Below are positions 1 through 64,000 of a stretch of 64,000 bases of DNA, piece by piece. The notes beneath the pieces were generated by a model. That model saw nothing but the letters and a program-made list of their open reading frames with translations, made no database searches and was not told the origin of the DNA. Position 1 is the first letter of the stretch. Each line of letters begins with the position of its first letter. Source of the DNA: Pollutibacter soli (GTDB taxonomy: Bacteria > Bacteroidota > Bacteroidia > Chitinophagales > Chitinophagaceae); assembly GCA_029269725.1 (NCBI GenBank), contig JARJHS010000001.1:62001-126000 (forward strand), given 5' to 3'. The position numbers and the translations under genes are program-made.

Positions 1-51
1 ATAATCTTGAAGATTTAATTTTATACTGTCAAGTTGATTTGGTGTTCAATA

Positions 52-1590
52 TCATTTCTTGATTTTCTTTTTCAACTCATCGCTTAATCTCATTGTCAAC
101 GCAATCAATGTCAGTGTAGGGTTTACTGCCCCCGCTGTGACAAAGTTGGATGCGCCTGCCACATACAGATTTCTTATTCCATGGACTTTACAATTTGCAT
201 CGGTAACACCCTGCTTCGGATCCTCACTCATACGCGTTGTTCCCATATGGTGCCATCCTCCACCCGTGAATGAAGGCCACTCAGGATCACCATCTTTTTG
301 CAGATAATCATATATTTTTACACGTCCCATGGATGCGCGACCGACCTCTTGACCAATGATCCTGTTAATATCGCGCAGACTATCTCTCTCCAGGTGCGTT
401 AATTCCCAATGCAATTTTGCTCTTGGCATTCCCAAAGCATCTTTTTCTGTATCGAGTGTGATCCTGGAATTTGGATTAGGTGCCTGTTCCATTCTCGTAA
501 ACAACTCATATGCTTTAAAGCCTTTCGGTATATCCAGTTTTGTTGGTTGTTTTTTTGTTTCATCATATTTGGCTATTCCCTTCTTTAATGCATTTTCCTC
601 ATCCTGCCAGATCTCAATAAATGCCGGCCGGTCAATGGCTATTTCCAAAGGAGTAAGTGAAGATGTGCCATTCAGTATTTTATATTTCTCCTGTAATTTT
701 TCACCAATAGCGAGTTCTGCACGGGCCTTGGTTTTGCCAAAATCCATTTTGTACAGATTGATATCTGCCGGGTCCGCGACCCATAAACTCGAGGTTTTCA
801 TCTCCAGGTGTTCCATGAAATTCCTGCCTACCTTATCATGATCATTTCCCAACCCGTTCTTAGCCTGCTTGTTTGACGCAAGCAATAATCGCGCATTCTG
901 AACGGAACAACAAGCGAGGATAAAATATTTTGCACGCACACGATGTTGTTTGCCCGCAAGATTTTTCACCGTGACTTCCCTGATTGCTGAAACAGATTCA
1001 TCAGCCGCGATATCAACAACGTTTGCATACGTATACAAATGCACATTCCTCGAATTTACAATACTGTCTTTATACTTTTCGCCAAACCGTGTAGGTGGAC
1101 TGAATTGCCACATTTTACTCCAGACTTTTGTTTCGTCCAGCGGAAATGGCTTGAATGATTTGTCTTTTTTCAGCCAGTGGTCAAGCGTAAAATCATCTTT
1201 ATCCACTTCCACATATCGCTGTGCCCGGGGATAAAAGGGGTTGATATCGGCTAACGTTATCGGCCATCCGCTTTGCGGAATCCAGTCGCGCTTTTTAAAA
1301 TCAATTTCGTCAAATACTGCGCACCACCCGGCCCAATGTCCTGTTGTACCGCCGAAATAATGAAGGCGGATGGATTTCATCGGATAATAATGCTGCCCGG
1401 TCGACTTGCCTGCATACAATTCCTGCATCTCATCTTCATATTTGAATCCCCCACCTTCTAACAGGATTACTTTGTGCGGCGTATTGTTCCATTCCATCGC
1501 CATACTGATGCCTGCAGCACCGGCACCGACAATACATATATCTCCCTCGATCAGTGAATTGTTTTCAAGATTTTTTGCATCAATGTGCAT
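52..1590 (-). CDS. GMC family oxidoreductase (gluconate/sorbitol dehydrogenase-like large subunit)
   Basis: This 512-residue flavoprotein probably oxidises a sugar, polyol or other alcohol. An FAD-binding glycine motif (IVGAGAAGISMA) lies at about residues 20-31. The C-terminal part has the GMC active-site signature with WHHMGTTRM and, near the end, NPTLT, which supply the catalytic His and Asn. No signal peptide is visible; export, if any, would depend on the partner. It starts at an ATG 40 bp after the stop of the gene at 1631-2026, whose product resembles gluconate 2-dehydrogenase subunit 3, so the two form an operon. A cytochrome c subunit, normal in the three-subunit enzymes, is not in the window and could lie beyond its left edge. 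The substrate cannot be told from sequence alone. Confidence 0.9.
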   Translation of the reverse strand: MHIDAKNLENNSLIEGDICIVGAGAAGISMAMEWNNTPHKVILLEGGGFKYEDEMQELYAGKSTGQHYYPMKSIRLHYFGGTTGHWAGWCAVFDEIDFKKRDWIPQSGWPITLADINPFYPRAQRYVEVDKDDFTLDHWLKKDKSFKPFPLDETKVWSKMWQFSPPTRFGEKYKDSIVNSRNVHLYTYANVVDIAADESVSAIREVTVKNLAGKQHRVRAKYFILACCSVQNARLLLASNKQAKNGLGNDHDKVGRNFMEHLEMKTSSLWVADPADINLYKMDFGKTKARAELAIGEKLQEKYKILNGTSSLTPLEIAIDRPAFIEIWQDEENALKKGIAKYDETKKQPTKLDIPKGFKAYELFTRMEQAPNPNSRITLDTEKDALGMPRAKLHWELTHLERDSLRDINRIIGQEVGRASMGRVKIYDYLQKDGDPEWPSFTGGGWHHMGTTRMSEDPKQGVTDANCKVHGIRNLYVAGASNFVTAGAVNPTLTLIALTMRLSDELKKKIKK

Positions 1591-1630
1591 GCAGATGATT
1601 TATTCTGATGGATGATTTTAGAATTGCTAT

Positions 1631-2026
1631 TTAAGAGTTGATCAAAGCAAACAATGCACATTGACGTGCTTCGGTTTTCGAAAGAATCCAGCCCTGCACC
1701 ATCACGGTATTCCCATCTGAAAAATCTTTTTTGATCTTTTCGTCGAGATATTGATGTACTGATTTCTCGTCCTTTAGTTCAGCGACAGAATTTTTGTCGA
1801 CAAGTATGCCGACCAGTTTGTCTGGGTTGTTTTCATCGGGATTCTTTTTAAGGTAATCCTGACCCGCTTTTATTATTGTTTCGCGATCAAATAATCGGGA
1901 AAGAAATTTTGGATCGGCCCAGCTTTTCTGAATATTATTTCCTGAGTTGCATGACGACAACAAAGGAAAACTTATGGCCGCAGCAGCAAACGCTGAAAGT
2001 CTGAGAAATTCAGTTCTGTTCATCAT
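1631..2026 (-). CDS. Gluconate 2-dehydrogenase subunit 3 family protein
   Basis: The 131-residue product begins with an exported-protein signal (NRTEFLRLSAFAAAAISF) followed by LLSSC, a lipobox-like site, so it is probably a lipoprotein. The rest is helical and charged with a C-terminal LSKTEARQCALFAL segment, as in the small subunit 3 of membrane-bound gluconate dehydrogenases, which escorts and anchors the GMC flavoprotein. It lies directly upstream of the GMC gene at 52-1590 in the same direction, which is the usual gene order. Two ATG codons in tandem (2026 and 2023) can serve as start. The family call rests on length, signal and context more than on a catalytic motif. Confidence 0.75.
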   Translation of the reverse strand: MMNRTEFLRLSAFAAAAISFPLLSSCNSGNNIQKSWADPKFLSRLFDRETIIKAGQDYLKKNPDENNPDKLVGILVDKNSVAELKDEKSVHQYLDEKIKKDFSDGNTVMVQGWILSKTEARQCALFALINS

Positions 2027-2149
2027 ACAAACAAACCATTGAATTTTTCCAATTGGGAATAGTAATATATGACAATATTCAGATTAAATTTTCTTCATGA
2101 TGGTTTTCAAATTATAGAAGCAAAAGAATATTTATTAGATTGCTTTTAC

Positions 2150-2497
2150 ATGATGGCGAAAAACACTGCGGCAGGCCTGTTCAAGCGATTGAACATTTTT
2201 CTGATATATTATTTTGTGTTGGGTTTTTATCTTTTCCCATTTGTCTCTCTTTTTATTTTTATCCTGGATCAGCTGACTGTCAAAAGATCGGAAATGTGGT
2301 TCTGGGTAATATTTCTTGTGTCGTTAGCACCATGTGGCCTCACGGGGTTGGTTTTATCTGCAATTGGATTGTACAAATCTTTCAGGAGAAAAAGTAATAT
2401 CAATAAGATCATTGGCTTTGCGGGAGTATTCCTGGGGATTGCGGGAATTACAGGAGGTGTACTCGGGTTTATGCTGCTTTATATGGTGTTGAAGTGA
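2150..2497 (+). CDS. Small membrane protein, function unknown
   Basis: An open frame runs from 2069, but the first 27 residues look like untranslated leader; ATG codons at 2150 and 2153 give MAKNTAAGLFKRLNIFL, a better start. The product of about 115 residues has three hydrophobic stretches (an N-terminal aromatic-rich helix, a middle helix with LVSLAPCGLTGLVLSAIGLY, and a C-terminal GVFLGIAGITGGVLGF helix), with positive charges (KSFRRKSN) between the second and third. It is an inner-membrane protein with no family that I recognise. It is transcribed divergently from the GMC operon. Confidence 0.5.
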   Translation: MMAKNTAAGLFKRLNIFLIYYFVLGFYLFPFVSLFIFILDQLTVKRSEMWFWVIFLVSLAPCGLTGLVLSAIGLYKSFRRKSNINKIIGFAGVFLGIAGITGGVLGFMLLYMVLK

Positions 2498-2617
2498 TAG
2501 ATATTAGTTAACGTGTGGTAGTTCCCGGTTTTTCCTATACTTAATTAAAATGCTCAGAAGCAAAAAAAAAGAGGAATATTAGTAAGTAAATAGTGCCAAT
2601 AGAATTTAACCATTAGA

Positions 2618-3211
2618 GTGAAAAATAGACTTTTTCTTGTTCTGTATTTGTCCTCAGCACTTTTTGCAAATGCACAATTTGATTCAAGTTATATCAAATC
2701 CGTCTACAACAAGATCATGGCGATGCATTCCCCGGATGTTATTTATTACGGCGATCATCCATCGAAAATGATATTTCCCGATGCATTAAAGGGAATGAAT
2801 GGGGGATTCGAAGAAATTCGTAAGAAAGGAGTAGATTTTACCAGAAAAGAAAGGAAATTTCTCAAACGAAAGTTGCCTAAGCTTATTGATAGTGGTGTTC
2901 CCGATCAGCTGTTTCCGGAATCCAGGCGCCTGGGTTCGGACACAATTTGTGATTTCCTTTCCAAAAAATATAGGGAAGGTTATGAATTACTAAAATCAAA
3001 AGGAGATACTATCGACATAAGAAAAAAGCTCGGCCGTTTTTGGAGTTGGGCATATTTTATTGCTGAACCAATATATATTAGAGGAAAAACAATTCGCGTC
3101 AGCTATTTCGCATATTTCCTGCACGATTCGGGGGAATCAGTGATAGATATTGAAATTTTAAAAGGAGGGATATGGCGGCGAATTGGTGTTCTTAGTGGTG
3201 TAGCATATTAG
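2618..3211 (+). CDS. Secreted protein, function unknown
   Basis: The 197-residue product starts at a GTG (2618) and has a clear Sec signal peptide (KNRLFLVLYLSSALFANAQ) with cleavage after ANA, so it is periplasmic or secreted. The mature part is charged and aromatic-rich (RKERKFLKRKLPKL; YFAYFLHDSG) without cysteines or a motif that I can assign. It stands between two other small genes of unknown role. No start closer than the GTG would keep the signal peptide intact. Confidence 0.6.
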   Translation: MKNRLFLVLYLSSALFANAQFDSSYIKSVYNKIMAMHSPDVIYYGDHPSKMIFPDALKGMNGGFEEIRKKGVDFTRKERKFLKRKLPKLIDSGVPDQLFPESRRLGSDTICDFLSKKYREGYELLKSKGDTIDIRKKLGRFWSWAYFIAEPIYIRGKTIRVSYFAYFLHDSGESVIDIEILKGGIWRRIGVLSGVAY

Positions 3212-3280
3212 TTCTTTTTAAGCATTGGTGAGATTAACATTATACTTTCAAAATCACATCGCTAACCGATTTTATTTATA

Positions 3281-3583
3281 ATGATCACTGAGGAAAAAAT
3301 AAAAGCCATCAGAAAAAAAATCCGCGCAGGTTTTCCGGAAGGAGAAATGAGAGAGCAATTAATGAAAGAAGGTTATTCAAACGAGGATATCGTCAAAGTC
3401 TTTGCTCCGCATTATTACGACATGCGTTCATGGTACATGTTTTTCGGAATTATTTTTTCTCTTGTTGGAATATGGCTGTTTCTCAATAGTGGAAATCTTC
3501 TTTTACTGGTTTTGTCGGCATTGATTTTCTGGCAATACTATCGTGAAGGTAACAGGTTGCAAAAAAATAAAACTTCAGATTGA
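3281..3583 (+). CDS. Small membrane-anchored protein with amphipathic N-terminus
   Basis: This 100-residue protein has a charged N-terminal half (MITEEKIKAIRKKIRAGFPE, then MREQLMKEGYSNEDIVKVF) and a hydrophobic hairpin (WYMFFGIIFSLVGIWLFL and LLLLVLSALIFWQYY) before a basic tail. The N-terminal repeats resemble short helical modules with the pattern G(F/Y)s..di that are common in small Bacteroidota membrane proteins. I do not recognise a family. The next gene starts 70 bp downstream. Confidence 0.55.
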   Translation: MITEEKIKAIRKKIRAGFPEGEMREQLMKEGYSNEDIVKVFAPHYYDMRSWYMFFGIIFSLVGIWLFLNSGNLLLLVLSALIFWQYYREGNRLQKNKTSD

Positions 3584-3652
3584 TCCCTCACGGCGAATAA
3601 AACTTCTGAAAAATTCATACATTCAAAATCATAACATTTTTCAACCCTGCTT

Positions 3653-4933
3653 ATGAGTTTGAAACGCAGAAATTTTATTGGCCTTGGTGCTATTGCTGCA
3701 TCGGGCGGATTGTTGTCTTCGCTGAATTCCTGTTCTTCGGAAAATCAAAATGAATCAACTGCTGTTCCCGCTGCAGTAAAATCCATGTCTGCAGATGCCG
3801 TGCCCATTTCAAATGCAGAAAGACTTGAACGCGTAGCCAAAGCACAACGATTATTGACTGAAAATAAAATCGGGGCTTTAATTCTCGACTGTGGTACCTC
3901 GATGGTTTATTTTACAGGAGTACAATGGTGGCCAAGCGAACGTACCATGATTGCGATTATTCCTGCTAAAGGTGAAGTAAAATATGTTTGTCCTGCCTTT
4001 GAGGAAGCGAGATTAAGAGAGCAGATCACTATCGGAAAAGAAGTATATGCCTGGCAGGAAGACGAGAGTCCTTATAAACTGATTGTTTCCGCATTGAAAG
4101 ATGCGGGAGTAGCATCAGGCGATGTTGGAGTTGAAGAAAGAACACGTTTTTTTATTGTTGATGGTATTCGCAGGGAGTCGCCCGGTGTAAACATAGTAAG
4201 CGGTGATCCTGTAACTATTCCCTGTCGCATTATTAAGTCGCCCGCAGAAATAAAACTGATGCAGACAGCAACGGATATTACTCTTACTGCTATTAAAAAC
4301 AGTGTTGCGCAGTTGAAAGAAGGAATGAGTCAGAGTGTTCTTGCCTCGATCATTATGAAAGCACAAAATGATCTGGGCGGCAGTGCAGATTTTGCACTTT
4401 GTCTTTTTGGTAAAGCCTCTGCATTTCCGCATGGTACCCGCGAGCCTCAACTGCTGAAGAAAGGAGATATCGTTTTAATGGATTGCGGGTGTAATGTGCA
4501 TGGCTACAATTCAGATGTAACGAGAACAATCGTTTTTGGTGCGGAGCCCACCAAACGCCAGGAGGAAATCTGGAATCTTGAAAAGCAGGCACAGGCCGCG
4601 GGTTTTGCCGCGGCAAAAATTGGTTCCACCGGCGACGCAGTGGATGCCGCGGCACGTAAAGTAGTTACTGATGCCGGCTTCGGGCCCGGTTATAAACTTC
4701 CCGGCATACCTCATCGCACCGGTCATGGCATCGGTATGGACGGACATGAATGGGGCAATATGGTCAAAGGCAATATGCAACCATTGGAGGCCGGTATGTG
4801 TTTCAGTATCGAACCGACCATTGCCATTGTTGGTGAATTTGGTGTACGCTTTGAAGATTGTGTGTACATGACTGCAGAAGGTCCGAAATGGTTTTCGAAG
4901 CCAGGCAAATCGATACAGGAACCCTTTGGGTAG
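3653..4933 (+). CDS. Xaa-Pro peptidase, M24 family, exported
   Basis: The 426-residue protein is a metallopeptidase of the M24 (pita-bread) fold that cleaves X-Pro dipeptides or N-terminal residues next to proline. It has an N-terminal creatinase-like domain (about 55-195) and a catalytic domain with the five expected metal ligands: D277 and D288 (MDCGCNVHGYNSDVTRT), H358 (HRTGHGIG), E387 (SIEPT) and E401 (RFEDCV). The N-terminus carries a twin-arginine signal (SLKRRNFIGLGAIAASGG) and a lipobox-like LNSC, so it is likely a Tat-exported lipoprotein. The start is the ATG at 3653. A word-repeat gap follows it. Confidence 0.92.
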   Translation: MSLKRRNFIGLGAIAASGGLLSSLNSCSSENQNESTAVPAAVKSMSADAVPISNAERLERVAKAQRLLTENKIGALILDCGTSMVYFTGVQWWPSERTMIAIIPAKGEVKYVCPAFEEARLREQITIGKEVYAWQEDESPYKLIVSALKDAGVASGDVGVEERTRFFIVDGIRRESPGVNIVSGDPVTIPCRIIKSPAEIKLMQTATDITLTAIKNSVAQLKEGMSQSVLASIIMKAQNDLGGSADFALCLFGKASAFPHGTREPQLLKKGDIVLMDCGCNVHGYNSDVTRTIVFGAEPTKRQEEIWNLEKQAQAAGFAAAKIGSTGDAVDAAARKVVTDAGFGPGYKLPGIPHRTGHGIGMDGHEWGNMVKGNMQPLEAGMCFSIEPTIAIVGEFGVRFEDCVYMTAEGPKWFSKPGKSIQEPFG

Positions 4934-5053
4934 TTCATCGTTTTTCGTTGTTCGTTCATCGTTGTTCGGTAAGGTCAGCAGTTGATCAATGTAGAAAAAC
5001 ATGCATCATAGAACGAACAACAAACAACGATCAACAATCAACGAACAACGAAC
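4934..5053. repeat. Inverted word-like repeat (GTTCGTTGTTCG family)
   Basis: The gap between two plus-strand genes is almost wholly made of GTTC/GTTG words on the left (4933-4969) and their complement GAAC/CAAC on the right (5011-5052). A perfect 13-nt inverted pair is TTCGTTGTTCGTT at 4944-4956 and AACGAACAACGAA at 5040-5052, with looser pairing outside it. The right arm abuts the ATG at 5054, so the RNA hairpin would cover the ribosome landing site of the next gene. One of several such word families in this window. Confidence 0.75.
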
Positions 5054-6013
5054 ATGAAAGCAATAGTCTACACTGCTTACGGCAATACGGATGTCCTGGA
5101 ATTAAAAGAAATTTCCAAACCAGTTCCTGCAGATGACGAAGTACTGGTTAAAGTACATGCCGTTTCCATCAACGACTGGGATATCGCATTGATGAATGGA
5201 GATTTTGTAAACAGGATGCTGAATGGATTTGCGAAACCAAAGCGAACAATACTGGGTTCCGATATTGCGGGAGTGGTGGAAGCCTGCGGGAAAAAGGTTT
5301 CAAAGTTTAAAATCGGTGACGAAGTATATGGAGATCTTAGCGGTCGATGGGGAGGTTTTGCAGAATGGGTTTGTGCGCAGGAAAAGATGCTGGAGCATAA
5401 ACCCCCTGTAATGAGTTTTGTTGACGCCGCTGCTATTCCCCAGGCAGCTATGCTTGCGGTGCAGGGGCTGATCGATGTTGGCAGGATTAAGTCTGGTCAG
5501 AAAGTTTTGATCAATGGTGCGGGCGGTGGCGTAGGAACTTTTGGAGTTCAGCTTGCCAAACAATTTGATGTTGAGATCACTGGAGTGGATCTTGGATCAA
5601 AACTGGAAATGCTGAGCAAAATCGGTTTTGATTATGTGCTGGATTATACCAAAACCGACTTCACAAATACAGGTCAGCAATACGACCTTATACTTGATGT
5701 AAAAACCAATCGTCCTGTTTTCGATTATGCCAGGGCGTTAAACAGCGGTGGAACATACGCTACGGTGGGTGGGTCGATCAGTCGTTTGTTGCAGACTTTA
5801 ATTGTTGGTGGCGCCATCCGTCTGTTTTCCGGAAAACGGATGAGTATCGTTTCGCTAAAACCAAACAAAGATCTGGCTTATTGTAATGAACTTTATACTG
5901 CCGGGAAATTCAAACCAATTATTGACGGACCTTTTCAACTCGAAGATTTTCAATCTGCCATCGGACTTTTCGTCAGAGGAGAGCACAAAGGGAAAGTGGT
6001 GATAACTATTTAA
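5054..6013 (+). CDS. NAD(P)-dependent alcohol dehydrogenase / quinone reductase-like (MDR family)
   Basis: The 319-residue protein is a zinc-free medium-chain reductase/dehydrogenase. The N-terminal GroES-like domain has VHAVSINDWDIALMNGD in place of the zinc ligands, and the Rossmann domain has INGAGGGVGTFGVQLAK, the nucleotide-binding loop. It most likely reduces quinones or enals with NAD(P)H, as in the QOR branch. It starts at ATG 5054 directly after the word repeat. A distant paralogue lies at 19397-20338. Substrate unknown. Confidence 0.88.
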   Translation: MKAIVYTAYGNTDVLELKEISKPVPADDEVLVKVHAVSINDWDIALMNGDFVNRMLNGFAKPKRTILGSDIAGVVEACGKKVSKFKIGDEVYGDLSGRWGGFAEWVCAQEKMLEHKPPVMSFVDAAAIPQAAMLAVQGLIDVGRIKSGQKVLINGAGGGVGTFGVQLAKQFDVEITGVDLGSKLEMLSKIGFDYVLDYTKTDFTNTGQQYDLILDVKTNRPVFDYARALNSGGTYATVGGSISRLLQTLIVGGAIRLFSGKRMSIVSLKPNKDLAYCNELYTAGKFKPIIDGPFQLEDFQSAIGLFVRGEHKGKVVITI

Positions 6014-6088
6014 TTGGTTGAGACTTTCAGTCCATGATGAATTCACCTAAATTAGTAGTACAGCTATCAGCCTATTCACTACTGTATC

Positions 6089-6739
6089 ATGAACCGATCT
6101 ATATTTCTCCTGGCAATTTTAACAGTTGTTCATTTAGGGATTACCGCACAGGAGATTCCACTGCCGACAGAGTATTCTGTTGTTGATACAGTTTCTGGTG
6201 ATCTTGACAAAGACGGAATCAAAGAACTTGTTGTAGCTTATAATACGGACAAAACATCCGAAGATTCAGAAGGTGTGATCAGAGATTTGATCATCTATAA
6301 AAAAGAAAAAGACAAATGGATCAGCTGGAAACAATCGCTGCAGGCATTACTCGGAAGCAGGGATGGCGGAATGATGGGTGATCCATACGAAATGATGGAA
6401 ATTAAGAATGGGATTTTAATGATCAGCCACGCGGGAGGGAGCAGTTGGAAATGGGGACATACAGACAAATACCGGTTTCAGAATGACGAATTTTATCTGA
6501 TTGGTTTCAGCAATAATTATGGTAAGCCCTGCGAATATTGGGAAGATGTGGATTTTAATCTTTCGACGGGCTGGCTCGTAATAAAAAAAGAATATGAAGA
6601 TTGTGATAAGGGTCAGGAGATATATAAAACCGAGAACGAGAGTTTCTTAAAAAAAGGATTGATCATCACCTTGCAAAACAGGCACGACAAAAAAGTAAAG
6701 CTGGTATCGCCTAAATATAAGCACGAGATATATCTCTGA
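6089..6739 (+). CDS. Secreted protein with an EF-hand/FG-GAP-like calcium loop
   Basis: The 216-residue product has a Sec signal (NRSIFLLAILTVVHLGITAQ). Early in the mature part comes GDLDKDGIKELVVAY, the D-x-D-x-D-G loop of FG-GAP/EF-hand calcium sites that occurs once per blade in integrin-like repeats. Only one copy is evident, so a full propeller is not supported. The rest (DLIIYKKEKDKWISWKQSL; HAGGSSWKWGHTDKYRFQ) reads as beta strands. Role unknown; probably periplasmic or surface exposed. Confidence 0.6.
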   Translation: MNRSIFLLAILTVVHLGITAQEIPLPTEYSVVDTVSGDLDKDGIKELVVAYNTDKTSEDSEGVIRDLIIYKKEKDKWISWKQSLQALLGSRDGGMMGDPYEMMEIKNGILMISHAGGSSWKWGHTDKYRFQNDEFYLIGFSNNYGKPCEYWEDVDFNLSTGWLVIKKEYEDCDKGQEIYKTENESFLKKGLIITLQNRHDKKVKLVSPKYKHEIYL

Positions 6740-6768
6740 CTCAGAGTCAAATCAAACTCCGGTTTTAC

Positions 6769-7971
6769 ATGACGAATAATTCTACGCCCATTTCGCTTTC
6801 TGAAAGAAATAAATTAATCGATACCCTTCGCGGATTTGCCCTGACCGGAGTATTGATCGCCAATCTCACCGGTTTTATCGCCTATGCATTGCCGGAAGCA
6901 ATGATGAAATTATTGATATCGACTCCAGCAGATATCGCTACAGAGAAATTTGTAACCGTTTTTGTTGAGAATAAATTCATCACACTTTTTGCTTTGCTTT
7001 TCGGTTACGGGTTTGGGGTGATTATCGATCGAACGAAAACAAAGGGCCTGGATGTGGTGTCGTTCTTTTCACGACGGATGTTTTTTCTTCTACTTATCGG
7101 TATCATTCACCTTGCCATCTGGTGGGGAGAAATCCTGAGTACTTATGCACTATGCGGGTTCCTGCTCCTTTTGTTTCGCAACATGAATAATAGAAAACTT
7201 TTGATATCCGGTTTGATAATGTTGTTATTGATCACGCCAATCGTTCAGGCCTTCAGATGGGCATTCATTCCAAATAATGTCGAAGTCATTAGTAATCTTC
7301 AGTTTAAATATGTGGATGCAATGCTTTCGGGAAAAATAGCATCGATAGTTGAATACAATTACAAATCTCTTTGGTATATCATTATTGTGACGATGGGGCA
7401 GTTGAAGGACATGTCTGAAATTCTTGCAAAATTCCTGCTTGGTTTTTTTATCATGCGCTCGGGATTTTTCTCAGGTGTGCTTAACATAAAACTGATCAGA
7501 ATATACTGGTCCATTGCGCTCGCAATCGCATTAATTTATCTTCTGCAATTTCCATTCCTGAAATATTCCGGAATGGAAATAAAATCTATCGGACTTAAGA
7601 CACTTCATTTTGCTTTCGAACGGGTGGGCATTTTAAGTCTCACCAGTTTTTATGTCCTATCATTAAGTTGGTTGTACAGTTATTACCCTGGAACAAAACT
7701 ATTTTCATGGTTCCGGCTGATTGGCACCATGTCATTAACGAATTACCTTGCACAGACACTTTTTTTTGTTTTGATTTTCTATGGGACCGGGTTCGGTTTG
7801 CTGGGGAAAATGCATTTACAATGGACGATCCCGATAGCTGTTTTGATCTATTTATCACAGGTGGGCTTTTGCAGTATATGGCTGAAATACATGAGGTACG
7901 GACCCGCTGAATGGATCTGGCGCCAAGTGAGCTATGGCCGGAAGCTACCGCTTAGAAAAACTTCGCCTTGA
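6769..7971 (+). CDS. DUF418 family membrane protein (YeiB-like)
   Basis: This 400-residue polytopic protein opens with a short cytosolic tail and LSERNKLIDTLRGFALTGVLIANL, the hallmark N-terminus of the YeiB/DUF418 family, followed by about ten hydrophobic helices. The C-terminal DUF418 half includes SLTNYLAQTL and ends with KYMRYGPAEWIWRQVSYG, the conserved closing motif of the family. The proteins are related to acyltransferase-3 membrane enzymes, but their substrate is unknown. It begins 29 bp after the preceding gene and may be co-transcribed with it. Confidence 0.9.
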   Translation: MTNNSTPISLSERNKLIDTLRGFALTGVLIANLTGFIAYALPEAMMKLLISTPADIATEKFVTVFVENKFITLFALLFGYGFGVIIDRTKTKGLDVVSFFSRRMFFLLLIGIIHLAIWWGEILSTYALCGFLLLLFRNMNNRKLLISGLIMLLLITPIVQAFRWAFIPNNVEVISNLQFKYVDAMLSGKIASIVEYNYKSLWYIIIVTMGQLKDMSEILAKFLLGFFIMRSGFFSGVLNIKLIRIYWSIALAIALIYLLQFPFLKYSGMEIKSIGLKTLHFAFERVGILSLTSFYVLSLSWLYSYYPGTKLFSWFRLIGTMSLTNYLAQTLFFVLIFYGTGFGLLGKMHLQWTIPIAVLIYLSQVGFCSIWLKYMRYGPAEWIWRQVSYGRKLPLRKTSP

Positions 7972-8134
7972 GTCCGTTTGTGATTTTATACTAACTTCAT
8001 CTGCTCTTGATCCGTACAACTTAATTCCTGCTATTAATCTGCTATCGACCAATCAATCTGTGCCGCTATTGATGTATTTATTCTGATTGCCACGTGTTGA
8101 CAAATCAGTCATTTCAACATTTCAAACGATTGTT

Positions 8135-8515
8135 ATGAAAATCAGAAAAGAGAAAATTCCAGTTAAGATGGAAGGTCCGGGCACGGTTATGCGTAATCTT
8201 TCCGGTTATGGCGGAATGACTGTTGCTTTCAATGAGTTACCCGCAGGTACTGATTTTGCTCCGCTGCTGGCAGGATTGAAAAACGACAAATGCCAATGCC
8301 CTCACTGGGGTTATATGGTTGATGGAGAGATGATTGTCCTGTACAACGATGGATTTGAAGAAACGATTAGTGCCGGCGATGCATTTTATCTACCACCAGG
8401 ACATACAGCCAAAGTCACCAAAGATGCAAAGCTGCTTGACTTCAGTCCGGAGAAAGAACTGGAAGAGGTATTGGCGCATGTCGCGAAGAGAATCGCGGAG
8501 ATGGGCAATGCGTGA
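8135..8515 (+). CDS. Cupin domain protein
   Basis: The longest frame begins at a TTG (8087), but the ATG at 8135 gives a standard start (MKIRKEKIPVKMEGPGTVMR) and a protein of 126 residues. The cupin fold is indicated by CPHWGYMVDGEMIVLYNDG, then ETISAGDAFYLPPGHTAKV, which are the two conserved cupin boxes. Cupin box 1 has only one clear His, so metal binding is uncertain. It could be a small-molecule binding or isomerase-type cupin. No partner gene is evident. Confidence 0.8.
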   Translation: MKIRKEKIPVKMEGPGTVMRNLSGYGGMTVAFNELPAGTDFAPLLAGLKNDKCQCPHWGYMVDGEMIVLYNDGFEETISAGDAFYLPPGHTAKVTKDAKLLDFSPEKELEEVLAHVAKRIAEMGNA

Positions 8516-8958
8516 TTGCAGGACAAAGTCAGTCAAAACACGTTTTTTTGTGAATAAGAATTTCGGAGTGAAGTTTTGTGTTGTCAATACGAACTATTTT
8601 GGCATATCAGTTTAAAGTGCAATAAAAATCAGGTTATGATTTAAATCAGGATATAATTTTCTGCCGTAAAGTATTGAACAAAATTAATAATAGGGAATTC
8701 AACTTTAACTTGCATTTCCTGTATTAAACTGCCGGCACTCGCATGCTTATTTGTCCCTTGCTGATTGCGCTAAAGGAAGGCGCAGATTTTCTCCGAGGTA
8801 TTGCTGCGATTTCTGCGGGTATTTGGTTTGAGCAGATCCACGTAAATATTTGTACATGTCGTATTCCGGACTGAGATGACTTGTGCTGCAGCACTATAAA
8901 ATTTACCATAAACTGCAATGAGCCGGATCTGAAAATCGCCTTATCTTCATTTCTCATA
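8516..8958. other. Gap of about 440 bp without a convincing gene
   Basis: Open frames on both strands here lack a start, composition or motif that would support a gene. There is a short near-repeat around 8626-8655 (ATCAGGTTATGATTTAA, then ATCAGGATATAAT). The right part is the leader of the AraC-type regulator. No hairpin with a U-tract was seen. Confidence 0.5.
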
Positions 8959-9723
8959 ATGAGATTTGAAAAAGTCATACCGACACAAAAACTTCAACCT
9001 TACATCAGTTATTTCGCTATCTCCGAAAATGATAAAATCGCCGAGTACAAAGTATTCCCTTCGCCTGGACTGGTAGCGGGTTTTCAGTATCGTGGAAAAT
9101 TAACGATGATCAATCAACACAAAGAAACACCACTTGCTTCCGCAGGTGTAACAGGTATCAGTGAAAGCTGCAAAATTTTCAAAAGCAGTGCCGGTGTAGG
9201 AACGATACTGGTATATTTTACGGAAACAGGTTTTTCTCATTTCAATTCAAATCCGGTTCACGAATTGTTTAATCAGAGCGTCGCTCTTGAAGATGTATTT
9301 GGGAAATCACGGATAGCCGAACTTGAGGAAAAGCTGGGTAATGCTGACACAGATCAGCAGCGTGTTAAAATAACAGAGAATTTCTTTCTTTCCCTGTTGA
9401 AAGACATCCATTCCGACAAACTCATTATCGAAGCTGTAAAGCTCATTTATGATTCAAAAGGAGCTATCAGGATCAGTGAACTGAATAAAAAACTGCTGAT
9501 CAGTCAAAGTCCATTCGAAAAAAGATTCAGAAAATTAGTCGGAACATCCCCCAAAAAATTCGCTTCGATCGTTCGGTTTAACAGTGTTCTGAAAGATCTT
9601 TCATGCGGAAAATCGCTCACGGATCTTTGCTATGAAAATAACTTCTTTGACCAGGCGCATTTTATAAAAGACTTCCGGCAATACACCGGTAACACTCCCG
9701 AACAATTCAGGCGATTTCAATAA
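8959..9723 (+). CDS. AraC family transcriptional regulator
   Basis: The ATG at 8959 gives a 254-residue protein (MRFEKVIPTQKLQPYISYFA); the longer frame starts at a TTG and adds a poorly coding leader. The N-terminal part is the DUF6597-like ligand domain common in Bacteroidota AraC proteins. The C-terminal third is a double helix-turn-helix: IRISELNKKLLISQSPFEKR for the first and LTDLCYENNFFDQAHFIKDF with the closing YTGNTPEQFRRF for the second. It is 64 bp upstream of a DUF1398 gene in the same direction, which is its likely target or operon partner. Confidence 0.9.
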   Translation: MRFEKVIPTQKLQPYISYFAISENDKIAEYKVFPSPGLVAGFQYRGKLTMINQHKETPLASAGVTGISESCKIFKSSAGVGTILVYFTETGFSHFNSNPVHELFNQSVALEDVFGKSRIAELEEKLGNADTDQQRVKITENFFLSLLKDIHSDKLIIEAVKLIYDSKGAIRISELNKKLLISQSPFEKRFRKLVGTSPKKFASIVRFNSVLKDLSCGKSLTDLCYENNFFDQAHFIKDFRQYTGNTPEQFRRFQ

Positions 9724-9787
9724 AAAACGATTTTTTACAATTTCCCGGGAAAGCAAATAATGAATTTTACATTGTAATATCAACAAC

Positions 9788-10177
9788 ATGTTTACAATTG
9801 ATCAAATTCAGAAGGAACATCAGAAAGTAAAGTCAGGCGCAGATTTCCCGGTGTATATTAACTCGTTGAAAACCCTGGGTGTCAGCTGGTACCAGACCTG
9901 GGTTTTTGATGGTCATACTGACTTCAATGGTGGTTCTACGGAGAGGATTTCATCAAAATCGAAATACGCAAATCTCACAATTGCGGAAAGTTGCAATGCC
10001 GCGCAGTTTGAAATCGACCTACAAACTCACCAGAAAGGCGGTACAGACTATCCGACTTTTTGCAGACAATCTGCCGATGCAGGCATTGAAAAGTGGATCG
10101 TCGATCTGAACGCCATGACCTGTACCTATTTCGATAAAAAAGGAAATACCGTACTTACAGAAAATATTCCCGGATAA
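9788..10177 (+). CDS. DUF1398 family protein
   Basis: The 129-residue soluble protein matches the DUF1398 family (E. coli YbcV-like) in length and in motifs FPVYINSLKTLGVSWYQTWV near the N-terminus, HTDFNGG, and DAGIEKWIVDLNAMTCTYFD near the C-terminus. The biochemical role of the family is not known. The gene follows an AraC regulator and precedes a cupin gene. Confidence 0.85.
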   Translation: MFTIDQIQKEHQKVKSGADFPVYINSLKTLGVSWYQTWVFDGHTDFNGGSTERISSKSKYANLTIAESCNAAQFEIDLQTHQKGGTDYPTFCRQSADAGIEKWIVDLNAMTCTYFDKKGNTVLTENIPG

Positions 10178-10230
10178 AATCCCTGGTTTCATTTTTCGTT
10201 CTGGATCAACAAACTTGCATAAATTAGGAA

Positions 10231-10605
10231 ATGCAAAACATTGAATCCATCAACATCATGCAAAAGTTTTCACTGTTCGAGAAACAGTGGACGCCGCATA
10301 TCATCGGTGAGCTTAATGGACAATATGTAAAACTTTGTAAACTGAAAGATGATTTCGTTTGGCATAGTCATGAATATGAAGATGAATTGTTTATGGTATT
10401 CAAAGGAACATTACTGATGGAATTCAGAGATGGACGAACAGTGGAAGTTAAGGAGGGCGAAATCCTGATTGTACCAAAGGGAGTCGAGCATCGCCCGCAT
10501 ACGAATGGCGAAATTGTTTTCAATTTGCTGTTTGAACCGAAAGAAACAAAACACACTGGTGAAGTGGAATCCGAAATGACAATAAAGCAACTGGATTGGA
10601 TCTGA
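10231..10605 (+). CDS. Cupin domain protein
   Basis: The 124-residue protein is a single-domain cupin. Box 1 is visible as WHSHEYEDELFMVFKGTLLM, with two His and a Glu for a metal site, and box 2 as EILIVPKGVEHRPHTNGE. It is more canonical than the cupin at 8135-8515 and probably binds a divalent metal. The start is the ATG at 10231; a second ATG lies nine codons in. Substrate unknown. Confidence 0.85.
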   Translation: MQNIESINIMQKFSLFEKQWTPHIIGELNGQYVKLCKLKDDFVWHSHEYEDELFMVFKGTLLMEFRDGRTVEVKEGEILIVPKGVEHRPHTNGEIVFNLLFEPKETKHTGEVESEMTIKQLDWI

Positions 10606-10669
10606 TGAACAACCAATGGCTGATACTTGCAATTTGAATTTTTGTTAGCTTCAACATAAACCAAACTGA

Positions 10670-11563
10670 ATGCTTCTCAACAGGCGGATACCGCTATCAT
10701 ATCTCGTTAACAAAATCAAACGGGATTTCGTGTTCCTGCTTTTGTTCAACATCTTCGTTATCTCGCTGAAATATTTTTTTCATTTTGATGTTGATTTGCC
10801 TTTAGCTGTCGTTGCATTTTTAGGTACTGCAATTTCGCTTGTATTGTCTTTTAAACTAAGTCAATCATATGACAGGTGGTGGGAGGCGAGAAAAATCTGG
10901 GGTGGAATTGTGAACGACTCACGAACGCTTGTTGTACAGTTAAAGCAATTTTGTACCAGCAAAGAGGCCTGGCCGGTAGTGGAGAGAATGGGCATGAGAC
11001 AACTCGGTTGGAATTATTCGCTGGCTCGTTCGCTTCGCAGACTCGATCCCCGTCAAAGCCTGCAGGAATTTATTTCTGAAAAGGAGTTTGCAACACTTGC
11101 GAATGTCAGGCATCTGCCGCTGGCATTGCTCGACCATCAATCTTCGGACCTGCAGTACCTGCATCAAACGAATTTTGTTAACGATTATCAGCAGGTCCAG
11201 TTAGATACTACACTTCTGAGATTATGTGATCATATGGGCAGGGCGGAAAGGATAAAGAATACTATTTTTCCGCGCACGTACAATTTGTTCCTCCGGTTTT
11301 TCATCATTGTATTCCTGGTATGTCTAGTAGTTGCGCTTGAAGAATTGAATCCATTTTTTGAATTCGGATTGATGGTGACCATTACATTACCTTTTTTGCT
11401 TCTGCAAAAAACTGCCTGGGAACTCCAGGATCCATTTGAAAACAGACCTTCGGATACGCCATTAACTGCTATTTGTCAAACGATTGAAACCAATATAAAA
11501 CAACTGCTGGGAATGGCGATTCCAGAATTCGAAACAAACGATGATAACTATTATCAGCTTTGA
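10670..11563 (+). CDS. Bestrophin-like (UPF0187/YneE) membrane channel
   Basis: The 297-residue product matches the bacterial bestrophin homologues, which form pentameric ion channels in the inner membrane. Visible marks are the N-terminal RRIPLSYLVNKIKRDF, two hydrophobic hairpins (VFLLLFNIFVISL and VVAFLGTAISLVLSFKL; FFIIVFLVCLVVALEEL and FGLMVTITLPFLLL), the SQSYDRWWEARKIWGGIVN motif after the first hairpin, and a C-terminal QDPFENRPSDTPLTAI, which is a family signature. Ion selectivity cannot be read from sequence. Confidence 0.92.
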   Translation: MLLNRRIPLSYLVNKIKRDFVFLLLFNIFVISLKYFFHFDVDLPLAVVAFLGTAISLVLSFKLSQSYDRWWEARKIWGGIVNDSRTLVVQLKQFCTSKEAWPVVERMGMRQLGWNYSLARSLRRLDPRQSLQEFISEKEFATLANVRHLPLALLDHQSSDLQYLHQTNFVNDYQQVQLDTTLLRLCDHMGRAERIKNTIFPRTYNLFLRFFIIVFLVCLVVALEELNPFFEFGLMVTITLPFLLLQKTAWELQDPFENRPSDTPLTAICQTIETNIKQLLGMAIPEFETNDDNYYQL

Positions 11564-11634
11564 AATAATAATAAAAATGTCATCGTCGCTCATGCGATTT
11601 ATTATTCTGTAACCCGGAAAGAACGCTGTAGATC

Positions 11635-12177
11635 TTACCTGTTGTTTTGTGCAGCAGGTTGTTGTTTGTTCTGCGGTGCGTAGTAGTAAGGCATCATCGG
11701 ATGACCGCCGTGTTCGACGCTGATGCTTCCGGAAATGGAAAAGGTTTTGGAATCGTTGATATAATACAATCCCATTTCAGCACGTGAATACATATTAAAA
11801 CTTCCGTTCCTCATGAAGCCTGTCGGCTGGTATTTACCCGCATTGGCTCCCATAAACGCGCCGTTGAAATTCATGTAAGTCGGAGCAGCTGTTATTGCTC
11901 CGTAAGCATAGAGATTATCGGTAAGTCTTCTGTTGAGTTGAAGAGAAACAGGCGCAGCGACATAACCTGCACTTCCGCCTTTCCATGTACTGAATCCCGT
12001 AGTAATCCCGACATTAGAAGTCACAAACCATTTTTTGTCCGGAATTTCCCGGTACATCAATTGCTGTGCGCCGCCCATTCCAATCGGCGTATATCCAACA
12101 ATTGGAGAAGGTATAAAACGCTGTGCCCTTGTTGAAGTGGCAGCAAGCAGGAGAATACAAAATAGAAGGGTGCGCAT
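11635..12177 (-). CDS. Secreted or outer-membrane protein, function unknown
   Basis: The 180-residue protein has a Sec signal (RTLLFCILLLAATSTRAQ) and a mature part of alternating beta strands (KKWFVTSNVGITTGF; AAPVSLQLNRRLTDNLYAYG; FNMYSRAEMGLYYI; FSISGSISVEHGG), suggesting a small outer-membrane barrel. It ends with a glutamine- and asparagine-rich tail (QNKQQPAAQNNR), so the C-terminal aromatic typical of barrels is absent. It converges with the bestrophin-like gene and diverges from 12398-13030. Confidence 0.6.
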   Translation of the reverse strand: MRTLLFCILLLAATSTRAQRFIPSPIVGYTPIGMGGAQQLMYREIPDKKWFVTSNVGITTGFSTWKGGSAGYVAAPVSLQLNRRLTDNLYAYGAITAAPTYMNFNGAFMGANAGKYQPTGFMRNGSFNMYSRAEMGLYYINDSKTFSISGSISVEHGGHPMMPYYYAPQNKQQPAAQNNR

Positions 12178-12397
12178 TTCCGGGAATCTTAGACAATAAA
12201 TGTACGTTTTTGTGCGGATATGGCATAGCTATTGAAAATTTTCACATAGCTTAAAAAACAAGGAAAGACATACTGATTCTTTAGCAAAATCGTTTATAGC
12301 CAATGGTTTTGATCTGCTCAATTACTATTTTACGCCCGGTTCTTAAAAAATTATTGCGCCCGGGAACTGATAAAATATGTCTCGTTAACGTCAAATT

Positions 12398-13030
12398 ATG
12401 AAAACATCACAGATTCTTATCGCTTTCATTTTCTTTTCCGTTAATCTGCTGGGCCAGACGGCAGAAGGTAAAGCTGTCAAAGAATGTTTCGAAAAGTACA
12501 AGGCAGCAATTATGAATGATAAAGGTGAGGATGCTGCAAATTGGGTTGATCAGAACACCATCAACTATTATTCATCTGTTTTGGCGAAAGTGCGTAATGC
12601 AGATTCCGCTACTGTTGACCAACTCAGTCTCCTCGACAAGCTGATGGTATTTTCCATTCGCCACCGGGCTCGTGTGGAGGAAATCAAGACAATGGATGGA
12701 AAGGGATTGATTGTATACGCTATTAAAAATGGAATGGTAGGTAAAAACAGTGTCGCAAGAAATAGCATTGGAGACATCACCATAAACGGGAAAAAAGCAA
12801 AGGGCCAGGTGTTAGTGAACGACGAAAAAACTCCCTTGTATTTCGAATTCAATAAGGAATATGAAGTCTGGAAAATGGATCTCACATCGATATTTCCCGT
12901 GTCTGAAAAAGCATTCCGCGGAATGATTGATGAAAGCGGTGAAACCGAAAATGAATTTCTCTTCAGGGTATTAAAAATGCTGACGAATAGAGATGTTACG
13001 GGTGATATCTGGAAGCCTGTCGGGAAATAA
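12398..13030 (+). CDS. Secreted protein, possibly NTF2-like, function unknown
   Basis: The 210-residue product has a signal peptide (KTSQILIAFIFFSVNLLGQ). The mature part begins with GKAVKECFEKYKAAIMNDKG and EDAANWVDQNTINYY, which resembles the helical start of NTF2-like/lumazine-binding domains, followed by strand-rich sequence. The similarity is at the level of pattern only. The gene is preceded by a 220-bp divergent gap without a clear promoter box. Confidence 0.55.
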   Translation: MKTSQILIAFIFFSVNLLGQTAEGKAVKECFEKYKAAIMNDKGEDAANWVDQNTINYYSSVLAKVRNADSATVDQLSLLDKLMVFSIRHRARVEEIKTMDGKGLIVYAIKNGMVGKNSVARNSIGDITINGKKAKGQVLVNDEKTPLYFEFNKEYEVWKMDLTSIFPVSEKAFRGMIDESGETENEFLFRVLKMLTNRDVTGDIWKPVGK

Positions 13031-13145
13031 TTTCAGCCAAAACCCTTGCTTTTTATTTTTCCATTGAATGAAATAAGATATATCTCTCTCCAACGGTAGC
13101 AGATCAAATTGATGTACCTTTTACTTCACTCCTGAAGCAGTTTTC

Positions 13146-13796
13146 ATGAAAAAGCAGGTTTTCATTACCGGCGGTACCGGCTATCTCGGAAAGAGGCTTA
13201 TCGCACAATTGTTAAACCTTGGTTATGAAGTAACCGCACTTTGCAGGAAGGGTTCAGAAAGAAAGGTTCCGGACGTCTGTATTAAGGTCATAGGCAATCC
13301 TTTTGATGCAGAAAGTTTTCAATCCAGCATTCCCCGCGGATCCACATATGTTCAATTGTTCGGTGTACCTCATCCCGGTCCGAAGAAAAAGCATTTGTTT
13401 GAATCCATCGATCTTGCTTCCGCAACGGCTTCAGTAAAAGCAGCAAAAGATGCCGGCTGCAATCATTTCATTTATGTTAGTGTTGCGCAGGAACCCACAA
13501 AGATTATGATGGATTACCAGCTATGCCGCGCTAAATCTGAAAGACTCATTGACGAATCAGGGATGAAAGCAACAATACTCCGGCCCTGGTACATAATTGG
13601 TCCCGGACACTACTGGCCTTTGTTTTTTCTACCGCTTTTTAAATTACTGGAATGGCTGCCGGCCACTGCTAATCGCGCAAAGGCATTGCGTCTGATATAT
13701 CTGAAACAGATGTTGAATGCACTTATTTATGCCATTGAAACTCCACCATCTCAACGGATAAAAATTATTGAAATTTCTGAAATCAGGAATTCTTAG
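13146..13796 (+). CDS. NAD(P)-binding SDR-type protein (atypical short-chain dehydrogenase)
   Basis: The 216-residue protein opens with KKQVFITGGTGYLGKRLIAQ, the TGGTGYLG nucleotide-binding loop of extended/atypical SDRs. It then has YVSVAQ and DYQLCRAKSERLI with the Tyr and Lys (YxxxK is here YQLCRAK) shifted from the classical pattern, and LRPWYIIGPGHYWP. It resembles NmrA/complex I subunit 9-like proteins. It may act as a reductase or a redox-sensing dinucleotide binder. Confidence 0.8.
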   Translation: MKKQVFITGGTGYLGKRLIAQLLNLGYEVTALCRKGSERKVPDVCIKVIGNPFDAESFQSSIPRGSTYVQLFGVPHPGPKKKHLFESIDLASATASVKAAKDAGCNHFIYVSVAQEPTKIMMDYQLCRAKSERLIDESGMKATILRPWYIIGPGHYWPLFFLPLFKLLEWLPATANRAKALRLIYLKQMLNALIYAIETPPSQRIKIIEISEIRNS

Positions 13797-13868
13797 CCGT
13801 AAGAAGAACTTACACGTTAATCGGATTTGACACAATATCCTTAACTTAAGTACCAAGCTTGCTGTTTA

Positions 13869-14669
13869 ATGAGTTCAGTTGCAAAAATATTTGATGCATG
13901 GATCAATAAATCATACAATAATCTTGCGGATAAATTTCGTATCCACAAAAACAACAAGCGCTGTTATCATTGTAAAAAAACATTCCCTGAGTTTACAAAA
14001 TTCCGGGGTGGATTCAGAAACCTGAATTCATGGCTGTTGAGCCTGGACATGGTAGGAAGCGATATCGATAATTTCGGATGTCCTCACTGCGGAATCAATG
14101 ATCGGGTACGTCACCTGCTGATGTATTTTGACCGGTTGGGTGTATGGGAAAAATTTACAAATGCCTCTGTTATTCATTTCGCTCCTGAAGAACATCTTGT
14201 AAAAAAAATTGAAAGGCTTGGACCTTCCAGGTATGTAAAAGCAGATTTGTTTCCTGCAGACGAACGGATACAGAAAATCGATATCACCCATATCCCGTAT
14301 ACCGACAATGAATTTGACATACTGATTTGCAATCACGTTCTTGAACATGTGACCCATTATAAAAAAGCGCTTTCAGAAATCGTCAGGGTTTTACGACCGG
14401 GAGGGTTGGCGATTTTGCAAACTCCTTACTCCCGGAAACTGACAGAGAATTTTGAAGATGAATCCATCAATACCGATGAATTACGATTACAATACTATGG
14501 ACAGGAAGATCATGTTCGTTGGTTCAGTGAACGCCGGCTGATGTGTGAGTTTGAAAATGCGGGATTGATTGCTCATCGTAAAAAACATAACGACCTTTTT
14601 AAAGAAGGAGAGCACGTAATTTTTGGAGTCAATCCGGATGAGGATCTTTTTTTATTTTATAGAGAATAA
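13869..14669 (+). CDS. SAM-dependent methyltransferase with N-terminal zinc ribbon
   Basis: The 266-residue protein has a cysteine pair CYHCKKTF near residue 35 and a second pair FGCPHCG near residue 75, together a four-Cys zinc ribbon. The class I methyltransferase domain follows: VIHFAPEEHLVKKIE in the place of motif I, then DITHIPYTDNEFDILICNHVLEHV and RVLRPGGLAILQTPY, typical of Methyltransf_11. The late YYGQEDHVRWFSERRL motif is shared with methyltransferases of cell-surface glycan loci. Substrate unknown; the ribbon may recognise a carrier or protein. Confidence 0.85.
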   Translation: MSSVAKIFDAWINKSYNNLADKFRIHKNNKRCYHCKKTFPEFTKFRGGFRNLNSWLLSLDMVGSDIDNFGCPHCGINDRVRHLLMYFDRLGVWEKFTNASVIHFAPEEHLVKKIERLGPSRYVKADLFPADERIQKIDITHIPYTDNEFDILICNHVLEHVTHYKKALSEIVRVLRPGGLAILQTPYSRKLTENFEDESINTDELRLQYYGQEDHVRWFSERRLMCEFENAGLIAHRKKHNDLFKEGEHVIFGVNPDEDLFLFYRE

Positions 14670-14757
14670 AACAGAAATTGGAATTCAGAATCGCAGTTTT
14701 GTATTTGTTACTTATTCTCCTGTAAGTGACATTTAATTGAAAGCCTTTTCACCGCCA

Positions 14758-15948
14758 ATGAAAAAAATAATCATCAGTTGTTTTACAATAGCATTGACCT
14801 GTTGCATTATCCATATTGGATTTGCCCAGGTAAATAGGCCGGTAACTTCATCCTTTATTGGAAGATTGGGGGTTGATACCGTTTTGGTTGAAACATATTC
14901 TGTGATCAACAATCACCTGTATGGTAAATCATTTGTACGGGTTCCGGAGGATTATATTGGTGTGTTCAGTATTCACTTTTATCCTGATGGATCAATACGC
15001 GAATTGAATGTACAGGCGATGGACCCATTGAATAGCTCCATACCCTTTAAAGCAGTTTCCGGAAAATTTGAATACCGTTTAAATATGAACTGCAGAAACG
15101 ATTCCTGCTTTTTCTACAATTCAATCAGCGATTATCCGGGCGAAAAGACATATAAACATGCAGTAGAAGAGGTTGATTTTATCGGTGGCTGGGTGCCCTT
15201 TATTTCATTGATGGAATGGAACACAAAAAGATTATCTGCTTCAGGGAAATCTTATTTACCATTGAAGATGATGAGCCAGGTGAGAGGTCCCGTCGAAATC
15301 GGCATTCAAAAAATTACAAATGACAGCGTAATATTTGGCGGACCCTTTCTGGAATATACGCAAATCAAAACCGACGATTCCGGCGCGATTCTGTATGTTA
15401 ATGGCGTTGGTACACCATGGAATTATATCGTCACAAGGCAACCGGCGCTTGATGTTGATGAAATAGCAAAGCGGATGACGAAAACCAACGGAATTGGAAA
15501 TCCATCACCTGATACTGTTGCAAAAGCAAATATCCGTGGCGCAGGTATTGAGGTGAAGTATTTCAGTCCACGTAAACGTGGCAGAGTGATTTTTGGTGGG
15601 ATTGTTCCCTATGATTCTGTTTGGAGAACCGGTGCCGGACCAGCGACTGTTTTAAGTGTTGATAAATCTTTGCGATTTGGTAAGACAGTGATTCCTCCGG
15701 GTAAGTATAGCATCTACACGATCCCACATCAACAGAAATGGCAACTGATATTCAATTCAAATCTAACGAGGTGGCCAACCGATCCGGACCGATCAAAGGA
15801 TTTTGCAATGGTGACTATCCCATCAAGAAAAGCCAGTGAGAAGCGGGAGAATTTTCAGATCCGGATCGATAGTTCGAAAAAAGGAGGAGAATTGATTATC
15901 GCCTGGGACGACACAGAAGCTGTGGCAGCTTTCGAAGTTATTCCCTGA
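14758..15948 (+). CDS. Secreted DUF2911 domain protein
   Basis: The ATG at 14758 gives a signal peptide (KKIIISCFTIALTCCIIHIG, then FAQ); the longer frame begins at a TTG. The roughly 396-residue protein has an N-terminal beta-rich domain and a C-terminal DUF2911 domain with VKYFSPRKRGRVIFGG, VWRTGAGPATVLSV, and IPPGKYSIYTIP. DUF2911 proteins are abundant in Bacteroidota envelopes, but their function is not known. The N-terminal portion (about 30-250) is not one I recognise. Confidence 0.85.
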   Translation: MKKIIISCFTIALTCCIIHIGFAQVNRPVTSSFIGRLGVDTVLVETYSVINNHLYGKSFVRVPEDYIGVFSIHFYPDGSIRELNVQAMDPLNSSIPFKAVSGKFEYRLNMNCRNDSCFFYNSISDYPGEKTYKHAVEEVDFIGGWVPFISLMEWNTKRLSASGKSYLPLKMMSQVRGPVEIGIQKITNDSVIFGGPFLEYTQIKTDDSGAILYVNGVGTPWNYIVTRQPALDVDEIAKRMTKTNGIGNPSPDTVAKANIRGAGIEVKYFSPRKRGRVIFGGIVPYDSVWRTGAGPATVLSVDKSLRFGKTVIPPGKYSIYTIPHQQKWQLIFNSNLTRWPTDPDRSKDFAMVTIPSRKASEKRENFQIRIDSSKKGGELIIAWDDTEAVAAFEVIP

Positions 15949-16060
15949 CTAAGTCTTGTTTGCAAAAAACATATGCGATGAAACGGCACGATGTTTCAAC
16001 GAAAACAGCTTCTCGGGTAATGGCTTTTATCCTATTTTCACCCGATAATTTTTACAGGGT

Positions 16061-17707
16061 ATGTATAAGATTTCTTTCATCATTTGTTTTCTATCTGTTT
16101 CTTTTTTCGCAGCATGTACCGGTGGTTCTGAATCCAAAGCAGATGCTATCAGTGCTGATTCCATGAAAAGTAATATTGCTGTTCTTGCATCAGATTCCTT
16201 TCTTGGTCGTAAACCATTTACCGAAGGCGAAACAAAAACTGTAGAATTTCTTCAGAAGAAATTCAGGGAATATGGTCTTCAACCAGGCAATGGGGATAGC
16301 TATCTGCAGGAAGTTCCGATGGTTAACATAAAAGCAACAGCAGCGCCATCGATGACAGTGAAAGGTGCAAAAGGAAGTTTCAGTTTAAAAGCTTTTGATG
16401 AGTATATCGTGTGGACGGATAAAGCGGATTCAGTAGAAAATTTGGATAATTCTGATCTTGTTTTTGCAGGCTACGGCGTCGTTGCACCTGAGTACAACTG
16501 GAATGATTATGCGAATCTCGACGTTAAAGGGAAAACAGTATTGGTGATGGTAAATGATCCGGGATTCTGGGCAGGAGATACAACTTTGTTCAAAGGAAAG
16601 ACGATGACCTATTATGGTCGCTGGACATATAAATTTGAAGAAGCGGCAAGACAAGGAGCGAAAGCTTGTCTGATCATTCATAATACCGCAGCAGCAAGTT
16701 ATCCGTTCAGTGTACAACAAAACAGTTTTAATACTTCGCGTTTGTTACTTGACACCCGCGGTCTTGAAACAAAGAATTGTGATATGATCGGATGGATCAC
16801 GGAAACAGCGGCCAATAAATTATTCAAAGCTGCCGGTAAAGATTCAGCGCTATTGATGGAAGCAAATGTACCGGGTTTTAAACCCGTTGATCTTGGTTTA
16901 AAAGTAAGCACTTCCATGACTGTACAATCTACATACAGCAAATCATACAACGTGATTGCAAAAATTAACGGTGCCAAAAGACCGGATGAGGTTGTGTTGT
17001 ATACTGCGCATTGGGATCATCTTGGTGTAGGAAAACCCGATGCTTCCGGAGACTCGATTTATAATGGTGCGCTTGATAACGCTACTGGTACTGCAGGGTT
17101 GCTGGAACTTGCAAGGCATTTCAATACACTAACGGTAAAGCCGGAACGAACCGTTGTATTCCTGGCTGTCACTGCTGAAGAACAGGGACTACTTGGTTCT
17201 GCGTATTATGCGAAAAATCCTGTATATCCTGCAGCGAACACAGTGGCGAACATTAACATGGATGGCCTTAATCGTTTCGAACCGACAAAAGATATTATAG
17301 TGGTAGGGCAGGGGCAATCAGAGCTGGAAGATTATCTGAAGACGGAAGTTGAAAAAGACAGTGGGTATATCGCTTTTGAAAATCACCCTGAAGCAGGTTA
17401 TTATTATCGTTCAGATCATTTCAATTTCGCAAAAGCAGGAATTCCGGCATTGTATATTGAAACAGGTGTTGATGTTGTTGGTAAGGGAAAGGAATATGGA
17501 GAGCACTTGCACAATGAATACACATCAAAAGATTATCATCAGCCTTCAGATGAATACAATGCGACTACCTGGTCAATGGCTGGTGCAGTAAAAGATCTCA
17601 GGATTCTATTTAATGTCGGTAACAAGTTGGCGAACGAAGAGAAGTGGCCCCGATGGAAGGAAGGTTCAGAATTTAAAGCAATTCGGGAGAAGCAGCCGTT
17701 GAATTAA
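16061..17707 (+). CDS. M28 family aminopeptidase with PA domain, lipoprotein
   Basis: The 548-residue product has a lipoprotein signal ending FFAACTGG, so Cys19 is the probable lipidation site. A protease-associated insert lies at about 140-260. The zinc ligands of M28 are visible in order: His and Asp of YTAHWDHLG, Asp of YNGALDNATG, the EE pair of AVTAEEQGLLGS, Asp of INMDGLNR, and the final His in RSDHFNFAKAGIPALYIETG. It should cleave N-terminal residues from peptides in the periplasm or at the surface. A palindromic repeat follows within 10 bp of its stop. Confidence 0.93.
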   Translation: MYKISFIICFLSVSFFAACTGGSESKADAISADSMKSNIAVLASDSFLGRKPFTEGETKTVEFLQKKFREYGLQPGNGDSYLQEVPMVNIKATAAPSMTVKGAKGSFSLKAFDEYIVWTDKADSVENLDNSDLVFAGYGVVAPEYNWNDYANLDVKGKTVLVMVNDPGFWAGDTTLFKGKTMTYYGRWTYKFEEAARQGAKACLIIHNTAAASYPFSVQQNSFNTSRLLLDTRGLETKNCDMIGWITETAANKLFKAAGKDSALLMEANVPGFKPVDLGLKVSTSMTVQSTYSKSYNVIAKINGAKRPDEVVLYTAHWDHLGVGKPDASGDSIYNGALDNATGTAGLLELARHFNTLTVKPERTVVFLAVTAEEQGLLGSAYYAKNPVYPAANTVANINMDGLNRFEPTKDIIVVGQGQSELEDYLKTEVEKDSGYIAFENHPEAGYYYRSDHFNFAKAGIPALYIETGVDVVGKGKEYGEHLHNEYTSKDYHQPSDEYNATTWSMAGAVKDLRILFNVGNKLANEEKWPRWKEGSEFKAIREKQPLN

Positions 17708-17715
17708 TTTTTTCG

Positions 17716-17751
17716 CCAGGTATCCGATACTTGCAAGTATCGGATACCTGG
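17716..17751. repeat. Perfect 36-bp palindrome (REP-like, CCAGGT...ACCTGG ends)
   Basis: The block is a perfect inverted repeat centred between 17733 and 17734, with half-site CCAGGTATCCGATACTTG. It begins 9 bp after the stop of the M28 gene. The ends CCAGGT/ACCTGG match those of the repeat cluster at 47071-47147, so both belong to one family of palindromes. No U-tract follows, so it is not a classic terminator, although it could stop RNA decay at the 3' end. Confidence 0.85.
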
Positions 17752-17830
17752 GAGCTTTCACGAAGTAAAAACGAATTCTTTGAAAATCCATGTGAATAAT
17801 CTTTTTTTTTGACGGTGTATTTTTCTTTTT

Positions 17831-18223
17831 ATGGACGCGGAAATTCTCTTTATTGGATATGTTGAATCTGAGATAAAATCTATACAGGAAGCTCCTTTGC
17901 AGGAATTCGAAAATGCGCCAACGGCGATCCTGAAGATAAAACCCGAATTTGCAAAAGCAGCTGCAGATCTGAAAGCTGGTGACAGAATTATTATTCTAAC
18001 CTGGATGCATTTATCCGATAGAAAAGAATTGAACACCCACCCGCGCAATGATCCAAATGCAAAGTTAACCGGCATCTTTTCTACACGATCGCCGAACCGA
18101 CCCAATCCCATCGGTATGCACGAGACAGAAATAACAGCGCTTTTACCCTTAAACAGAATCCAGGTTGCAATGCTCGAAGTATTGGACGGAACACCTGTCA
18201 TTGATATCAAGCCGGTGTTGTAA
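17831..18223 (+). CDS. trmO: tRNA (N6-threonylcarbamoyladenosine37-N6)-methyltransferase
   Basis: The 130-residue protein matches the TrmO/TsaA family, which uses S-adenosylmethionine to methylate t6A at position 37 of threonine tRNAs. The signature GIFSTRSPNRPNPIGMHETE is intact, as is the LTWMHLSD segment near residue 60 and the closing VLDGTPVIDIKP. The N-terminal IGYVES is the usual start. It is at the short end of the family because the optional C-terminal domain is lacking, as in many bacterial and archaeal members. Confidence 0.9.
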   Translation: MDAEILFIGYVESEIKSIQEAPLQEFENAPTAILKIKPEFAKAAADLKAGDRIIILTWMHLSDRKELNTHPRNDPNAKLTGIFSTRSPNRPNPIGMHETEITALLPLNRIQVAMLEVLDGTPVIDIKPVL

Positions 18224-18429
18224 GTGGAAAGTGTAATGTTCAAAGTTAACCCCGGATGATGCCAGAAAATCACCATCTCGCAGAGAGCCGTTTTCTTCAG
18301 GGTTAAGAAAGTGTCAGAGAACCTGCTTAAAATACGTCCTATAAACTGATTTCGGTGTTCCGGATGCAATTATGCAGACGGTCAGTCAGTGTGATCGATT
18401 CTTTCTATTTTCATTGTATTAAAAATACT

Positions 18430-19224
18430 ATGATGAAAACAGGATGGCCAGCAAGGATTTGTTTTAGCTTTATTTTTACTCTCATTTTCAGCAATCAGAT
18501 TTTCGCCCAGCAGAATGACAAACAGGTTGCAGAGAAGGTGTATGGACTTGATAGTTTATTCTGGGTAGCTTACAACAATTGTGATGTTGCCGGAATGCAG
18601 AGATTGATTGATCCGGGGATAGAATTTTTTCATGATAAAGGCGGCATTACAAAAGGTATAGATGCCATGGTCGCGTCGATCAAGAACAATCTTTGCAGTA
18701 ATCCTGAGTTTAGGGTTCGTCGGGAAGCTGTACCAAATACGGTAAAAGCTTTTCCGATGTCAAACGGGAAAGAGATCTATGGTGTGCTGGTGTCAGGCGA
18801 TCATTATTTCTATAACAAACAGAAGGACAAAAATGAAACCCTCGAAGGCCTTGCGAAATTTTCCAATCTATGGATATTGATCAATGGTGAATGGAAAATG
18901 AGCCGGGTGTTCAGTTATGATCATGGTCCGGCGCCATTCATCAACAAAAGAAAAATGATCGCACTTTCGCCTGTATCTCTGGACGTGTATACGGGAATTT
19001 ATACCGGCACTCAAACCGGCGACGTACACGTGAAAAGAAAAAATGATTTCCTTGTTCTCGGGATTGGCAATAGCAATTTTGATATTTTTCCAGAGACTGA
19101 TGGCCGGTTCTTTTCAAAGGAACGTGATCTTGTTTTTGAATTCAGAAAAGATCCGCAGGGTAAAATTAAAGAGATGATTGTGATCGAAAAAGGAAATGAA
19201 GCGGAGCGTTTGACAAGAAAATAG
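18430..19224 (+). CDS. Secreted DUF4440/NTF2-like protein
   Basis: Two tandem ATG codons at 18430 and 18433 give a signal peptide (KTGWPARICFSFIFTLIF, then SNQIFAQ); the longer frame is not supported by composition. An NTF2-like DUF4440 domain follows (GLDSLFWVAYNNCDVAGMQR, then FHDKGGITKG, then LWILINGEWKMSRVFSYDHG), and a second beta-rich domain ends the protein (YTGIYTGTQTGDVHVKRKND). Such proteins are presumed periplasmic ligand binders or enzymes. A terminator lies 100 bp downstream. Confidence 0.8.
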   Translation: MMKTGWPARICFSFIFTLIFSNQIFAQQNDKQVAEKVYGLDSLFWVAYNNCDVAGMQRLIDPGIEFFHDKGGITKGIDAMVASIKNNLCSNPEFRVRREAVPNTVKAFPMSNGKEIYGVLVSGDHYFYNKQKDKNETLEGLAKFSNLWILINGEWKMSRVFSYDHGPAPFINKRKMIALSPVSLDVYTGIYTGTQTGDVHVKRKNDFLVLGIGNSNFDIFPETDGRFFSKERDLVFEFRKDPQGKIKEMIVIEKGNEAERLTRK

Positions 19225-19326
19225 TACGTAAATATTTTTCTGATTCCTGATTTCTTTGTTCTAAAGAATAAGATTCCATGTTTTCAAAAATTAAACTGGA
19301 AGGAAATCGCTATTTTCGGAACGGAT

Positions 19327-19355
19327 ATCATCACTTCAAAAGTGATGATTTTTTT
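19327..19355 (+). terminator. Intrinsic terminator
   Basis: A perfect 10-bp stem (ATCATCACTT paired with AAGTGATGAT) with a CAA loop is followed directly by seven T. It ends transcription from the DUF4440 gene before the MDR gene at 19397. Confidence 0.85.
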
Positions 19356-19396
19356 ATTCAATCGATGGAATAAGAAAATTCATAAAAAATATTTGA

Positions 19397-20338
19397 ATGA
19401 AAGCAATTGTCCTGAAAGGTTTTGGTGGCGTAGAAGTGTTGCATCCTGCAGAAATCGCTGTGCCGGAAATTGGTGCTGATGAAGTACTGGTGCAAACGAG
19501 GTCCATCAGTATCAACCCTGTAGATATAAAAACACGTTCCGGAAAAGCATTATCACAGAGATTAAAAGATTTTGATCCAATTATACTTGGCTGGGATATA
19601 GCCGGCATAGTTTCAGCAGTTGGCAGCAATGTGACCGAATTCAGCAAAGGCGATGAAGTATTCGGCATGGTAAATTTTCCAGGTCACGGTAAGGCATATG
19701 CAGAATATGTAGCTGCGCCGGCGTCGCATCTCGCGCTGAAACCTAAAAATATCGGCTTTCAGCAGGCGGCAGTTTCTACACTCGCTGCTCTTACGGCCTG
19801 GGAAGGGTTGGTCGATCATCTTAAAATAAAAAAAGGCGACCGTCTTCTCGTACATGCTGCTGCAGGTGGGGTGGGGCATTTTGTAGTGCAGTTGGCAAAG
19901 CATTTGGGTGCCTATGTTATTGGTACTGCATCAGCAAAAAACAAGTCATTTGTATTGGGTCTGGGTGCAGATGAGTTTGTAGATTATACATTAGGTCCGC
20001 TCGAGCAAAGTATCGGATCGATCGACAAAGTCTTTGATAATATGGGTGGTGAAAATATTGACGCATCCTTTAAAGTAATGAAACCAGGTGCATCAATTCT
20101 CAGCATTCCATCTGGAAAAAATGATGGTGTTGAGGAAAAAGCTGCTGCAGCAGGATTCTCCGGATATAAGATGCTGGTATCGTCTAACGGTCAAAACCAG
20201 GCGAAAATTGGTTCTTTACTTGAAGCCGGATATATCCGCCCGCATATCAGTAACCGTTATTCTCTCGAACAAATGGCTGAAGCGCATCTGCAAATTGAAA
20301 CCGGGAGAACGGTTGGGAAATTAGCAATTGATATATAG
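19397..20338 (+). CDS. NADP-dependent oxidoreductase, zinc-free MDR (quinone oxidoreductase branch)
   Basis: The 313-residue protein has the GroES-like domain (SISINPVDIKTRSGKA) and nucleotide-binding VHAAAGGVGHFVVQLAKHLG, with a C-terminal EQMAEAHLQIETGRTVGKLA, which is the end motif of this branch. It lacks the structural and catalytic zinc cysteines. It probably reduces quinones or alpha,beta-unsaturated carbonyls with NADPH. It starts at ATG 19397, 42 bp after a terminator, and is a paralogue of 5054-6013. Confidence 0.9.
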   Translation: MKAIVLKGFGGVEVLHPAEIAVPEIGADEVLVQTRSISINPVDIKTRSGKALSQRLKDFDPIILGWDIAGIVSAVGSNVTEFSKGDEVFGMVNFPGHGKAYAEYVAAPASHLALKPKNIGFQQAAVSTLAALTAWEGLVDHLKIKKGDRLLVHAAAGGVGHFVVQLAKHLGAYVIGTASAKNKSFVLGLGADEFVDYTLGPLEQSIGSIDKVFDNMGGENIDASFKVMKPGASILSIPSGKNDGVEEKAAAAGFSGYKMLVSSNGQNQAKIGSLLEAGYIRPHISNRYSLEQMAEAHLQIETGRTVGKLAIDI

Positions 20339-20606
20339 ATCTGCTTAAAAATTCACCATACTTTACTTCGGCAACGTCGCTGTTTGTTTTTGCGCTAAAG
20401 ACCGGATCCTTGTGTTAGTTTGTAGCTCCTCAATTTAGCTGGAGGTAGTTGAACTTCAATTATTTTCTCCCTGTATTCTGTTCCTGTTTTCTTTTTTTGT
20501 ATTCTGTGATTTTCTTCAATTGCCGCATTCTACCCCTTATAATGACGTTATCCCACGCTATCGTGTATACATTGAATCATACCTTAGGTGTATAAATTCT
20601 ACAATT

Positions 20607-21017
20607 ATGGCAAAACTGAATCCTTATCTGAGTTTTGATAAAAATTGCCTCGAAGCAATGACTTTTTACAAGGAATGTTTTGGTGGAGAACTGACTATGC
20701 AAAAGGTTGGCGAAATGCCGGAAATGGCTGCACAGATGCCACCAGATTTCAAGGACCTGATCATGCATTCGACCCTCGTCAGCGGTGGAGTTACGATCAT
20801 GGCTTCCGACCTTAACCGGGAAAAACCGCTGGAAGGGAATGCAGTACATCTTTGCCTAAATGCTGAATCGGAAGAAGAACTTATCAGATTATTTTCAAAA
20901 CTCGGCGACGGCGGAAAAATTATTCAACCCATAGGCGATATGCCATGGGGAGGCATGTATGGTGAACTGGATGATAAGTTTGGCAAGCATTGGGTGTTTA
21001 ATTGGCAGAAGAAGTAG
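20607..21017 (+). CDS. VOC family protein, PhnB-like
   Basis: The longest frame starts at a TTG, but the ATG at 20607 gives MAKLNPYLSFDKNCLEAMTF, the usual PhnB/3-demethylubiquinone-like start, and a 136-residue protein. The two halves of the VOC fold are visible, with ECFGGELTMQKVGEMP and the C-terminal WGGMYGELDDKFGKHWVFNW. The role of these proteins is unproven; many are small-molecule binders. It heads a cluster with a YdeI-like gene and another VOC gene. Confidence 0.88.
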   Translation: MAKLNPYLSFDKNCLEAMTFYKECFGGELTMQKVGEMPEMAAQMPPDFKDLIMHSTLVSGGVTIMASDLNREKPLEGNAVHLCLNAESEEELIRLFSKLGDGGKIIQPIGDMPWGGMYGELDDKFGKHWVFNWQKK

Positions 21018-21395
21018 TTGGTAACGGGAAGTTGTTGTAAAACTGGAGACGCCATGCATGGGTTTTCCAGGTGTAAGAAGCGCATTTCGCCACATGGGGT
21101 TTCTAATGTGACAATCAATAGAAACGCTGAGCAGAATTACTTCAGTGGAAAGCTTTGCTAAAAGAAGTGAGGTGACTGTGCCAGTCTGATAACTGATAAC
21201 CGACAACTGTCAATTCCTGTGAACCGTGAAATATGAACTCCTATCTTGCAATCTTCACTGGGTATCCCAATGTCGCTTTGATCAGGGACGAAAAAAAATT
21301 AATCGGAATAAATTCTACCAGGATGTATACTTCAAAAGGAAGAACAGTGGTGCGCTGTATCAGCCCTTGTAACATTAGTAAGTTTACAATAATTG
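21018..21395. other. Gap of 378 bp with weak word-like repeats
   Basis: No gene is supported. The left end has GTTGGTAACGGGAAGTTGTTG and the right part CTGATAACTGATAACCGACA, loosely complementary to each other and to the style of the other word families in the window. A short inverted pair GTTTCT/AGAAAC lies around 21098-21125. No U-tract hairpin is evident. Confidence 0.4.
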
Positions 21396-21884
21396 ATGCT
21401 GACCGATAAGCAATCATATAAATTCAAAGCAAAGATTTACGTTACTGGTATTAACTGGTGCGTAGACGTGCCTGAACGAATTTCATCTGAATTAAAGGCT
21501 GGTAAAGGTTATGTACGCATAAAAGGAACGATTAATGGATTTGAGTTTGACAAGTCTTTGGTTCCTGTTAAAAATAATCCTTACCGTTTGTTTGTAAATA
21601 GTATCATGATGAAGGGAGCAAAAACGGCTGTTGGAAAAACGGCTGAATTTGAAATCAGAGAAGATGAGCGAAAGCCGGAATCGGTATATCCCATGCCTGA
21701 ATTTCTGGAGAAGATTCTCAGGAAACAAAAGCTTCTTAAAGTTTTTGAATCGATGACGATGTGGAAAAAAAAAGAAGTGTTGCGATATCTTTATCGGTTA
21801 AAATCGCAGGAAACCATAGATCGAAATGTACGGAAATTAATTGTGCAACTGAAATCAGGGACAAAAGATAAACACTTGCGCTGA
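21396..21884 (+). CDS. DUF1905 / YdeI-OmpD-associated family protein
   Basis: The ATG at 21396 gives a 162-residue protein. The N-terminal half is a DUF1905 barrel (YKFKAKIYVTGINWCVDVPE, then GYVRIKGTINGFEFDKSLVP, then RLFVNSIMMKGAKTAVGKTA). The C-terminal helical part (PEFLEKILRKQKLLKVFESM, then WKKKEVLRYLYRLKSQETID) matches the YdeI/OmpD-associated family, linked in E. coli to resistance to cationic peptides. It lies between two VOC genes in the same direction. Confidence 0.85.
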   Translation: MLTDKQSYKFKAKIYVTGINWCVDVPERISSELKAGKGYVRIKGTINGFEFDKSLVPVKNNPYRLFVNSIMMKGAKTAVGKTAEFEIREDERKPESVYPMPEFLEKILRKQKLLKVFESMTMWKKKEVLRYLYRLKSQETIDRNVRKLIVQLKSGTKDKHLR

Positions 21885-21922
21885 AGCGAATGTTCAAATC
21901 GTACTTTGTTTAAAATCATTTT

Positions 21923-22318
21923 ATGAGCTCAGAAAAGAAATTTGCGTTTGCCCCACAGTTATATATCCCTCATGGAGTGGAGGATGTGAGTTTTTATGTC
22001 GACGGTTTGGGTGCGAGAGAACTGCGACGATTCAGTAATGATGATGGAACTGTACATGTAGCAGAATTTTTGCTCGGTGATCAGATATTCCACCTTCATG
22101 AGACGAGTGAACGGATCAACTGCTTGTCTCCGGCCGAAGCAAAGTCATCAACAGTAATGATCGGACTTTTTGTAGATGATGTTGACGCAGTCATGCAATC
22201 GGCAGAGAAAGCCGGTGCGAAAATTATCAATCCCGCACAGGATTACGATTATGGCTACCGTCAGGGCGAATTGGTTGATCCTTTCGGCCATTTGTGGTTG
22301 ATTGAGAAGTCGATTTAA
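21923..22318 (+). CDS. VOC family (glyoxalase/bleomycin-resistance-like) protein
   Basis: The 131-residue protein has the paired beta-alpha-beta modules of the VOC fold: LYIPHGVEDVSFYVDGLGAR at the start, and the C-terminal DYDYGYRQGELVDPFGHLWL with the glyoxalase signature RxGxLxDPFGHxW. It may bind a small ligand rather than act as glyoxalase I. A TACTTTG box, one base short of the Bacteroidota -7 consensus, lies just upstream. Confidence 0.87.
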   Translation: MSSEKKFAFAPQLYIPHGVEDVSFYVDGLGARELRRFSNDDGTVHVAEFLLGDQIFHLHETSERINCLSPAEAKSSTVMIGLFVDDVDAVMQSAEKAGAKIINPAQDYDYGYRQGELVDPFGHLWLIEKSI

Positions 22319-22339
22319 TCGGCTATTTTCGGGAAAAAA

Positions 22340-23059
22340 TTGAAGCAGCGCTGCGAAAAATGTCACCAGCAAATTGATACAGCCTTTTGCCCCAACTGCG
22401 GAACCCCGGCAGAAATTCCAAGGATCAATTCTCATTTTCTGTTGCATGAAGTTCAGCATGAATTTGTTCATGTTGACAAAGGATTTTTCTATACGACTAA
22501 AGAACTTTTAATCCGGCCGGGTCACTCCATCCGTGAGTATATCATGGAATCAAGGTACAGACATTTTAAGCCTATTGCTTTTTTATTTATATGCTCGGTT
22601 ATCTATACTTTTCTCGATCAAAAAATCGGTGTGAAGCCACCGGTACAAACACTCGAAGGCAATGTGGGAAAAATGTTGTATTGGATCTCTGAAAACTATT
22701 CTTACGCAAACCTTGTAGAAATATTTTTTATTGGTCTTTTTGTCTGCCTTTTTTTTCGGCGCAAGGGATTTAATTACTTTGAAAATATTGTGCTGCTTTG
22801 TTATGTCACGGGGTTTGCAATGCTGATCGGTGTGTTGTTTATGATTGCCGGGTATGTTTTTAAATCTGAAACTATAACATCTTATTATCCCTGGATTCTT
22901 TTCCTCTATATAGTCTGGGCCATTGGTCAGTTTTATGATCATCGTAATGCAGTATCCTATTTGAAAGCCCTGCTCGCTTATGTTGTAGGATTTTTCACGT
23001 TTGTTATCCTTTCAATAATCCTGGCTATGGTATTGGAGAAAGCAGGAGTAATTTTTTAG
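22340..23059 (+). CDS. DUF3667 family membrane protein with zinc ribbon
   Basis: The 239-residue product starts at a TTG 21 bp after the preceding stop; no ATG is available before the conserved N-terminus. CEKCHQQIDTAFCPNCGTP is a four-Cys zinc ribbon, followed by the family motif LIRPGHSIREYIMESRYRHF and then at least four hydrophobic helices. The DUF3667 family is found mostly in Bacteroidota and has no known function. It may be translationally coupled to the VOC gene. Confidence 0.88.
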   Translation: MKQRCEKCHQQIDTAFCPNCGTPAEIPRINSHFLLHEVQHEFVHVDKGFFYTTKELLIRPGHSIREYIMESRYRHFKPIAFLFICSVIYTFLDQKIGVKPPVQTLEGNVGKMLYWISENYSYANLVEIFFIGLFVCLFFRRKGFNYFENIVLLCYVTGFAMLIGVLFMIAGYVFKSETITSYYPWILFLYIVWAIGQFYDHRNAVSYLKALLAYVVGFFTFVILSIILAMVLEKAGVIF

Positions 23060-23081
23060 AATATGATTGCCGGAAAAGGGA

Positions 23082-23183
23082 ATGATTATCTGCTTATCAG
23101 ATCTCTGGGTTTTAATTCTTCTCAGTGTTGTTGCTTTCGCTGTGTACAGAAAGTTTCGTCGCTACAGATTGGTGAAGCAGTAG
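23082..23183 (+). CDS. Possible 33-residue membrane peptide
   Basis: A short frame encodes MIICLSDLWVLILLSVVAFA followed by a basic tail (VYRKFRRYRLVKQ), a single helix with positive-inside charge. It lies 22 bp after the DUF3667 stop. The overlapping frame from 23063 has a poor composition. The call depends on the transmembrane pattern only. Confidence 0.3.
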   Translation: MIICLSDLWVLILLSVVAFAVYRKFRRYRLVKQ

Positions 23184-23240
23184 TCTATGGTTAATAGTTC
23201 ATAGTTTGAAAAGCCAGTTCATAGTTTGTGGTTTATGGAT
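23184..23240 (+). repeat. Left arm of TTCATAGTTTG word family
   Basis: The stretch repeats AGTTCATAG and related words (CTATGGTTAATAGTTCATAG, then CAGTTCATAGTTTGTGG). CAGTTCATAG at 23215-23224 pairs perfectly with CTATGAACTG at 23606-23615. The two arms enclose the decayed four-helix-bundle gene. Confidence 0.65.
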
Positions 23241-23348
23241 AAAAACTCTTGAGAAAATACCGATTTACAAGAGACAAACAGTAGAAGAATGGTGTTTTGA
23301 CATTTTTACTTAAGATACAAATGTCTTATTTGCGGAAAAGAATAAAAC

Positions 23349-23460
23349 ATGAAACTTTAAACTACAGAAACTGCTCGTTTGGCAAAAGGACCGGCTGACC
23401 AGGCGAAATTCTACACAATGGCAAAATCAACTTTAATCGAATTGGATTCTTAACTGAAAA
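23349..23460 (+). pseudogene. Decayed four-helix-bundle (23S rRNA IVS-like) gene
   Basis: Two fragments of the family are readable. Frame 23362 gives LQKLLVWQK, matching the YKRMIVWQK start of the intact gene at 30669-31019. A second frame from about 23403 gives AKFYTMAKSTLIELDS, matching ARFYTIARSSAIEIDS of the intact protein, then a stop. The middle (about 45 residues, including the S-N-I-A-E-G motif) is deleted, and the two fragments are in different frames. The remnant is enclosed by inverted word repeats. Confidence 0.75.
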
Positions 23461-23584
23461 GTGGAATCGCTTAGGGTTTTGTTTAAAAGTTGCTGATCAA
23501 AATGTTATTAGCAATGCTGGGTACAAAAGGGGAATAGTTGATTTAGCGATGCTTGATTTTCGTCAATCTTTCTAAGGAGAATTC

Positions 23585-23616
23585 CTATGAACTTTGAACA
23601 ATGGACTATGAACTGA
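23585..23616 (+). repeat. Right arm of TTCATAGTTTG word family
   Basis: CTATGAACTTTGAACAATGG followed by ACTATGAACTG is the complement of the words at 23184-23240. The arm ends about 40 bp before the start of the aminotransferase gene. Confidence 0.65.
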
Positions 23617-23652
23617 TTTTTCCTATTTTCGTTCTATCAAAAACTACTCCCC

Positions 23653-24855
23653 ATGCCCGGATTCGAACTATTCGGCGATGATGAACGGAAAGAAGTAAAT
23701 GAAGTTCTCGAATCCGGAATCCTCATGCGTTATGGATTCGATGCTGCAAGAAAGGGTCGATGGAAAGCAAAAGAACTGGAGGCAGCCATTTGTAAAGAAT
23801 TAAAAGTAAATCACGCCCAGGTTGTTTCCAGCGGAACGGCTGCACTTACAACGGCACTTGCATCTCTTGGCATCGGTGCGGGCGACGAAGTAATCATGCC
23901 TGTCTTCACTTTTGTTGCCAGTTTTGAAGCGGTATTATCTGTGGGTGCAAGTCCTGTATTAACGGATGTTGACGAAACGCTCACACTCGATCCGCAAGCA
24001 GTTGAAGAAGCTATTACTCCCAATACAAGATGCATTATGCCTGTGCATATGTGCGGTGGGATGGCTGATATGGATGCATTGAAATCGATTGCGTCAAAAT
24101 ATAATCTTCCGATTCTGGAAGATGCGTGCCAGGCGATCGGCGCAAGTTTCAAAGGAAATTATCTTGGTACGATCGGTAATGCAGGGGCTCTTTCTTTCGA
24201 TTTTGTAAAAACTATAACCTGCGGCGAAGGCGGTGCTGTGATTACGAATAATAAATCAATTGCCGATAGTTGCGACGCGTTTTCTGATCACGGCCATGAT
24301 CACCTGGGAAAAGATCGCGGCGCTGATCTTCATCCTTTTCTTGGATACAATTTTCGTATTTCTGAATTACATGCAGCTGTCGGGCTCGCACAATTACGCA
24401 AGCTCAAAACTTTTGTGACGATGCAGCGGGAGCGAAAAGCAATACTTAAAGAATCCATCGGGAATATTCGTGGGATAAGCTTCAGGAAATTACCTGATCC
24501 GGCAGGAGACAATGCTGCTTTTCTCACTTTCTTTTTACCTAATGAGAAAGCGGCCAGAGAAACAACCAAAGCAATTCAGGCTGCTGGGTTATCTGCGTTT
24601 TACTGGTTCGATAACAACTGGCACTACATCCGGAAATGGAATCATCTTAAGGCGGGACAATCACTTTACGGACTTCACGCTGATCAACTGAGCCAGTTGC
24701 AGAAACTTAACGAAAGAAATTTCACGCAGTCTGATTCGATACTCAGCCGTACCATCAGCATGCCTGTAAGCCTGAGCTGGAGTATTGATAACACCAGGGA
24801 GAAAGCGCAGAAACTATCGGAAACATTATCTTCCATGGCAGGTGTTTTGGTATGA
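23653..24855 (+). CDS. kdnA: 8-amino-3,8-dideoxy-manno-octulosonate (Kdo8N) aminotransferase, DegT/DnrJ family
   Basis: The 400-residue PLP enzyme has the DegT/AHBA-synthase fold: VVSSGTAALTTALASLGIGA, then VFTFVASFEAVLSVGASPVL, the aspartate of LEDACQAIGASFKG and the PLP lysine K186 in SFDFVKTITCGEGG. The neighbours decide the substrate: it overlaps kdsB by 4 bp, which itself abuts an iron alcohol dehydrogenase. This gene trio is the Kdo8N pathway described in Shewanella oneidensis (KdnA, KdnB, KdsB), where KdnB oxidises C8 of Kdo and KdnA transaminates it. A role in other 3-amino sugar synthesis is possible but less likely with this partner set. Confidence 0.82.
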   Translation: MPGFELFGDDERKEVNEVLESGILMRYGFDAARKGRWKAKELEAAICKELKVNHAQVVSSGTAALTTALASLGIGAGDEVIMPVFTFVASFEAVLSVGASPVLTDVDETLTLDPQAVEEAITPNTRCIMPVHMCGGMADMDALKSIASKYNLPILEDACQAIGASFKGNYLGTIGNAGALSFDFVKTITCGEGGAVITNNKSIADSCDAFSDHGHDHLGKDRGADLHPFLGYNFRISELHAAVGLAQLRKLKTFVTMQRERKAILKESIGNIRGISFRKLPDPAGDNAAFLTFFLPNEKAARETTKAIQAAGLSAFYWFDNNWHYIRKWNHLKAGQSLYGLHADQLSQLQKLNERNFTQSDSILSRTISMPVSLSWSIDNTREKAQKLSETLSSMAGVLV

Positions 24856-25589
24856 GCAGAATTGCGCTTATCCCCGCTCGTTACGGAGCAACCCGGTTTC
24901 CCGGGAAGTTGTTAGCGGATCTTGCCGGAAAGCCGGTAATCATCAGAACTTATGAAACTGTTTATAATACGGGACTTTTTGACCGGGTAGTTGTAGTAGC
25001 AGATGGTGATGAAATCGAATCTGTCGCAAAACAATACAGTATAGAGGTTGTACGAAGTAAAAAAGAGCATGAGAGCGGCAGCGACAGAATTGCAGAAGCC
25101 GTAGCAGATATCGACACTGAGATAGTAGTTAATGTACAGGGAGATGAACCATTCGCAGATCGCGAAGCATTGAAGAAGTTGCTTGAAGTTTTCGAAGGAG
25201 AAGCGGGAAAAAGCGTGAAAGTGGCTTCACTGATGCAGGTACTCAAAGATGGAACGCTGATAAACGATCCGAACTATGTAAAAGTAATTGTTGATCTGAA
25301 TTTCAATTCTTTATTATTTTCGCGGTCTCCTCTGCCTTACGTACGCGACCATACAAAGAAACCGGATGTTTTTGAGCATATTGGCGTTTATGCATTCCGG
25401 AAACAGGCTTTGATGGATTTTGCTGCCTGGCCGGTGACGCCCCTCGAAGCCGCAGAAAAAATTGAATGTCTCCGTTACCTTGAGCATGGTGTAAAACTAA
25501 AAATGGTTCTGACAAAATATATGGGAGTGGAAATAGACACTCCCGAGGATCTGGTTAGGGCGAATGAACTTTTTAAAAATCGCCGTTAA
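24852..25589 (+). CDS. kdsB: 3-deoxy-manno-octulosonate cytidylyltransferase (CMP-Kdo/CMP-Kdo8N synthetase)
   Basis: The 245-residue enzyme activates Kdo, and here probably Kdo8N, with CTP before lipid A glycosylation. The N-terminal SRIALIPARYGATRFPGKLL is the classic nucleotide-binding loop, followed by VVVADGDEIESVAKQY, ESGSDRIAEAV and VVNVQGDEPFAD, the metal-binding motif. The ATG overlaps the kdnA stop (ATGA type) and its TAA overlaps the kdnB ATG, so translation is coupled across the operon. Confidence 0.93.
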   Translation: MSRIALIPARYGATRFPGKLLADLAGKPVIIRTYETVYNTGLFDRVVVVADGDEIESVAKQYSIEVVRSKKEHESGSDRIAEAVADIDTEIVVNVQGDEPFADREALKKLLEVFEGEAGKSVKVASLMQVLKDGTLINDPNYVKVIVDLNFNSLLFSRSPLPYVRDHTKKPDVFEHIGVYAFRKQALMDFAAWPVTPLEAAEKIECLRYLEHGVKLKMVLTKYMGVEIDTPEDLVRANELFKNRR

Positions 25590-26665
25590 TGAAATTCAGG
25601 AATTTTAAGATGGTTGATTATGTCGTCTTCGGAAGAGGAAGTTTTGATCAGCTGCAGGAAATTCTCGCACCACATCGGAAAGAAAAATTTCCGATGATCT
25701 TTTTTGTGGATCATTTTTTTCAAACCAAACAGGATTTTCTTTCCCGCATCCCCGCAGAAGAAAGTGACGAGGTCATCTTTATTGATGTCAGTCATGAACC
25801 GAAAACAATTTATGTTGATGACCTTACTTCATTTCTTAAGAAAAAATACGGAACGATTTCAGGTATCATAGGAATTGGCGGCGGCTCTACGATGGATATG
25901 GCCAAAGCTGTTTCTTTGATGATCAATAATCCCGGTTCATCAAAAGATTACCAGGGATGGGATCTTGTAAAATTTCCGGGCGTGTACAAAGTTGGAATAC
26001 CCACACTTTCGGGTACCGGTGCTGAAATTTCAAGGACCGCGATTTTGACAGGACCTGAACGAAAACTCGGCCTCAACAGCGACTTTACACCCTTTGACCA
26101 GATCATACTCGATCCGGAATTGATATACAATGTTCCGAAGGAACAGCGGTTTTATACAGGCATGGATTGCTATATCCATTGTATAGAATCCCTCTCGGGA
26201 ACCTATATCAACGAGTTCAGCAGATCCTATGGAGAAAAGGCGCTGGAGAGTTGTCAGAAAATTTTTCGTCAAAAGGATCAATGGGATAATGCAAGCGATG
26301 ATCTGCTGATGATGGCCTCTTACGCGGGCGGTATGAGCATTGCATACTCGCAGGTGGGTGTTGCCCACGCAGTAAGTTATGGTTTGAGTTATCTTCTCGG
26401 AACTCATCACGGTGTTGGCAATTGTATCGTGTTTAACCACCTGGATGAATACTATCCTGAAGGCGTTTCAGAATTCAGAGAGATGGTTAAAAAAGCCGGC
26501 ATCTGTATTCCTCAGCATGTTACCAGCGGTTTGTCTTCCGTCGAGTTTGATAACATGATTAATGTTTCGCTTGGATTGGTTCCTTTATGGGAGAATGCCC
26601 TCGGCAAAAACTGGCGCGAGATCATGACACGGGAGAAGTTGAGAGAACTGTACGAGAGACTGTAG
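25589..26665 (+). CDS. kdnB: Kdo 8-dehydrogenase, iron-containing alcohol dehydrogenase family
   Basis: The 358-residue protein is a group III iron-type alcohol dehydrogenase: IIGIGGGSTMDMAKAVSL is the NAD loop, and metal ligands are seen in GMDCYIHCIESL (Asp and His), GVAHAVSYGL (His) and LGTHHGVGN (His). The N-terminus KFRNFKMVDYVVFGRGSFDQ fits KdnB, which oxidises the C8 hydroxyl of Kdo to an aldehyde for KdnA. The overlap with kdsB (TAATG) supports the pathway. The assignment rests on family and context, not on substrate-specific residues. Confidence 0.82.
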   Translation: MKFRNFKMVDYVVFGRGSFDQLQEILAPHRKEKFPMIFFVDHFFQTKQDFLSRIPAEESDEVIFIDVSHEPKTIYVDDLTSFLKKKYGTISGIIGIGGGSTMDMAKAVSLMINNPGSSKDYQGWDLVKFPGVYKVGIPTLSGTGAEISRTAILTGPERKLGLNSDFTPFDQIILDPELIYNVPKEQRFYTGMDCYIHCIESLSGTYINEFSRSYGEKALESCQKIFRQKDQWDNASDDLLMMASYAGGMSIAYSQVGVAHAVSYGLSYLLGTHHGVGNCIVFNHLDEYYPEGVSEFREMVKKAGICIPQHVTSGLSSVEFDNMINVSLGLVPLWENALGKNWREIMTREKLRELYERL

Positions 26666-27039
26666 GCAGGAGTGGGGAGGCGGGAGATTTATCGCATAGT
26701 TGACAGTATCAACCCTGCAATTCAATTAGTTGTAATATTTAAAAGGTATTCCTCCTGTTATCTGGTGAGATTATTTCTACGCGACCATCAAAAGAATCGT
26801 CCGGATTAGAAATAAAGCATCAGGAGATCATTGGTATGTCAGGTATTATTTTCAAATCAATCTTTCCGTTAAATTGTCCATTCTATAAATTTCACTCTAA
26901 AAATTAGATGCTTCATTCTACCCACTGATATCTAATTCTCCTGCCTCTCTACTCCTTACTCCTCACTGATTTTCACCTCCTTATGCAATAATTCCTACTT
27001 TTAGGCATTTATATACAAACTGCGTCGCTATTGTTCCGA
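26666..27039. repeat. Gap with inverted GGCAGGAG words, no gene
   Basis: The left end reads GGCAGGAGTGGGGAGGCGGG (26665-26684) and AGATTTA; the right part has TAATTCTCCTGCCTCTCTAC and TCCTTACTCCTCACTG (26934-26968). GGCAGGAG at 26665-26672 pairs with CTCCTGCC at 26938-26945, with looser pairing around it. The 240 bp between the arms show no gene or four-helix-bundle remnant. The words are the same as those around the gene at 30669-31019. A weak -7-like box (TACTTTTAG) at 26996-27004 precedes the next gene. Confidence 0.65.
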
Positions 27040-30000
27040 ATGAGGGTAATATGGCTGCTAATCTTGGTATGGGTAGGGGGGGAAACGTTGGCGCAGCCGA
27101 TTTCTTCGTCCAATCTGCGAAAAAAATGGGTAAGTACCCGCGATTCCGTCGTGCGGATCGACACCCTTAGCCTGATTCCGAATACAATCAAAATCCAGGG
27201 TGTACCGTCCTCAGCGTACTCAATCGATTTCGTCACCGCGAGCATCAAATGGCTGCAAAGGCAGGAATCGGATAGTGCCTTTATCGAATACCGCGTGTTT
27301 CCGCAAAGACTGGACATGGTCAAACGCCATATGACTTTCGATACCGTGATGGGGAAGTTTGTGGCGACTCCAGTAGTGCCGGAAAAGGAAAAGTTTGGCG
27401 CTGGCCTTTTCGATTTCGGACAACTGAATTACAACGGAAGTTTCGGACGAAGTCTTGGCTTTGGTAACCGCCAGGATGTGGTGGTTAATTCAAGTCTGAA
27501 CCTGCAATTGAATGGCTATATTGGCGACAGTATACTCCTTGCTGCCGCAATCTCCGATAACAATGTGCCCATCCAGCCCGATGGTAATACGCAAAACCTG
27601 AATGAGTTTGATCGTGTATACATCCAGTTTTCAAAGAACAAGTGGCGCTTTGCAATAGGTGATATTGATATTCGCCAGAACCAGACTTATTTTCTCAACT
27701 TTTATAAACGCCTCCAGGGAGCTTCTTTCGAAACAGAAAACAGGATCGGAGCAAAAACGAAAAACAGTGCGCTCGTTTCCGGGGCTGTAGCAAAAGGAAA
27801 ATTTACAAGAAACATATTCCAGGGACTGGAAGGTAACCAGGGCCCTTACCGGTTGCGTGGTGCAAACAATGAATTGTTCTTTATTGTACTGGCTGGTACC
27901 GAACGCGTCTTTATCGATGGAGTACTCATGCAGCGCGGAGAAGACCAGGACTATGTGATCAATTATAACACTGCGGAAGTGACATTTACACCAAGACAAA
28001 TGATCACGAAGGATAAGCGTATCCAGATCGAATTTGAGTATGCTGATCGTAACTATCTGAATGCACAGATCTACCTGACTGATGAAATCAATTTCAATGA
28101 AAAATTTAAACTGCGCGTCGGCTTCTATAATAATAACGATGCAAAAAATTCTCCGATTAACCAGACGCTTGATACCAAACAGAAACAGTTTCTCGCAGAT
28201 ATAGGTGACAGTGTTCAGAATGCGTATTATCCTTCGGCGATTCCAGACACATCATCAACAGGTAAGGTACTATACGCAAAAATTGATACTGCGATCAGCT
28301 CTGCATTGCGTGATTCCATTTTTATTTTTTCCTACAACAATGCTGAAACACGATACTCAGTTGCTTTTACTGATGTAGGTTATGGCAAAGGAGATTACAT
28401 ACAGGATCTGAATAATAATGCCAACGGAAATGTGTATGTCTGGGTAGCGCCGGATTCGGTTACTGGTCAGCGTAAGGGCAGGTACGTGCCTGCCATTTTA
28501 CTCGTCGCGCCACGAAAGCAACAGGTGTTTAACCTCGGCGCAGATTACCAGGTCAATCGACATACAGCCGTTAAAACAGAACTTGCTGTAAGTGTTCTCG
28601 ATGTAAATACTTTTTCTTCCAAAGCAAAAGAGAATGACCAGGGTTTTGCGGGAAGAATACTGGTGTCGGATATCAGACCAGTCACAGCTTCGAGAAAACT
28701 GGAGTACAAAACAGATCTATACTACGAGACGATTGGACTTAATTTCAGGCCTATCGAACGCTTACGTACAGTCGAATTTTACCGTGACTGGGGTTTACCT
28801 TATGTACCACCCGTTGCAGCCGAGAATTTATTCAGTGGAGCCCTGCAGATAAAAAACCCCAGGGATCACCTGGTGAAGTATACTTTTACTGGTTTCCTGC
28901 GAAGTAATAACTATGCGGGTTACAGAAATCTTATCCAGCACCAGGCGGATTTTAACGGTTTGAGAATCGTGGATGTTTTCAGTTATACCCATATTGAAGA
29001 CAACGACCAGAAAGGATATTTTCTTCGGCCCAATATTGATATTTCCAAAGTCCTGAAGAAATGGAAAGATTATAAGATCGGTACATCGTATTCTCTTGAA
29101 CACAACGAGCTCAAGTACAAAAATTACGACTCCTTAAACCTGACTAGTTTTTCATTTGATGTGTGGCAGTTGTATTTCAAATCACCGGAATTGCCCAATA
29201 GATGGGGTATCAGTTATTACACCCGTTCGGATAAGTATCCGCAGGGTGGAAAACTGGTGCGTGCAGACAGAAGTCAGAACGTAAATCTTTACACAGAGTT
29301 GATGAAAGGCGAACATCATCAGTTCCGGCTTAATACTACATTCAGAAAATTGAAGGTGTACGATACCAAGGTTTCATTTATTCAGCCTGACGAAACTTTG
29401 TTGGGTCGTGCAGAATATTTTACCACGCTATGGGAAGGTGCAATCAGTGGAAATGCATTATATGAGTTGGGTACTGGTCAGGAACCGAGAAGAGATTTCA
29501 GTTATCTCGAAGTGCCTGCGGGGCAAGGTGAATATACCTGGATCGACTATAACAATGATGGCATTCAACAGTTGAACGAATTTGAAATAGCGCGTTTCCC
29601 TGACCAGGCAAAATACATCAGGATCTTTACGCCAACCACTGATTTTATCAAAGCAAACTATCTTCAGTTCAATTACAGTTTAACATTCAATCCACGTTCT
29701 GCGATAAAACCGGGCAATACAAATAAGTTCATGAAATTCATTGCCAGGTTCTACTTACAAAGCGCATTACAGATCAACAGGAAAAAGATTGCAGATGGCA
29801 TAGGCTCATTTAATCCTTTCGACAATCCGTTCAGCGATACTACACTGTTAACCCTGGATCAATTGTATAGCAACACCATTTCGTTTAACCGATTCAGTTC
29901 GATCTGGGGGATTGATTTCAATAACATCCGTTCTTCGGGTCGCGCCTTCCTTTCTTATGGCTATGAAACACGCAGGTTGAATGACTGGTCGGCTAAGACG

Positions 30001-30495
30001 CGTGTTAATATGGGGAAATTATTTACCGTGGATCTTGTGTTGAGAAATGTCGTCAACGAATTACTCACCCCGCAATTCAATAACCGAAACTACTCCATAA
30101 GAGGTAGCAGCCTGGAACCGAAACTGAGTTTCACAAAAGGGACAGTGTTCAGAACTTACTTAAGTTATAAACTCGACGAAAAGAAAAATGAAGGAAGCGC
30201 GGAACGTGCGAAGAGTAATTCGGTGAATACGGAGGTAAAATACAATGTTCTTTCAAATACTTCACTCACCGCAAGGTTTACTTATAACCAGATCGACTAT
30301 AATGGTGCCCCCAACACGACGATCTCGTATATTATGATGGATGGTCTCCTTCCGGGAAAAAACTTTCTCTGGAATCTTGATTTCACACAACGGCTTACCA
30401 ATTTTCTCGAACTGAGCATGCAGTATGAGGGGCGCAAGGCGGGTGAGTCGGGCGTGGTACATACAGGTAGGGCGCAGTTGCGGGCGTTGTTCTAG
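27040..30495 (+). CDS. Large outer-membrane beta-barrel protein, function unknown
   Basis: The ATG at 27040 gives a signal peptide (RVIWLLILVWVGGETLAQ); an upstream TTG in frame is three codons earlier. The roughly 1151-residue protein has a conserved N-terminal region (NGSFGRSLGFGNRQDVVVNS; ISDNNVPIQPDGNTQNLNEF; IGDIDIRQNQTYFLNFYKRL), then a GPYRLRGANNELFFIVLAGT / ERVFIDGVLMQRGEDQDYVI module, and then many aromatic amphipathic strands to a terminal Phe, as expected of a barrel inserted by BamA. A D-x-N-x-D-G type loop (DYNNDGIQQLNEFE) lies in the middle. It is a Bacteroidota-type surface protein without TonB box or plug. Function unknown. Confidence 0.72.
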   Translation: MRVIWLLILVWVGGETLAQPISSSNLRKKWVSTRDSVVRIDTLSLIPNTIKIQGVPSSAYSIDFVTASIKWLQRQESDSAFIEYRVFPQRLDMVKRHMTFDTVMGKFVATPVVPEKEKFGAGLFDFGQLNYNGSFGRSLGFGNRQDVVVNSSLNLQLNGYIGDSILLAAAISDNNVPIQPDGNTQNLNEFDRVYIQFSKNKWRFAIGDIDIRQNQTYFLNFYKRLQGASFETENRIGAKTKNSALVSGAVAKGKFTRNIFQGLEGNQGPYRLRGANNELFFIVLAGTERVFIDGVLMQRGEDQDYVINYNTAEVTFTPRQMITKDKRIQIEFEYADRNYLNAQIYLTDEINFNEKFKLRVGFYNNNDAKNSPINQTLDTKQKQFLADIGDSVQNAYYPSAIPDTSSTGKVLYAKIDTAISSALRDSIFIFSYNNAETRYSVAFTDVGYGKGDYIQDLNNNANGNVYVWVAPDSVTGQRKGRYVPAILLVAPRKQQVFNLGADYQVNRHTAVKTELAVSVLDVNTFSSKAKENDQGFAGRILVSDIRPVTASRKLEYKTDLYYETIGLNFRPIERLRTVEFYRDWGLPYVPPVAAENLFSGALQIKNPRDHLVKYTFTGFLRSNNYAGYRNLIQHQADFNGLRIVDVFSYTHIEDNDQKGYFLRPNIDISKVLKKWKDYKIGTSYSLEHNELKYKNYDSLNLTSFSFDVWQLYFKSPELPNRWGISYYTRSDKYPQGGKLVRADRSQNVNLYTELMKGEHHQFRLNTTFRKLKVYDTKVSFIQPDETLLGRAEYFTTLWEGAISGNALYELGTGQEPRRDFSYLEVPAGQGEYTWIDYNNDGIQQLNEFEIARFPDQAKYIRIFTPTTDFIKANYLQFNYSLTFNPRSAIKPGNTNKFMKFIARFYLQSALQINRKKIADGIGSFNPFDNPFSDTTLLTLDQLYSNTISFNRFSSIWGIDFNNIRSSGRAFLSYGYETRRLNDWSAKTRVNMGKLFTVDLVLRNVVNELLTPQFNNRNYSIRGSSLEPKLSFTKGTVFRTYLSYKLDEKKNEGSAERAKSNSVNTEVKYNVLSNTSLTARFTYNQIDYNGAPNTTISYIMMDGLLPGKNFLWNLDFTQRLTNFLELSMQYEGRKAGESGVVHTGRAQLRALF

Positions 30496-30497
30496 AG

Positions 30498-30529
30498 GGA
30501 GGCAGGAGAGCGAAGGCAGGAGATTTAGT
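30498..30529 (+). repeat. Left arm of GGCAGGAG word repeat
   Basis: GGAGGCAGGAG (30498-30508) and GGCAGGAGATTTAGT (30515-30529) pair with CTCCTGCCTCC (31100-31110) and ACTAAATCTCCTGCC (31165-31179) respectively. The 15-nt pairing is perfect. The arm begins 3 bp after the stop of the barrel gene. Confidence 0.75.
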
Positions 30530-30668
30530 TGGTAGTGTAAAGTAACAAGCCTGACTGTGTTTTTTTTCTCTGAATTTCCTAGAAAATTCTGCTGCATTAT
30601 TGATGAATTGACGTTGTTTGTGTTGAATGATTAGTTTTATTTCAAGTCATTTAAAAAATGGGAATGAT

Positions 30669-31019
30669 ATGAATGACTTCAGCTATAAACGTATGATCGT
30701 TTGGCAAAAATCGATGCAGTTAACAGCTTCATTGTATCCGTTAATTAACAAACTTCCGTCTACTGAAAATTTCAATCTATGTTCTCAGTTAAGGAGAGCA
30801 ACAATTTCTGTTTCTTCAAACATTGCTGAAGGCTCTGCAAGAAAATCCGGTGCTGAGCGTGCCCGATTTTATACTATAGCAAGGTCATCAGCGATAGAAA
30901 TTGATTCGCAACTTGAATCGGCTGTATTACTTAGGTTTTTGAAAGAGTCTGAATGTGAACTTGTAAATGGATTGATTATGGAAATTTTTAAAATCCTCTC
31001 CAAGCTCATCATTAGTTAA
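30669..31019 (+). CDS. Four-helix-bundle protein (23S rRNA intervening-sequence family)
   Basis: The ATG at 30669 gives a 116-residue protein (MNDFSYKRMIVWQKSMQLTA) of the S23/IVS family, small pentameric four-helix bundles found as ORFs in intervening sequences of 23S rRNA, and related to the Avd accessory protein of diversity-generating retroelements. The family core LRRATISVSSNIAEGSARKS is intact, as is RARFYTIARSSAIEIDSQLE. Here it is outside any rRNA and is enclosed by inverted word repeats. It probably binds nucleic acid through its basic face. A decayed relative is at 23349-23460. Confidence 0.88.
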   Translation: MNDFSYKRMIVWQKSMQLTASLYPLINKLPSTENFNLCSQLRRATISVSSNIAEGSARKSGAERARFYTIARSSAIEIDSQLESAVLLRFLKESECELVNGLIMEIFKILSKLIIS

Positions 31020-31099
31020 TCGCTAAAGCATTACAGAAGTTTAACTCGCGAAGAGTAGTGTTGTGTGGATGTGCTGGAACTCAATACTGCAAACTCATT

Positions 31100-31186
31100 C
31101 TCCTGCCTCCGTTGTTTTGCCTGCGAGCTAATATATCAATGATGCTTGTTGCTAATATCTATTGACTAAATCTCCTGCCTCCCTAC
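31100..31186 (+). repeat. Right arm of GGCAGGAG word repeat
   Basis: CTCCTGCCTCC at 31100-31110 and ACTAAATCTCCTGCCTCCC at 31165-31183 are the complements of the left arm words at 30498-30529. The arm lies downstream of the four-helix-bundle gene and just before the terminator of the opposite-strand gene. Confidence 0.75.
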
Positions 31187-31200
31187 TCCTGGCTCTAAAC

Positions 31201-31230
31201 TAAAAGAGCCCGGCTCTCGCCAGGCTCTTT
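31201..31230 (-). terminator. Intrinsic terminator of the coiled-coil gene
   Basis: Reading the minus strand, AAAGAGCCTGGC pairs with GCCGGGCTCTTT across a GAGA loop (12 bp with one G-T pair), followed by TTA. It lies 25 bp after the stop of the gene at 31255-32235. Confidence 0.8.
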
Positions 31231-31254
31231 CAACTATTTCGCTTCGCTCAAATA

Positions 31255-32235
31255 CTAGCTAAACAAACCACCTTTCTTCAAAGTAATTGTGCTTTCGCCA
31301 ATTTTGAATCCGTTATTGTATACTTCAACTTTATAGTTACCTGGTACATATTTCTCTGTTTGTTTCAGATCAAAGCTTACATTTTTACGTGCGCCCTGTT
31401 CGTAATCAACAGATACTTTATTGGTGTATTTTTTCTCACCATCCTTACGTGTAGTGAAAGTACCAGACTGAAGACCTTCTTCACTGATTACGTTTCCTGC
31501 AGGATCTGTTACTAGGACATAAAGATCTTTAGGACCAGTTTCAGTGATCATGTTTTCATCGAGGTCAAAAGAAATTCTGAATTTATCAGCCTTCTTTGCA
31601 GAAGTCGTGCTCTTTTCTTTACCACTTCCTTTTTCATTGATCGGTTGGATCTTGAAAGAAGATGCGTGTAAAGTCTGACCGATGTTTACTTTTTCTTCAG
31701 CTGCTGCTTTCTCTGACTGAGTAGTTGCGAGGTTAGTTTCCAATTCAGCCTTCTGAGTAGTCAGCGTTGCTTTTTCTGCAGTGAGGGTCTGATTCTCTCC
31801 CTGCAATCTTTCAATTTCCTGGAGATAACCATCAATCTTGCCATTCAGTTCTTTTACAAGAGTGCGGGCTTCAGCAAGATCTTTCGCTGTTGCATTCTGT
31901 TTGCCAACAAGACCTTTGATGCGTGATTTCAAGCCATCAAGATCTTTATCTTTTGTTTTAACAAGACTGTCGAGGCGGCTGTTGCTGCTGGTCATTGCGT
32001 CCAGTCTCAACAGTGCATCTTCGTATTCTTTCTGCACCATAGTTTTTGATGAATCAAGTGCAGCATACTGAACATCTTTTTGCTGGATTACTTCTTTGGT
32101 TCTACTTTTATCGTAGATGATATAACCCCACGTTCCCAATAATGCCGCGATCAGGATACCATAGATCAAACCACGGTTGTCTTTTTTTGGCTCCTGGAAC
32201 TGGGGAGAAGCTGATGGATAATTTGTTGAACTCAT
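31255..32235 (-). CDS. Membrane-anchored coiled-coil protein
   Basis: The ATG at 32235 (MSSTNYPSASPQFQEPKKDN) is preferred over the longer frame. A single helix GLIYGILIAALLGTWGYIIY near residue 25 anchors the protein; after it comes a long coiled coil (about 60-195) with regular heptads (KNATAKDLAEARTLVKELNG-like content, and IERLQGENQTLTAEKATLTT), and a C-terminal beta domain (FRISFDLDENMITETGPKDL; GNYKVEVYNNGFKIGESTIT). This plan is typical of Bacteroidota envelope proteins that span the periplasm. No enzyme motif. It diverges from the exonuclease gene with only 41 bp between starts. Confidence 0.75.
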   Translation of the reverse strand: MSSTNYPSASPQFQEPKKDNRGLIYGILIAALLGTWGYIIYDKSRTKEVIQQKDVQYAALDSSKTMVQKEYEDALLRLDAMTSSNSRLDSLVKTKDKDLDGLKSRIKGLVGKQNATAKDLAEARTLVKELNGKIDGYLQEIERLQGENQTLTAEKATLTTQKAELETNLATTQSEKAAAEEKVNIGQTLHASSFKIQPINEKGSGKEKSTTSAKKADKFRISFDLDENMITETGPKDLYVLVTDPAGNVISEEGLQSGTFTTRKDGEKKYTNKVSVDYEQGARKNVSFDLKQTEKYVPGNYKVEVYNNGFKIGESTITLKKGGLFS

Positions 32236-32276
32236 ACAGTTGATTTTTATTTTTAATTGATAGTAAAAAAACAATT

Positions 32277-33002
32277 TTGATTGATCAGGTTTCGCTCTCC
32301 GATTTACTTTTTATCGATATAGAAACCGTGCCAGGTGTACCTCATTTTCAGGACCTTCCTGAAGCATGGAGGAGCCTCTGGATGGGCAAGATTTCCAAAA
32401 CCGTGCCAGAAAATATTTTGCCTGAAGAAAGCTACGCCGAGCGCGCAGGCATTTTCGCCGAATTCGGCCGTGTGGTCTGCATTTCAGCCGGTTACTTCTA
32501 CTTCGAAAAAAACGAAGAAATATTTTTTAAAATCAAGTCAATCGCCGGAAATCAGGAAGATGAACTGCTTAAAAATTTCTTTAATCTGGTCGAAAAATTC
32601 CGGGAAAAAAGACCACGTTTTTCGTTTGCCGGACATAACATTAAAGAGTTCGATATCCCGTTTATTTGTCGCCGCACAATGGCCAACCAAATTACTCTTC
32701 CATCCTTTCTGAATTTCTCCGGGATGAAGCCATGGGAAGTGAATCTGGTTGATACTTTACAGTTCTGGAAATTCGGTGATTTCAAAAACTACACATCACT
32801 TAGCTTACTCTCGGCTGTTCTGGGTATACCAACTCCAAAAGATGATATCGACGGATCGATGGTGCGCCAGGTTTACTACGAAGAGAAAAATATTTCACGG
32901 ATTGTTGAGTATTGCCAGAAAGATGTCGTCGCCGTTGCAAACATAATTTTGCGCTTCCGTAATTTACCTTTGCTGCGACCAGAAAACATTTCTATTGCCT
33001 GA
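32277..33002 (+). CDS. 3'-5' exonuclease, PolB-like DEDD superfamily
   Basis: The 241-residue protein has the DEDDy exonuclease motifs: LLFIDIETVPG (Exo I), FAGHNIKEFDIPFICRR (Exo II) and IVEYCQKDVVAVANI (Exo III, Y-x-x-x-D). It resembles the predicted PolB-type 3'-5' exonucleases found in Bacteroidota. No ATG lies near the conserved start, so the TTG at 32277 is used. It is 23 bp upstream of holA, which hints at a joint role in DNA replication or repair. Confidence 0.85.
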   Translation: MIDQVSLSDLLFIDIETVPGVPHFQDLPEAWRSLWMGKISKTVPENILPEESYAERAGIFAEFGRVVCISAGYFYFEKNEEIFFKIKSIAGNQEDELLKNFFNLVEKFREKRPRFSFAGHNIKEFDIPFICRRTMANQITLPSFLNFSGMKPWEVNLVDTLQFWKFGDFKNYTSLSLLSAVLGIPTPKDDIDGSMVRQVYYEEKNISRIVEYCQKDVVAVANIILRFRNLPLLRPENISIA

Positions 33003-33025
33003 TTCATTTAACAGAATTTTTGCAC

Positions 33026-34027
33026 ATGTCGGTTGATAAGATTTTAGCAGAGTGGAAAAAGAAAAAATTCAGTCCCGTTTACTGGCTCGAAGGCGAAGAG
33101 CCGTTTTTTATTGATGTGCTTGTCGATTTCGCTGAGCACCAGATACTCTCCGAGCAGGAAGCTTCCTTTAACCTTACGGTATTGTATGGAAAGGATGCTG
33201 CATGGGCCGATGTTGTGAATGCCTGCAGAAAGTATCCAATGTTCTCCGATCTGCAACTGGTGATATTGAAAGAAGCGCAGCAGATGAAGGATATAGAAAA
33301 ACTTCTTCCCTATATCAATCAACCTTTACACTCTACAATTTTTATCATCGCTTACCGGGAGAAAAAAGTAGACAGCAGGACGACATTTGGTAAAACTGTG
33401 AAAGCAAAAACGGCCTTCCATAGTTTCAAACCAGTAAGTGACCAGGACCTTGCTCCATGGGCCGAGGAATATATTTCTGCTCAGGGCTTACAAATTGGAG
33501 AGAAGGCAGTACAGTTATTGACAGATCATACGGGCAATGATCTGAATGTACTAACGGGCGAAGTAAAAAAAATCATGCTTAACCTCGGTGCAAGAAAAGA
33601 AATCACCGAAGCAGATATTGAGGTATACGTCGGCGTTAGTAAAGAGTTTAACACTTTTGAACTGCAGAAAGCCATTGCACAAAAGGATCTGTACAAAGCT
33701 ATACGCATCATCAAATATTTCGAATCTAATCCCAAAGCTGGTCCGATACAAATGGTGAATGCCACATTATACGCCTATTTCAGTAAAGTCTATATGTTGT
33801 TTGGTATCGATTTAAATAATCAAAGCAGTATTTCAGCTGCTTTTGGTAATTCGTCTTACTTCGTAAATGAATATAAAAATGCTGCAAAAAAATATGGTGA
33901 GGAGGGAATTTGCAGGATACTCTTGTTATTACATCACTATAATCTCCGCAGCATCGGTATAAATGACAGCGGCACTTCAAGCTCCGAACTCCTGAAGGAG
34001 ATGGTCGTGAAAATGATTAATGGGTGA
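33026..34027 (+). CDS. holA: DNA polymerase III subunit delta
   Basis: The 333-residue protein matches the clamp-loader delta subunit: KKFSPVYWLEGEEPFFIDVL at the start, YPMFSDLQLVILKEAQQMK, and the third-domain LQKAIAQKDLYKAIRIIKYF. Delta opens the sliding clamp and loads it on primed DNA with gamma/tau and delta-prime. The ATG at 33026 is preferred to the TTG two codons earlier. It follows the exonuclease gene closely and converges with ribF. Confidence 0.92.
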   Translation: MSVDKILAEWKKKKFSPVYWLEGEEPFFIDVLVDFAEHQILSEQEASFNLTVLYGKDAAWADVVNACRKYPMFSDLQLVILKEAQQMKDIEKLLPYINQPLHSTIFIIAYREKKVDSRTTFGKTVKAKTAFHSFKPVSDQDLAPWAEEYISAQGLQIGEKAVQLLTDHTGNDLNVLTGEVKKIMLNLGARKEITEADIEVYVGVSKEFNTFELQKAIAQKDLYKAIRIIKYFESNPKAGPIQMVNATLYAYFSKVYMLFGIDLNNQSSISAAFGNSSYFVNEYKNAAKKYGEEGICRILLLLHHYNLRSIGINDSGTSSSELLKEMVVKMING

Positions 34028-34144
34028 ACGTATAACGTTTACCGTTGAACCCGGTTGTACAGCAAGGTTTTCAAATCAAAACTGTTATGCTCAAGAGGGA
34101 ATGTTCCAACGGTTTGTGCTAACGTTTTTCGTTATACGTTTCAC
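34024..34144. repeat. Inverted AACGTATAACG word repeat between convergent genes
   Basis: GTGAACGTATAACG at 34024-34037 pairs with CGTTATACGTTTCAC at 34130-34144 (14 pairs with a one-base bulge). The arms cover the stop codons of holA (34025-34027) and ribF (34141-34143). The same AACG words reappear on the other side of ribF at 35105-35136. It may act as a bidirectional terminator or a mobile repeat. Confidence 0.7.
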
Positions 34145-35085
34145 CTTACACCAAAATAAGCCAGAGATTCCCGCATGTCAGCAAAGAGTTGTGCCTTCAG
34201 CTCATCCAGTCCTGAAAACTTTTTTTCTCGTCTGATAAAATGATATACAGACACTTTTACGATTTCCCCGTATATGTCATCATGGAAATTAAAGATATTT
34301 ACTTCGATCATTCTCCGTGTTCCATCGACGGTCGGGCGTACACCAATATTCATCATACCTTTATGAGTAATCGATTTCCCCGTAATTGAAACATCTATCG
34401 TCACCGCATAAACGCCGTCGCCGGGAATCAGCTTTTCCGGATCGGTTATTTCGAGATTGGCGGTAGGATACCCGATCGTTCGTCCACGTTTATCGCCATG
34501 AATTACCCGCGCATGGAAAAAATAAGGATAGCCCAGCATTTTATTTGCCAGGCCAATATCTCCTGAAAGAAGCGAGTCCCTGATAATAGTGGAGCTGACA
34601 GTTACCTCATTCAGGATCTTTTCCGGAATTTCTTTTACCTCGCAATTCCATCTGGGGGCCAGTTGCTCAAGAAGCCGGTAGTCTCCGGAACGGTTTTTCC
34701 CAAACCGATGATCATACCCGATGATAATACTATGGGGTTGAAAATTTTTAATCAGGAAGTTTTCGATATAGTCTTCGGCAGACATTTCGGAGAATCCCGT
34801 GGTGAAGGGCACAATGACCAGGTGATCGATCCCGATAGAACGCAACAGTTCTATTCTTTCATCTATTGTAGTCAGCAGGAATACTTCTCCTGATTTGCCT
34901 TTAACGACCCTTCGCGGATGAGGATGGAAAGTAACAATTACTGTTTCGCCATGTACATCCGCCGCTTCCGTTTTCATCTGCTGAAAGATCTGCCTGTGAC
35001 CGGGATGCACACCGTCAAAAGTACCAATGGTCACAACAGCATTCCGGAAACGAGGTAAATGGTGGATATTATAATGTACCTGCAT
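34141..35085 (-). CDS. ribF: Bifunctional riboflavin kinase / FAD synthetase
   Basis: The 314-residue enzyme makes FMN from riboflavin and then FAD. The N-terminal nucleotidyltransferase domain carries VVTIGTFDGVHPGHRQIFQQ with the HxGH-like GHRQ motif, and the C-terminal kinase domain has HGDKRGRTIGYPTANLEI and the beta-barrel KGMMNIGVRPT. The ATG at 35085 is used rather than the upstream TTG. Its promoter box TAAATTTG is 12 bp upstream. It is divergent from purM. Confidence 0.94.
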   Translation of the reverse strand: MQVHYNIHHLPRFRNAVVTIGTFDGVHPGHRQIFQQMKTEAADVHGETVIVTFHPHPRRVVKGKSGEVFLLTTIDERIELLRSIGIDHLVIVPFTTGFSEMSAEDYIENFLIKNFQPHSIIIGYDHRFGKNRSGDYRLLEQLAPRWNCEVKEIPEKILNEVTVSSTIIRDSLLSGDIGLANKMLGYPYFFHARVIHGDKRGRTIGYPTANLEITDPEKLIPGDGVYAVTIDVSITGKSITHKGMMNIGVRPTVDGTRRMIEVNIFNFHDDIYGEIVKVSVYHFIRREKKFSGLDELKAQLFADMRESLAYFGVR

Positions 35086-35097
35086 ATTTGCGAGCGG

Positions 35098-35105
35098 CAA
35101 ATTTA
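35098..35105 (-). promoter_or_regulatory. Bacteroidota -7 box for ribF
   Basis: On the minus strand the sequence is TAAATTTG, matching the TAnnTTTG consensus, 12 bp upstream of the ATG. It touches the AACG palindrome at 35105-35124. Confidence 0.6.
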
Positions 35106-35124
35106 ACGTAAAACGTTTTACGTT
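35105..35124. repeat. Perfect 20-bp palindrome in ribF-purM divergent region
   Basis: AACGTAAAAC and its complement GTTTTACGTT form a perfect palindrome, continued by CCACGTTTAACG words. It lies between the divergent promoters of ribF and purM. It either belongs to the AACGT word family (see 34024-34144) or serves as an operator; the sequence alone does not decide. Confidence 0.7.
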
Positions 35125-35136
35125 CCACGTTTAACG

Positions 35137-35144
35137 TAGCTTTG
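35137..35144 (+). promoter_or_regulatory. Bacteroidota -7 box for purM
   Basis: TAGCTTTG is a perfect TAnnTTTG match 19 bp upstream of the purM ATG. Confidence 0.65.
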
Positions 35145-35163
35145 CGCGATCCAAAAGCTAGAC

Positions 35164-36336
35164 ATGAGTTTATATAACCAGCGGGGCGTTTCAGCACAGA
35201 AAGAAGATGTTCACCAGGCCATTGGCAATATAGATCAGGGTTTATATCCGAATGCATTTTGTAAAATGTATCCTGACTACCTGGGCGGAGATAAAGACTG
35301 GGTGAATGTGATGCATGCAGATGGAGCAGGTACAAAAAGTATCCTGGCTTATTTGTACTGGAAAGAAACTGGCGACCTTTCTGTGTGGAAGGGAATCGCG
35401 CAGGATGCTGTGGTGATGAACCTCGATGATTTGCTTTGTATTGGGGTGTATGATAATATCGTTTTTAATTCCACCATCGACAGAAATAAAAAGAAAATAC
35501 CGGGTGAGGTGCTGAAAGCCATTATAGAGGGAAATAACGAGCTATTTGAAACGTTGGCAAAAACCGGAGTGCATATACATTACCTCGGCGGAGAAACTGC
35601 GGATGTGGGTGATGTGGTTCGTACTATAGCAGTAAATGGCACCATGACTGTACGATGGCCAAAAAATAAACTCATCACGAACGATAAAATTCAACCCGGA
35701 GATTTTATTGTAGGTCTTTCAAGTTTTGGTAAAGCCGTATATGAAGATCATTACAACAGCGGCATAGGAAGCAATGGACTGACCAGTGCCCGGCATGATC
35801 TGATCGGGAAACATTATGCGAAGAATTTTCCTGAATCATTTGATCCAGCTCTCGACGATGCTGTGGTTTATATTGGCAAACATCGCTTAACCGACGCAGT
35901 GAGTGACTTGCCGGAACAAAGAAATGCAGGACAGTTGATCTTAAGTCCTACAAGAACATATGCTCCTGTACTTTGCGAAATTCTTCTAAAACATTTCGAT
36001 GCCGTTCACGGTCTGATTCATTGCAGCGGCGGCGGACAAACCAAGTGTCTTAAGTATCTTCCTGGTAATATGCGCGTGATCAAGGATAATCTATTCGCGG
36101 CTCCGCCGATATTCAATCTCATTCAACAAGCCAGTAAAGCAGACTACCGCGAGATGTTCCAGGTATTCAATATGGGATGCCGCATGGAAATTTATACTGA
36201 TGCGGATAATACGGAAGCGATGATTCAAATTGCAAAGCGTTGGGGTGTGGATGCGCAGATTATTGGCAGGGTAGAGGCCGCAGGTGAGAAGAGTTTGTTG
36301 CTTACTTATGATGGAGAGGAGATTGTTTACCAATAG
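35164..36336 (+). CDS. purM: Phosphoribosylformylglycinamidine cyclo-ligase (AIR synthase)
   Basis: The 390-residue protein is the Bacteroidota form of AIR synthase, the fifth step of purine synthesis, closing the imidazole ring with ATP. It has VMHADGAGTKSILAYLYWKE, DAVVMNLDDLLCIGVYDNIV and HYLGGETADVGDVVRTIAVN, which are the metal- and ATP-binding motifs of the PurM/SelD fold, and GLIHCSGGGQTKCLKY in the second half. It is longer than the usual 345 residues, as is common in the phylum. Start ATG at 35164. Confidence 0.9.
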   Translation: MSLYNQRGVSAQKEDVHQAIGNIDQGLYPNAFCKMYPDYLGGDKDWVNVMHADGAGTKSILAYLYWKETGDLSVWKGIAQDAVVMNLDDLLCIGVYDNIVFNSTIDRNKKKIPGEVLKAIIEGNNELFETLAKTGVHIHYLGGETADVGDVVRTIAVNGTMTVRWPKNKLITNDKIQPGDFIVGLSSFGKAVYEDHYNSGIGSNGLTSARHDLIGKHYAKNFPESFDPALDDAVVYIGKHRLTDAVSDLPEQRNAGQLILSPTRTYAPVLCEILLKHFDAVHGLIHCSGGGQTKCLKYLPGNMRVIKDNLFAAPPIFNLIQQASKADYREMFQVFNMGCRMEIYTDADNTEAMIQIAKRWGVDAQIIGRVEAAGEKSLLLTYDGEEIVYQ

Positions 36337-36410
36337 GTAGTAAGTATTAGGAAGTAAGTAGTAAGTAGGAAGTAGGAAGTAGTAAGTAGTAGGTGTCACG
36401 TGTCACGTCC
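36337..36410 (+). repeat. GTAGTAAGTAGGAA word repeat
   Basis: The stretch directly after purM is a low-complexity run of AGTAGTAAGTAGGAAGTAGG-type words in one orientation, ending with GTGTCACGTGTCACG. A weak complementary patch (TATTACTACTATTACC) follows near 36428-36444. Confidence 0.6.
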
Positions 36411-36567
36411 AAAAAAAAGTTGACACTATTACTACTATTACCTTCAGATCGTTGATTTTCAACTGCAAATTTTGAGGTTATATAGCAGAGATTTAGTTAC
36501 TGGATTTCAGTTCAGGCATTCCTCCGGGCATTCTTCCTGTATTCCGTATTCTATTTCTTTTTCTGAG

Positions 36568-36625
36568 TCAATTGCCCGGGGTTTTTTCCCCGGGGGCATC
36601 CCCAGCTGAAGCTGCGGGGAATTGA
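36568..36625. repeat. Double-hairpin palindromic element (REP/BIME-like)
   Basis: Two hairpins stand side by side: CCCGGGG (36575-36581) with CCCCGGG (36588-36594) around a T6 loop, and CCC-CAGCT with AGCTG-GGG (36600-36619, one bulge). The pair is bounded by TCAATT and AATTGA. The bounded two-hairpin plan is that of REP doublets mobilised by RAYT transposases. No such transposase is in the window. Confidence 0.65.
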
Positions 36626-36817
36626 AATCATCATAGAAGAAGCGATTTGTTTTTAGTTGCCTGTGATTTAAATTGCTGTTGGCCAGACAATAACTCTCCA
36701 AAACAATATTCTGCTGGTTTTTCATTTTCTATTTTCAGTTCCTGTTTTCATTGCGTTCCATATTCTGTATTCTTTCTTCACTGTTTCTTTTTTCTGTTTC
36801 TCACTCACTTCTACCGT
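36626..36817. other. Rest of convergent gap with TATTCTGTTCC words
   Basis: Between the palindromic element and the S41 gene the plus strand is pyrimidine-rich with TTTCAGTTCCTGTTTTC and CATATTCTGTATTC words, also seen upstream of the double hairpin (36530-36560) and at 20464-20515. No gene is visible. Confidence 0.45.
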
Positions 36818-37825
36818 CTAAAATTTCCTTCGAATCCACGCTGCTGCCGCCTTCACTTTTTCATCATTCGGAATATCATTAAACTTATCAACTGCGGTCA
36901 TCGGAATTTCCGGATCAATGGCTTCAGTATATAATTTCCCTGATCTGTCCGAACTGTATCCGACGGCAAGGTTAATAAACGCAGTATCATTAATCGCAAA
37001 ACCGTTATTGATAGTAATATAGCCTGCTGTTCTTGATCCCAACAGGATAGTGTTCTTTCTTCCTTTAAAAGCCATGATCAGATTTTCGGCTGAACTACCC
37101 GTAATCGGACTCGTAATAATTACCACAGGGATTTTTGAAGCATCAATATTGCAAAACGGTTTAATTGTTGATATAGCCACAGTATCGATCAGAAACTGAT
37201 TTCCTTTCAATATCCAGCTTTCGGTTATGTCGGTATGAAATTCTCCGAGTTTCCCATCGGTGAGTAACTGTTTTAAACCCAGTATCATCGGGTGCATTGC
37301 GCCACCGCCATTCAATCGCAGGTCAACTACTAAACCCTTCACATTATTTTTCGACAGTAATGAGCAGAGACTGTCATTAAGGGACTGTGCCTTTATATTG
37401 AATTCTTCCTTATTGGCAATCGGCATCGATGGAACGCGGATATATCCAATATTTTTATCCAGCATCATAGTGATACTTCTCACACCTTTTTTCCATTCGT
37501 TCCTGAAACTATCCGATACATTTACCTGGTTTGGTTGCCATTGAAATGTACTGTCCATATAAAAGAATGCACCATGGAAATCATTGATCGATTTAAAAAT
37601 ATAACGGACTGAATTTCCCATCTGGTATGGCTTTTCCGCGTCCTTCGCCAGCAATTTTGCTGAATCGGCTATGCCTTTCCAGTCGACAGTTTTTTTATTG
37701 ACTGCATATTTTTTCATGACATCGATCGTCGAATCGATAAGATTGCTGACATATGAAGACTGCGCACATAATGTTTGAAACGAAAACAAAACTGCGATAA
37801 GAATAAAGCCGGTTGATTTCTGCAT
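36818..37825 (-). CDS. S41 family peptidase (C-terminal processing protease-like), secreted
   Basis: The ATG at 37825 gives a signal peptide (QKSTGFILIAVLFSFQTLCAQ); the longer frame is leader sequence. The roughly 335-residue protein has VVDLRLNGGGAMHPMILGLK and VVIITSPITGSSAENLIMAF, with the nucleophile Ser in GSSAEN, and GSRTAGYITINNGFAI, the S41 core. It lacks an obvious PDZ domain. It lies 83 bp downstream of the M56-amidase fusion gene with a terminator between them, so expression may be only partly coupled. Confidence 0.85.
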   Translation of the reverse strand: MQKSTGFILIAVLFSFQTLCAQSSYVSNLIDSTIDVMKKYAVNKKTVDWKGIADSAKLLAKDAEKPYQMGNSVRYIFKSINDFHGAFFYMDSTFQWQPNQVNVSDSFRNEWKKGVRSITMMLDKNIGYIRVPSMPIANKEEFNIKAQSLNDSLCSLLSKNNVKGLVVDLRLNGGGAMHPMILGLKQLLTDGKLGEFHTDITESWILKGNQFLIDTVAISTIKPFCNIDASKIPVVIITSPITGSSAENLIMAFKGRKNTILLGSRTAGYITINNGFAINDTAFINLAVGYSSDRSGKLYTEAIDPEIPMTAVDKFNDIPNDEKVKAAAAWIRRKF

Positions 37826-37830
37826 CCTGT

Positions 37831-37868
37831 AAAAATAAATGCCGTTGCTCATAATCGAACAACGGCAA
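37831..37868 (-). terminator. Intrinsic terminator or attenuator between the M56 fusion and the S41 gene
   Basis: On the minus strand TGCCGTTG (37867-37860) pairs with CAACGGCA (37847-37840) around a 12-nt loop and is followed by TTTATTTTT. It lies 41 bp after the M56 gene stop and just before the S41 start, so it should lower read-through. Confidence 0.75.
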
Positions 37869-37908
37869 GGATGAATTGAATAAATCCCTTGTTGAAATGA
37901 ATTTTGTT

Positions 37909-40353
37909 TTATTTCTTTCCGACTATCGTAGGATAGCTGAATTGAAGTATATAGTAGGTACTTACATTTTTCCCGTTCTGTACCGCAGGAATCCATTTAG
38001 GACCTGATTCGACAAGGTGCGACAATGTCGCCGTAAGTTCATTATCTCCGGATAATATTGTCAGATCCTCAATGGCTCCAATTGTATTTACGACAAACCT
38101 TATTTTAGCTGTACCGGCAAGTGTCCTTTTTGTTTGTTCGTCTTTTTCATTTAGCTCTTTGAAAAGGTATTGATTTAATGCAGACTCTCCACCTGGAAAC
38201 GAAGCTGGTTTTTCCACTTTTACAAAGACTTTATTCAGCTCCTGGACACTATTTTCATCTGGTTTGGTATAAAAGCTGCTGTCAGATTTGTTTATAGTGG
38301 TAATTAAAATCACGCCATCCTTTGCATCATCGCCATACAAAGCTGACGCTGATGCATCTTTTAAAACCTGTAATTCTTTTATGTCTTCCGGGTTTATCAG
38401 CTGATCAAGTGACTTAATATCTGTTCCTTTTTTCAATACAACTCCGTTGAGAACAATCAAAGGCCCGGAAGATACACCACGGATACGTGTAGTCGGATTG
38501 ATCTGGATTGTATTTGACTTTTTGTCGAGAACGGCCGGGGGGACGAAACCTTTTTTATGTGCCTCTTCGAAGCTCATTCGTTCGGCCTTGCCATTATTAA
38601 ATATCACGATCACATCCCCTTTTTCCGTTACATCGACCGACTTCACTCCCTTTGGTAAAGTATCGTTTTCAACGATAAGCATTTTCCTTGCGTAAAAAGC
38701 TACAGGGGTTGCATCTTTTGTAATTCCATCCTGTCCGGTGACCGGTCGATGTATAACAATTGAGTCAGCTGTGACTTTGATCGTATCATTCGTTTCCGGT
38801 AATGCAGGTCCGTGTTTTTTGGCGGCATCAAAATAAGCTGCGACGTCTTGTTCGGGATCAGTCTCGGAATATACTACGCCTGCATTTTGCTGATTGATCA
38901 GAAATTTTTTCGCAGCGTTGAGCAAGCTTTTTGCAATTTTATCGAGATCCTCAGATGATGAAAGTAAACTGCGATCTTCAGGATTAGTAATGAAACCACA
39001 TTCAACTAACACGGCAGGATAATTTACTTCCGGAGCATCCAGAACGTGAATTGATTTTTGCTTTCTGCTTAGAATTTCAACAGGAGTTTTAGAAAACGGT
39101 TTCACTTCTTCTTTAACTGCTGAAGCCAGTGCAAGATTTGAATTATGAAATGAGTTTTTGTTTTCGCTCACGTATACCTGGAAGCCTTTGACATTAGAAG
39201 CTGGTGCAGATGCAATATGAATGGACATAAACACATCAGGATTCGCGGCGGCTGATGCTTTCACTTTCTGTCTTACATCATTAAAAATGTCGGTTTCCCT
39301 CGTAAGAACAATATTCAGGTTAGCATCATGATTTAATGCTTTAATTCTTTTGGCTATGCCAAGGTTCAGGTCTTTTTCATTAATTCCCTCGGCTGTAGCA
39401 CCTTTATCTTCACCGCCATGCCCAGCGTCGATAACGACAGTATAAATTTTGTTTAGTTGCAGATCGTGAGTCTCTTTCGTTTTTAGTGTGAAGCCGGCAA
39501 CAATTATAAAAAGTATCGGTAACACCATTACGCGATTGAAATATGACCGCGCAGGTTTATTTGATTTGATCAGCATTTTGAGTCTTCTTTTAATGGGTGA
39601 ATGAAAAAAATAACTTCCCAACGAAAAGGACTGTTTCGGAAAGGCAGCCTGCAGGATCATCGCTGCAAAAGCAGCTGTATCCTGGTCTCTGACCGCTTCC
39701 CGGTCGGCAATGAACTCGTGGATCATACCGATTTCCTTTCGGATGAGCCAGAAAAAAGGATTGGTCCAGAAAACAATCAGTACACATTGCATTAGAAGTT
39801 TGTCGTAGCTGTGTTTCTGTCTCACATGCGCGATCTCATGCAGCAGGATCTGTTTGCCTGATATGGAATCTGCAGGTATTTCCCTGTTCCAGAAAATGTA
39901 TTTCAGGAAGGAAAATGGTGTGCCTTTTTCAGAAGTATTTAAAAAAGACATACCATCCATCGGGATGATTTCATATCGTTTGATCATGTTCCTGATCTGC
40001 CAGAGTGTGAATAGAAAAGCCAGCAACATTCCCATGGAAATAATCCCATATCCCAATGAAGCCAGGTCTGTGAGCTCAACATGCCTGGCTGCGGGAGCAT
40101 GGTAATTTTCTATGTATGCATCGCCGGTATTCACTACGCGTACCAGCGGAATGGAAGTGATAGAACTGCTTTCATTCTGCGTGTTGACTTTAATTTTTAT
40201 CAACGGCAGCGTAACCGAAAGCAACACTGTGCAAAGAAGATAAAACCTGTTCCAATAATGAAATGCTTTATTTCTTAACGAGAGCAGGTAGTAACCGTAA
40301 AGTATACCTGAACAGATAATTACTTTTAGCAAGTAATAAGCAAAGGCAATCAT
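37909..40353 (-). CDS. BlaR1-like M56 metallopeptidase fused to zinc amidase, SusC-type plug and TonB C-terminal domain
   Basis: The 814-residue protein has four parts. Residues 1-290 are an M56 membrane protease with helices near 5-25, 35-52 and 100-120, the zinc motif HEIAH at 172-176, HEFIAD at 212-217 and a last helix at about 272-290. Residues 303-487 are an N-acetylmuramoyl-L-alanine amidase (Amidase_3) with all zinc and catalytic residues in place: H312 (DAGHGG), E326 (NEKDLN), H379 (SIHIA) and E451 (VECGF). Residues about 628-688 are a SusC-like plug (GPLIVLNGVVLKKGTDIKSL, ending ALYGDDAKDGVILITT), and about 715-808 a TonB C-terminal domain (FPGGESALNQYL; GTAKIRFVVNTIGAIEDLTI). In BlaR1 the protease cuts the BlaI repressor after a periplasmic domain binds its ligand; here the periplasmic part is an amidase. 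The start overlaps the blaI-like stop by 4 bp. Confidence 0.88.
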   Translation of the reverse strand: MIAFAYYLLKVIICSGILYGYYLLSLRNKAFHYWNRFYLLCTVLLSVTLPLIKIKVNTQNESSSITSIPLVRVVNTGDAYIENYHAPAARHVELTDLASLGYGIISMGMLLAFLFTLWQIRNMIKRYEIIPMDGMSFLNTSEKGTPFSFLKYIFWNREIPADSISGKQILLHEIAHVRQKHSYDKLLMQCVLIVFWTNPFFWLIRKEIGMIHEFIADREAVRDQDTAAFAAMILQAAFPKQSFSLGSYFFHSPIKRRLKMLIKSNKPARSYFNRVMVLPILFIIVAGFTLKTKETHDLQLNKIYTVVIDAGHGGEDKGATAEGINEKDLNLGIAKRIKALNHDANLNIVLTRETDIFNDVRQKVKASAAANPDVFMSIHIASAPASNVKGFQVYVSENKNSFHNSNLALASAVKEEVKPFSKTPVEILSRKQKSIHVLDAPEVNYPAVLVECGFITNPEDRSLLSSSEDLDKIAKSLLNAAKKFLINQQNAGVVYSETDPEQDVAAYFDAAKKHGPALPETNDTIKVTADSIVIHRPVTGQDGITKDATPVAFYARKMLIVENDTLPKGVKSVDVTEKGDVIVIFNNGKAERMSFEEAHKKGFVPPAVLDKKSNTIQINPTTRIRGVSSGPLIVLNGVVLKKGTDIKSLDQLINPEDIKELQVLKDASASALYGDDAKDGVILITTINKSDSSFYTKPDENSVQELNKVFVKVEKPASFPGGESALNQYLFKELNEKDEQTKRTLAGTAKIRFVVNTIGAIEDLTILSGDNELTATLSHLVESGPKWIPAVQNGKNVSTYYILQFSYPTIVGKK

Positions 40354-40712
40354 TTAGAAGATTTTTTTAACTCATTCAGTAGTAGTTCAAGTTCTTCGAC
40401 GGTGAGATTGTTCTCCCGAACCATAAACGACACTGCATTGGGGAAGGATCCTTCGAAGTAGGACTTCACCATATTCTTTAAAGTTGAGCCCGAATAATCT
40501 TCTTTACTAACCAGCGGATAATACTGGTGCATACGACCAAACACGCGTATGCCGACAAATTCCTTCTCCACCAGGATTTTCAGAATAGTAGCTACTGTAT
40601 TCTGATGTGGTTTGGGTTCGGGAATTTCGTCGAGTATCTCGCGGAGGAAGGCCTTATCCAGGTTCCAGATCACCTGCATAATCTGTTCTTCTGCCTTGGT
40701 AAGTGATTTCAT
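40350..40712 (-). CDS. BlaI/MecI/CopY family transcriptional repressor
   Basis: The 120-residue protein is a Penicillinase_R-type winged helix: MKSLTKAEEQIMQVIWNLDK at the start, then PHQNTVATILKILVEKEFVG (the recognition helix region) and a C-terminal dimerisation helix with LTVEELELLLNELKK. The usual BlaR1 cleavage site region lies between them. It is the first gene of an operon with the M56 fusion (4-bp overlap). Twin AACTA-N6-TAGTT operators lie 31 bp upstream of its start, so it is probably autoregulated and released by the M56 protein. Confidence 0.92.
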   Translation of the reverse strand: MKSLTKAEEQIMQVIWNLDKAFLREILDEIPEPKPHQNTVATILKILVEKEFVGIRVFGRMHQYYPLVSKEDYSGSTLKNMVKSYFEGSFPNAVSFMVRENNLTVEELELLLNELKKSSK

Positions 40713-40733
40713 ACTTCTGTTTTAACTACCCTC

Positions 40734-40741
40734 CAAACGTA
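40734..40741 (-). promoter_or_regulatory. Bacteroidota -7 box of the blaI-M56 operon
   Basis: TACGTTTG on the minus strand matches TAnnTTTG, 21 bp upstream of the repressor ATG. A TTG about 20 bp further upstream is in place for the -33 element. Confidence 0.65.
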
Positions 40742-40742
40742 T

Positions 40743-40778
40743 AACTAAATATTTAGTTCAGCAACTATTTTTTTAGTT
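40743..40778. promoter_or_regulatory. Twin BlaI-type operators (AACTA-N6-TAGTT)
   Basis: AACTAAATATTTAGTT (40743-40758) is a perfect palindrome, and AACTA-T6-TAGTT (40763-40778) repeats the same half-sites with the same spacing. The centres are 20 bp apart, about two helical turns. The first lies directly upstream of the -7 box and spans most of the -33 to -7 spacer of the repressor promoter; the second overlaps and extends beyond the -33 position. BlaI/MecI dimers bind such paired dyads. The ftsE promoter is 40 bp away on the other strand. Confidence 0.75.
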
Positions 40779-40817
40779 TTATGATTATTTTCTGGAACTT
40801 TTAAAACCCTGAACCAT

Positions 40818-40825
40818 TACCTTTG
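40818..40825 (+). promoter_or_regulatory. Bacteroidota -7 box for ftsE
   Basis: TACCTTTG is a perfect TAnnTTTG match, 18 bp upstream of the ftsE ATG at 40844. Confidence 0.65.
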
Positions 40826-40843
40826 GGCGAAAAACCGACCGGG

Positions 40844-41533
40844 ATGGCCGAAAAGATACTGGAATTAAAGAATGCCAATATTTATCAGGGAAAGTCGATG
40901 ATCCTGCAGGATGTGAATATCAGGGTGGAACGCGGCGAATTTGTGTTCCTGGTGGGAAAAACAGGTACGGGTAAGTCGAGTTTATTGAAAACCCTGTATG
41001 GCGAGCTGCAGTTGACCGAAGGGGAGGGGGATGTGGTTGGTTTCGACCTAAAAAAGCTTACCTGGAAGACTGTACCATTCCTGCGTCGCAATATTGGAAT
41101 CGTATTCCAGGACTTTCAATTACTGAATGATCGCAATGTTCAGGACAACCTGAAATTCGTTTTAAGTGCCACCGGTTGGAAAGACCAGAAGCTCATTGAA
41201 GATAAGATTAATGACGTGCTGGATAAAGTGGGGTTAAGAACCAAAGGTTTCAAATATCCTTTTGAACTTTCGGGCGGTGAGCAGCAGCGCGTGGATATCG
41301 CCCGCGCACTTTTAAATTCTCCCAAACTGATCCTTGCTGATGAGCCGACAGGAAATCTTGATCCGGAAACCACGGACGAGATCATGAACCTGCTGTTCCA
41401 TATCAGCCGGGATTTTGGCACAGCCATCGTAATGGCTACGCACGATTATATCGTGATCAATAAATTTCCGGCAAGAATGATAAAAACGGAAAAAGGACAG
41501 GTGCTGGACAACGCTACCATATCCATGCAATAA
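40844..41533 (+). CDS. ftsE: Cell division ATP-binding protein FtsE
   Basis: The 229-residue ABC ATPase has Walker A (LVGKTGTGKSSLLKTLYGEL), the Q-loop (IGIVFQDFQLLNDRNVQDNL), the signature LSGGEQQRVDIARALLNSPK and Walker B LILADEPTGNLDPE, with the H-loop MATHDY. FtsE with FtsX couples ATP hydrolysis to activation of periplasmic cell-wall hydrolases at the septum. The ATG at 40844 is chosen over a TTG at 40823 that sits in the promoter. No ftsX is adjacent here. Its 3' end overlaps the convergent glycosyltransferase by 20 bp. Confidence 0.9.
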   Translation: MAEKILELKNANIYQGKSMILQDVNIRVERGEFVFLVGKTGTGKSSLLKTLYGELQLTEGEGDVVGFDLKKLTWKTVPFLRRNIGIVFQDFQLLNDRNVQDNLKFVLSATGWKDQKLIEDKINDVLDKVGLRTKGFKYPFELSGGEQQRVDIARALLNSPKLILADEPTGNLDPETTDEIMNLLFHISRDFGTAIVMATHDYIVINKFPARMIKTEKGQVLDNATISMQ

Positions 41534-42635
41534 GTTCGCGGGCGTTTTTATCGTTATTGTAAAATTCCTGAAGCAGACTTTCTCTCAGGATCATTTCATC
41601 TCCTGAAAAGGGCGTTTGCATTAATTCTTTTACGGCATCTTTATAATCCTTTATTTCATTTACAATATGGCAAGCAGACTCTAGGTGAGTGCCATCTACC
41701 ATAGCCTTGTTAGTCAGTACATGCTTCCCACAAAAAACCGCATTTAGCAATTTCAGTTTTATTCCTGTGTCGCTGAATGATGGAAGTATGTTGACCTGTG
41801 CTTTGGCAATCAATTCCTGCATTTCATTTTCTCCTGGGTTTGCAACAAGGCATGTATTGGAATTTTTTTTGATCAATCGTTGAAGGCCAGGCGAAGGATT
41901 TTTCCCAGCAACGATAAACGGCAGGTCACTATCACCAAAAACATTTTCCACGAGCCAGGTTGCAGCCTTATCATTTTCCGGAACAGACAGGTTGCCCTGG
42001 TAAAGACAGAAACTGCCAGCGCCTTCCATGCTTTGCAGATGCTTCCACCCGGTGAAAACAGAAATATAGGCTACCCTGGATGCCTTGAAATTTTTATGAT
42101 AGAACTCTGCTTCTTTCTGCGAAACACAAATTATTGGCGACTCATTTGCAAGAGCTCGTTCATATTTTTTCAGCAAGCGACTTTCATTCCAGAAATAGGC
42201 TTTTTTAAAAAGTGATTTCGTTTGTCTGCATAACTGCTGATAATATTTGTATTCAACATTATGCATACGGATAAAAGTTTTCCTGTTCTGAAAAACTTTT
42301 TCATGCAGCAACCAGGTAGTATGTACACCCTCAAACAAAATCGGATGATTATCACAGAGAAGATTTTCTTTTAGCCGTGGATCGGTTCTGGATCCAACGA
42401 TGTAAGGTACTTTCATTGAAAAACCCTTATGACCTTTTTGTCGCTGGTAGTAATTAACGGAAACGCAATACTTATTTAGTTCGGGTTGTTCACCGCGGCC
42501 GTATTCATAGCAATGTAAATGAATTTTTACTCCTGCTTTATGAAGTGCTTCGAGTTTATAAAAAAGATCGAACACGCCGCCATAATCGGCAGGGTAGGGA
42601 ACATCATGACAAACGATATGAAGTTGCTTTTCCAA
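41514..42635 (-). CDS. Glycosyltransferase, GT4-like
   Basis: The 373-residue protein resembles GT-B glycosyltransferases: N-terminal HIVCHDVPYPADYGGVFDLF with a glycine-rich acceptor loop, a hinge region with YISVFTGWKHL, LYQGNLSVPENDKAATWLV and a C-terminal donor-binding part with VNILPSFSDTGIKLKLLNAV, where the E-x7-E motif of GT4 is altered (the KLKLLNA segment holds the second half). It follows directly on the gene at 42636-43721 in the same direction. The sugar and acceptor are unknown; surface polysaccharide or glycolipid is likely. Confidence 0.8.
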   Translation of the reverse strand: MEKQLHIVCHDVPYPADYGGVFDLFYKLEALHKAGVKIHLHCYEYGRGEQPELNKYCVSVNYYQRQKGHKGFSMKVPYIVGSRTDPRLKENLLCDNHPILFEGVHTTWLLHEKVFQNRKTFIRMHNVEYKYYQQLCRQTKSLFKKAYFWNESRLLKKYERALANESPIICVSQKEAEFYHKNFKASRVAYISVFTGWKHLQSMEGAGSFCLYQGNLSVPENDKAATWLVENVFGDSDLPFIVAGKNPSPGLQRLIKKNSNTCLVANPGENEMQELIAKAQVNILPSFSDTGIKLKLLNAVFCGKHVLTNKAMVDGTHLESACHIVNEIKDYKDAVKELMQTPFSGDEMILRESLLQEFYNNDKNARELIAWIW

Positions 42636-43721
42636 TCAGTGCAAAATTTGCCGGTAAAAGTCAAGTAATTTTTGTTCTTCCTTTTGCCAGTTCAGTTGTA
42701 ATGCTGCAATTGTACATTGTATTTGCAGTCTCCTATACAAAACCTCATTTTGCAGTAAATTGTTCAGATGGCGGGCAATATTTGCTGACGAAAGATCATC
42801 AATCAGCACAGCTATTTCAAATGTTTCGTTGATTTCACGGTAAGCTGGATAGTCAACACAAAGCTGCGGCGTTCCTCCCTGTATGTAATCAAAAAAGCGA
42901 TTGGCGAGGGAATAATAATTGCTCAAACCTTTATTTTCAAAAAGAGTGATACCTGCTTTTGCGCTGGCTGTAACAACCCTGAGTTCTTCAGGAGATAATT
43001 TTCCTTTCAATAAAACTTTTTCGCCCAGCCGATGTTTTTTAATCAGGCTTTTTACCTGGTCCATGTAATTGCCATCGCCATAAATATGTAATTGGGCATC
43101 TACAAATTCCATTGCAGGAATGAGCGTCTCAAAACTTCTTCCTTCGTTTACTGCACCCTGGTAAAGCAGGAACGATTCCCGTTTTGGGGGTTGAAATAAT
43201 ATTTTGCGCGGCATATTCCGGATCACTCCGTAATCAACTCCGTATTCTTTTTTAAATATCTCAGCGATAGGCCTGCTAACGGTATAGCCCAGCTGAAATT
43301 TCGGAACAAAAATCTTTTCTACAGTTTTCCAGAAGCGATAAATAAATGGGCGGGTTACCACTTCTTTCATCTCACAAAACAATTCATGTGCATCGTAAAC
43401 CCTGGAAATGGATTTCAGCACAGAAATAAAAAAGCAGGGAATAATGGTATCAAGATCGATCGCACAAATCAGGTCTGTTTTTTTTAGAAGAAGGTAGAAA
43501 AAAAGTTTTGTATTGTATTCCGCATAAAAAGCAAATCCTTTCCTGAAAAAGCATTTGATTCTATGTTGTTTAAAACTTCTGGGTTCATATGCAGGGCTGT
43601 CATTGAACTGCACGCCAATCAGGCGTACCAGGTAGCCGGCCTCCGCCAGTGTACTGCAGATACGGATCATTCGCTGATCAGTGCGGAGATCATTGGTAAC
43701 TGTAAACGTCAATGTTTTCAA
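42636..43721 (-). CDS. Glycosyltransferase, GT4-like
   Basis: The frame begins at a TTG at 43757; the TTG at 43721 gives MKTLTFTVTNDLRTDQRMIR, which is the normal N-terminus of this family, so it is preferred, but no ATG is near. The protein of about 361 residues has VYDAHELFCEM, a hinge LLYQGAVNEGRSFETLIPAM and the donor half GITLFENKGLSNYYSLANRF, then FDYIQGGTPQLC. It abuts the next glycosyltransferase gene with no gap, so the two form an operon that likely builds one glycan. Confidence 0.78.
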   Translation of the reverse strand: MKTLTFTVTNDLRTDQRMIRICSTLAEAGYLVRLIGVQFNDSPAYEPRSFKQHRIKCFFRKGFAFYAEYNTKLFFYLLLKKTDLICAIDLDTIIPCFFISVLKSISRVYDAHELFCEMKEVVTRPFIYRFWKTVEKIFVPKFQLGYTVSRPIAEIFKKEYGVDYGVIRNMPRKILFQPPKRESFLLYQGAVNEGRSFETLIPAMEFVDAQLHIYGDGNYMDQVKSLIKKHRLGEKVLLKGKLSPEELRVVTASAKAGITLFENKGLSNYYSLANRFFDYIQGGTPQLCVDYPAYREINETFEIAVLIDDLSSANIARHLNNLLQNEVLYRRLQIQCTIAALQLNWQKEEQKLLDFYRQILH

Positions 43722-43849
43722 AGCCGGTGTTTGGGTGAAGTTATTATATAGAAACAAATCTCACCCGATAGCCTACCTGCAATCGTCGATAAATTTCGAT
43801 AATCAATGATTTTTTTATATGTTGGAGAAATTTTTAAATTCTTCCGCAC

Positions 43850-44386
43850 ATGGAAAATTTTCCGACTACGGGAACCACAACCACTGCTACTCAGAAGCCA
43901 ATGCGCCCCACATTTCTGACCGTTCTCTGTATCCTGACCTTTATCGGGAGCGGATTGAGCGTTATCAGCAATATCAATAGTTATCTTACCGCAGATGTGA
44001 GCGACGCATTTGTTCAGGAGAAACTGGATAGCACCAGAAAAGAAGTTGGCGAGCAATTGAAAGAGGCCGATTCGAAGGCGGGTGCTGAGTTCGCCGACAA
44101 AATGCTGTCCGGTGTGTCAGAAGTCATGAATCCGAAAAATATTAAAAGAAGTGCACTATATGGACTATTGGCCAGTGCTCTTACACTTTTCGGCGCAGTG
44201 ATGATGTTCAGACTGAATAAAACCGGATTCTGGGTCTACGTGGCCGGCACCATTGTAGGTATTGCGGCGCCGATAATGATTTTTGGAACTTCTAACCTGT
44301 TTAGTCTCGGAATCGTAGCACTGACGGGCTTTTTCGGGATTATCTTCGTAATTCTGTACTCAATGAACCTGAAATATATGGAGTGA
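43850..44386 (+). CDS. Membrane protein with four predicted helices, function unknown
   Basis: The 178-residue protein has a short Thr-rich N-terminus (TTGTTTTATQ), a first helix FLTVLCILTFIGSGLSVI, an extracytoplasmic helical segment with charged heptads (FVQEKLDSTRKEVGEQLKEA), and three closely spaced helices at the C-terminus (ALYGLLASALTLFGAVMMF; FWVYVAGTIVGIAAPIMIF; LGIVALTGFFGIIFVILY). It matches no family that I recognise. A strong terminator follows. Confidence 0.65.
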   Translation: MENFPTTGTTTTATQKPMRPTFLTVLCILTFIGSGLSVISNINSYLTADVSDAFVQEKLDSTRKEVGEQLKEADSKAGAEFADKMLSGVSEVMNPKNIKRSALYGLLASALTLFGAVMMFRLNKTGFWVYVAGTIVGIAAPIMIFGTSNLFSLGIVALTGFFGIIFVILYSMNLKYME

Positions 44387-44403
44387 ACGCAATAATATAT
44401 AGC

Positions 44404-44438
44404 AAAAAAGCTCCGGATTCAAGCCCGGGGCTTTTTTT
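44404..44438 (+). terminator. Intrinsic terminator
   Basis: AAAAAAGC-T-CCGG pairs with CCGG-G-GCTTTTTT across a short loop, followed by more T. It separates the membrane protein from rpsO. Confidence 0.85.
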
Positions 44439-44453
44439 GTAGGTTTTTTTCCC

Positions 44454-44461
44454 TACCTTTG
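44454..44461 (+). promoter_or_regulatory. Bacteroidota -7 box for rpsO
   Basis: TACCTTTG is a perfect TAnnTTTG match 44 bp upstream of the rpsO start, leaving a leader long enough for autoregulation by S15. Confidence 0.65.
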
Positions 44462-44505
44462 CCCCCGTTTCGTAAAGATGTAAAAGATGCCAAAAAAAAT
44501 TTGAG

Positions 44506-44778
44506 ATGCCAACGTTAACAACTGAAAAAAAGTCCAGGATTTTTGCCGAGTTTGGTGGGAATGCTAAAAACACAGGTTCAATTGAAGGTCAGATCGCTTT
44601 GTTGACTGAAAAAATCAACCATATCTCCCAGCACCTTCAGCAGAATAAAAAAGACTTCTCTACCCATAGAGGGTTAATGAAAATGGTAGGTCAGCGCAAA
44701 CGCCTGCTTACTTACTTAAGCAAACACAACCTCCAGGGATATCGTGCTCTGATTGAAAAATTAGGACTCAGAAAATAA
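44506..44778 (+). CDS. rpsO: 30S ribosomal protein S15
   Basis: The 90-residue protein carries the S15 signatures TGSIEGQIALLTEKINHISQ and HRGLMKMVGQRKRLLTYLSK, with normal length. S15 binds the central domain of 16S rRNA and can repress its own mRNA. It precedes pnp, the common bacterial order, with an attenuator-like hairpin between them. Confidence 0.97.
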   Translation: MPTLTTEKKSRIFAEFGGNAKNTGSIEGQIALLTEKINHISQHLQQNKKDFSTHRGLMKMVGQRKRLLTYLSKHNLQGYRALIEKLGLRK

Positions 44779-44796
44779 TTCATCTTCTTGCAAACT

Positions 44797-44830
44797 ATTC
44801 CCAACTACTCCGGTTGGGAATTAGTTTTTT
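44797..44830 (+). terminator. Terminator or attenuator between rpsO and pnp
   Basis: ATTCCCAAC (44797-44805) and GTTGGGAAT (44813-44821) form a 9-bp stem with a 7-nt loop, followed by TAGTTTTTT. It lies 28 bp upstream of the pnp ATG, so read-through must be partial or pnp has its own promoter. Confidence 0.8.
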
Positions 44831-44857
44831 CTAGTCATTCCCCTTAAACAAGCTTGT

Positions 44858-47020
44858 ATGCTTCAACAACCTATCCAATCTGTGATTGACCTTGGTGATG
44901 GTCAGCCCATTACTATCGAAACCGGCCGTTTAGCCCGCCAGGCTGATGGCGCAGTTACACTTCGCCAGGGAAATTGCGTGATTCTTGCCACTGTATGTGC
45001 CAATAGAGAACCGAAGGAAGGCCAGGATTTCTTTCCCCTTTCTGTCGATTATATGGAAAAATTTGCTTCAGCAGGTCGTATCCCCGGATCTTTCTTCAAA
45101 AGAGAGGGCCGCCTGAGCGATTCTGAAGTGTTGATCAGCCGTCTCATAGACCGTGCTCTCCGGCCATTGTTTCCTGAAGATTATTTATGCGATGTTCAGG
45201 TGATCATTACACTGATTTCTTCAGATCCTGAAATCATGCCCGACGCGCTGGCTTGTTTTGCTGCTTCAGCAGCTTTGGCAGTATCGGATATTCCTATTAA
45301 AGAAGTTATTTCTGAAGTAAGAGTAGCCCGTATTGATGGCAAATTCGTAATCAACCCAAGAAGAACAGAGCTCGCTAAAGCCGATATGGATTTCATGATC
45401 GGAGCTACTGAAAAGAACCTGATGATGGTGGAAGGAGAAGCGAAACAATGTTCTGAAGAAGATTTTATCGTTGCTCTTGAATTAGCTCATGACGCAATCC
45501 GTAAACAGATTGCAGCACAGCATGAACTGAGCGCCAAGTTTGGGATCACTGGAAAAAGGGACTACCCCAAGCCAGCGCAGAATGAAGAAGTGAAAAAGAA
45601 AGTTGGCGAGATTACTTCAGCTAAAATTCTCGAAATTTCAAGATCAGCAAGTGACAAACATAAACGCAGCGATGCTTACCGGGAACTTGCTGAAGAACTG
45701 ATTGCAGCTTTTGGTGAAGAACCTGATCCGAAAGAACTCAAGCTTGCAAAGAAATATTTCGATGATTTCAAATGGGAAATTGTTCGTGATATGATCCTTG
45801 ACGAGCGTAAACGCCTGGACGGTCGTGCACTGGATGAAGTACGCCCGTTGAATATGGAAGTTGATGTTCTTCCTTCGCCACATGGCGCAGCTCTTTTTAC
45901 ACGAGGTGAAACACAATCACTGACAACAATAACCCTCGGTACCCCACTTGATGAACTGCTTGTGGAAAGTGCTGCAAAATCTGAATACAGTAAGTTTATC
46001 CTTCATTACAATTTCCCGCCATATTCAACGGGTGAAGTAAAATTCCTTCGTGGTGCTGGCCGTCGTGAAATCGGTCATGGTAACCTTGCTCAGCGTTCAC
46101 TGAAGCAGATCATGCCGGGTAACGATTACCCATACACGGTGCGCGTGGTGAGCGATATCCTGGAATCAAATGGTTCTTCATCAATGGCGACTGTGTGTGC
46201 GGGTTCTCTCGCACTGATGGATGCGGGAGTTCCATTTCAGAAACACGTGAGCGGTGTTGCTATGGGATTGATTACCCGTCAGTCTGATGGAAAATATGCG
46301 ATCCTTACTGATATCCTCGGTGATGAAGATCACCTCGGTGATATGGACTTCAAGGTAACGGGAACGCGTGAAGGCATTTGTGGCATCCAGATGGATATCA
46401 AGATTGATGGTTTAAGCATGGAGACTATGCGTGAAGCACTAGAGCAGGCTCGTAAAGGTCGTTTGCACATTCTTGACGCAATGTATGCAGTTATCGACAA
46501 GCCACGTGAAGAAGTTAAACCGCATGCGCCGCGCATGATCAAACTCTTTATCGATAAAGAATTTATCGGTGCTGTAATCGGGCCGCAGGGTAAGATCATC
46601 CAGGAAATTCAGAGAGAAACCGGTACTACAATTAATATTGAAGAAGTGGGTAACCAGGGCGAAGTGAGTGTCTTTTCACCAGTAAAAGACGGACTGGATC
46701 GTGCAGTAGCCTGGATCAAAGGTATTGTTTCACAACCTGAAGAAGGCGAAGTGTACGAGGCTAAGGTTAAATCAATCATGCCTTATGGTGCTTTTGTTGA
46801 ATTTCTTCCTGGCAAACAGGGGTTGCTCCACATCAGTGAAGTAAGCTGGAAGAGACTTGAGTCATTGGAAGGTGTTCTGAAAGAAGGCGATTCCGTAAAA
46901 GTGAAACTTATCGGGGTTGATCAGAAAACAGGTAAGTTCAAATTGAGCCGCAAGGCACTGATGGCAAAGCCTGAAATGAGCGGCCCGCCACCAGCAGGAC
47001 AAAATCAGAAAAATTCGTAA
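44858..47020 (+). CDS. pnp: Polyribonucleotide nucleotidyltransferase (PNPase)
   Basis: The 720-residue enzyme degrades RNA 3' to 5' with phosphate. It has two RNase PH-like domains (LRQGNCVILATVCANREPKE and, in the second, MATVCAGSLALMDAGVPFQK and YAILTDILGDEDHLGDMDFK), a helical linker, a KH domain (FIGAVIGPQGKIIQEIQRET) and an S1 domain (YEAKVKSIMPYGAFVEFLPG, then LHISEVSWKRLESL). All are complete. A GAAA-loop terminator follows directly. Confidence 0.97.
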   Translation: MLQQPIQSVIDLGDGQPITIETGRLARQADGAVTLRQGNCVILATVCANREPKEGQDFFPLSVDYMEKFASAGRIPGSFFKREGRLSDSEVLISRLIDRALRPLFPEDYLCDVQVIITLISSDPEIMPDALACFAASAALAVSDIPIKEVISEVRVARIDGKFVINPRRTELAKADMDFMIGATEKNLMMVEGEAKQCSEEDFIVALELAHDAIRKQIAAQHELSAKFGITGKRDYPKPAQNEEVKKKVGEITSAKILEISRSASDKHKRSDAYRELAEELIAAFGEEPDPKELKLAKKYFDDFKWEIVRDMILDERKRLDGRALDEVRPLNMEVDVLPSPHGAALFTRGETQSLTTITLGTPLDELLVESAAKSEYSKFILHYNFPPYSTGEVKFLRGAGRREIGHGNLAQRSLKQIMPGNDYPYTVRVVSDILESNGSSSMATVCAGSLALMDAGVPFQKHVSGVAMGLITRQSDGKYAILTDILGDEDHLGDMDFKVTGTREGICGIQMDIKIDGLSMETMREALEQARKGRLHILDAMYAVIDKPREEVKPHAPRMIKLFIDKEFIGAVIGPQGKIIQEIQRETGTTINIEEVGNQGEVSVFSPVKDGLDRAVAWIKGIVSQPEEGEVYEAKVKSIMPYGAFVEFLPGKQGLLHISEVSWKRLESLEGVLKEGDSVKVKLIGVDQKTGKFKLSRKALMAKPEMSGPPPAGQNQKNS

Positions 47021-47025
47021 TATAG

Positions 47026-47053
47026 AAAGCTGCTGAAAAGCAGCTTTTTTTTT
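47026..47053 (+). terminator. Intrinsic terminator of pnp
   Basis: AAAGCTGCT and AGCAGCTTT form a 9-bp stem with a GAAA tetraloop, followed by a run of T. Confidence 0.92.
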
Positions 47054-47070
47054 GATGCAGGGGTACAACC

Positions 47071-47147
47071 TGGGAGGTCTAAGACCTCCTAGGTCTACAA
47101 CACCTGGCAGGTCTTAAAACCTGGCAGGTTTTAAGACCTGCCAGGTG
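47071..47147. repeat. Cluster of AGGT/ACCT palindromes (REP-like)
   Basis: The first unit is GGAGGTCT-A-AGACCTCC at 47073-47089. The second is a 19-nt perfect inverted repeat, CACCTGGCAGGTCTTAAAA (47101-47119) and its complement (47129-47147), around a CCTGGCAGG loop that itself repeats the arm. The ACCTGG ends match the palindrome at 17716-17751. It lies between the pnp terminator and prmA. Confidence 0.85.
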
Positions 47148-47161
47148 TAAAACCGAAACAG

Positions 47162-47983
47162 ATGAACCGACAATTTTTTGAAATCAGTTTTCGCGGATTG
47201 ACTCCCGATCAGATCGATCTGCTGAGCGGAATACTTCCGCAAGCGGGTTTCGATGGTTTTGAAGAAAAAGATACTGACCTGTTTTCAGCATTTGCTGACA
47301 CTGCAAATCTTGATAAAGAAAAACTTGATGAAATACTTCGCTTGACCGGCCTCGTGGGTGAAACCCATTTTATCAACGAGAAAAACTGGAACGAAGAATG
47401 GGAGCAATCATTCGAACCGGTCATAATTCCAACGAAAGTTGGAGTACGCGCATTTTTTCACGCACCTGTGAAAGATGTGAAGCATGAAATTGTCATCACC
47501 CCCAAAATGAGTTTTGGTACAGGTCATCATGCAACAACATACCTCATGATGGAACAGATGCTGGACCTCGACTTCAGAGAGAAAAATGTATTAGATTTCG
47601 GCACGGGAACAGGAATTCTTGCCATTCTTGCTGAACAATTAGGGGCGCGATCTGTTTTTGCAATCGACAACGATGAATGGAGTGTAACAAACGCACTTGA
47701 AAATATTGGAATGAACAAATGCTCAAAAATTCAGATATCGTTAAATAATTCGTGGGAACGGGATAAAAAATTTGATATCATTCTTGCCAATATTAATAAA
47801 GGCGTTATTTTAGAGAACCGGGAACATCTTGTACGGTCAATGGTTAAGGAAGGTCTCTTAATTCTCAGTGGTCTGCTGGTTTCTGACCAGCAGGAAATTG
47901 AAGCAGCATTTGAATCTCCATTGGGCAAACCTTTATTTACCAGCGAAAAAAATAATTGGATTTCTTTAACGTTTAGGAATTGA
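47162..47983 (+). CDS. prmA: Ribosomal protein L11 methyltransferase
   Basis: The 273-residue enzyme trimethylates L11. It has the PrmA N-terminal domain (NRQFFEISFRGLTPDQIDLL), the FGTGHHATTYLMMEQM motif, the SAM loop NVLDFGTGTGILAILAEQLG and the substrate-site FDIILANINKGVILEN (the NIxxG form of NPxx). Length is as expected for the family in Bacteroidota. Confidence 0.95.
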   Translation: MNRQFFEISFRGLTPDQIDLLSGILPQAGFDGFEEKDTDLFSAFADTANLDKEKLDEILRLTGLVGETHFINEKNWNEEWEQSFEPVIIPTKVGVRAFFHAPVKDVKHEIVITPKMSFGTGHHATTYLMMEQMLDLDFREKNVLDFGTGTGILAILAEQLGARSVFAIDNDEWSVTNALENIGMNKCSKIQISLNNSWERDKKFDIILANINKGVILENREHLVRSMVKEGLLILSGLLVSDQQEIEAAFESPLGKPLFTSEKNNWISLTFRN

Positions 47984-48028
47984 GGAAACTCATTAACAGG
48001 CTGTTAAAGAACAAATCATTAAGAGCCG

Positions 48029-48036
48029 TATATTTG
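48029..48036 (+). promoter_or_regulatory. Bacteroidota -7 box for plsY
   Basis: TATATTTG is a perfect TAnnTTTG match 28 bp upstream of the plsY ATG. Confidence 0.6.
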
Positions 48037-48064
48037 TCCCTCAATTTCAACCTCCTAACGAACG

Positions 48065-48724
48065 ATGAACGAACTTTTACTCGTCATACTTGCCTATTTC
48101 ATAGGCTCCATACCCACCGCGGTATGGATAAGTAAAAGTCAATTTAATATAGACATCCGCGATTATGGCAGCGGGAATGCCGGAGCTACCAACACTTTCA
48201 GGGTTTTAGGTGCACGCTGGGGAACCACCGTAATGATCATTGATATGCTCAAAGGTCTCGCAGCTGTAAAACTCGCTTTGCTGATGCCTTATTATGTGCA
48301 GAATGATTTCGCCCGTACCAATTTCCAGATCGGTTTAGGTCTGGCTGCAGTCCTGGGGCACATCTTCCCCATTTGGGCTGAATTCCGTGGTGGTAAGGGC
48401 GTTGCAACCTTATTCGGACTCGTGCTCGCTATTTCTCCAATAACAGCCCTGGGTTGTATCGGAGTCTTTTTACTTGTTTTGTTTTTCACCAGGTTTGTTT
48501 CCCTGAGCTCTATTCTCGCAAGCCTCGCATTTCCGGTATTTATCCTCGTGATTTTCAATGTTGATAACGACGCGTACCGCATTTTTGCTATTGCAGTCGC
48601 GCTGCTGGTTATATTAACACATCAAAAGAATATCACACGCTTGCTTCGCGGTAGTGAAAGCAAAGCTCCCATCTTCAAAGGCCGTGATCGTCGCCGTGAA
48701 AGAAGACTTAACGACGATTTCTGA
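48065..48724 (+). CDS. plsY: Acyl-phosphate:glycerol-3-phosphate acyltransferase
   Basis: The 219-residue membrane enzyme transfers an acyl group from acyl phosphate to glycerol 3-phosphate, the first step of phospholipid synthesis. The three conserved motifs are visible: YFIGSIPTAVWISK with GSGNAGATNTFRVLGAR, then FRGGKGVATLFG, and a C-terminal LTHQKNITRLLRGSESK. About five helices are present. Start ATG at 48065. Confidence 0.96.
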   Translation: MNELLLVILAYFIGSIPTAVWISKSQFNIDIRDYGSGNAGATNTFRVLGARWGTTVMIIDMLKGLAAVKLALLMPYYVQNDFARTNFQIGLGLAAVLGHIFPIWAEFRGGKGVATLFGLVLAISPITALGCIGVFLLVLFFTRFVSLSSILASLAFPVFILVIFNVDNDAYRIFAIAVALLVILTHQKNITRLLRGSESKAPIFKGRDRRRERRLNDDF

Positions 48725-48809
48725 TTCTTTTTCGCATTTCTTTCTCCGCTCACATTATTTTTATTTAATCTGGTACAAGTATTGAATTTGTCCGGAAAAG
48801 ACTTTTTTT

Positions 48810-49628
48810 ATGCGGATTTTACTTTTTTTACTCGTCGGAACGCTCAGTTTAAGCTCTTGTCAGAAAAACAAAATAACAGGTCGCAACCAGTTAATGCTGG
48901 TGAGCGAAAGTGAAGTCAACGCAATGGCGTTACAGGAATACAAAAGTTTTCTTTCTCAAAATCCCGTGGTACCCAAAGGTTCTACACCGGAGCAACAGAT
49001 GGTGACCCGCGTGGGGCAACGTATCGCATCTGCAATTACCAGTTATTACAGCAAACAAGGCAAGTCAGAGCTCCTGAACGGTTATCAATGGGAGTTTAAC
49101 CTTGTGCAATCCAAAGAAGTGAATGCTTGGTGTATGCCAGGTGGGAAAGTTGTGGTGTACACGGGCATTTTACCGGTAACCCAGACTGAAACGGCACTTG
49201 CAGTGGTAATGGGGCATGAGATCGCACACGCACTTGCTCTGCACGGGAATGAACGGATGAGTCAGGGTCTGGCCCAGCAACTTGGCGGAGCTGCTTTGTC
49301 GGTTGCGCTTTCCAGCAAACCAGCAGAAACACAACAACTTTTCATGGCCGCATACGGCATTGGCTCGAATGTAGGAGTTTTACTTCCGTATAGCAGAAAA
49401 CAGGAACTTGAGGCGGATCAATATGGATTAATTTTCGCTGCAATGGCGGGCTACAATCCCCAGGAGGCTGTATCATTCTGGCAACGTATGGCGAGTATGA
49501 GCGGCGGACAAAAGCCACCTGAACTTCTCAGTACTCACCCTTCCGATCAAACAAGGATTGAAAAAGTACAGCAATATGCTAAACAGGCGATGAAATATTA
49601 CAAACCTGGAACTCAGAGAGCTAAGTAG
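48810..49628 (+). CDS. M48 family metallopeptidase lipoprotein (LoiP/BepA-like)
   Basis: The 272-residue product has a lipoprotein signal (RILLFLLVGTLSLSSCQKN, lipidated Cys at LSSC), the zinc motif VVMGHEIAHALALHGNERMS and the third ligand in RKQELEADQYGLIFAAMAGY, followed by the tail LLSTHPSDQTRIEKVQQY seen in the family. It should act in the periplasm in quality control of outer-membrane proteins. The ATG is at 48810. Confidence 0.93.
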   Translation: MRILLFLLVGTLSLSSCQKNKITGRNQLMLVSESEVNAMALQEYKSFLSQNPVVPKGSTPEQQMVTRVGQRIASAITSYYSKQGKSELLNGYQWEFNLVQSKEVNAWCMPGGKVVVYTGILPVTQTETALAVVMGHEIAHALALHGNERMSQGLAQQLGGAALSVALSSKPAETQQLFMAAYGIGSNVGVLLPYSRKQELEADQYGLIFAAMAGYNPQEAVSFWQRMASMSGGQKPPELLSTHPSDQTRIEKVQQYAKQAMKYYKPGTQRAK

Positions 49629-49707
49629 TATAATAACTGACATAAAGTTTTTTCATAAAAAATCATCTTTTGCAGGATAAAATGGGGTGAAGTTCAGGCA
49701 AATCGTG

Positions 49708-49715
49708 TACCTTTG
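49708..49715 (+). promoter_or_regulatory. Bacteroidota -7 box
   Basis: TACCTTTG is a perfect TAnnTTTG match, 28 bp upstream of the ATG at 49744. Confidence 0.6.
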
Positions 49716-49743
49716 CCGTTCATCCTAAAAATTCTGTTGAAGC

Positions 49744-50253
49744 ATGATGCAAACAATGTTTGAAAAACTTCAACTTCATGAAGAGAAGAATCTCCTGATT
49801 CAAGGATTACCTTCATCAATCGAAAAGCAATTCACCAAGGTTTCATTTGCCAAAAATGTTACGCCATTGCTGCGTACAAGAAAAATTGATTTTGCTTTAG
49901 TATTTGCGGTAAATCAGAATCAGCTGACCCAGATTATGCAGGATGTGATTCCTGCGCTTCATGAAGATGCCAAATTGTGGATAGCTTATCCAAAAGCAGC
50001 ATCCAAAATTGTTAGCGACCTTAACCGGGAATGCAGTTGGAACTGCATCTGTAACCGCGGTTTTGAAAGTATTCATGAAACTACGCTCGACCACGTGTGG
50101 ACAGCGATCCGTTTCCATCGTAGTGGTATACCTATCAGAGATGCCGGAACAGAAGCAATGATGTCACAATACCAGGAAGTTGCAGAAACTTTGCCGGGTA
50201 TCACCGTTGCTAAACAATCCTCCAGGTACAGCAAAGTAGCAAGCAGGATTTAA
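49744..50253 (+). CDS. DUF3052-like protein
   Basis: The 169-residue soluble protein has LRTRKIDFALVFAVNQNQLT and then AKLWIAYPKAASKIVSDLNR with a following Trp; the pattern LW-(V/I)-AYPK...K...DLNR is that of the DUF3052 family. The C-terminal part (LDHVWTAIRFHRSG) also fits. Function unknown. A long perfect terminator hairpin follows. The ATG at 49744 or the next one at 49747 can be the start. Confidence 0.7.
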   Translation: MMQTMFEKLQLHEEKNLLIQGLPSSIEKQFTKVSFAKNVTPLLRTRKIDFALVFAVNQNQLTQIMQDVIPALHEDAKLWIAYPKAASKIVSDLNRECSWNCICNRGFESIHETTLDHVWTAIRFHRSGIPIRDAGTEAMMSQYQEVAETLPGITVAKQSSRYSKVASRI

Positions 50254-50290
50254 TGAGGATATCTTCGTTGCGGCGAAGAAAAAAGAAATT

Positions 50291-50327
50291 AAAAGGATTA
50301 TCTCAAATTTGAGATAATCCTTTTTTT
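50291..50327 (+). terminator. Long perfect terminator hairpin
   Basis: AAAAGGATTATCTCAAA and its complement (50291-50307 and 50308-50324) form a 17-bp perfect inverted repeat without loop, ending in seven T. The next gene starts at the very end of the U-tract (50328). Confidence 0.88.
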
Positions 50328-50846
50328 ATGCATTTGAATATTGAAATCAAAGCGAGGTCGAACAACACAAGCTTCATCCGTAATTATCTGCTCAAACAAC
50401 AGGCTGATCACCCGGGCATCGATCATCAAACGGATACTTATTTTGATGTACCACATGGCCGGATGAAACTGCGTGAAGGAAATATCGAAAACGCGCTTAT
50501 ACATTACCATCGGGAAAACAAATCCGGGCCCAAAGCATCTCATGTGATCTTATACCCAACGGATCCGTCAAAAAAGCTGAAAGAAATGCTGATTTCAGCT
50601 TTGAATGTAAAAGCCATCGTGAAAAAGAAACGGGAAATCTATTTCATCGACAATGTGAAATTTCATATCGATGAGGTGGATGGACTTGGATCGTTTATCG
50701 AAATCGAAGCGATCGATCAAAGGGGAACTATCGGACAACAAAAACTAGAGCAGCAATGTAAATTTTATATGTCGGAATTCAGGATTGAAGAAAAGGATCT
50801 GGTTACAGTTTCGTATAGTGACCTGTTGTGGAAGAGCAGCCATTAA
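50328..50846 (+). CDS. CYTH domain protein (class IV adenylate cyclase-like)
   Basis: The 172-residue protein begins with MHLNIEIKAR, the ExExK-type strand of CYTH triphosphate-tunnel enzymes, then DTYFDVPHGRMKLREGN, IVKKKREIYFIDNVKFHIDE and VDGLGSFIEIEAI, which contribute the charged tunnel. Members cleave inorganic triphosphate, thiamine triphosphate or make cAMP; the sequence does not tell which. The start coincides with the end of the upstream terminator, so it must use a promoter inside the preceding gene or read-through. Confidence 0.85.
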   Translation: MHLNIEIKARSNNTSFIRNYLLKQQADHPGIDHQTDTYFDVPHGRMKLREGNIENALIHYHRENKSGPKASHVILYPTDPSKKLKEMLISALNVKAIVKKKREIYFIDNVKFHIDEVDGLGSFIEIEAIDQRGTIGQQKLEQQCKFYMSEFRIEEKDLVTVSYSDLLWKSSH

Positions 50847-50881
50847 ATCAATATATTGCAACATTGTTCAACAATATGTAA

Positions 50882-51670
50882 ATGCTTCCTGAATTAAGAT
50901 CGGTTATGGTTACCCGCTATGTGACACCCCTGCGCGAAGGCGGATCTTTACCTGCTATTGCAGAAGCGGATGATGGGTTTCTTTATGTGATTAAATTCAG
51001 AGGGGCGGGGCAGGGTGTGAAAGCGTTGATAGCAGAGTTGATCGGTTCTGAATTGGCAAGATCAGCCGGGTTTAAAATCCCTGAACTTGTCTTTGCAACT
51101 CTTGATGAAGCATTCGGGAGGACGGAACCAGATGAAGAAATACAGGACCTGCTGAAAAGAAGCCAGGGACTTAATCTTGGTCTTCATTATTTATCAGGTT
51201 CTATCACCTTCGATCCTGTGGTAACAAAACCTGATGCGCAGTTTGCATCGCGGATGGTGTGGCTGGATGCGTTTCTTACTAATGTTGACCGTACGGTAAA
51301 AAATACAAACATGCTCTGGTGGAATAAGGAAATTTGGCTGATTGATTTCGGAGCTTCATTATACTTTCATCACAATTGGGAAAACCGTACCGGTCAGGCT
51401 GGGAAACCGTTTTTGCAGATCAAAGACCATGTATTACTGCCATGGGCAACCGAACTCGAACAGGCTGATCATTTCTTCAAAAATCTCGTCAGCGAAAAAA
51501 TGATCAGCGATATCGTTGCTTCGATTCCGGATGCCTGGTTAAAAGAAACTGTTTTTGATGAAAGTCCAGACGATATACGTACTGCTTATTTTGATTTTCT
51601 TACGGAACGGATAAAGCATTCTGCCACTTTTGTAAAAACTGCCGAAGATGCCAGATCTGCTGTTGTTTGA
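50882..51670 (+). CDS. HipA-like Ser/Thr kinase
   Basis: The 262-residue protein resembles the HipA-like kinases (HipA_2-type, shorter than HipA). Kinase residues are in place: K38 in YVIKFRG, then D136 and N143 in LDAFLTNVDRTVKNTNML and D155 in WLIDFGASLYFHH, the catalytic loop and DFG motif. Its last 23 bp overlap the start of the DUF3037 gene, so the two are translated together. No hipB-like regulator is adjacent. The target is unknown. Confidence 0.87.
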   Translation: MLPELRSVMVTRYVTPLREGGSLPAIAEADDGFLYVIKFRGAGQGVKALIAELIGSELARSAGFKIPELVFATLDEAFGRTEPDEEIQDLLKRSQGLNLGLHYLSGSITFDPVVTKPDAQFASRMVWLDAFLTNVDRTVKNTNMLWWNKEIWLIDFGASLYFHHNWENRTGQAGKPFLQIKDHVLLPWATELEQADHFFKNLVSEKMISDIVASIPDAWLKETVFDESPDDIRTAYFDFLTERIKHSATFVKTAEDARSAVV

Positions 51671-52031
51671 GTATGCTGTCATACGCGTGGTCCCGCGTGT
51701 GGAGCGCGAGGAATTTATCAATGCAGGAATCGTTGTCTACTGTAAGCAGCAGCAGTTCCTGGAAGCCAGCATTTCTCTGAATAAGGCAAAATTGTATTCA
51801 ATTTATGCTGAAGCAGATTTTGAAAAGATTCAAGAATATCTCTGTGTTTTCCTGAAAGTTTGCGCAGGAACTCCGGATTCAGGCCCTATTGGAAAGTTGG
51901 ATCCGGGTTCGCGGTTCCGCTGGCTCACAGCTACAAGAAGCACAATCGTACAAAGCTCAAAAGTTCATCCCGGCTTCACGAGTGACCCTAAATTGACCTT
52001 ACAGAAATTATTTGATCAGCTTGTTGTCTGA
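51648..52031 (+). CDS. DUF3037 family protein
   Basis: The 127-residue protein starts at an ATG inside the HipA-like gene. It has YAVIRVVPRVEREEFINAGI and VVYCKQQQFLEA, then LDPGSRFRWLTATRSTIVQS, the DUF3037 signature. DUF3037 genes commonly sit next to HipA-like kinase genes; the pair is often suggested to form a regulated kinase module. No experiment is known to me that defines its role. Confidence 0.87.
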   Translation: MPDLLLFEYAVIRVVPRVEREEFINAGIVVYCKQQQFLEASISLNKAKLYSIYAEADFEKIQEYLCVFLKVCAGTPDSGPIGKLDPGSRFRWLTATRSTIVQSSKVHPGFTSDPKLTLQKLFDQLVV

Positions 52032-52330
52032 CAAGTCAGCAGTATCAGATATACTTTCCTGATTTCCACCTTTTGAATAGCTGCAGAATATGGTCATCAT
52101 TCTAATCCAGGTAAATTGGGAAAAATATTCAGACTCTAGTGTATTAATATCGATTCGGCAATTCAGAAGGATTGGCTAAAACCAGTTGAAAATTTAAAGC
52201 AGAATAGATTCTGTTTGTTTCATTTTTTAATATTTGCAGATGAGACCGTAGGTAAATTGCATTAAGGTTTTCCCAATTTTTCCCAACCAAGATATCGATG
52301 ACAGTAGTAAATAGTTTAAACTGCATTGCA
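52032..52330. other. Gap of 299 bp without a gene
   Basis: No gene, strong hairpin or clear promoter box is visible. The sequence is AT-rich with no word-like repeat. Confidence 0.5.
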
Positions 52331-53092
52331 ATGAAACATCTTTTTTCTCTCTTGATTTTCTTTTCGATCGCAAGTGTGCTTTCGGCTCAGCAAAAAAATT
52401 CCGCATCTAATAAGTGGAGAGTTTCGGTAAAGCCATACCTGATGTTTCCGAAGATGAAAGGGACTACCGGTATAGGTGAATTGCCGGATGCAGATATAGA
52501 TGCAGATGCGGCAGATATATTCCACAAACTGAAGATGGGCGCAATGTTATACTTCGAAGTCGGTAATGATAAATGGGCTTTTGGTTCGGATATCATTTAC
52601 ATGAAACTCAAACAGGAAGTCAGCTCCTCCCGTCTGGTAAATTCCGGGAACGTTACGGCAAAACAGTTTGCATGGGAATTGACTGCGTTACGCAGGATTA
52701 CGCCGTGGCTGGAGGTGGGTATAGGCGGATTGCTGAACTCTTTAAATATGCACGTAGACCTGAACACGAATAACGTCGGTGGTGGTGTAACGAACCGTTC
52801 GCGCGCTATTTCAAAAACATGGGTGGATCCGATGTTGATAGCACGGGTTAGAAATAAAAACGATGTGAAGTTTCTTTACAATATCCAGGGAGAAATTGGA
52901 GGTTTTGGAATCGGCTCTGAATTTGCCTGGCAGGTACAGGCCTATGCCGGATACAGGTTTTCGAAATTGTTTCAGCTGACAGGAGGTTATCGATTCATCG
53001 GAATAAATTACGATACAGGTGAAGGAGCTGACAGGTTTAAATACGATATGGATACTTTTGGGCCAGTTCTCAGACTTGGTTTCGACTTTTAA
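52331..53092 (+). CDS. Outer-membrane beta-barrel-like protein, secreted
   Basis: The ATG at 52331 gives a signal peptide (KHLFSLLIFFSIASVLSAQ). The mature part of 230 or so residues has alternating strands (WRVSVKPYLMFPKMKG; KWAFGSDIIYMKLKQEV; LEVGIGGLLNSLNMHVDL; WQVQAYAGYRFSKLFQLTGG) and ends with LRLGFDF, a typical C-terminal barrel strand with Phe. DADIDADAAD is an acidic loop. Role unknown. Its last 4 bp overlap the stop of the next gene on the other strand. Confidence 0.7.
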   Translation: MKHLFSLLIFFSIASVLSAQQKNSASNKWRVSVKPYLMFPKMKGTTGIGELPDADIDADAADIFHKLKMGAMLYFEVGNDKWAFGSDIIYMKLKQEVSSSRLVNSGNVTAKQFAWELTALRRITPWLEVGIGGLLNSLNMHVDLNTNNVGGGVTNRSRAISKTWVDPMLIARVRNKNDVKFLYNIQGEIGGFGIGSEFAWQVQAYAGYRFSKLFQLTGGYRFIGINYDTGEGADRFKYDMDTFGPVLRLGFDF

Positions 53093-53682
53093 TAAAGCGT
53101 CAGACGGCCAATGATTGTTTGTTTCTTCAGAATGCTTCCAGGTGAAAGAACAGCATTGGCTCCTATTTTACAATCATCTCCAACAAGTGCTCCGAACTTT
53201 ATAACTCCTGTCTCAAAAATATCTTCGTCAACCTTGATACGGATCATTTTGTCAATGCGATCATTATGGTGATTGGCAATAATTGCACCGGCTTCGATAT
53301 TTACATGACTTCCAATGATACTATCACCAATAAAATTAAAATGAGCCGCTGCGGAATGGCTGCAGAAAATACTTGTCTTGATTTCTACTGACGGGCCGAT
53401 ACTGACGTTTGCTTCAAGAATGACGCCACCGCGTAAATAGGCATGAGCGCCGATAAAACAATTTGCATGAATAATGGCTGGTGCTTTTATTATCACTCCG
53501 GTTTCAACAACAGCTGTGCGGTGAACCGCAACGTTATCATTGATTAAATAATTACTGTCAAGTTTCTCAATCAACGACGATATGGTTTCCGGTAATTGGG
53601 ATGTGATATGCCACGGCATCAGCTTTTCTATTGAAGGAAAAACTGATGCAAAAGATGCGATGTAGTTAGTAATTGAAATCAT
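53089..53682 (-). CDS. Left-handed beta-helix acyl/acetyltransferase-like protein
   Basis: The 197-residue protein has hexapeptide repeats (VAVHRTAVVETGVIIKAPAI; HANCFIGAHAYLRGGVILEA; SIIGSHVNIEAGAIIANHHN; LVGDDCKIGANAVLSPGSIL) that form a trimeric beta-helix, as in GlmU C-terminal and LpxA-like enzymes. HNDRIDKMIR interrupts the coils. It is probably an N- or O-acyltransferase of surface sugars. It is the last gene of a four-gene minus-strand unit and overlaps the VOC gene by 4 bp (ATGA). Confidence 0.85.
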   Translation of the reverse strand: MISITNYIASFASVFPSIEKLMPWHITSQLPETISSLIEKLDSNYLINDNVAVHRTAVVETGVIIKAPAIIHANCFIGAHAYLRGGVILEANVSIGPSVEIKTSIFCSHSAAAHFNFIGDSIIGSHVNIEAGAIIANHHNDRIDKMIRIKVDEDIFETGVIKFGALVGDDCKIGANAVLSPGSILKKQTIIGRLTLY

Positions 53683-54062
53683 TGCTCGTACAATTCAAGG
53701 GGCAAGCCATCAGGGTCAGCAAAAAAGGTAAATCGTTTTTCAGTATATGGGTCAATTCTGACCGGCTCAGTTTCGACTCCTTTGCTGGTGAGGTCTGCAA
53801 TTGCAGCATCTATGTCTTCTACCTCGAACGCCAGGTGCCTCATGCCCTGCGCTTCAGGCCTTGATGGACGTGGTGGTGCTCCGGGAAATGAAAAAAGCTC
53901 AATTATATATTCTCCATTTAATGTGAGGTCGAGTTTGTAAGATTGTCGTTCTGCACGATAAACTTCACGCACTGCATTCAGTCCTAATACCTCTGTATAA
54001 AAATGTTTTGACCTTTCGTAGTCGCCGCAGATAATAGCGATATGATGAACTTTTTTCAACAT
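53679..54062 (-). CDS. VOC family protein, YaeR/GloA2-like
   Basis: The 127-residue protein starts KKVHHIAIICGDYERSKHFY and ends FTFFADPDGLPLELYEQ, the YaeR-type lactoylglutathione lyase-like family. His and Glu metal ligands of the VOC fold (HHIAI, ELF, HLAFEV, ELYE) are in place, so it may be a metal enzyme. It overlaps the beta-helix gene and is 11 bp after the DUF1304 gene. Confidence 0.9.
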   Translation of the reverse strand: MLKKVHHIAIICGDYERSKHFYTEVLGLNAVREVYRAERQSYKLDLTLNGEYIIELFSFPGAPPRPSRPEAQGMRHLAFEVEDIDAAIADLTSKGVETEPVRIDPYTEKRFTFFADPDGLPLELYEQ

Positions 54063-54073
54063 GAACTTTTCAT

Positions 54074-54442
54074 TTAGATTTTACCCAGCATCAGCAGGGC
54101 TATTGGTATTAATGCCGGTAACGCCTGAACGAAGAAGATCTTTTTATCAGCAGTAACGGTTCCAAAAATTCCTGCAACAGCAACACACGTGAGAAAGAAT
54201 AGTGTAATATTTAATTTCCATTCATGATTTTCAATAAAAAAGGTCCAGATCAATCCAGCTGCAAGAAAACCATTATACAGACCCTGGTTGGCCGCAAGCG
54301 CTTTTGTCGGTTCAAATAATTCGGGTTTGAATTGTTTAAAAACCTTTCTTGCTCTTGTGGTCCATGCAAACATCTCCAGCCAAACGATATACAGATGAAT
54401 TAGTATCACGACGACGATAAAAATCTGAATGATGATTTGCAT
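54074..54442 (-). CDS. DUF1304 family membrane protein
   Basis: The 122-residue protein has four hydrophobic helices with the family signature YIVWLEMFAWTTRARKVF in the first loop and ALAANQGLYNGFLAAGLIW in the second helix. Its function is unknown. It lies 5 bp downstream of the carboxylesterase gene in the same direction. Confidence 0.92.
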   Translation of the reverse strand: MQIIIQIFIVVVILIHLYIVWLEMFAWTTRARKVFKQFKPELFEPTKALAANQGLYNGFLAAGLIWTFFIENHEWKLNITLFFLTCVAVAGIFGTVTADKKIFFVQALPALIPIALLMLGKI

Positions 54443-54447
54443 AGTAT

Positions 54448-56073
54448 TTATTTCATCATGAATGAATATAGAAAATCAAGACCTGCTTTTCCTGGCATTT
54501 TACCGGCTGCCGATTTATCAGAAAAAATCATGACTTCAGTTCCTGAAGGTGTGAAAACTGGCCACTTCGGTAGTCCTTCACCGTTAGGATTACCGATTTT
54601 TGCAAAATTCACCCAGTAGCTAAGCATATCTGCAGAAATTTTACGATCGATATCCTGCAGATCCCTGTTGAAATATTTGAGATTGCCTAATGCATACGGA
54701 ACTTCCGCAGTATGAAATGCTCCGTATTTGACATAATCAGGAGATGCCGGCGGCTTTCGGGAAAAATGATAAACATATGCAGGGTTTTTTCGTGCTGATT
54801 GAAATGATGCCCATTTGTAATTCGGTAAAGCAAAGATCATATCCCTGCTGATGGCCACCTGCGAAGCCATCGCCTGCTCTTCTGTTTCTGCAGGGAAATA
54901 TTTCAGGTATTCGATAACGTCAGTCCCGTATTTTGCTGTGGCTTCAGTTACATAGGCATCCCTGGATTTATATGCAAACACCAACCCTTCATCAGCATTC
55001 CATCCTGTGAGCAAAGGAACGTCAGCAACATTTCCTTTCTTAAATAATTCGGCAACCGGCGCAGGTAATACATAGCCATCGGCGATCGGACGGATACCGG
55101 CAATCCTCGCTTTCATCAATGTTTCGGCGGATGTATTCCGCATGTCGGCAAGGGTAAACACATTTAATCCATCGGTAATTTTTTTACCCTCCGCCTCGGC
55201 CATAACCAGGTCAGTTGGTTTTACTTTAGGATCTGCAATTACTGAAGAGCCACTCTCGGCAATCGCTCTGTGAAACAATCCTTTCGCAAGGGGAGATGCA
55301 ACCAATGTACATACGCTGAAAGATCCTGCAGACTGTCCCGCAATAGTAACATTCGAAGGATCACCACCGAAAGCAGAAATATTTTCAGCAACCCATTTTA
55401 AAGCGGCGATCTGGTCCATGATACCATAATTTCCGGAAGCCCGATGAGGTGACTCTTTTGTGAGTTCAGGATGAGCAAAAAAGCCAAATATCCCAACACG
55501 ATAATTAAATGAAACAAACACTACGCCTTTCTCAGCCATCGCTGTACCATCATAAATATCACATGCACTTCCTCCGCTGGTGAAACCACCGCCGTAGATC
55601 CATACAAAAACAGGTTTCTTTTCTGTACTCGTTTTTGCGGAGGTCCAAATATTGAGGTATAAACAATCTTCACTAATTGGATTTTCGGGAATCAGAAATT
55701 CACGCGTGTAAACCATGAAAGGAGTTGGCTTAGCCTGCATCGGACTGGGCCCGAACTGATCTGCCATTTTTATTTCGGTCCATGGGGCAGGGGGCATGGG
55801 CTCACGCCAGCGTAAATTACCTACCGGCGGTGCAGCGAAGGGAATTCCTTTAAATGCGTAAACACCGGCAGCACTCACCTGTTTCCCCGATACCGGGCCG
55901 TATTTTGTTCGTACATCCTTCCGCGCGCTGAAATTCTGCCCGAATATAATCTGAGTCGAGACAAGCATCAGTAAAACCAGCGTCGCACACCTAATAATTT
56001 CAGTCTTTGTTTTAATAGCATTTAAACCAGGGACAATCCAAACAGTGGAAAGTACCAAGAGATTTTTAATCAT
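54448..56073 (-). CDS. Type-B carboxylesterase/lipase
   Basis: The 541-residue protein has a signal-anchor or late signal peptide (CATLVLLMLVSTQIIFGQ), then VSAAGVYAFKGIPFAAPPVG, the oxyanion VWIYGGGFTSGG, the nucleophile elbow VTIAGQSAGSFSVC, the acid in LLTGWNADEGLVFAY and the His in YGAFHTAEVPYALG, so the Ser-Glu-His triad is complete. It hydrolyses esters in the periplasm or outside. It heads the unit with DUF1304, VOC and beta-helix genes. The start could be internal to the long N-terminus. Confidence 0.92.
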   Translation of the reverse strand: MIKNLLVLSTVWIVPGLNAIKTKTEIIRCATLVLLMLVSTQIIFGQNFSARKDVRTKYGPVSGKQVSAAGVYAFKGIPFAAPPVGNLRWREPMPPAPWTEIKMADQFGPSPMQAKPTPFMVYTREFLIPENPISEDCLYLNIWTSAKTSTEKKPVFVWIYGGGFTSGGSACDIYDGTAMAEKGVVFVSFNYRVGIFGFFAHPELTKESPHRASGNYGIMDQIAALKWVAENISAFGGDPSNVTIAGQSAGSFSVCTLVASPLAKGLFHRAIAESGSSVIADPKVKPTDLVMAEAEGKKITDGLNVFTLADMRNTSAETLMKARIAGIRPIADGYVLPAPVAELFKKGNVADVPLLTGWNADEGLVFAYKSRDAYVTEATAKYGTDVIEYLKYFPAETEEQAMASQVAISRDMIFALPNYKWASFQSARKNPAYVYHFSRKPPASPDYVKYGAFHTAEVPYALGNLKYFNRDLQDIDRKISADMLSYWVNFAKIGNPNGEGLPKWPVFTPSGTEVMIFSDKSAAGKMPGKAGLDFLYSFMMK

Positions 56074-56731
56074 TGTTCATTTAGATTACGGCAATAGTTG
56101 AATGGAGTACTAAAATAGTGAAATAGTTCAGGGAAGTTCAGAGTTTATAGTTCATTGTCCATAGAAGTGGTTAGTTACTGGCCTGACTACCGGCAGGCAG
56201 GTCTGTTTTCTATTTCCGGAAGACTGAGACGAACTTATGATGCTCATTGCAAGATCTGCTGCCTGTCGCCTCTTGCCTGGGTGTTCAAAAAACCCGTTCA
56301 AAGTTGAAAGCCGGTTCAGTTAGCCAACCGCCGGCTGGCAACACATGTTTTTGACCAGCTTGCTTTTCCGGGTTCATTCCAGTTCTAAAGAAAAATCTAC
56401 CTGAAGATTTCAATGTCCGAATGACTGTTGCCAACTCATCATACTCATTGTGCCTATCTGTTGCCTGTTGCCACTTGCCTGGCTGGTCAAACTATGAACC
56501 ATAAACCAAACATTAACCTTTCATTAAACGAAAGATGCGGAAATTTGTATAGTAAGAAAAGCAGTAAGCATATAAACCATAACTGCTGTTGATTGTTTCT
56601 CATCTATGTTTCTTCGCTTTCTTAAAAACGGTACAACGAGTACTGTTGAATTGTAACCTCCTGAATAAGGTTTGAATCTAACACCTGCGATGACAGTCAT
56701 CTGTTATCTGGTATCCTTTGAAACCTGACCT
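56074..56731. repeat. Repeat-rich gap (inverted AGTTTATAGTTCAT words and a 75-bp direct duplication)
   Basis: AGTTTATAGTTCATTG (56142-56157) pairs loosely with CTATGAACCATAAAC (56492-56506, 13 of 15). Inside, about 75 bp from 56215 are repeated from 56416 with a 201-bp period: CTCATTG, TGCCTGT, CTTGCCTGG and TTCAAA/GTCAAA recur in order at both places. CCGGCAGGCAGG and CCGCCGGCTGGC palindromic words add to it. No gene or four-helix-bundle remnant was found in it. Confidence 0.6.
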
Positions 56732-56899
56732 ATGGATAAACAGGTAGAATCGGTAGAAATTACCGGGGTGATTTGTATAATGGTTTTATTGATTGTCATC
56801 TCTGCCATGCATCAGGCTTTCATCAATGAAAATGAAAGTCTTGAAAAATATTTCCTTACCCTGGTTGTTGTCTTGATACCAATATGTGAAGCCCGTTAG
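56732..56899 (+). CDS. Possible 55-residue membrane protein
   Basis: An ATG at 56732 opens a frame encoding MDKQVESVEITGVICIMVLL, a helix that runs into IVISAMHQAF, a polar link INENESLEKY and a second helix FLTLVVVLIPICEAR before the stop. Two helices with a short acidic loop make a small membrane protein plausible. A terminator-like hairpin lies 83 bp downstream. There is no homologue that I recognise. Confidence 0.4.
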   Translation: MDKQVESVEITGVICIMVLLIVISAMHQAFINENESLEKYFLTLVVVLIPICEAR

Positions 56900-56981
56900 A
56901 ATGAAAATTCCTTGAAACCCCATTAGAGTCCATACTTTAGGAAGACCAAAAGGATGCTGATCGCAGTCATCCTTACCCCGG

Positions 56982-57016
56982 GAAGCCGCATTTTTACAAT
57001 TGCGGCTTCTATTTTA
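56982..57016 (+). terminator. Probable intrinsic terminator
   Basis: GAAGCCGCA (56982-56990) pairs with TGCGGCTTC (57001-57009) around a 10-nt loop, followed by TATTTTA. It would serve the small frame at 56732 on the plus strand. Confidence 0.65.
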
Positions 57017-57054
57017 CGTACCACACCCGCCTGTCGCACCGGCGGTTTCAAAGT

Positions 57055-57543
57055 TTAACGAAAAGACATCTCAATGGCAAGCTGATCCGGTCCTCCGGGT
57101 TCGATATTATATGCTTTGATAGATAATCCTTCCCCGGTTTTCTCAATGACTGTTCTCCATCCCCAGTATTCAGGATTTTCTCCACCTGTTGAATATTTTC
57201 CCAGCACATTAAATGAATTGCTGGTATAAGGTCCGCTGGCATGCATTATACCCGTGCCCATATGAAATGTATCCACCCACGCCATTTGCCAGGAATTATC
57301 CAGCAGATGCAAACCCACTATCATCCAACCTTCAAAAGATTTTCCCTGCAATGAACTTTTATATCTGAGTTGTACAAAGCGTTTATCAAACATCGGTTCA
57401 ATTGTAGCTACTACAGGAGATTCATCGGCTACAACGCCAGGTTCAAAATAAGTTTTTGATGTTCCTTTCCAATCACCAATGAATTGAAGAAGATAACTAT
57501 GGCCACCAGATGCCAGGGAGTTTTCCAGTTTTGAGCCACTCAT
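57055..57543 (-). CDS. DUF1579-like protein
   Basis: The 162-residue protein has LLQFIGDWKGTSKTYFEPG near the N-terminus, then MIVGLHLLDNSWQMAWVDTF, WGWRTVIEKTGEG and a strand-rich end, matching the lipocalin-like DUF1579 family. Function unknown. It is the downstream member of a pair with the cupin gene at 57578-58117. Confidence 0.75.
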   Translation of the reverse strand: MSGSKLENSLASGGHSYLLQFIGDWKGTSKTYFEPGVVADESPVVATIEPMFDKRFVQLRYKSSLQGKSFEGWMIVGLHLLDNSWQMAWVDTFHMGTGIMHASGPYTSNSFNVLGKYSTGGENPEYWGWRTVIEKTGEGLSIKAYNIEPGGPDQLAIEMSFR

Positions 57544-57577
57544 TCTTTTAAAAGTTAAGTGCAGCTAAAATACAGCT

Positions 57578-58117
57578 TTAGCAATAGCTGCGCATAAGTA
57601 AATCTTCAACACCTTTTTGGCGTGCTTTTTTTGCTTTACGAAGAATGAAAGGCTCGATCAATGACATCCAACCGGTCAGCCTTGTGTCTGTAAGATCCAG
57701 TATGATCGCAAGATGATCGAATTTACTGGGTACACCTTTCCTGTTGGTTTTGCCATCTGAAGCAAGTCCGTAGGCAATCCTCAATCCGTTTTCAAAACCT
57801 TCATTTCCCGGAGAGATTCTTACCTGGAAGACGATGGTTTCGTTTGATTCATTAAAAAACCGATGCAATTCGTTTATGTATGCTGTTGCTGTTTCACCAG
57901 GTTTTAAAACGATCTTTCCGAATTTTTTTTCAATGCTTAGATTACCGGAAATAGCAGTAAACTCTTCATTGAAACTGGTGTGATAGTGCAATCCATTTCC
58001 GCCGCCAGGTGCTAACTCGATCTGTAACAAAAGATATTCTCCGGAAGTTTCCTTCGTCGATTTAATGATGTTGACCCTGTCTTTGATAATGGGATTTTCA
58101 AATACTCTTTTTTCCAT
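57578..58117 (-). CDS. Cupin domain protein
   Basis: The 179-residue protein shows cupin box 1 as GNGLHYHTSFNEEFTAISGN with two His and a Glu, and box 2 as GETATAYINELHRFFNESNE with a His. After the cupin comes a helical C-terminal third (PFILRKAKKARQKGVEDLL). It probably binds a metal and a small ligand. The DUF1579 gene is 34 bp downstream in the same direction. Confidence 0.85.
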   Translation of the reverse strand: MEKRVFENPIIKDRVNIIKSTKETSGEYLLLQIELAPGGGNGLHYHTSFNEEFTAISGNLSIEKKFGKIVLKPGETATAYINELHRFFNESNETIVFQVRISPGNEGFENGLRIAYGLASDGKTNRKGVPSKFDHLAIILDLTDTRLTGWMSLIEPFILRKAKKARQKGVEDLLMRSYC

Positions 58118-58207
58118 TGCTCACTTTTAAGTAAAATTAAAAATGAGTATTCGCTAGGAAAATAAGGAGAGTTGTGAAATGACTAATTGCCTGTATGAAC
58201 TGACTGT

Positions 58208-58702
58208 TTATCTTTCACGGAAGCTAAACTTTTGCGTCGACAAGGTATTATTGATATACTGATTCAGCATTTCTACGCCGGTCTCATTCGAATCTGTATA
58301 GGGGGAGGGAAAAGTGATGACTGCAAAATTCTTCTTAGCCGTAATAAAAAGCCTGGTTAGTTTATTGTCGTTATAAATTTTAATCGTGTCGCCATCACTC
58401 AGGTGAAAAGATTTATAGTCATCAAATCTTTCCTTTACCGTGGTTGCGATATTTCTTCCGTCTTTCCCGGCAAACTCAATTCTGCCTTTGCCATGTTTAT
58501 CCAGAGCGAGGTATGCAAGTCCTATAAAACCTTCGTTGAAACTAATGTAGTAAGGTTGGATTTTCTGTACGTCCATCGTTATTCCAATGGAAGAAACGAT
58601 TTCAGGTTCTACAGGTTTTTCCTGTTCGCTTTTTTCACATGAGAAGAGAAAAATCAATAATGCAGGTAAAATTGCGGCTTTTGCAGTGTTTGTAATGTGC
58701 AT
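58208..58702 (-). CDS. Lipoprotein, function unknown
   Basis: The 164-residue product has a lipoprotein signal (KAAILPALLIFLFSCEKSEQ) with Cys in LFSC. The mature part (FNEGFIGLAYLALDKHGKGR; FHLSDGDTIKIYNDNKLTRL; AVITFPSPYTDSNETGVEML) is strand-rich. No family is recognised. A CCTTTG-type box lies just upstream on the minus strand but misses the TA. Confidence 0.65.
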   Translation of the reverse strand: MHITNTAKAAILPALLIFLFSCEKSEQEKPVEPEIVSSIGITMDVQKIQPYYISFNEGFIGLAYLALDKHGKGRIEFAGKDGRNIATTVKERFDDYKSFHLSDGDTIKIYNDNKLTRLFITAKKNFAVITFPSPYTDSNETGVEMLNQYINNTLSTQKFSFRER

Positions 58703-58876
58703 TTCAAAGGTTTAGCAATAAAATAAATAGAAAAACCTTGAAATGACAAGCTCATGCTGAAAAAATTTTGCCGTTTATATTTCACTTGAAATAATTTTCA
58801 TATGCAAAGTGAAAAGGAACTTATGCATACACCGACATGAAGTTGTGATTTCGCTTAAAGAAAACAGGTTTTCATA

Positions 58877-59668
58877 TTATTTTGCCGCTTCAACATCCGC
58901 CCAGTTTTCACCTCTTTTGATGCGGAGAATCTGTGTGTTTGTGACTTTAAATTGTTTTACCAATGTGCGCATCGGCTTACCCTGGTTTAGCAATTTTTTA
59001 AGCAGCATCACTTTTGTAACGGTAAGTTTATTTGATCCTGATTCCTGCTTGCGGAATGTCCTGAGTTTTTTTTCTTCGATTACTTTCGGACTTAATTGCT
59101 GATGACTGTAATTTTCCTCGGGAGTCATCCATTTCAGATTATTTACTTTATTATTGAGTTTATCATGATCAAGATGAGCTACGATCGTTTGCTCTGCGGT
59201 GGGGGTAGGAAGAAAATATTCCGCAACGAGGCGATGATATAAAGCGTGGTAGTGAATTGTTCTGTTCTTCAGATCCTGCGCATATTTCTTGCTGAGCGAA
59301 GATTTCAAAGTTGTCAGCAATTCCATTGCAGCATCTACTTCCTTCTTCGTTTCAAAATAACTTGCGTCATGTTTCTTTTTAATTTTCAACGCATGCTTTT
59401 TGGGACTGATCTTTTTATAAAGTTTACTGATCTGCTCCTGGAGATAAGCAAAATGGGCTTCTGTTTTAGGGTCCCTTGCCTTGAAAAATTTCAGTCTGAC
59501 GATCCTGTATCCATTAGTCAGTGATCCCTTGAGTAGATTTCCTTCTTTATTCTTTTTATGAAAGGAACGTAGCCTGCCCAGGTTGGATATTTCAAACCGG
59601 CTCTCATTCGCGTACTCAAAATCAAACACAACTGGCTTCCAGATTTCGCCTGAATACTCTTTTTGCAT
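58877..59668 (-). CDS. NUMOD4-HNH endonuclease with C-terminal helix-turn-helix
   Basis: The ATG at 59668 (MQKEYSGEIWKP) is preferred to the upstream GTG. The protein of about 263 residues has a NUMOD4 motif (EISNLGRLRSFHKKNKEGNL), a charged insert of about 80 residues (60-140), an HNH_3 nuclease core (HRLVAEYFLPTPTAEQTIVA, then HLDHDKLNNKVNNLKWMTPE) and a C-terminal HTH (NKLTVTKVMLLKKLLNQGKP to TNTQILRIKRGENWADV). It resembles free-standing homing-type endonucleases. No intron or intein is seen around it. Confidence 0.87.
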   Translation of the reverse strand: MQKEYSGEIWKPVVFDFEYANESRFEISNLGRLRSFHKKNKEGNLLKGSLTNGYRIVRLKFFKARDPKTEAHFAYLQEQISKLYKKISPKKHALKIKKKHDASYFETKKEVDAAMELLTTLKSSLSKKYAQDLKNRTIHYHALYHRLVAEYFLPTPTAEQTIVAHLDHDKLNNKVNNLKWMTPEENYSHQQLSPKVIEEKKLRTFRKQESGSNKLTVTKVMLLKKLLNQGKPMRTLVKQFKVTNTQILRIKRGENWADVEAAK

Positions 59669-60001
59669 GATCACAATATGTTCTGATGGTTCGGGGAATA
59701 GATCAAACTAAAACGGCCGGGTGTTGAAGAAGTACGGGAAAATCCCAGTGCCCCCGGTTAGCGGATTTAGCCATTCGGTTCGAAGTGCCAAGATACTACA
59801 ATTATTATAGTTTGAAAATTTAAATAATAAAAAATCATAAAATGCAAAACAAACAAATGTGTGACAAGGGGGGTAAATCCTTACTGGTAAACACTTTCAT
59901 CGGAATTAACGAGTATCAGTTACTAACGGTGAAGTCTCCACGTAGATCCGCCCTAAATAAGCCTTATTCCGGTTTTAACGCTGTTTATCTTGTCTAGACA
60001 A
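59669..60001. other. Gap of 333 bp without a gene
   Basis: No gene is supported. The stretch is AT-rich in the middle (59808-59850) and has GGTTCGAA, a T-loop-like string, but no tRNA cloverleaf around it. It lies between the HNH start and the dnaG stop. Confidence 0.5.
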
Positions 60002-61954
60002 TTAACGGAGTATAACCGTACCGGTTAGCCTGGTAAGATCTATTTCCAGTTCTTTGAGGTGTTGGTGAGTCTGGAGAAGTGTTAATAATTCCTCACCTGT
60101 TGGGTTTTTTTCAAGATCCTGCTGATTTTCCAGGATCATTCTGCGGATCTTTCTAAGCTTCAGATAATTCACGCTGGACAGAACATCCTGTTTATATAAT
60201 TCCTCCCTGGTAGGCATAGGGCCATCGTAGTATTCTTTCCATTTCGGACTGATCTCATCCTGCGTATTTGTGATATCCACTGAAAGCTGACTGATCTGAA
60301 CATCTTCGTAATACAAAAAATTCTTAGGTCCCGGGGCGAGTCCCTCTTCGTACCAGGTCTTGAACAGTTCGATCATCTGAAGCAGCTTTTTATTATCGAG
60401 AAGATCGTAGAGTCCATTTACCTCCATTTCACTAAACACAAAATCAGCAACCGTCTGGTTATCATCCCAGGGTTTATTCCCAAACTCAATCAGGGATCGA
60501 ACCATTGCTCTTTCGTTCAGTTCATCTTTAAAAATGAGAAAAAGCGCCTCTTCATCTTTTCCACCGTCGTTAACCTTTGGTGTTGCGTCATCTGTCCTGT
60601 TTTCAGGTGCTGTCTTCGCGGCTTTTTTTTCCTCCTTGGTAATCTTCTCTCTTATGAACTGGTTCACCAGTGTTGTTAAACCAGCCTCGTCAATTTTCAT
60701 GAGCTCAGCACTCCGATGGATATAATCCTGTTGCCTGGTAAAATCTTCTGCTTTATTCAATCTGGCGATTGTCTCCGCAATCTGGTTTACCAAAGCAGCC
60801 TTTCTTGTGCTGTCATTTCCCGCTTCTTTCAAAGAGTTTTCTACCTGGAAAAGGATGATGTCCTTTTTTGAACTTTTGATAAAATCCTTGAAAGCGTCTG
60901 CGCCCACTTTTCGCACATAAGAATCCGGATCTTCTTTATCAGGTATAAGTACCAACTGTACATTCAAGCCTTCTTCAATAGCGAGATCAAGCCCACGTAG
61001 TGCGGCTTTGATACCTGCATTGTCTCCATCGTAAATGATGGTGAGGTTATTCGAATATTTTTTTATCAGCCGGAGCTGGTCAGGTGTTAGTGAAGTACCT
61101 CCGGATGCAACCACGTTTTCAATTCCAGCCTGGTGAAGCGATATAACATCGGTATAACCTTCCACCAGCAGACATTCATTTTCGCGATCGATAGCATGAC
61201 GCGCGAAATAAGAACCGTAAAGAATTCTGCTCTTTACATATATCTCATTTTCCGGAGTATTGATGTACTTCGGTGCACGGTCATTTTTAGCAATGATTCT
61301 CGCACCAAATCCCAGCACTTTTCCACTTTGGTTATGAATGGGGAAAATGATGCGTCCATGATAGTTGTCTGCAGGTTTGTTATCCCTGATAACGATCAAT
61401 CCGCTTTTCTGCAGAAGATCCTGGCTGTACTGCGCTGCTAATGCTGCTTTTGCAAAACTGTCTCTCGCAGCCGGGTTATAACCGAGCTGAAACTTTTTTA
61501 TGGTCTCATCATTGAATCCGCGTTCTTTTAAATAGGAAAGACCGATATCAGTTCCTTCTTCAGCATTGTACAACTGATCAGAAAAAAATTTCTGTGCAAA
61601 TTGATTCAGTATATATAAGCTATCTGCAGTTTGTTGCTGCTGCCGGAATTCAGGACTTGTTTCCGATTCAACAATTTCAATGCCATAACGGTTCGCCAGC
61701 CATCGAAGAGCTTCCACATACGAGTACTTCTCATGTTCCATGAGAAAGCCAATCGTGTTGCCACTTCTGCCGCATCCAAAGCATTTGTAAATTTCCTTCG
61801 CAGGAGAAACCGTAAATGAGGGGGTTTTCTCATTGTGGAAAGGACATAGACCGAGGTAATTGGTGCCCCGTCTTTTCAGTCGTACGAATTCACCAACAAC
61901 CTCAATAATGTCAATTTTAGATTGTATCTCCTGTATGGTCTGCTGCGGAATCAA
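60002..61954 (-). CDS. dnaG: DNA primase
   Basis: The 650-residue primase has the CHC2 zinc domain (GLCPFHNEKTPSFTVSPAKE, then YKCFGCGRSGNTIGFLMEHE), the catalytic core with the Toprim motifs ENECLLVEGYTDVISLHQAG and NLTIIYDGDNAGIKAALRGL, and a C-terminal helicase-binding part. It makes RNA primers at the replication fork. No ATG is near the family start, so the TTG at 61954 (IPQQTIQEIQSKIDIIEVVG) is taken. Confidence 0.96.
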   Translation of the reverse strand: MIPQQTIQEIQSKIDIIEVVGEFVRLKRRGTNYLGLCPFHNEKTPSFTVSPAKEIYKCFGCGRSGNTIGFLMEHEKYSYVEALRWLANRYGIEIVESETSPEFRQQQQTADSLYILNQFAQKFFSDQLYNAEEGTDIGLSYLKERGFNDETIKKFQLGYNPAARDSFAKAALAAQYSQDLLQKSGLIVIRDNKPADNYHGRIIFPIHNQSGKVLGFGARIIAKNDRAPKYINTPENEIYVKSRILYGSYFARHAIDRENECLLVEGYTDVISLHQAGIENVVASGGTSLTPDQLRLIKKYSNNLTIIYDGDNAGIKAALRGLDLAIEEGLNVQLVLIPDKEDPDSYVRKVGADAFKDFIKSSKKDIILFQVENSLKEAGNDSTRKAALVNQIAETIARLNKAEDFTRQQDYIHRSAELMKIDEAGLTTLVNQFIREKITKEEKKAAKTAPENRTDDATPKVNDGGKDEEALFLIFKDELNERAMVRSLIEFGNKPWDDNQTVADFVFSEMEVNGLYDLLDNKKLLQMIELFKTWYEEGLAPGPKNFLYYEDVQISQLSVDITNTQDEISPKWKEYYDGPMPTREELYKQDVLSSVNYLKLRKIRRMILENQQDLEKNPTGEELLTLLQTHQHLKELEIDLTRLTGTVILR

Positions 61955-61962
61955 AATGAGCT

Positions 61963-62072
61963 AAAAGTGGAAAGTTGAATGTTTAAAGTAGAGAAAAAGA
62001 ATAAAGTTAATCCAATGAGTTTAAAATGAATTTAAGAACAAGGGGCTGTTCCACTTTTGACTTTCCACTTTT
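61963..62072. repeat. Inverted AAAGTGGAAAGT word repeat
   Basis: AAAAGTGGAAAGT (61963-61975) pairs perfectly with ACTTTCCACTTTT (62060-62072), separated by 84 bp. It occupies nearly all of the gap between the PSCyt1 gene and dnaG. A single arm of like words is at 18224-18250. Confidence 0.75.
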
Positions 62073-62076
62073 TGTC

Positions 62077-64000
62077 TTATTCAAAAAATAATTCATCGAT
62101 AAATATCCATCCTTTCTGGCCTTTACCACCATGCCATTGAGGCAGCTTCTGAACATTAAGTGCATCAATTTGTATGTATTTGTAACTGCCTGGTTTGATA
62201 TTGACCGCGTATGGCTTTATTCTCGCAGGTCCGTATTTAGTAGGCTGTTCCGGAATCAGCTGACCGATCTGAACAAGATGGGCAGAATCGTTTCCTCCTT
62301 TGATTACAATTTTTTCCGGTGGGAAAAGGTACCCGCCGGTATTATCGGCAAGGCTTAAAGTAATTTTCGAAAGTTGTGTTGCCTCTTTGAAAGTTACCAC
62401 CGCACCGAAAGGACGATCCCGGAAACCCAGCCAGTTCATGAGATTATTTCTGATATCTCCTTTTTCGTTATCGATCAGGTTATTTCCGCCTTCGAGAGCG
62501 TATCGCGGATCTGGCGCATGCGTAAGTCTTACATCCACCGGACTTTTTCCAGAAACAAATAGTTGGTATTCACTGACAGGACTGCTATACCAGCCCGGTA
62601 AAACTGCAATCGCTTTAATCGTCATCGGGCTGTCAATCCTGATCGGATCTTTATAAATAACGCCAGTAATACTATCAGGATCTTTACCATCTGTTGTAAA
62701 TCTTATTATAGTGCCGGGCAGCGAATGTTTTAATATGACATCTCTTCCTTTCGCTACTACCAGTGTGTCAGGATTTTTAAGCTGCGGAGCTGTAAGCCTT
62801 AATTTTTCAGCTGTATCAGGCACATACCCGCGATTCCATTTGACTAAAGGGAAGCGTTTGTTAAGATCTTTTACGGCATTGCTATCAACAGGCGTATTCC
62901 AAAGAAATACTTCTTTTAAGGATGAGATCTCTTTAAGTTTTTCAAGATATTTTAAATCCACTTTTGTATTTGCAAGAGAAATCGATGTCAGTTTTTCGCA
63001 GGATTTCAGATCTGAAAAACCCGATCCTGTGATATCGGTTCCATTCAGTATAAGGTGTTCGAGGTTGTTGAAGGTGGCAATCTCTTTTAGCACATCATCT
63101 TTTACCGGCATATTGGAAAGATTGAGTCCAACAATCTGCGTTTTGATGGTTCGCAGCGCCGTGAGCATCTCCGGTTTGTAGTACGCACGAACAAAGAAAC
63201 TTACATTGAGCGCAGGTGAGTTTTTTGCGCGGGGACTGATTGTACGGAATGGGCTTACCAACTGCGCCAATATTTTTTCATCAGCAGCTGCAAAGGAGTA
63301 TGTTGTAGTATCGGTTATAATTTCATTTTCGGTCTGGATAAATCCTGCTGCCATTTTTCTCAGGCTGTCGTCAATGGCATATTCACGAAAAGTTTTCCTG
63401 GTATCTGCGCCATAGGAAATCCAGGTCTCGATTAAATTGATTTCAAGATCAGTCAGTTGCGGCTTGCCTTTCGGTGGCATATGTTTTTTCTCCGATGGAT
63501 CCATCATCACTCTCTGCATGATATGACTGTTGAGCGGATTACCGGCCACCCACAACGGACCATCCTTTCCACCTTTCAGCATGCGGTCGACATCAGTCAT
63601 CACCAGGTTCCCTTTTGCTTTTTTCTCATTGTGGCAGGAAAAACATTTTGCTTCAAGGATAGGAACGACTGCAGCTTCAAACACAGCGCTGCTATCAGAA
63701 TATACTCTTTGTTTTTTAACAACAACTTCTTCAACCTCCCCGCCGGTAAGAAAATCTTCACCGTGAGTGAGTGAACCCCCATAATGACTTCCCGCAATCA
63801 TGAATGCACATTCCAACAGAACAAGGCCGTTAATCAGTTTTGCATTAAACCACTGATATGTATAACCGAGCCAGATGAGGAAACAAAGGATAGCTGTTAC
63901 CGAACCTGTGATCAGATGGGTCTTAAGCAATTCCGGATCATAACCTCCTGCGATCGAAAGAAACAATCCTGTAAGCGCACTGATCGTGACAAAAAATGCA
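62077..64000 (-). CDS. Membrane protein with PSCyt1-type cytochrome, leucine-rich and chitobiase-like domains (partial)
   Basis: The frame is open to the window edge, so the N-terminus is missing; the codons beyond 63966 still encode a hydrophobic helix (FFVTISALTGLFLSIAGGYD). In order: DUF2231-like helices, a planctomycete-type cytochrome c (ILEAKCFSCHNEKKAKGNLV, then KKHMPPKGKPQLTDLEINLI), short leucine-rich repeats (LSNMPVKDDVLKEIATFNNL), a chitobiase C-terminal-like domain (IIRFTTDGKDPDSITGVIYK) and an F5/8-type C-terminal domain. It is likely an envelope-bound redox protein, part of a DUF1549/DUF1553-like or sugar oxidation system. Confidence 0.82.
   Translation of the reverse strand, partial: AFFVTISALTGLFLSIAGGYDPELLKTHLITGSVTAILCFLIWLGYTYQWFNAKLINGLVLLECAFMIAGSHYGGSLTHGEDFLTGGEVEEVVVKKQRVYSDSSAVFEAAVVPILEAKCFSCHNEKKAKGNLVMTDVDRMLKGGKDGPLWVAGNPLNSHIMQRVMMDPSEKKHMPPKGKPQLTDLEINLIETWISYGADTRKTFREYAIDDSLRKMAAGFIQTENEIITDTTTYSFAAADEKILAQLVSPFRTISPRAKNSPALNVSFFVRAYYKPEMLTALRTIKTQIVGLNLSNMPVKDDVLKEIATFNNLEHLILNGTDITGSGFSDLKSCEKLTSISLANTKVDLKYLEKLKEISSLKEVFLWNTPVDSNAVKDLNKRFPLVKWNRGYVPDTAEKLRLTAPQLKNPDTLVVAKGRDVILKHSLPGTIIRFTTDGKDPDSITGVIYKDPIRIDSPMTIKAIAVLPGWYSSPVSEYQLFVSGKSPVDVRLTHAPDPRYALEGGNNLIDNEKGDIRNNLMNWLGFRDRPFGAVVTFKEATQLSKITLSLADNTGGYLFPPEKIVIKGGNDSAHLVQIGQLIPEQPTKYGPARIKPYAVNIKPGSYKYIQIDALNVQKLPQWHGGKGQKGWIFIDELFFE

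Follow-up and report, generated by a model that had tools for sequence, protein, structure and literature searches.

The BlaI/BlaR1 pair is familiar chiefly as a switch that responds to penicillin. Which signal would such a switch answer if its receptor carried, in the position of the sensor, the fold of a peptidoglycan amidase? The question is raised by a gene of Pollutibacter soli within the 64,000-nucleotide stretch of DNA analysed here (the window, from whose first letter all P. soli coordinates are counted). A first-pass annotation had described one 814-residue frame that joins a BlaR1-type M56 protease with its HEIAH motif, an Amidase_3 domain, a TonB-receptor plug and a TonB C-terminal domain, and had proposed that peptidoglycan is the signal or that wall cleavage is an output.

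The 814-codon gene (37909 to 40353, minus strand) is intact and open from its ATG to its stop. Residues 1 to 295 (39469 to 40353, minus strand) comprise the membrane part and the BlaR1-type zinc protease, with a Pfam match to Peptidase_M56 at residues 168 to 261 (E = 3e-12). An Amidase_3 domain follows at residues 306 to 481 (38911 to 39438, minus strand; E = 4e-41, covering profile positions 1 to 172 of 174), then a SusC/RagA-type plug segment at residues 618 to 681 (38311 to 38502, minus strand; E = 1e-7) and a TonB C-terminal domain, TonB_C, at residues 742 to 807 (37933 to 38130, minus strand; E = 8e-6). Each of the four Pfam matches exceeds its curated cut-off, and Pfam and the intact reading frame bear out the annotated architecture in every part except the plug, which is present as the second half of that domain alone (profile positions 44 to 107 of 107). 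The match to TIGR04056 is likewise partial (57 bits, cut-off 368) and Pfam and NCBIfam detect no beta-barrel in the protein, which thus lacks the full plug and barrel of SusC/RagA TonB-dependent receptors. The same libraries contain no match to a penicillin-binding sensor domain up to E = 1, and blaR1_generic scores 27 bits against a cut-off of 400; the protein falls outside the beta-lactam receptors proper.

Structure comparison gives the same assignment for both principal parts. In an AlphaFold model built from 52 sequences (mean pLDDT 82), Foldseek aligned the amidase part to the CwlV amidase 1jwq (E = 1e-14, TM-score 0.90 over the target) and the membrane and protease part to Staphylococcus aureus BlaR1 (8exs, E = 6e-6; 8exr, TM-score 0.62 over the target, E = 2e-3). 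Profile A1, one of two that we built from 54 usable relatives (49 in A1, 51 in A2), matched BlaR1 8exp over residues 11 to 291 (E = 7e-6). Pfam, Foldseek and the conserved sites described below all support a protease of the BlaR1 type whose sensor position is occupied by a peptidoglycan amidase.

The fusion is a family trait. Our sample of the organism's own GTDB family held 195 genomes, the P. soli genome included; 187 of the 195 have some relative at E ≤ 1e-10. From 60 of these genomes we took 60 loci, and in 56 one open reading frame encodes M56 and amidase together (contig ends cut two of the 56). In the genome contigs a single-protein search gave nothing, and an alignment-based one gave a further 80 titled loci, which added 76 non-identical proteins, for a total of 133 with the P. 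soli protein. Two outcomes had been named in advance as fatal to the idea of a dedicated sensor, an assembly fusion of two genes and an amidase missing from close homologues, and both came out in favor of a fusion receptor. Because 132 further non-identical M56-Amidase_3 proteins occur in other genomes, chance and assembly error are excluded. The closest relative is 64% identical over residues 1 to 492, and, contig-end truncations aside, the proteins are 482 to 1121 aa long.

At least 57 of the 195 own-family genomes carry the fusion, and 105 of the 133 proteins are placed in Chitinophagaceae or the own family. Among the 76 added proteins, 48 come from records whose titles place them in Chitinophagaceae and four in Chitinophagales without a family, the rest having no or other higher ranks; Chitinophagaceae bearers include Ferruginibacter, Sediminibacterium, Parafilimonas, Agriterribacter and Lacibacter. 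The fusion was found in 7 of 18 own-family genomes and 0 of 131 others in an order-wide sample (149 genomes), and in four own-family genomes and one outside in a phylum-wide sample (296 genomes, E ≤ 1e-70); both samples score few candidates per genome, and absence from them is therefore no proof. The outside genome (G539), which belongs to a different family within the class, has a blaI gene beside an M56-amidase gene for 475 aa (L301:1951-3758), and a different dyad, ACTACAAATGTAGT, precedes its blaI.

The protease site is complete and invariant. The HEIAH zinc motif (residues 172 to 176; 39826 to 39840, minus strand) is conserved in the alignment, with H172, E173 and H176 in all 131 scorable members (two gaps). 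The third zinc ligand and an Asp are supplied by H212-E213-x3-D217 (39703 to 39720, minus strand), where E213 and D217 are present in 132 of 132 scorable members (one gap), and R257 and M260 occur in all 133. The S. aureus BlaR1 residues named in the accessible text of PMC9834060 are His201, His205, Glu242, Asp246 and Arg294. By order and spacing (E213 and D217 are set apart as are Glu242 and Asp246) the family's residues appear to correspond to these, and the site as a whole to match that of BlaR1. An HExxH-plus-Glu zinc site with its Asp and Arg, the membrane and protease fold that Foldseek matches to 8exs and 8exr, and an adjoining BlaI-type repressor gene in 121 of the 133 loci place the family among the BlaR1-type M56 proteases.

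In P. soli that repressor is a 120-aa BlaI/MecI-type protein (40350 to 40712, minus strand; PF03965, E = 3e-29; MecI 1okr, E = 6e-12), and the blaI stop and the fusion-gene start overlap by 4 bp. The gene lies directly upstream in the 121 loci just mentioned; the other 12 are seven loci at contig edges, two with blaI one gene further up and three in which none was found. BlaI Ser95 is conserved in 119 of 121 repressors and Phe96 in 103 of 121, and the pair either coincides with the Asn101-Phe102 bond of S. aureus BlaI that BlaR1 cuts or is offset from it by a single residue, the alignment register being open by one.

Ahead of blaI, the perfect dyad AACTAA-N4-TTAGTT forms a predicted operator, O1 (40743 to 40758), and a site scan placed a second predicted operator with one mismatch, O2 (40763 to 40778), 20 bp from the first. 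The putative -7 box of the blaI promoter, TACGTTTG (40734 to 40741, minus strand), stands next to the operator. Across the family, the dyad precedes 107 of 121 blaI genes, against 0 of 121 shuffled copies, and core sites are 20 bp apart in 103 of 139 pairs. In 65 of 117 upstream regions, a TAnnTTTG box, which we take to be the Bacteroidota -7 box, comes 1 to 3 bp after the operator core, where about 0.009 would be expected in a shuffled 25-base stretch. The tandem operators overlap the likely blaI promoter, and the repressor has the Penicillinase_R domain and, at its own promoter, the putative dyad operator of the BlaI/MecI repressors.

O1 is the only perfect site in the 6.1-Mb genome, in which the reversed pattern also occurs once; with up to one mismatch allowed, there are 13 sites and 80 of the reversed pattern. 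In 38 relative genomes we counted 69 perfect sites, of which 47 (in 29 genomes) fall within 1 kb upstream of an M56-amidase gene, two precede a permease gene that leads the same operon (G070 and G141) and two lie at another blaI-M56 pair. The remaining 18, which were compared with two other M56 genes, are elsewhere, against 39 for the reversed pattern. Because of this ratio, a wider regulon was rejected as far as perfect sites go: they appear to mark no targets beyond blaI-M56 gene pairs, and weaker sites may. The permease gene, a large ABC type, heads its operon behind a perfect operator at L050:1070-3460 and L045:1182-3572; the former is ADOP/MacB-like by NCBIfam.

We next consider what the amidase domain retains. 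The zinc ligands H312, E326 and H379 are present in 133 of 133 members, and in P. soli they and E451 are found at the residue numbers that had been annotated, which gives this protein the three zinc ligands and catalytic Glu of the Amidase_3 family. E451 appears, by motif, to correspond to the putative catalytic Glu of that family, which is Glu199 in CwlD in the portion of PMC8496864 available to us. At its position, 118 of 131 members have Glu (two further rows end before it), and the 13 others have Gln (eight) or Gly, Ala, Ser, His or Asp (one each). On a tree of 129 members, computed with that column left out and without four proteins at contig ends (L090, L091, L159 and L191), 12 changes of the catalytic Glu are needed; this is a quick tree that does not distinguish gain from loss and on which the long branches L085, L087 and G539 are of unsure place, and it is our own reading that the Glu-lacking state is a probable loss.

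Separate amidases of the same family's genomes behave differently. We compared 84 complete separate Amidase_3 proteins, drawn from the better-scoring matches (26 short-form and 58 long-form, one incomplete row excluded), and the catalytic Glu is present in all of them (0 of 84 lacking it versus 13 of 131; Fisher p about 0.002, relatedness ignored). Of the fused domains, 74 of 133 retain the Asn that stands two positions past H379 (P. soli has Ala), against 76 to 77 of the 84 separate ones, the remainder of which have Asp (Fisher p about 3e-8, relatedness again ignored). The span from the third ligand to the Glu is 134 to 163 residues in 35 of the first 42 separate amidases and 65 to 82 in the fused ones, two incomplete rows aside. 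AmiB/AmiC-type enzymes carry an inhibitory helix, according to the text of PMC8496864 that was accessible, and the short span leaves the fused domains no room for such an insert.

A metal pocket that is always kept, together with catalysis that is sometimes given up, is the pattern that would be expected of a domain held for binding, and it favors a sensing role over that of a pure enzyme. The loss of Glu elsewhere does not make the P. soli domain inactive, as its Glu is kept; this domain and most members can probably still cut the MurNAc-L-Ala bond, and most members may well be active enzymes because they retain the residue. Of the two roles first proposed for the domain, signal receipt is thus the one favored by the repeated loss of Glu beside an intact zinc site, and wall cleavage keeps the backing of the members with Glu.

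With a probability of roughly one half, we read the family as an autoregulated circuit of the BlaI/BlaR1 type, in which a peptidoglycan-binding amidase fold serves as the periplasmic sensor and some members can dispense with cleavage. BlaI bound to two operators 20 bp apart, overlapping the promoter, would keep the blaI-receptor operon low. In the periplasm, the zinc pocket of the receptor's amidase domain would take up muropeptides or the stem peptides of peptidoglycan, and a change in its occupancy would move the transmembrane helices and activate the M56 zinc protease in the cytoplasm. The active protease would cut BlaI and release the operon, the main product of induction being more receptor. 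Where the Glu is present, the domain may both sense the wall and trim it locally; where it is lacking, binding alone can remain.

That the operon would chiefly induce its own receptor is also where the main rival begins. The lack of perfect-operator targets outside the operon is odd for a pure sensor. Since the operon holds the genome's sole perfect operator, the fusion protein would itself be the induced product, and the amidase may be the effector: the M56 part, with the plug/TonB tail where there is one, would sense the envelope, and derepression would yield more membrane-tethered amidase to trim the wall. The 118 members with catalytic Glu agree with this, and the tail, which also occurs on M56 proteins without an amidase, could be the sensor. 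It is less easily reconciled with the 13 members whose Glu is absent, by about 12 changes and with the zinc site intact, a state never seen among the separate amidases; and all 24 of the members of 471 to 535 aa are without a detectable plug or TonB_C to sense with. We hold this explanation to be tentative and on the unlikely side, and note that sensor and output may both hold in one protein.

One locus bears on this rival from both sides. In a split form (L310:2050-5160, G013), which occupies the same genomic place, a separate amidase of the fused type, itself among the 84 separate proteins, is followed by blaI and then by an M56 gene without amidase. That a separate amidase, with a hydrophobic N-terminal stretch, stands next to blaI-M56 speaks for the rival. 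However, the operator stands before blaI only; because it lies after the amidase gene, the amidase is not under its control.

The tails help to define which parts of the protein form its core. Among 52 full-length members, M56 and Amidase_3 occur in all, TonB_C in 24 and Plug in 20; among 19 M56 relatives without amidase, TonB_C occurs in 15 and Plug in 13, and the tails of many such relatives are homologous to that of the P. soli protein. The short members show that M56 and amidase can stand alone, since none of the 24 has a detectable tail. Because the tail is optional and common to amidase-free M56 proteins, the core of the family is M56 plus amidase, as judged by domain content, with the amidase placed after the M56 part and ahead of a tail that also occurs in its absence. 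The suggestion that plug and TonB parts link this receptor to outer-membrane receptors finds no support in the same counts, the tails being optional here, at least as common on amidase-free relatives, and joined or replaced in some members by the other domains described below.

The amidase itself also comes and goes. Its presence changes at least 17 times on a tree of the M56 domain (seven when only well supported branches are counted), a quick tree like the one above that leaves gain and loss undistinguished, and from which L090, L091, L159, L191, L163 and L181 were omitted. On this tree the domain appears to have been often gained or lost. Because there are at least seven such changes, the receptor can do without an amidase, which calls for caution over the idea of a dedicated sensor. 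Other arrangements occur in the sample. At L286:836-3988 (G164), a separate amidase gene lies 145 bases beyond an M56-Plug-TonB_C gene without amidase and shares its strand. At L077:4962-8797 and L082:4944-8512, blaI, M56-TonB_C and M56-Amidase_3 genes stand in tandem, which puts two receptors behind one repressor.

In some members, GldM or type IX secretion (T9SS) sorting domains occur in addition to or instead of Plug and TonB_C: of ten proteins scanned singly, two have the third GldM domain, one a weak fourth GldM domain and three a T9SS sorting tail. The C-terminal parts concerned (L039, L038, L055, L068 and L071) are unexpected in proteins with an inner-membrane anchor. Such a range of modules could be read as a set of integrated baits: an amidase for wall cutting, a SusC plug, a TonB tip, a GldM shaft and a T9SS sorting tail would each mimic an envelope machine in the periplasm and be mounted on the same M56 protease, so that trouble in the corresponding machine would lead to BlaI being cut. 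A bait that had become a sensor would be expected to lose its Glu and hold on to the zinc pocket. We regard the bait reading as an unlikely extension of the sensing idea; if true, it would give bacteria a counterpart to the integrated decoys in plant immune receptors.

A wall-sensing BlaI/BlaR1-type switch has a precedent by analogy. PMC3305447 describes a dipeptide of peptidoglycan turnover in Bacillus licheniformis, gamma-D-Glu-m-A2pm, that binds BlaI/MecI and destabilizes its complex with DNA, so that pieces of peptidoglycan can act on the repressor. The same observation suggests another role for the domain, in which the amidase frees stem peptides that are taken up and bind BlaI, as in B. 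licheniformis, the M56 protease and the peptide acting jointly. An amidase would supply the precursor of that dipeptide. Such a role is impossible for members that have lost the Glu. Apart from blaI, whose cases are overlaps of the start, no gene cluster present in at least five loci follows the receptor gene in the operon (same strand, up to 200 bp downstream); and BlaI is cut directly, without further components, in the text available from PMC9834060. Taken together, we consider this role improbable.

FtsEX has a link to EnvC. In 70 of the 133 loci, and upstream in 69 of these, a gene for an FtsE-like ATPase lies within 6 kb on the opposite strand, which could be taken to mean that the repressor-receptor pair and the divergent ftsE jointly adjust how the septal wall is split. 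According to PMC6403190, EnvC and NlpD are activators of the E. coli amidases, and other bacteria use FtsEX to control wall hydrolases. Against this, purM-like, ribF, holA and glycosyltransferase genes are conserved neighbors too, as in a stable chromosomal block; ftsE is also a neighbor in 6 loci from a set of 21 short ones, almost all of which hold M56 genes without a fused amidase and which include the split form; and the FtsE-like protein falls short of the FtsE cut-off (235 bits against 264.85). The likely -7 box of ftsE, placed by eye, is about 40 bp from the operators, a position that leaves operator control of ftsE unsupported. Because it is one of several conserved neighbors and flanks amidase-free M56 loci, we do not read the FtsE-like gene as a functional partner, and the division-linked explanation is in our view very improbable. 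A gene for an S41 peptidase of the C-terminal processing type lies just downstream of the fusion gene (36818 to 37849, minus strand); as a part of the system it was rejected, because a search of the 60 loci taken from relatives gave no match to it at E ≤ 0.01.

Its M56 and Amidase_3 domains make the family a variant of the BlaR1/BlaI kind. With BlaR1/MecR1 and BlaI/MecI of Staphylococcus and Bacillus it shares the M56 HExxH with a third-ligand Glu and Asp and Arg partners, the adjoining repressor gene with dyad operators at its promoter, and a sensor position after the last membrane helix. It differs in having an Amidase_3 fold where those receptors have a class-D beta-lactamase-like sensor, in the absence of any resistance gene seen as a target, and in the plug, TonB, GldM or T9SS tails of some members. 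From short-form Amidase_3 enzymes (CwlV 1jwq, CwlD 7rag and AmiC2 5emi) it has the fold, the zinc ligands, the catalytic Glu in most members and the lack of an inhibitory helix; unlike them, it is joined to a signalling protease, lacks Glu in some members and has relaxed the Asn of SxHxN. E. coli AmiA/B/C belong to the same Amidase_3 family, the AmiB/AmiC type differing by the helix described in the accessible portion of PMC8496864, for which the fused domain lacks room. BlaI-M56-Plug/TonB_C proteins of the same family share the M56 core, the upstream blaI and the tail modules, and differ in having no amidase between M56 and tail. Among the literature matches listed, which covered few subscription papers, no title describes an M56 protease joined to an amidase, and the architecture may stand uncommented somewhere.

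In Chitinophagaceae, then, the BlaI/BlaR1 switch is joined to a peptidoglycan amidase fold, and this bears on which signal BlaI systems answer outside drug resistance. If the reading that we prefer is true, the family would also provide a ready-made test system, consisting of a two-gene unit with a defined operator, natural variants that have lost the Glu and amidase-free relatives as controls. If wall fragments are what is sensed, it would be a direct receptor of wall state in Bacteroidota, made from a repurposed wall enzyme.
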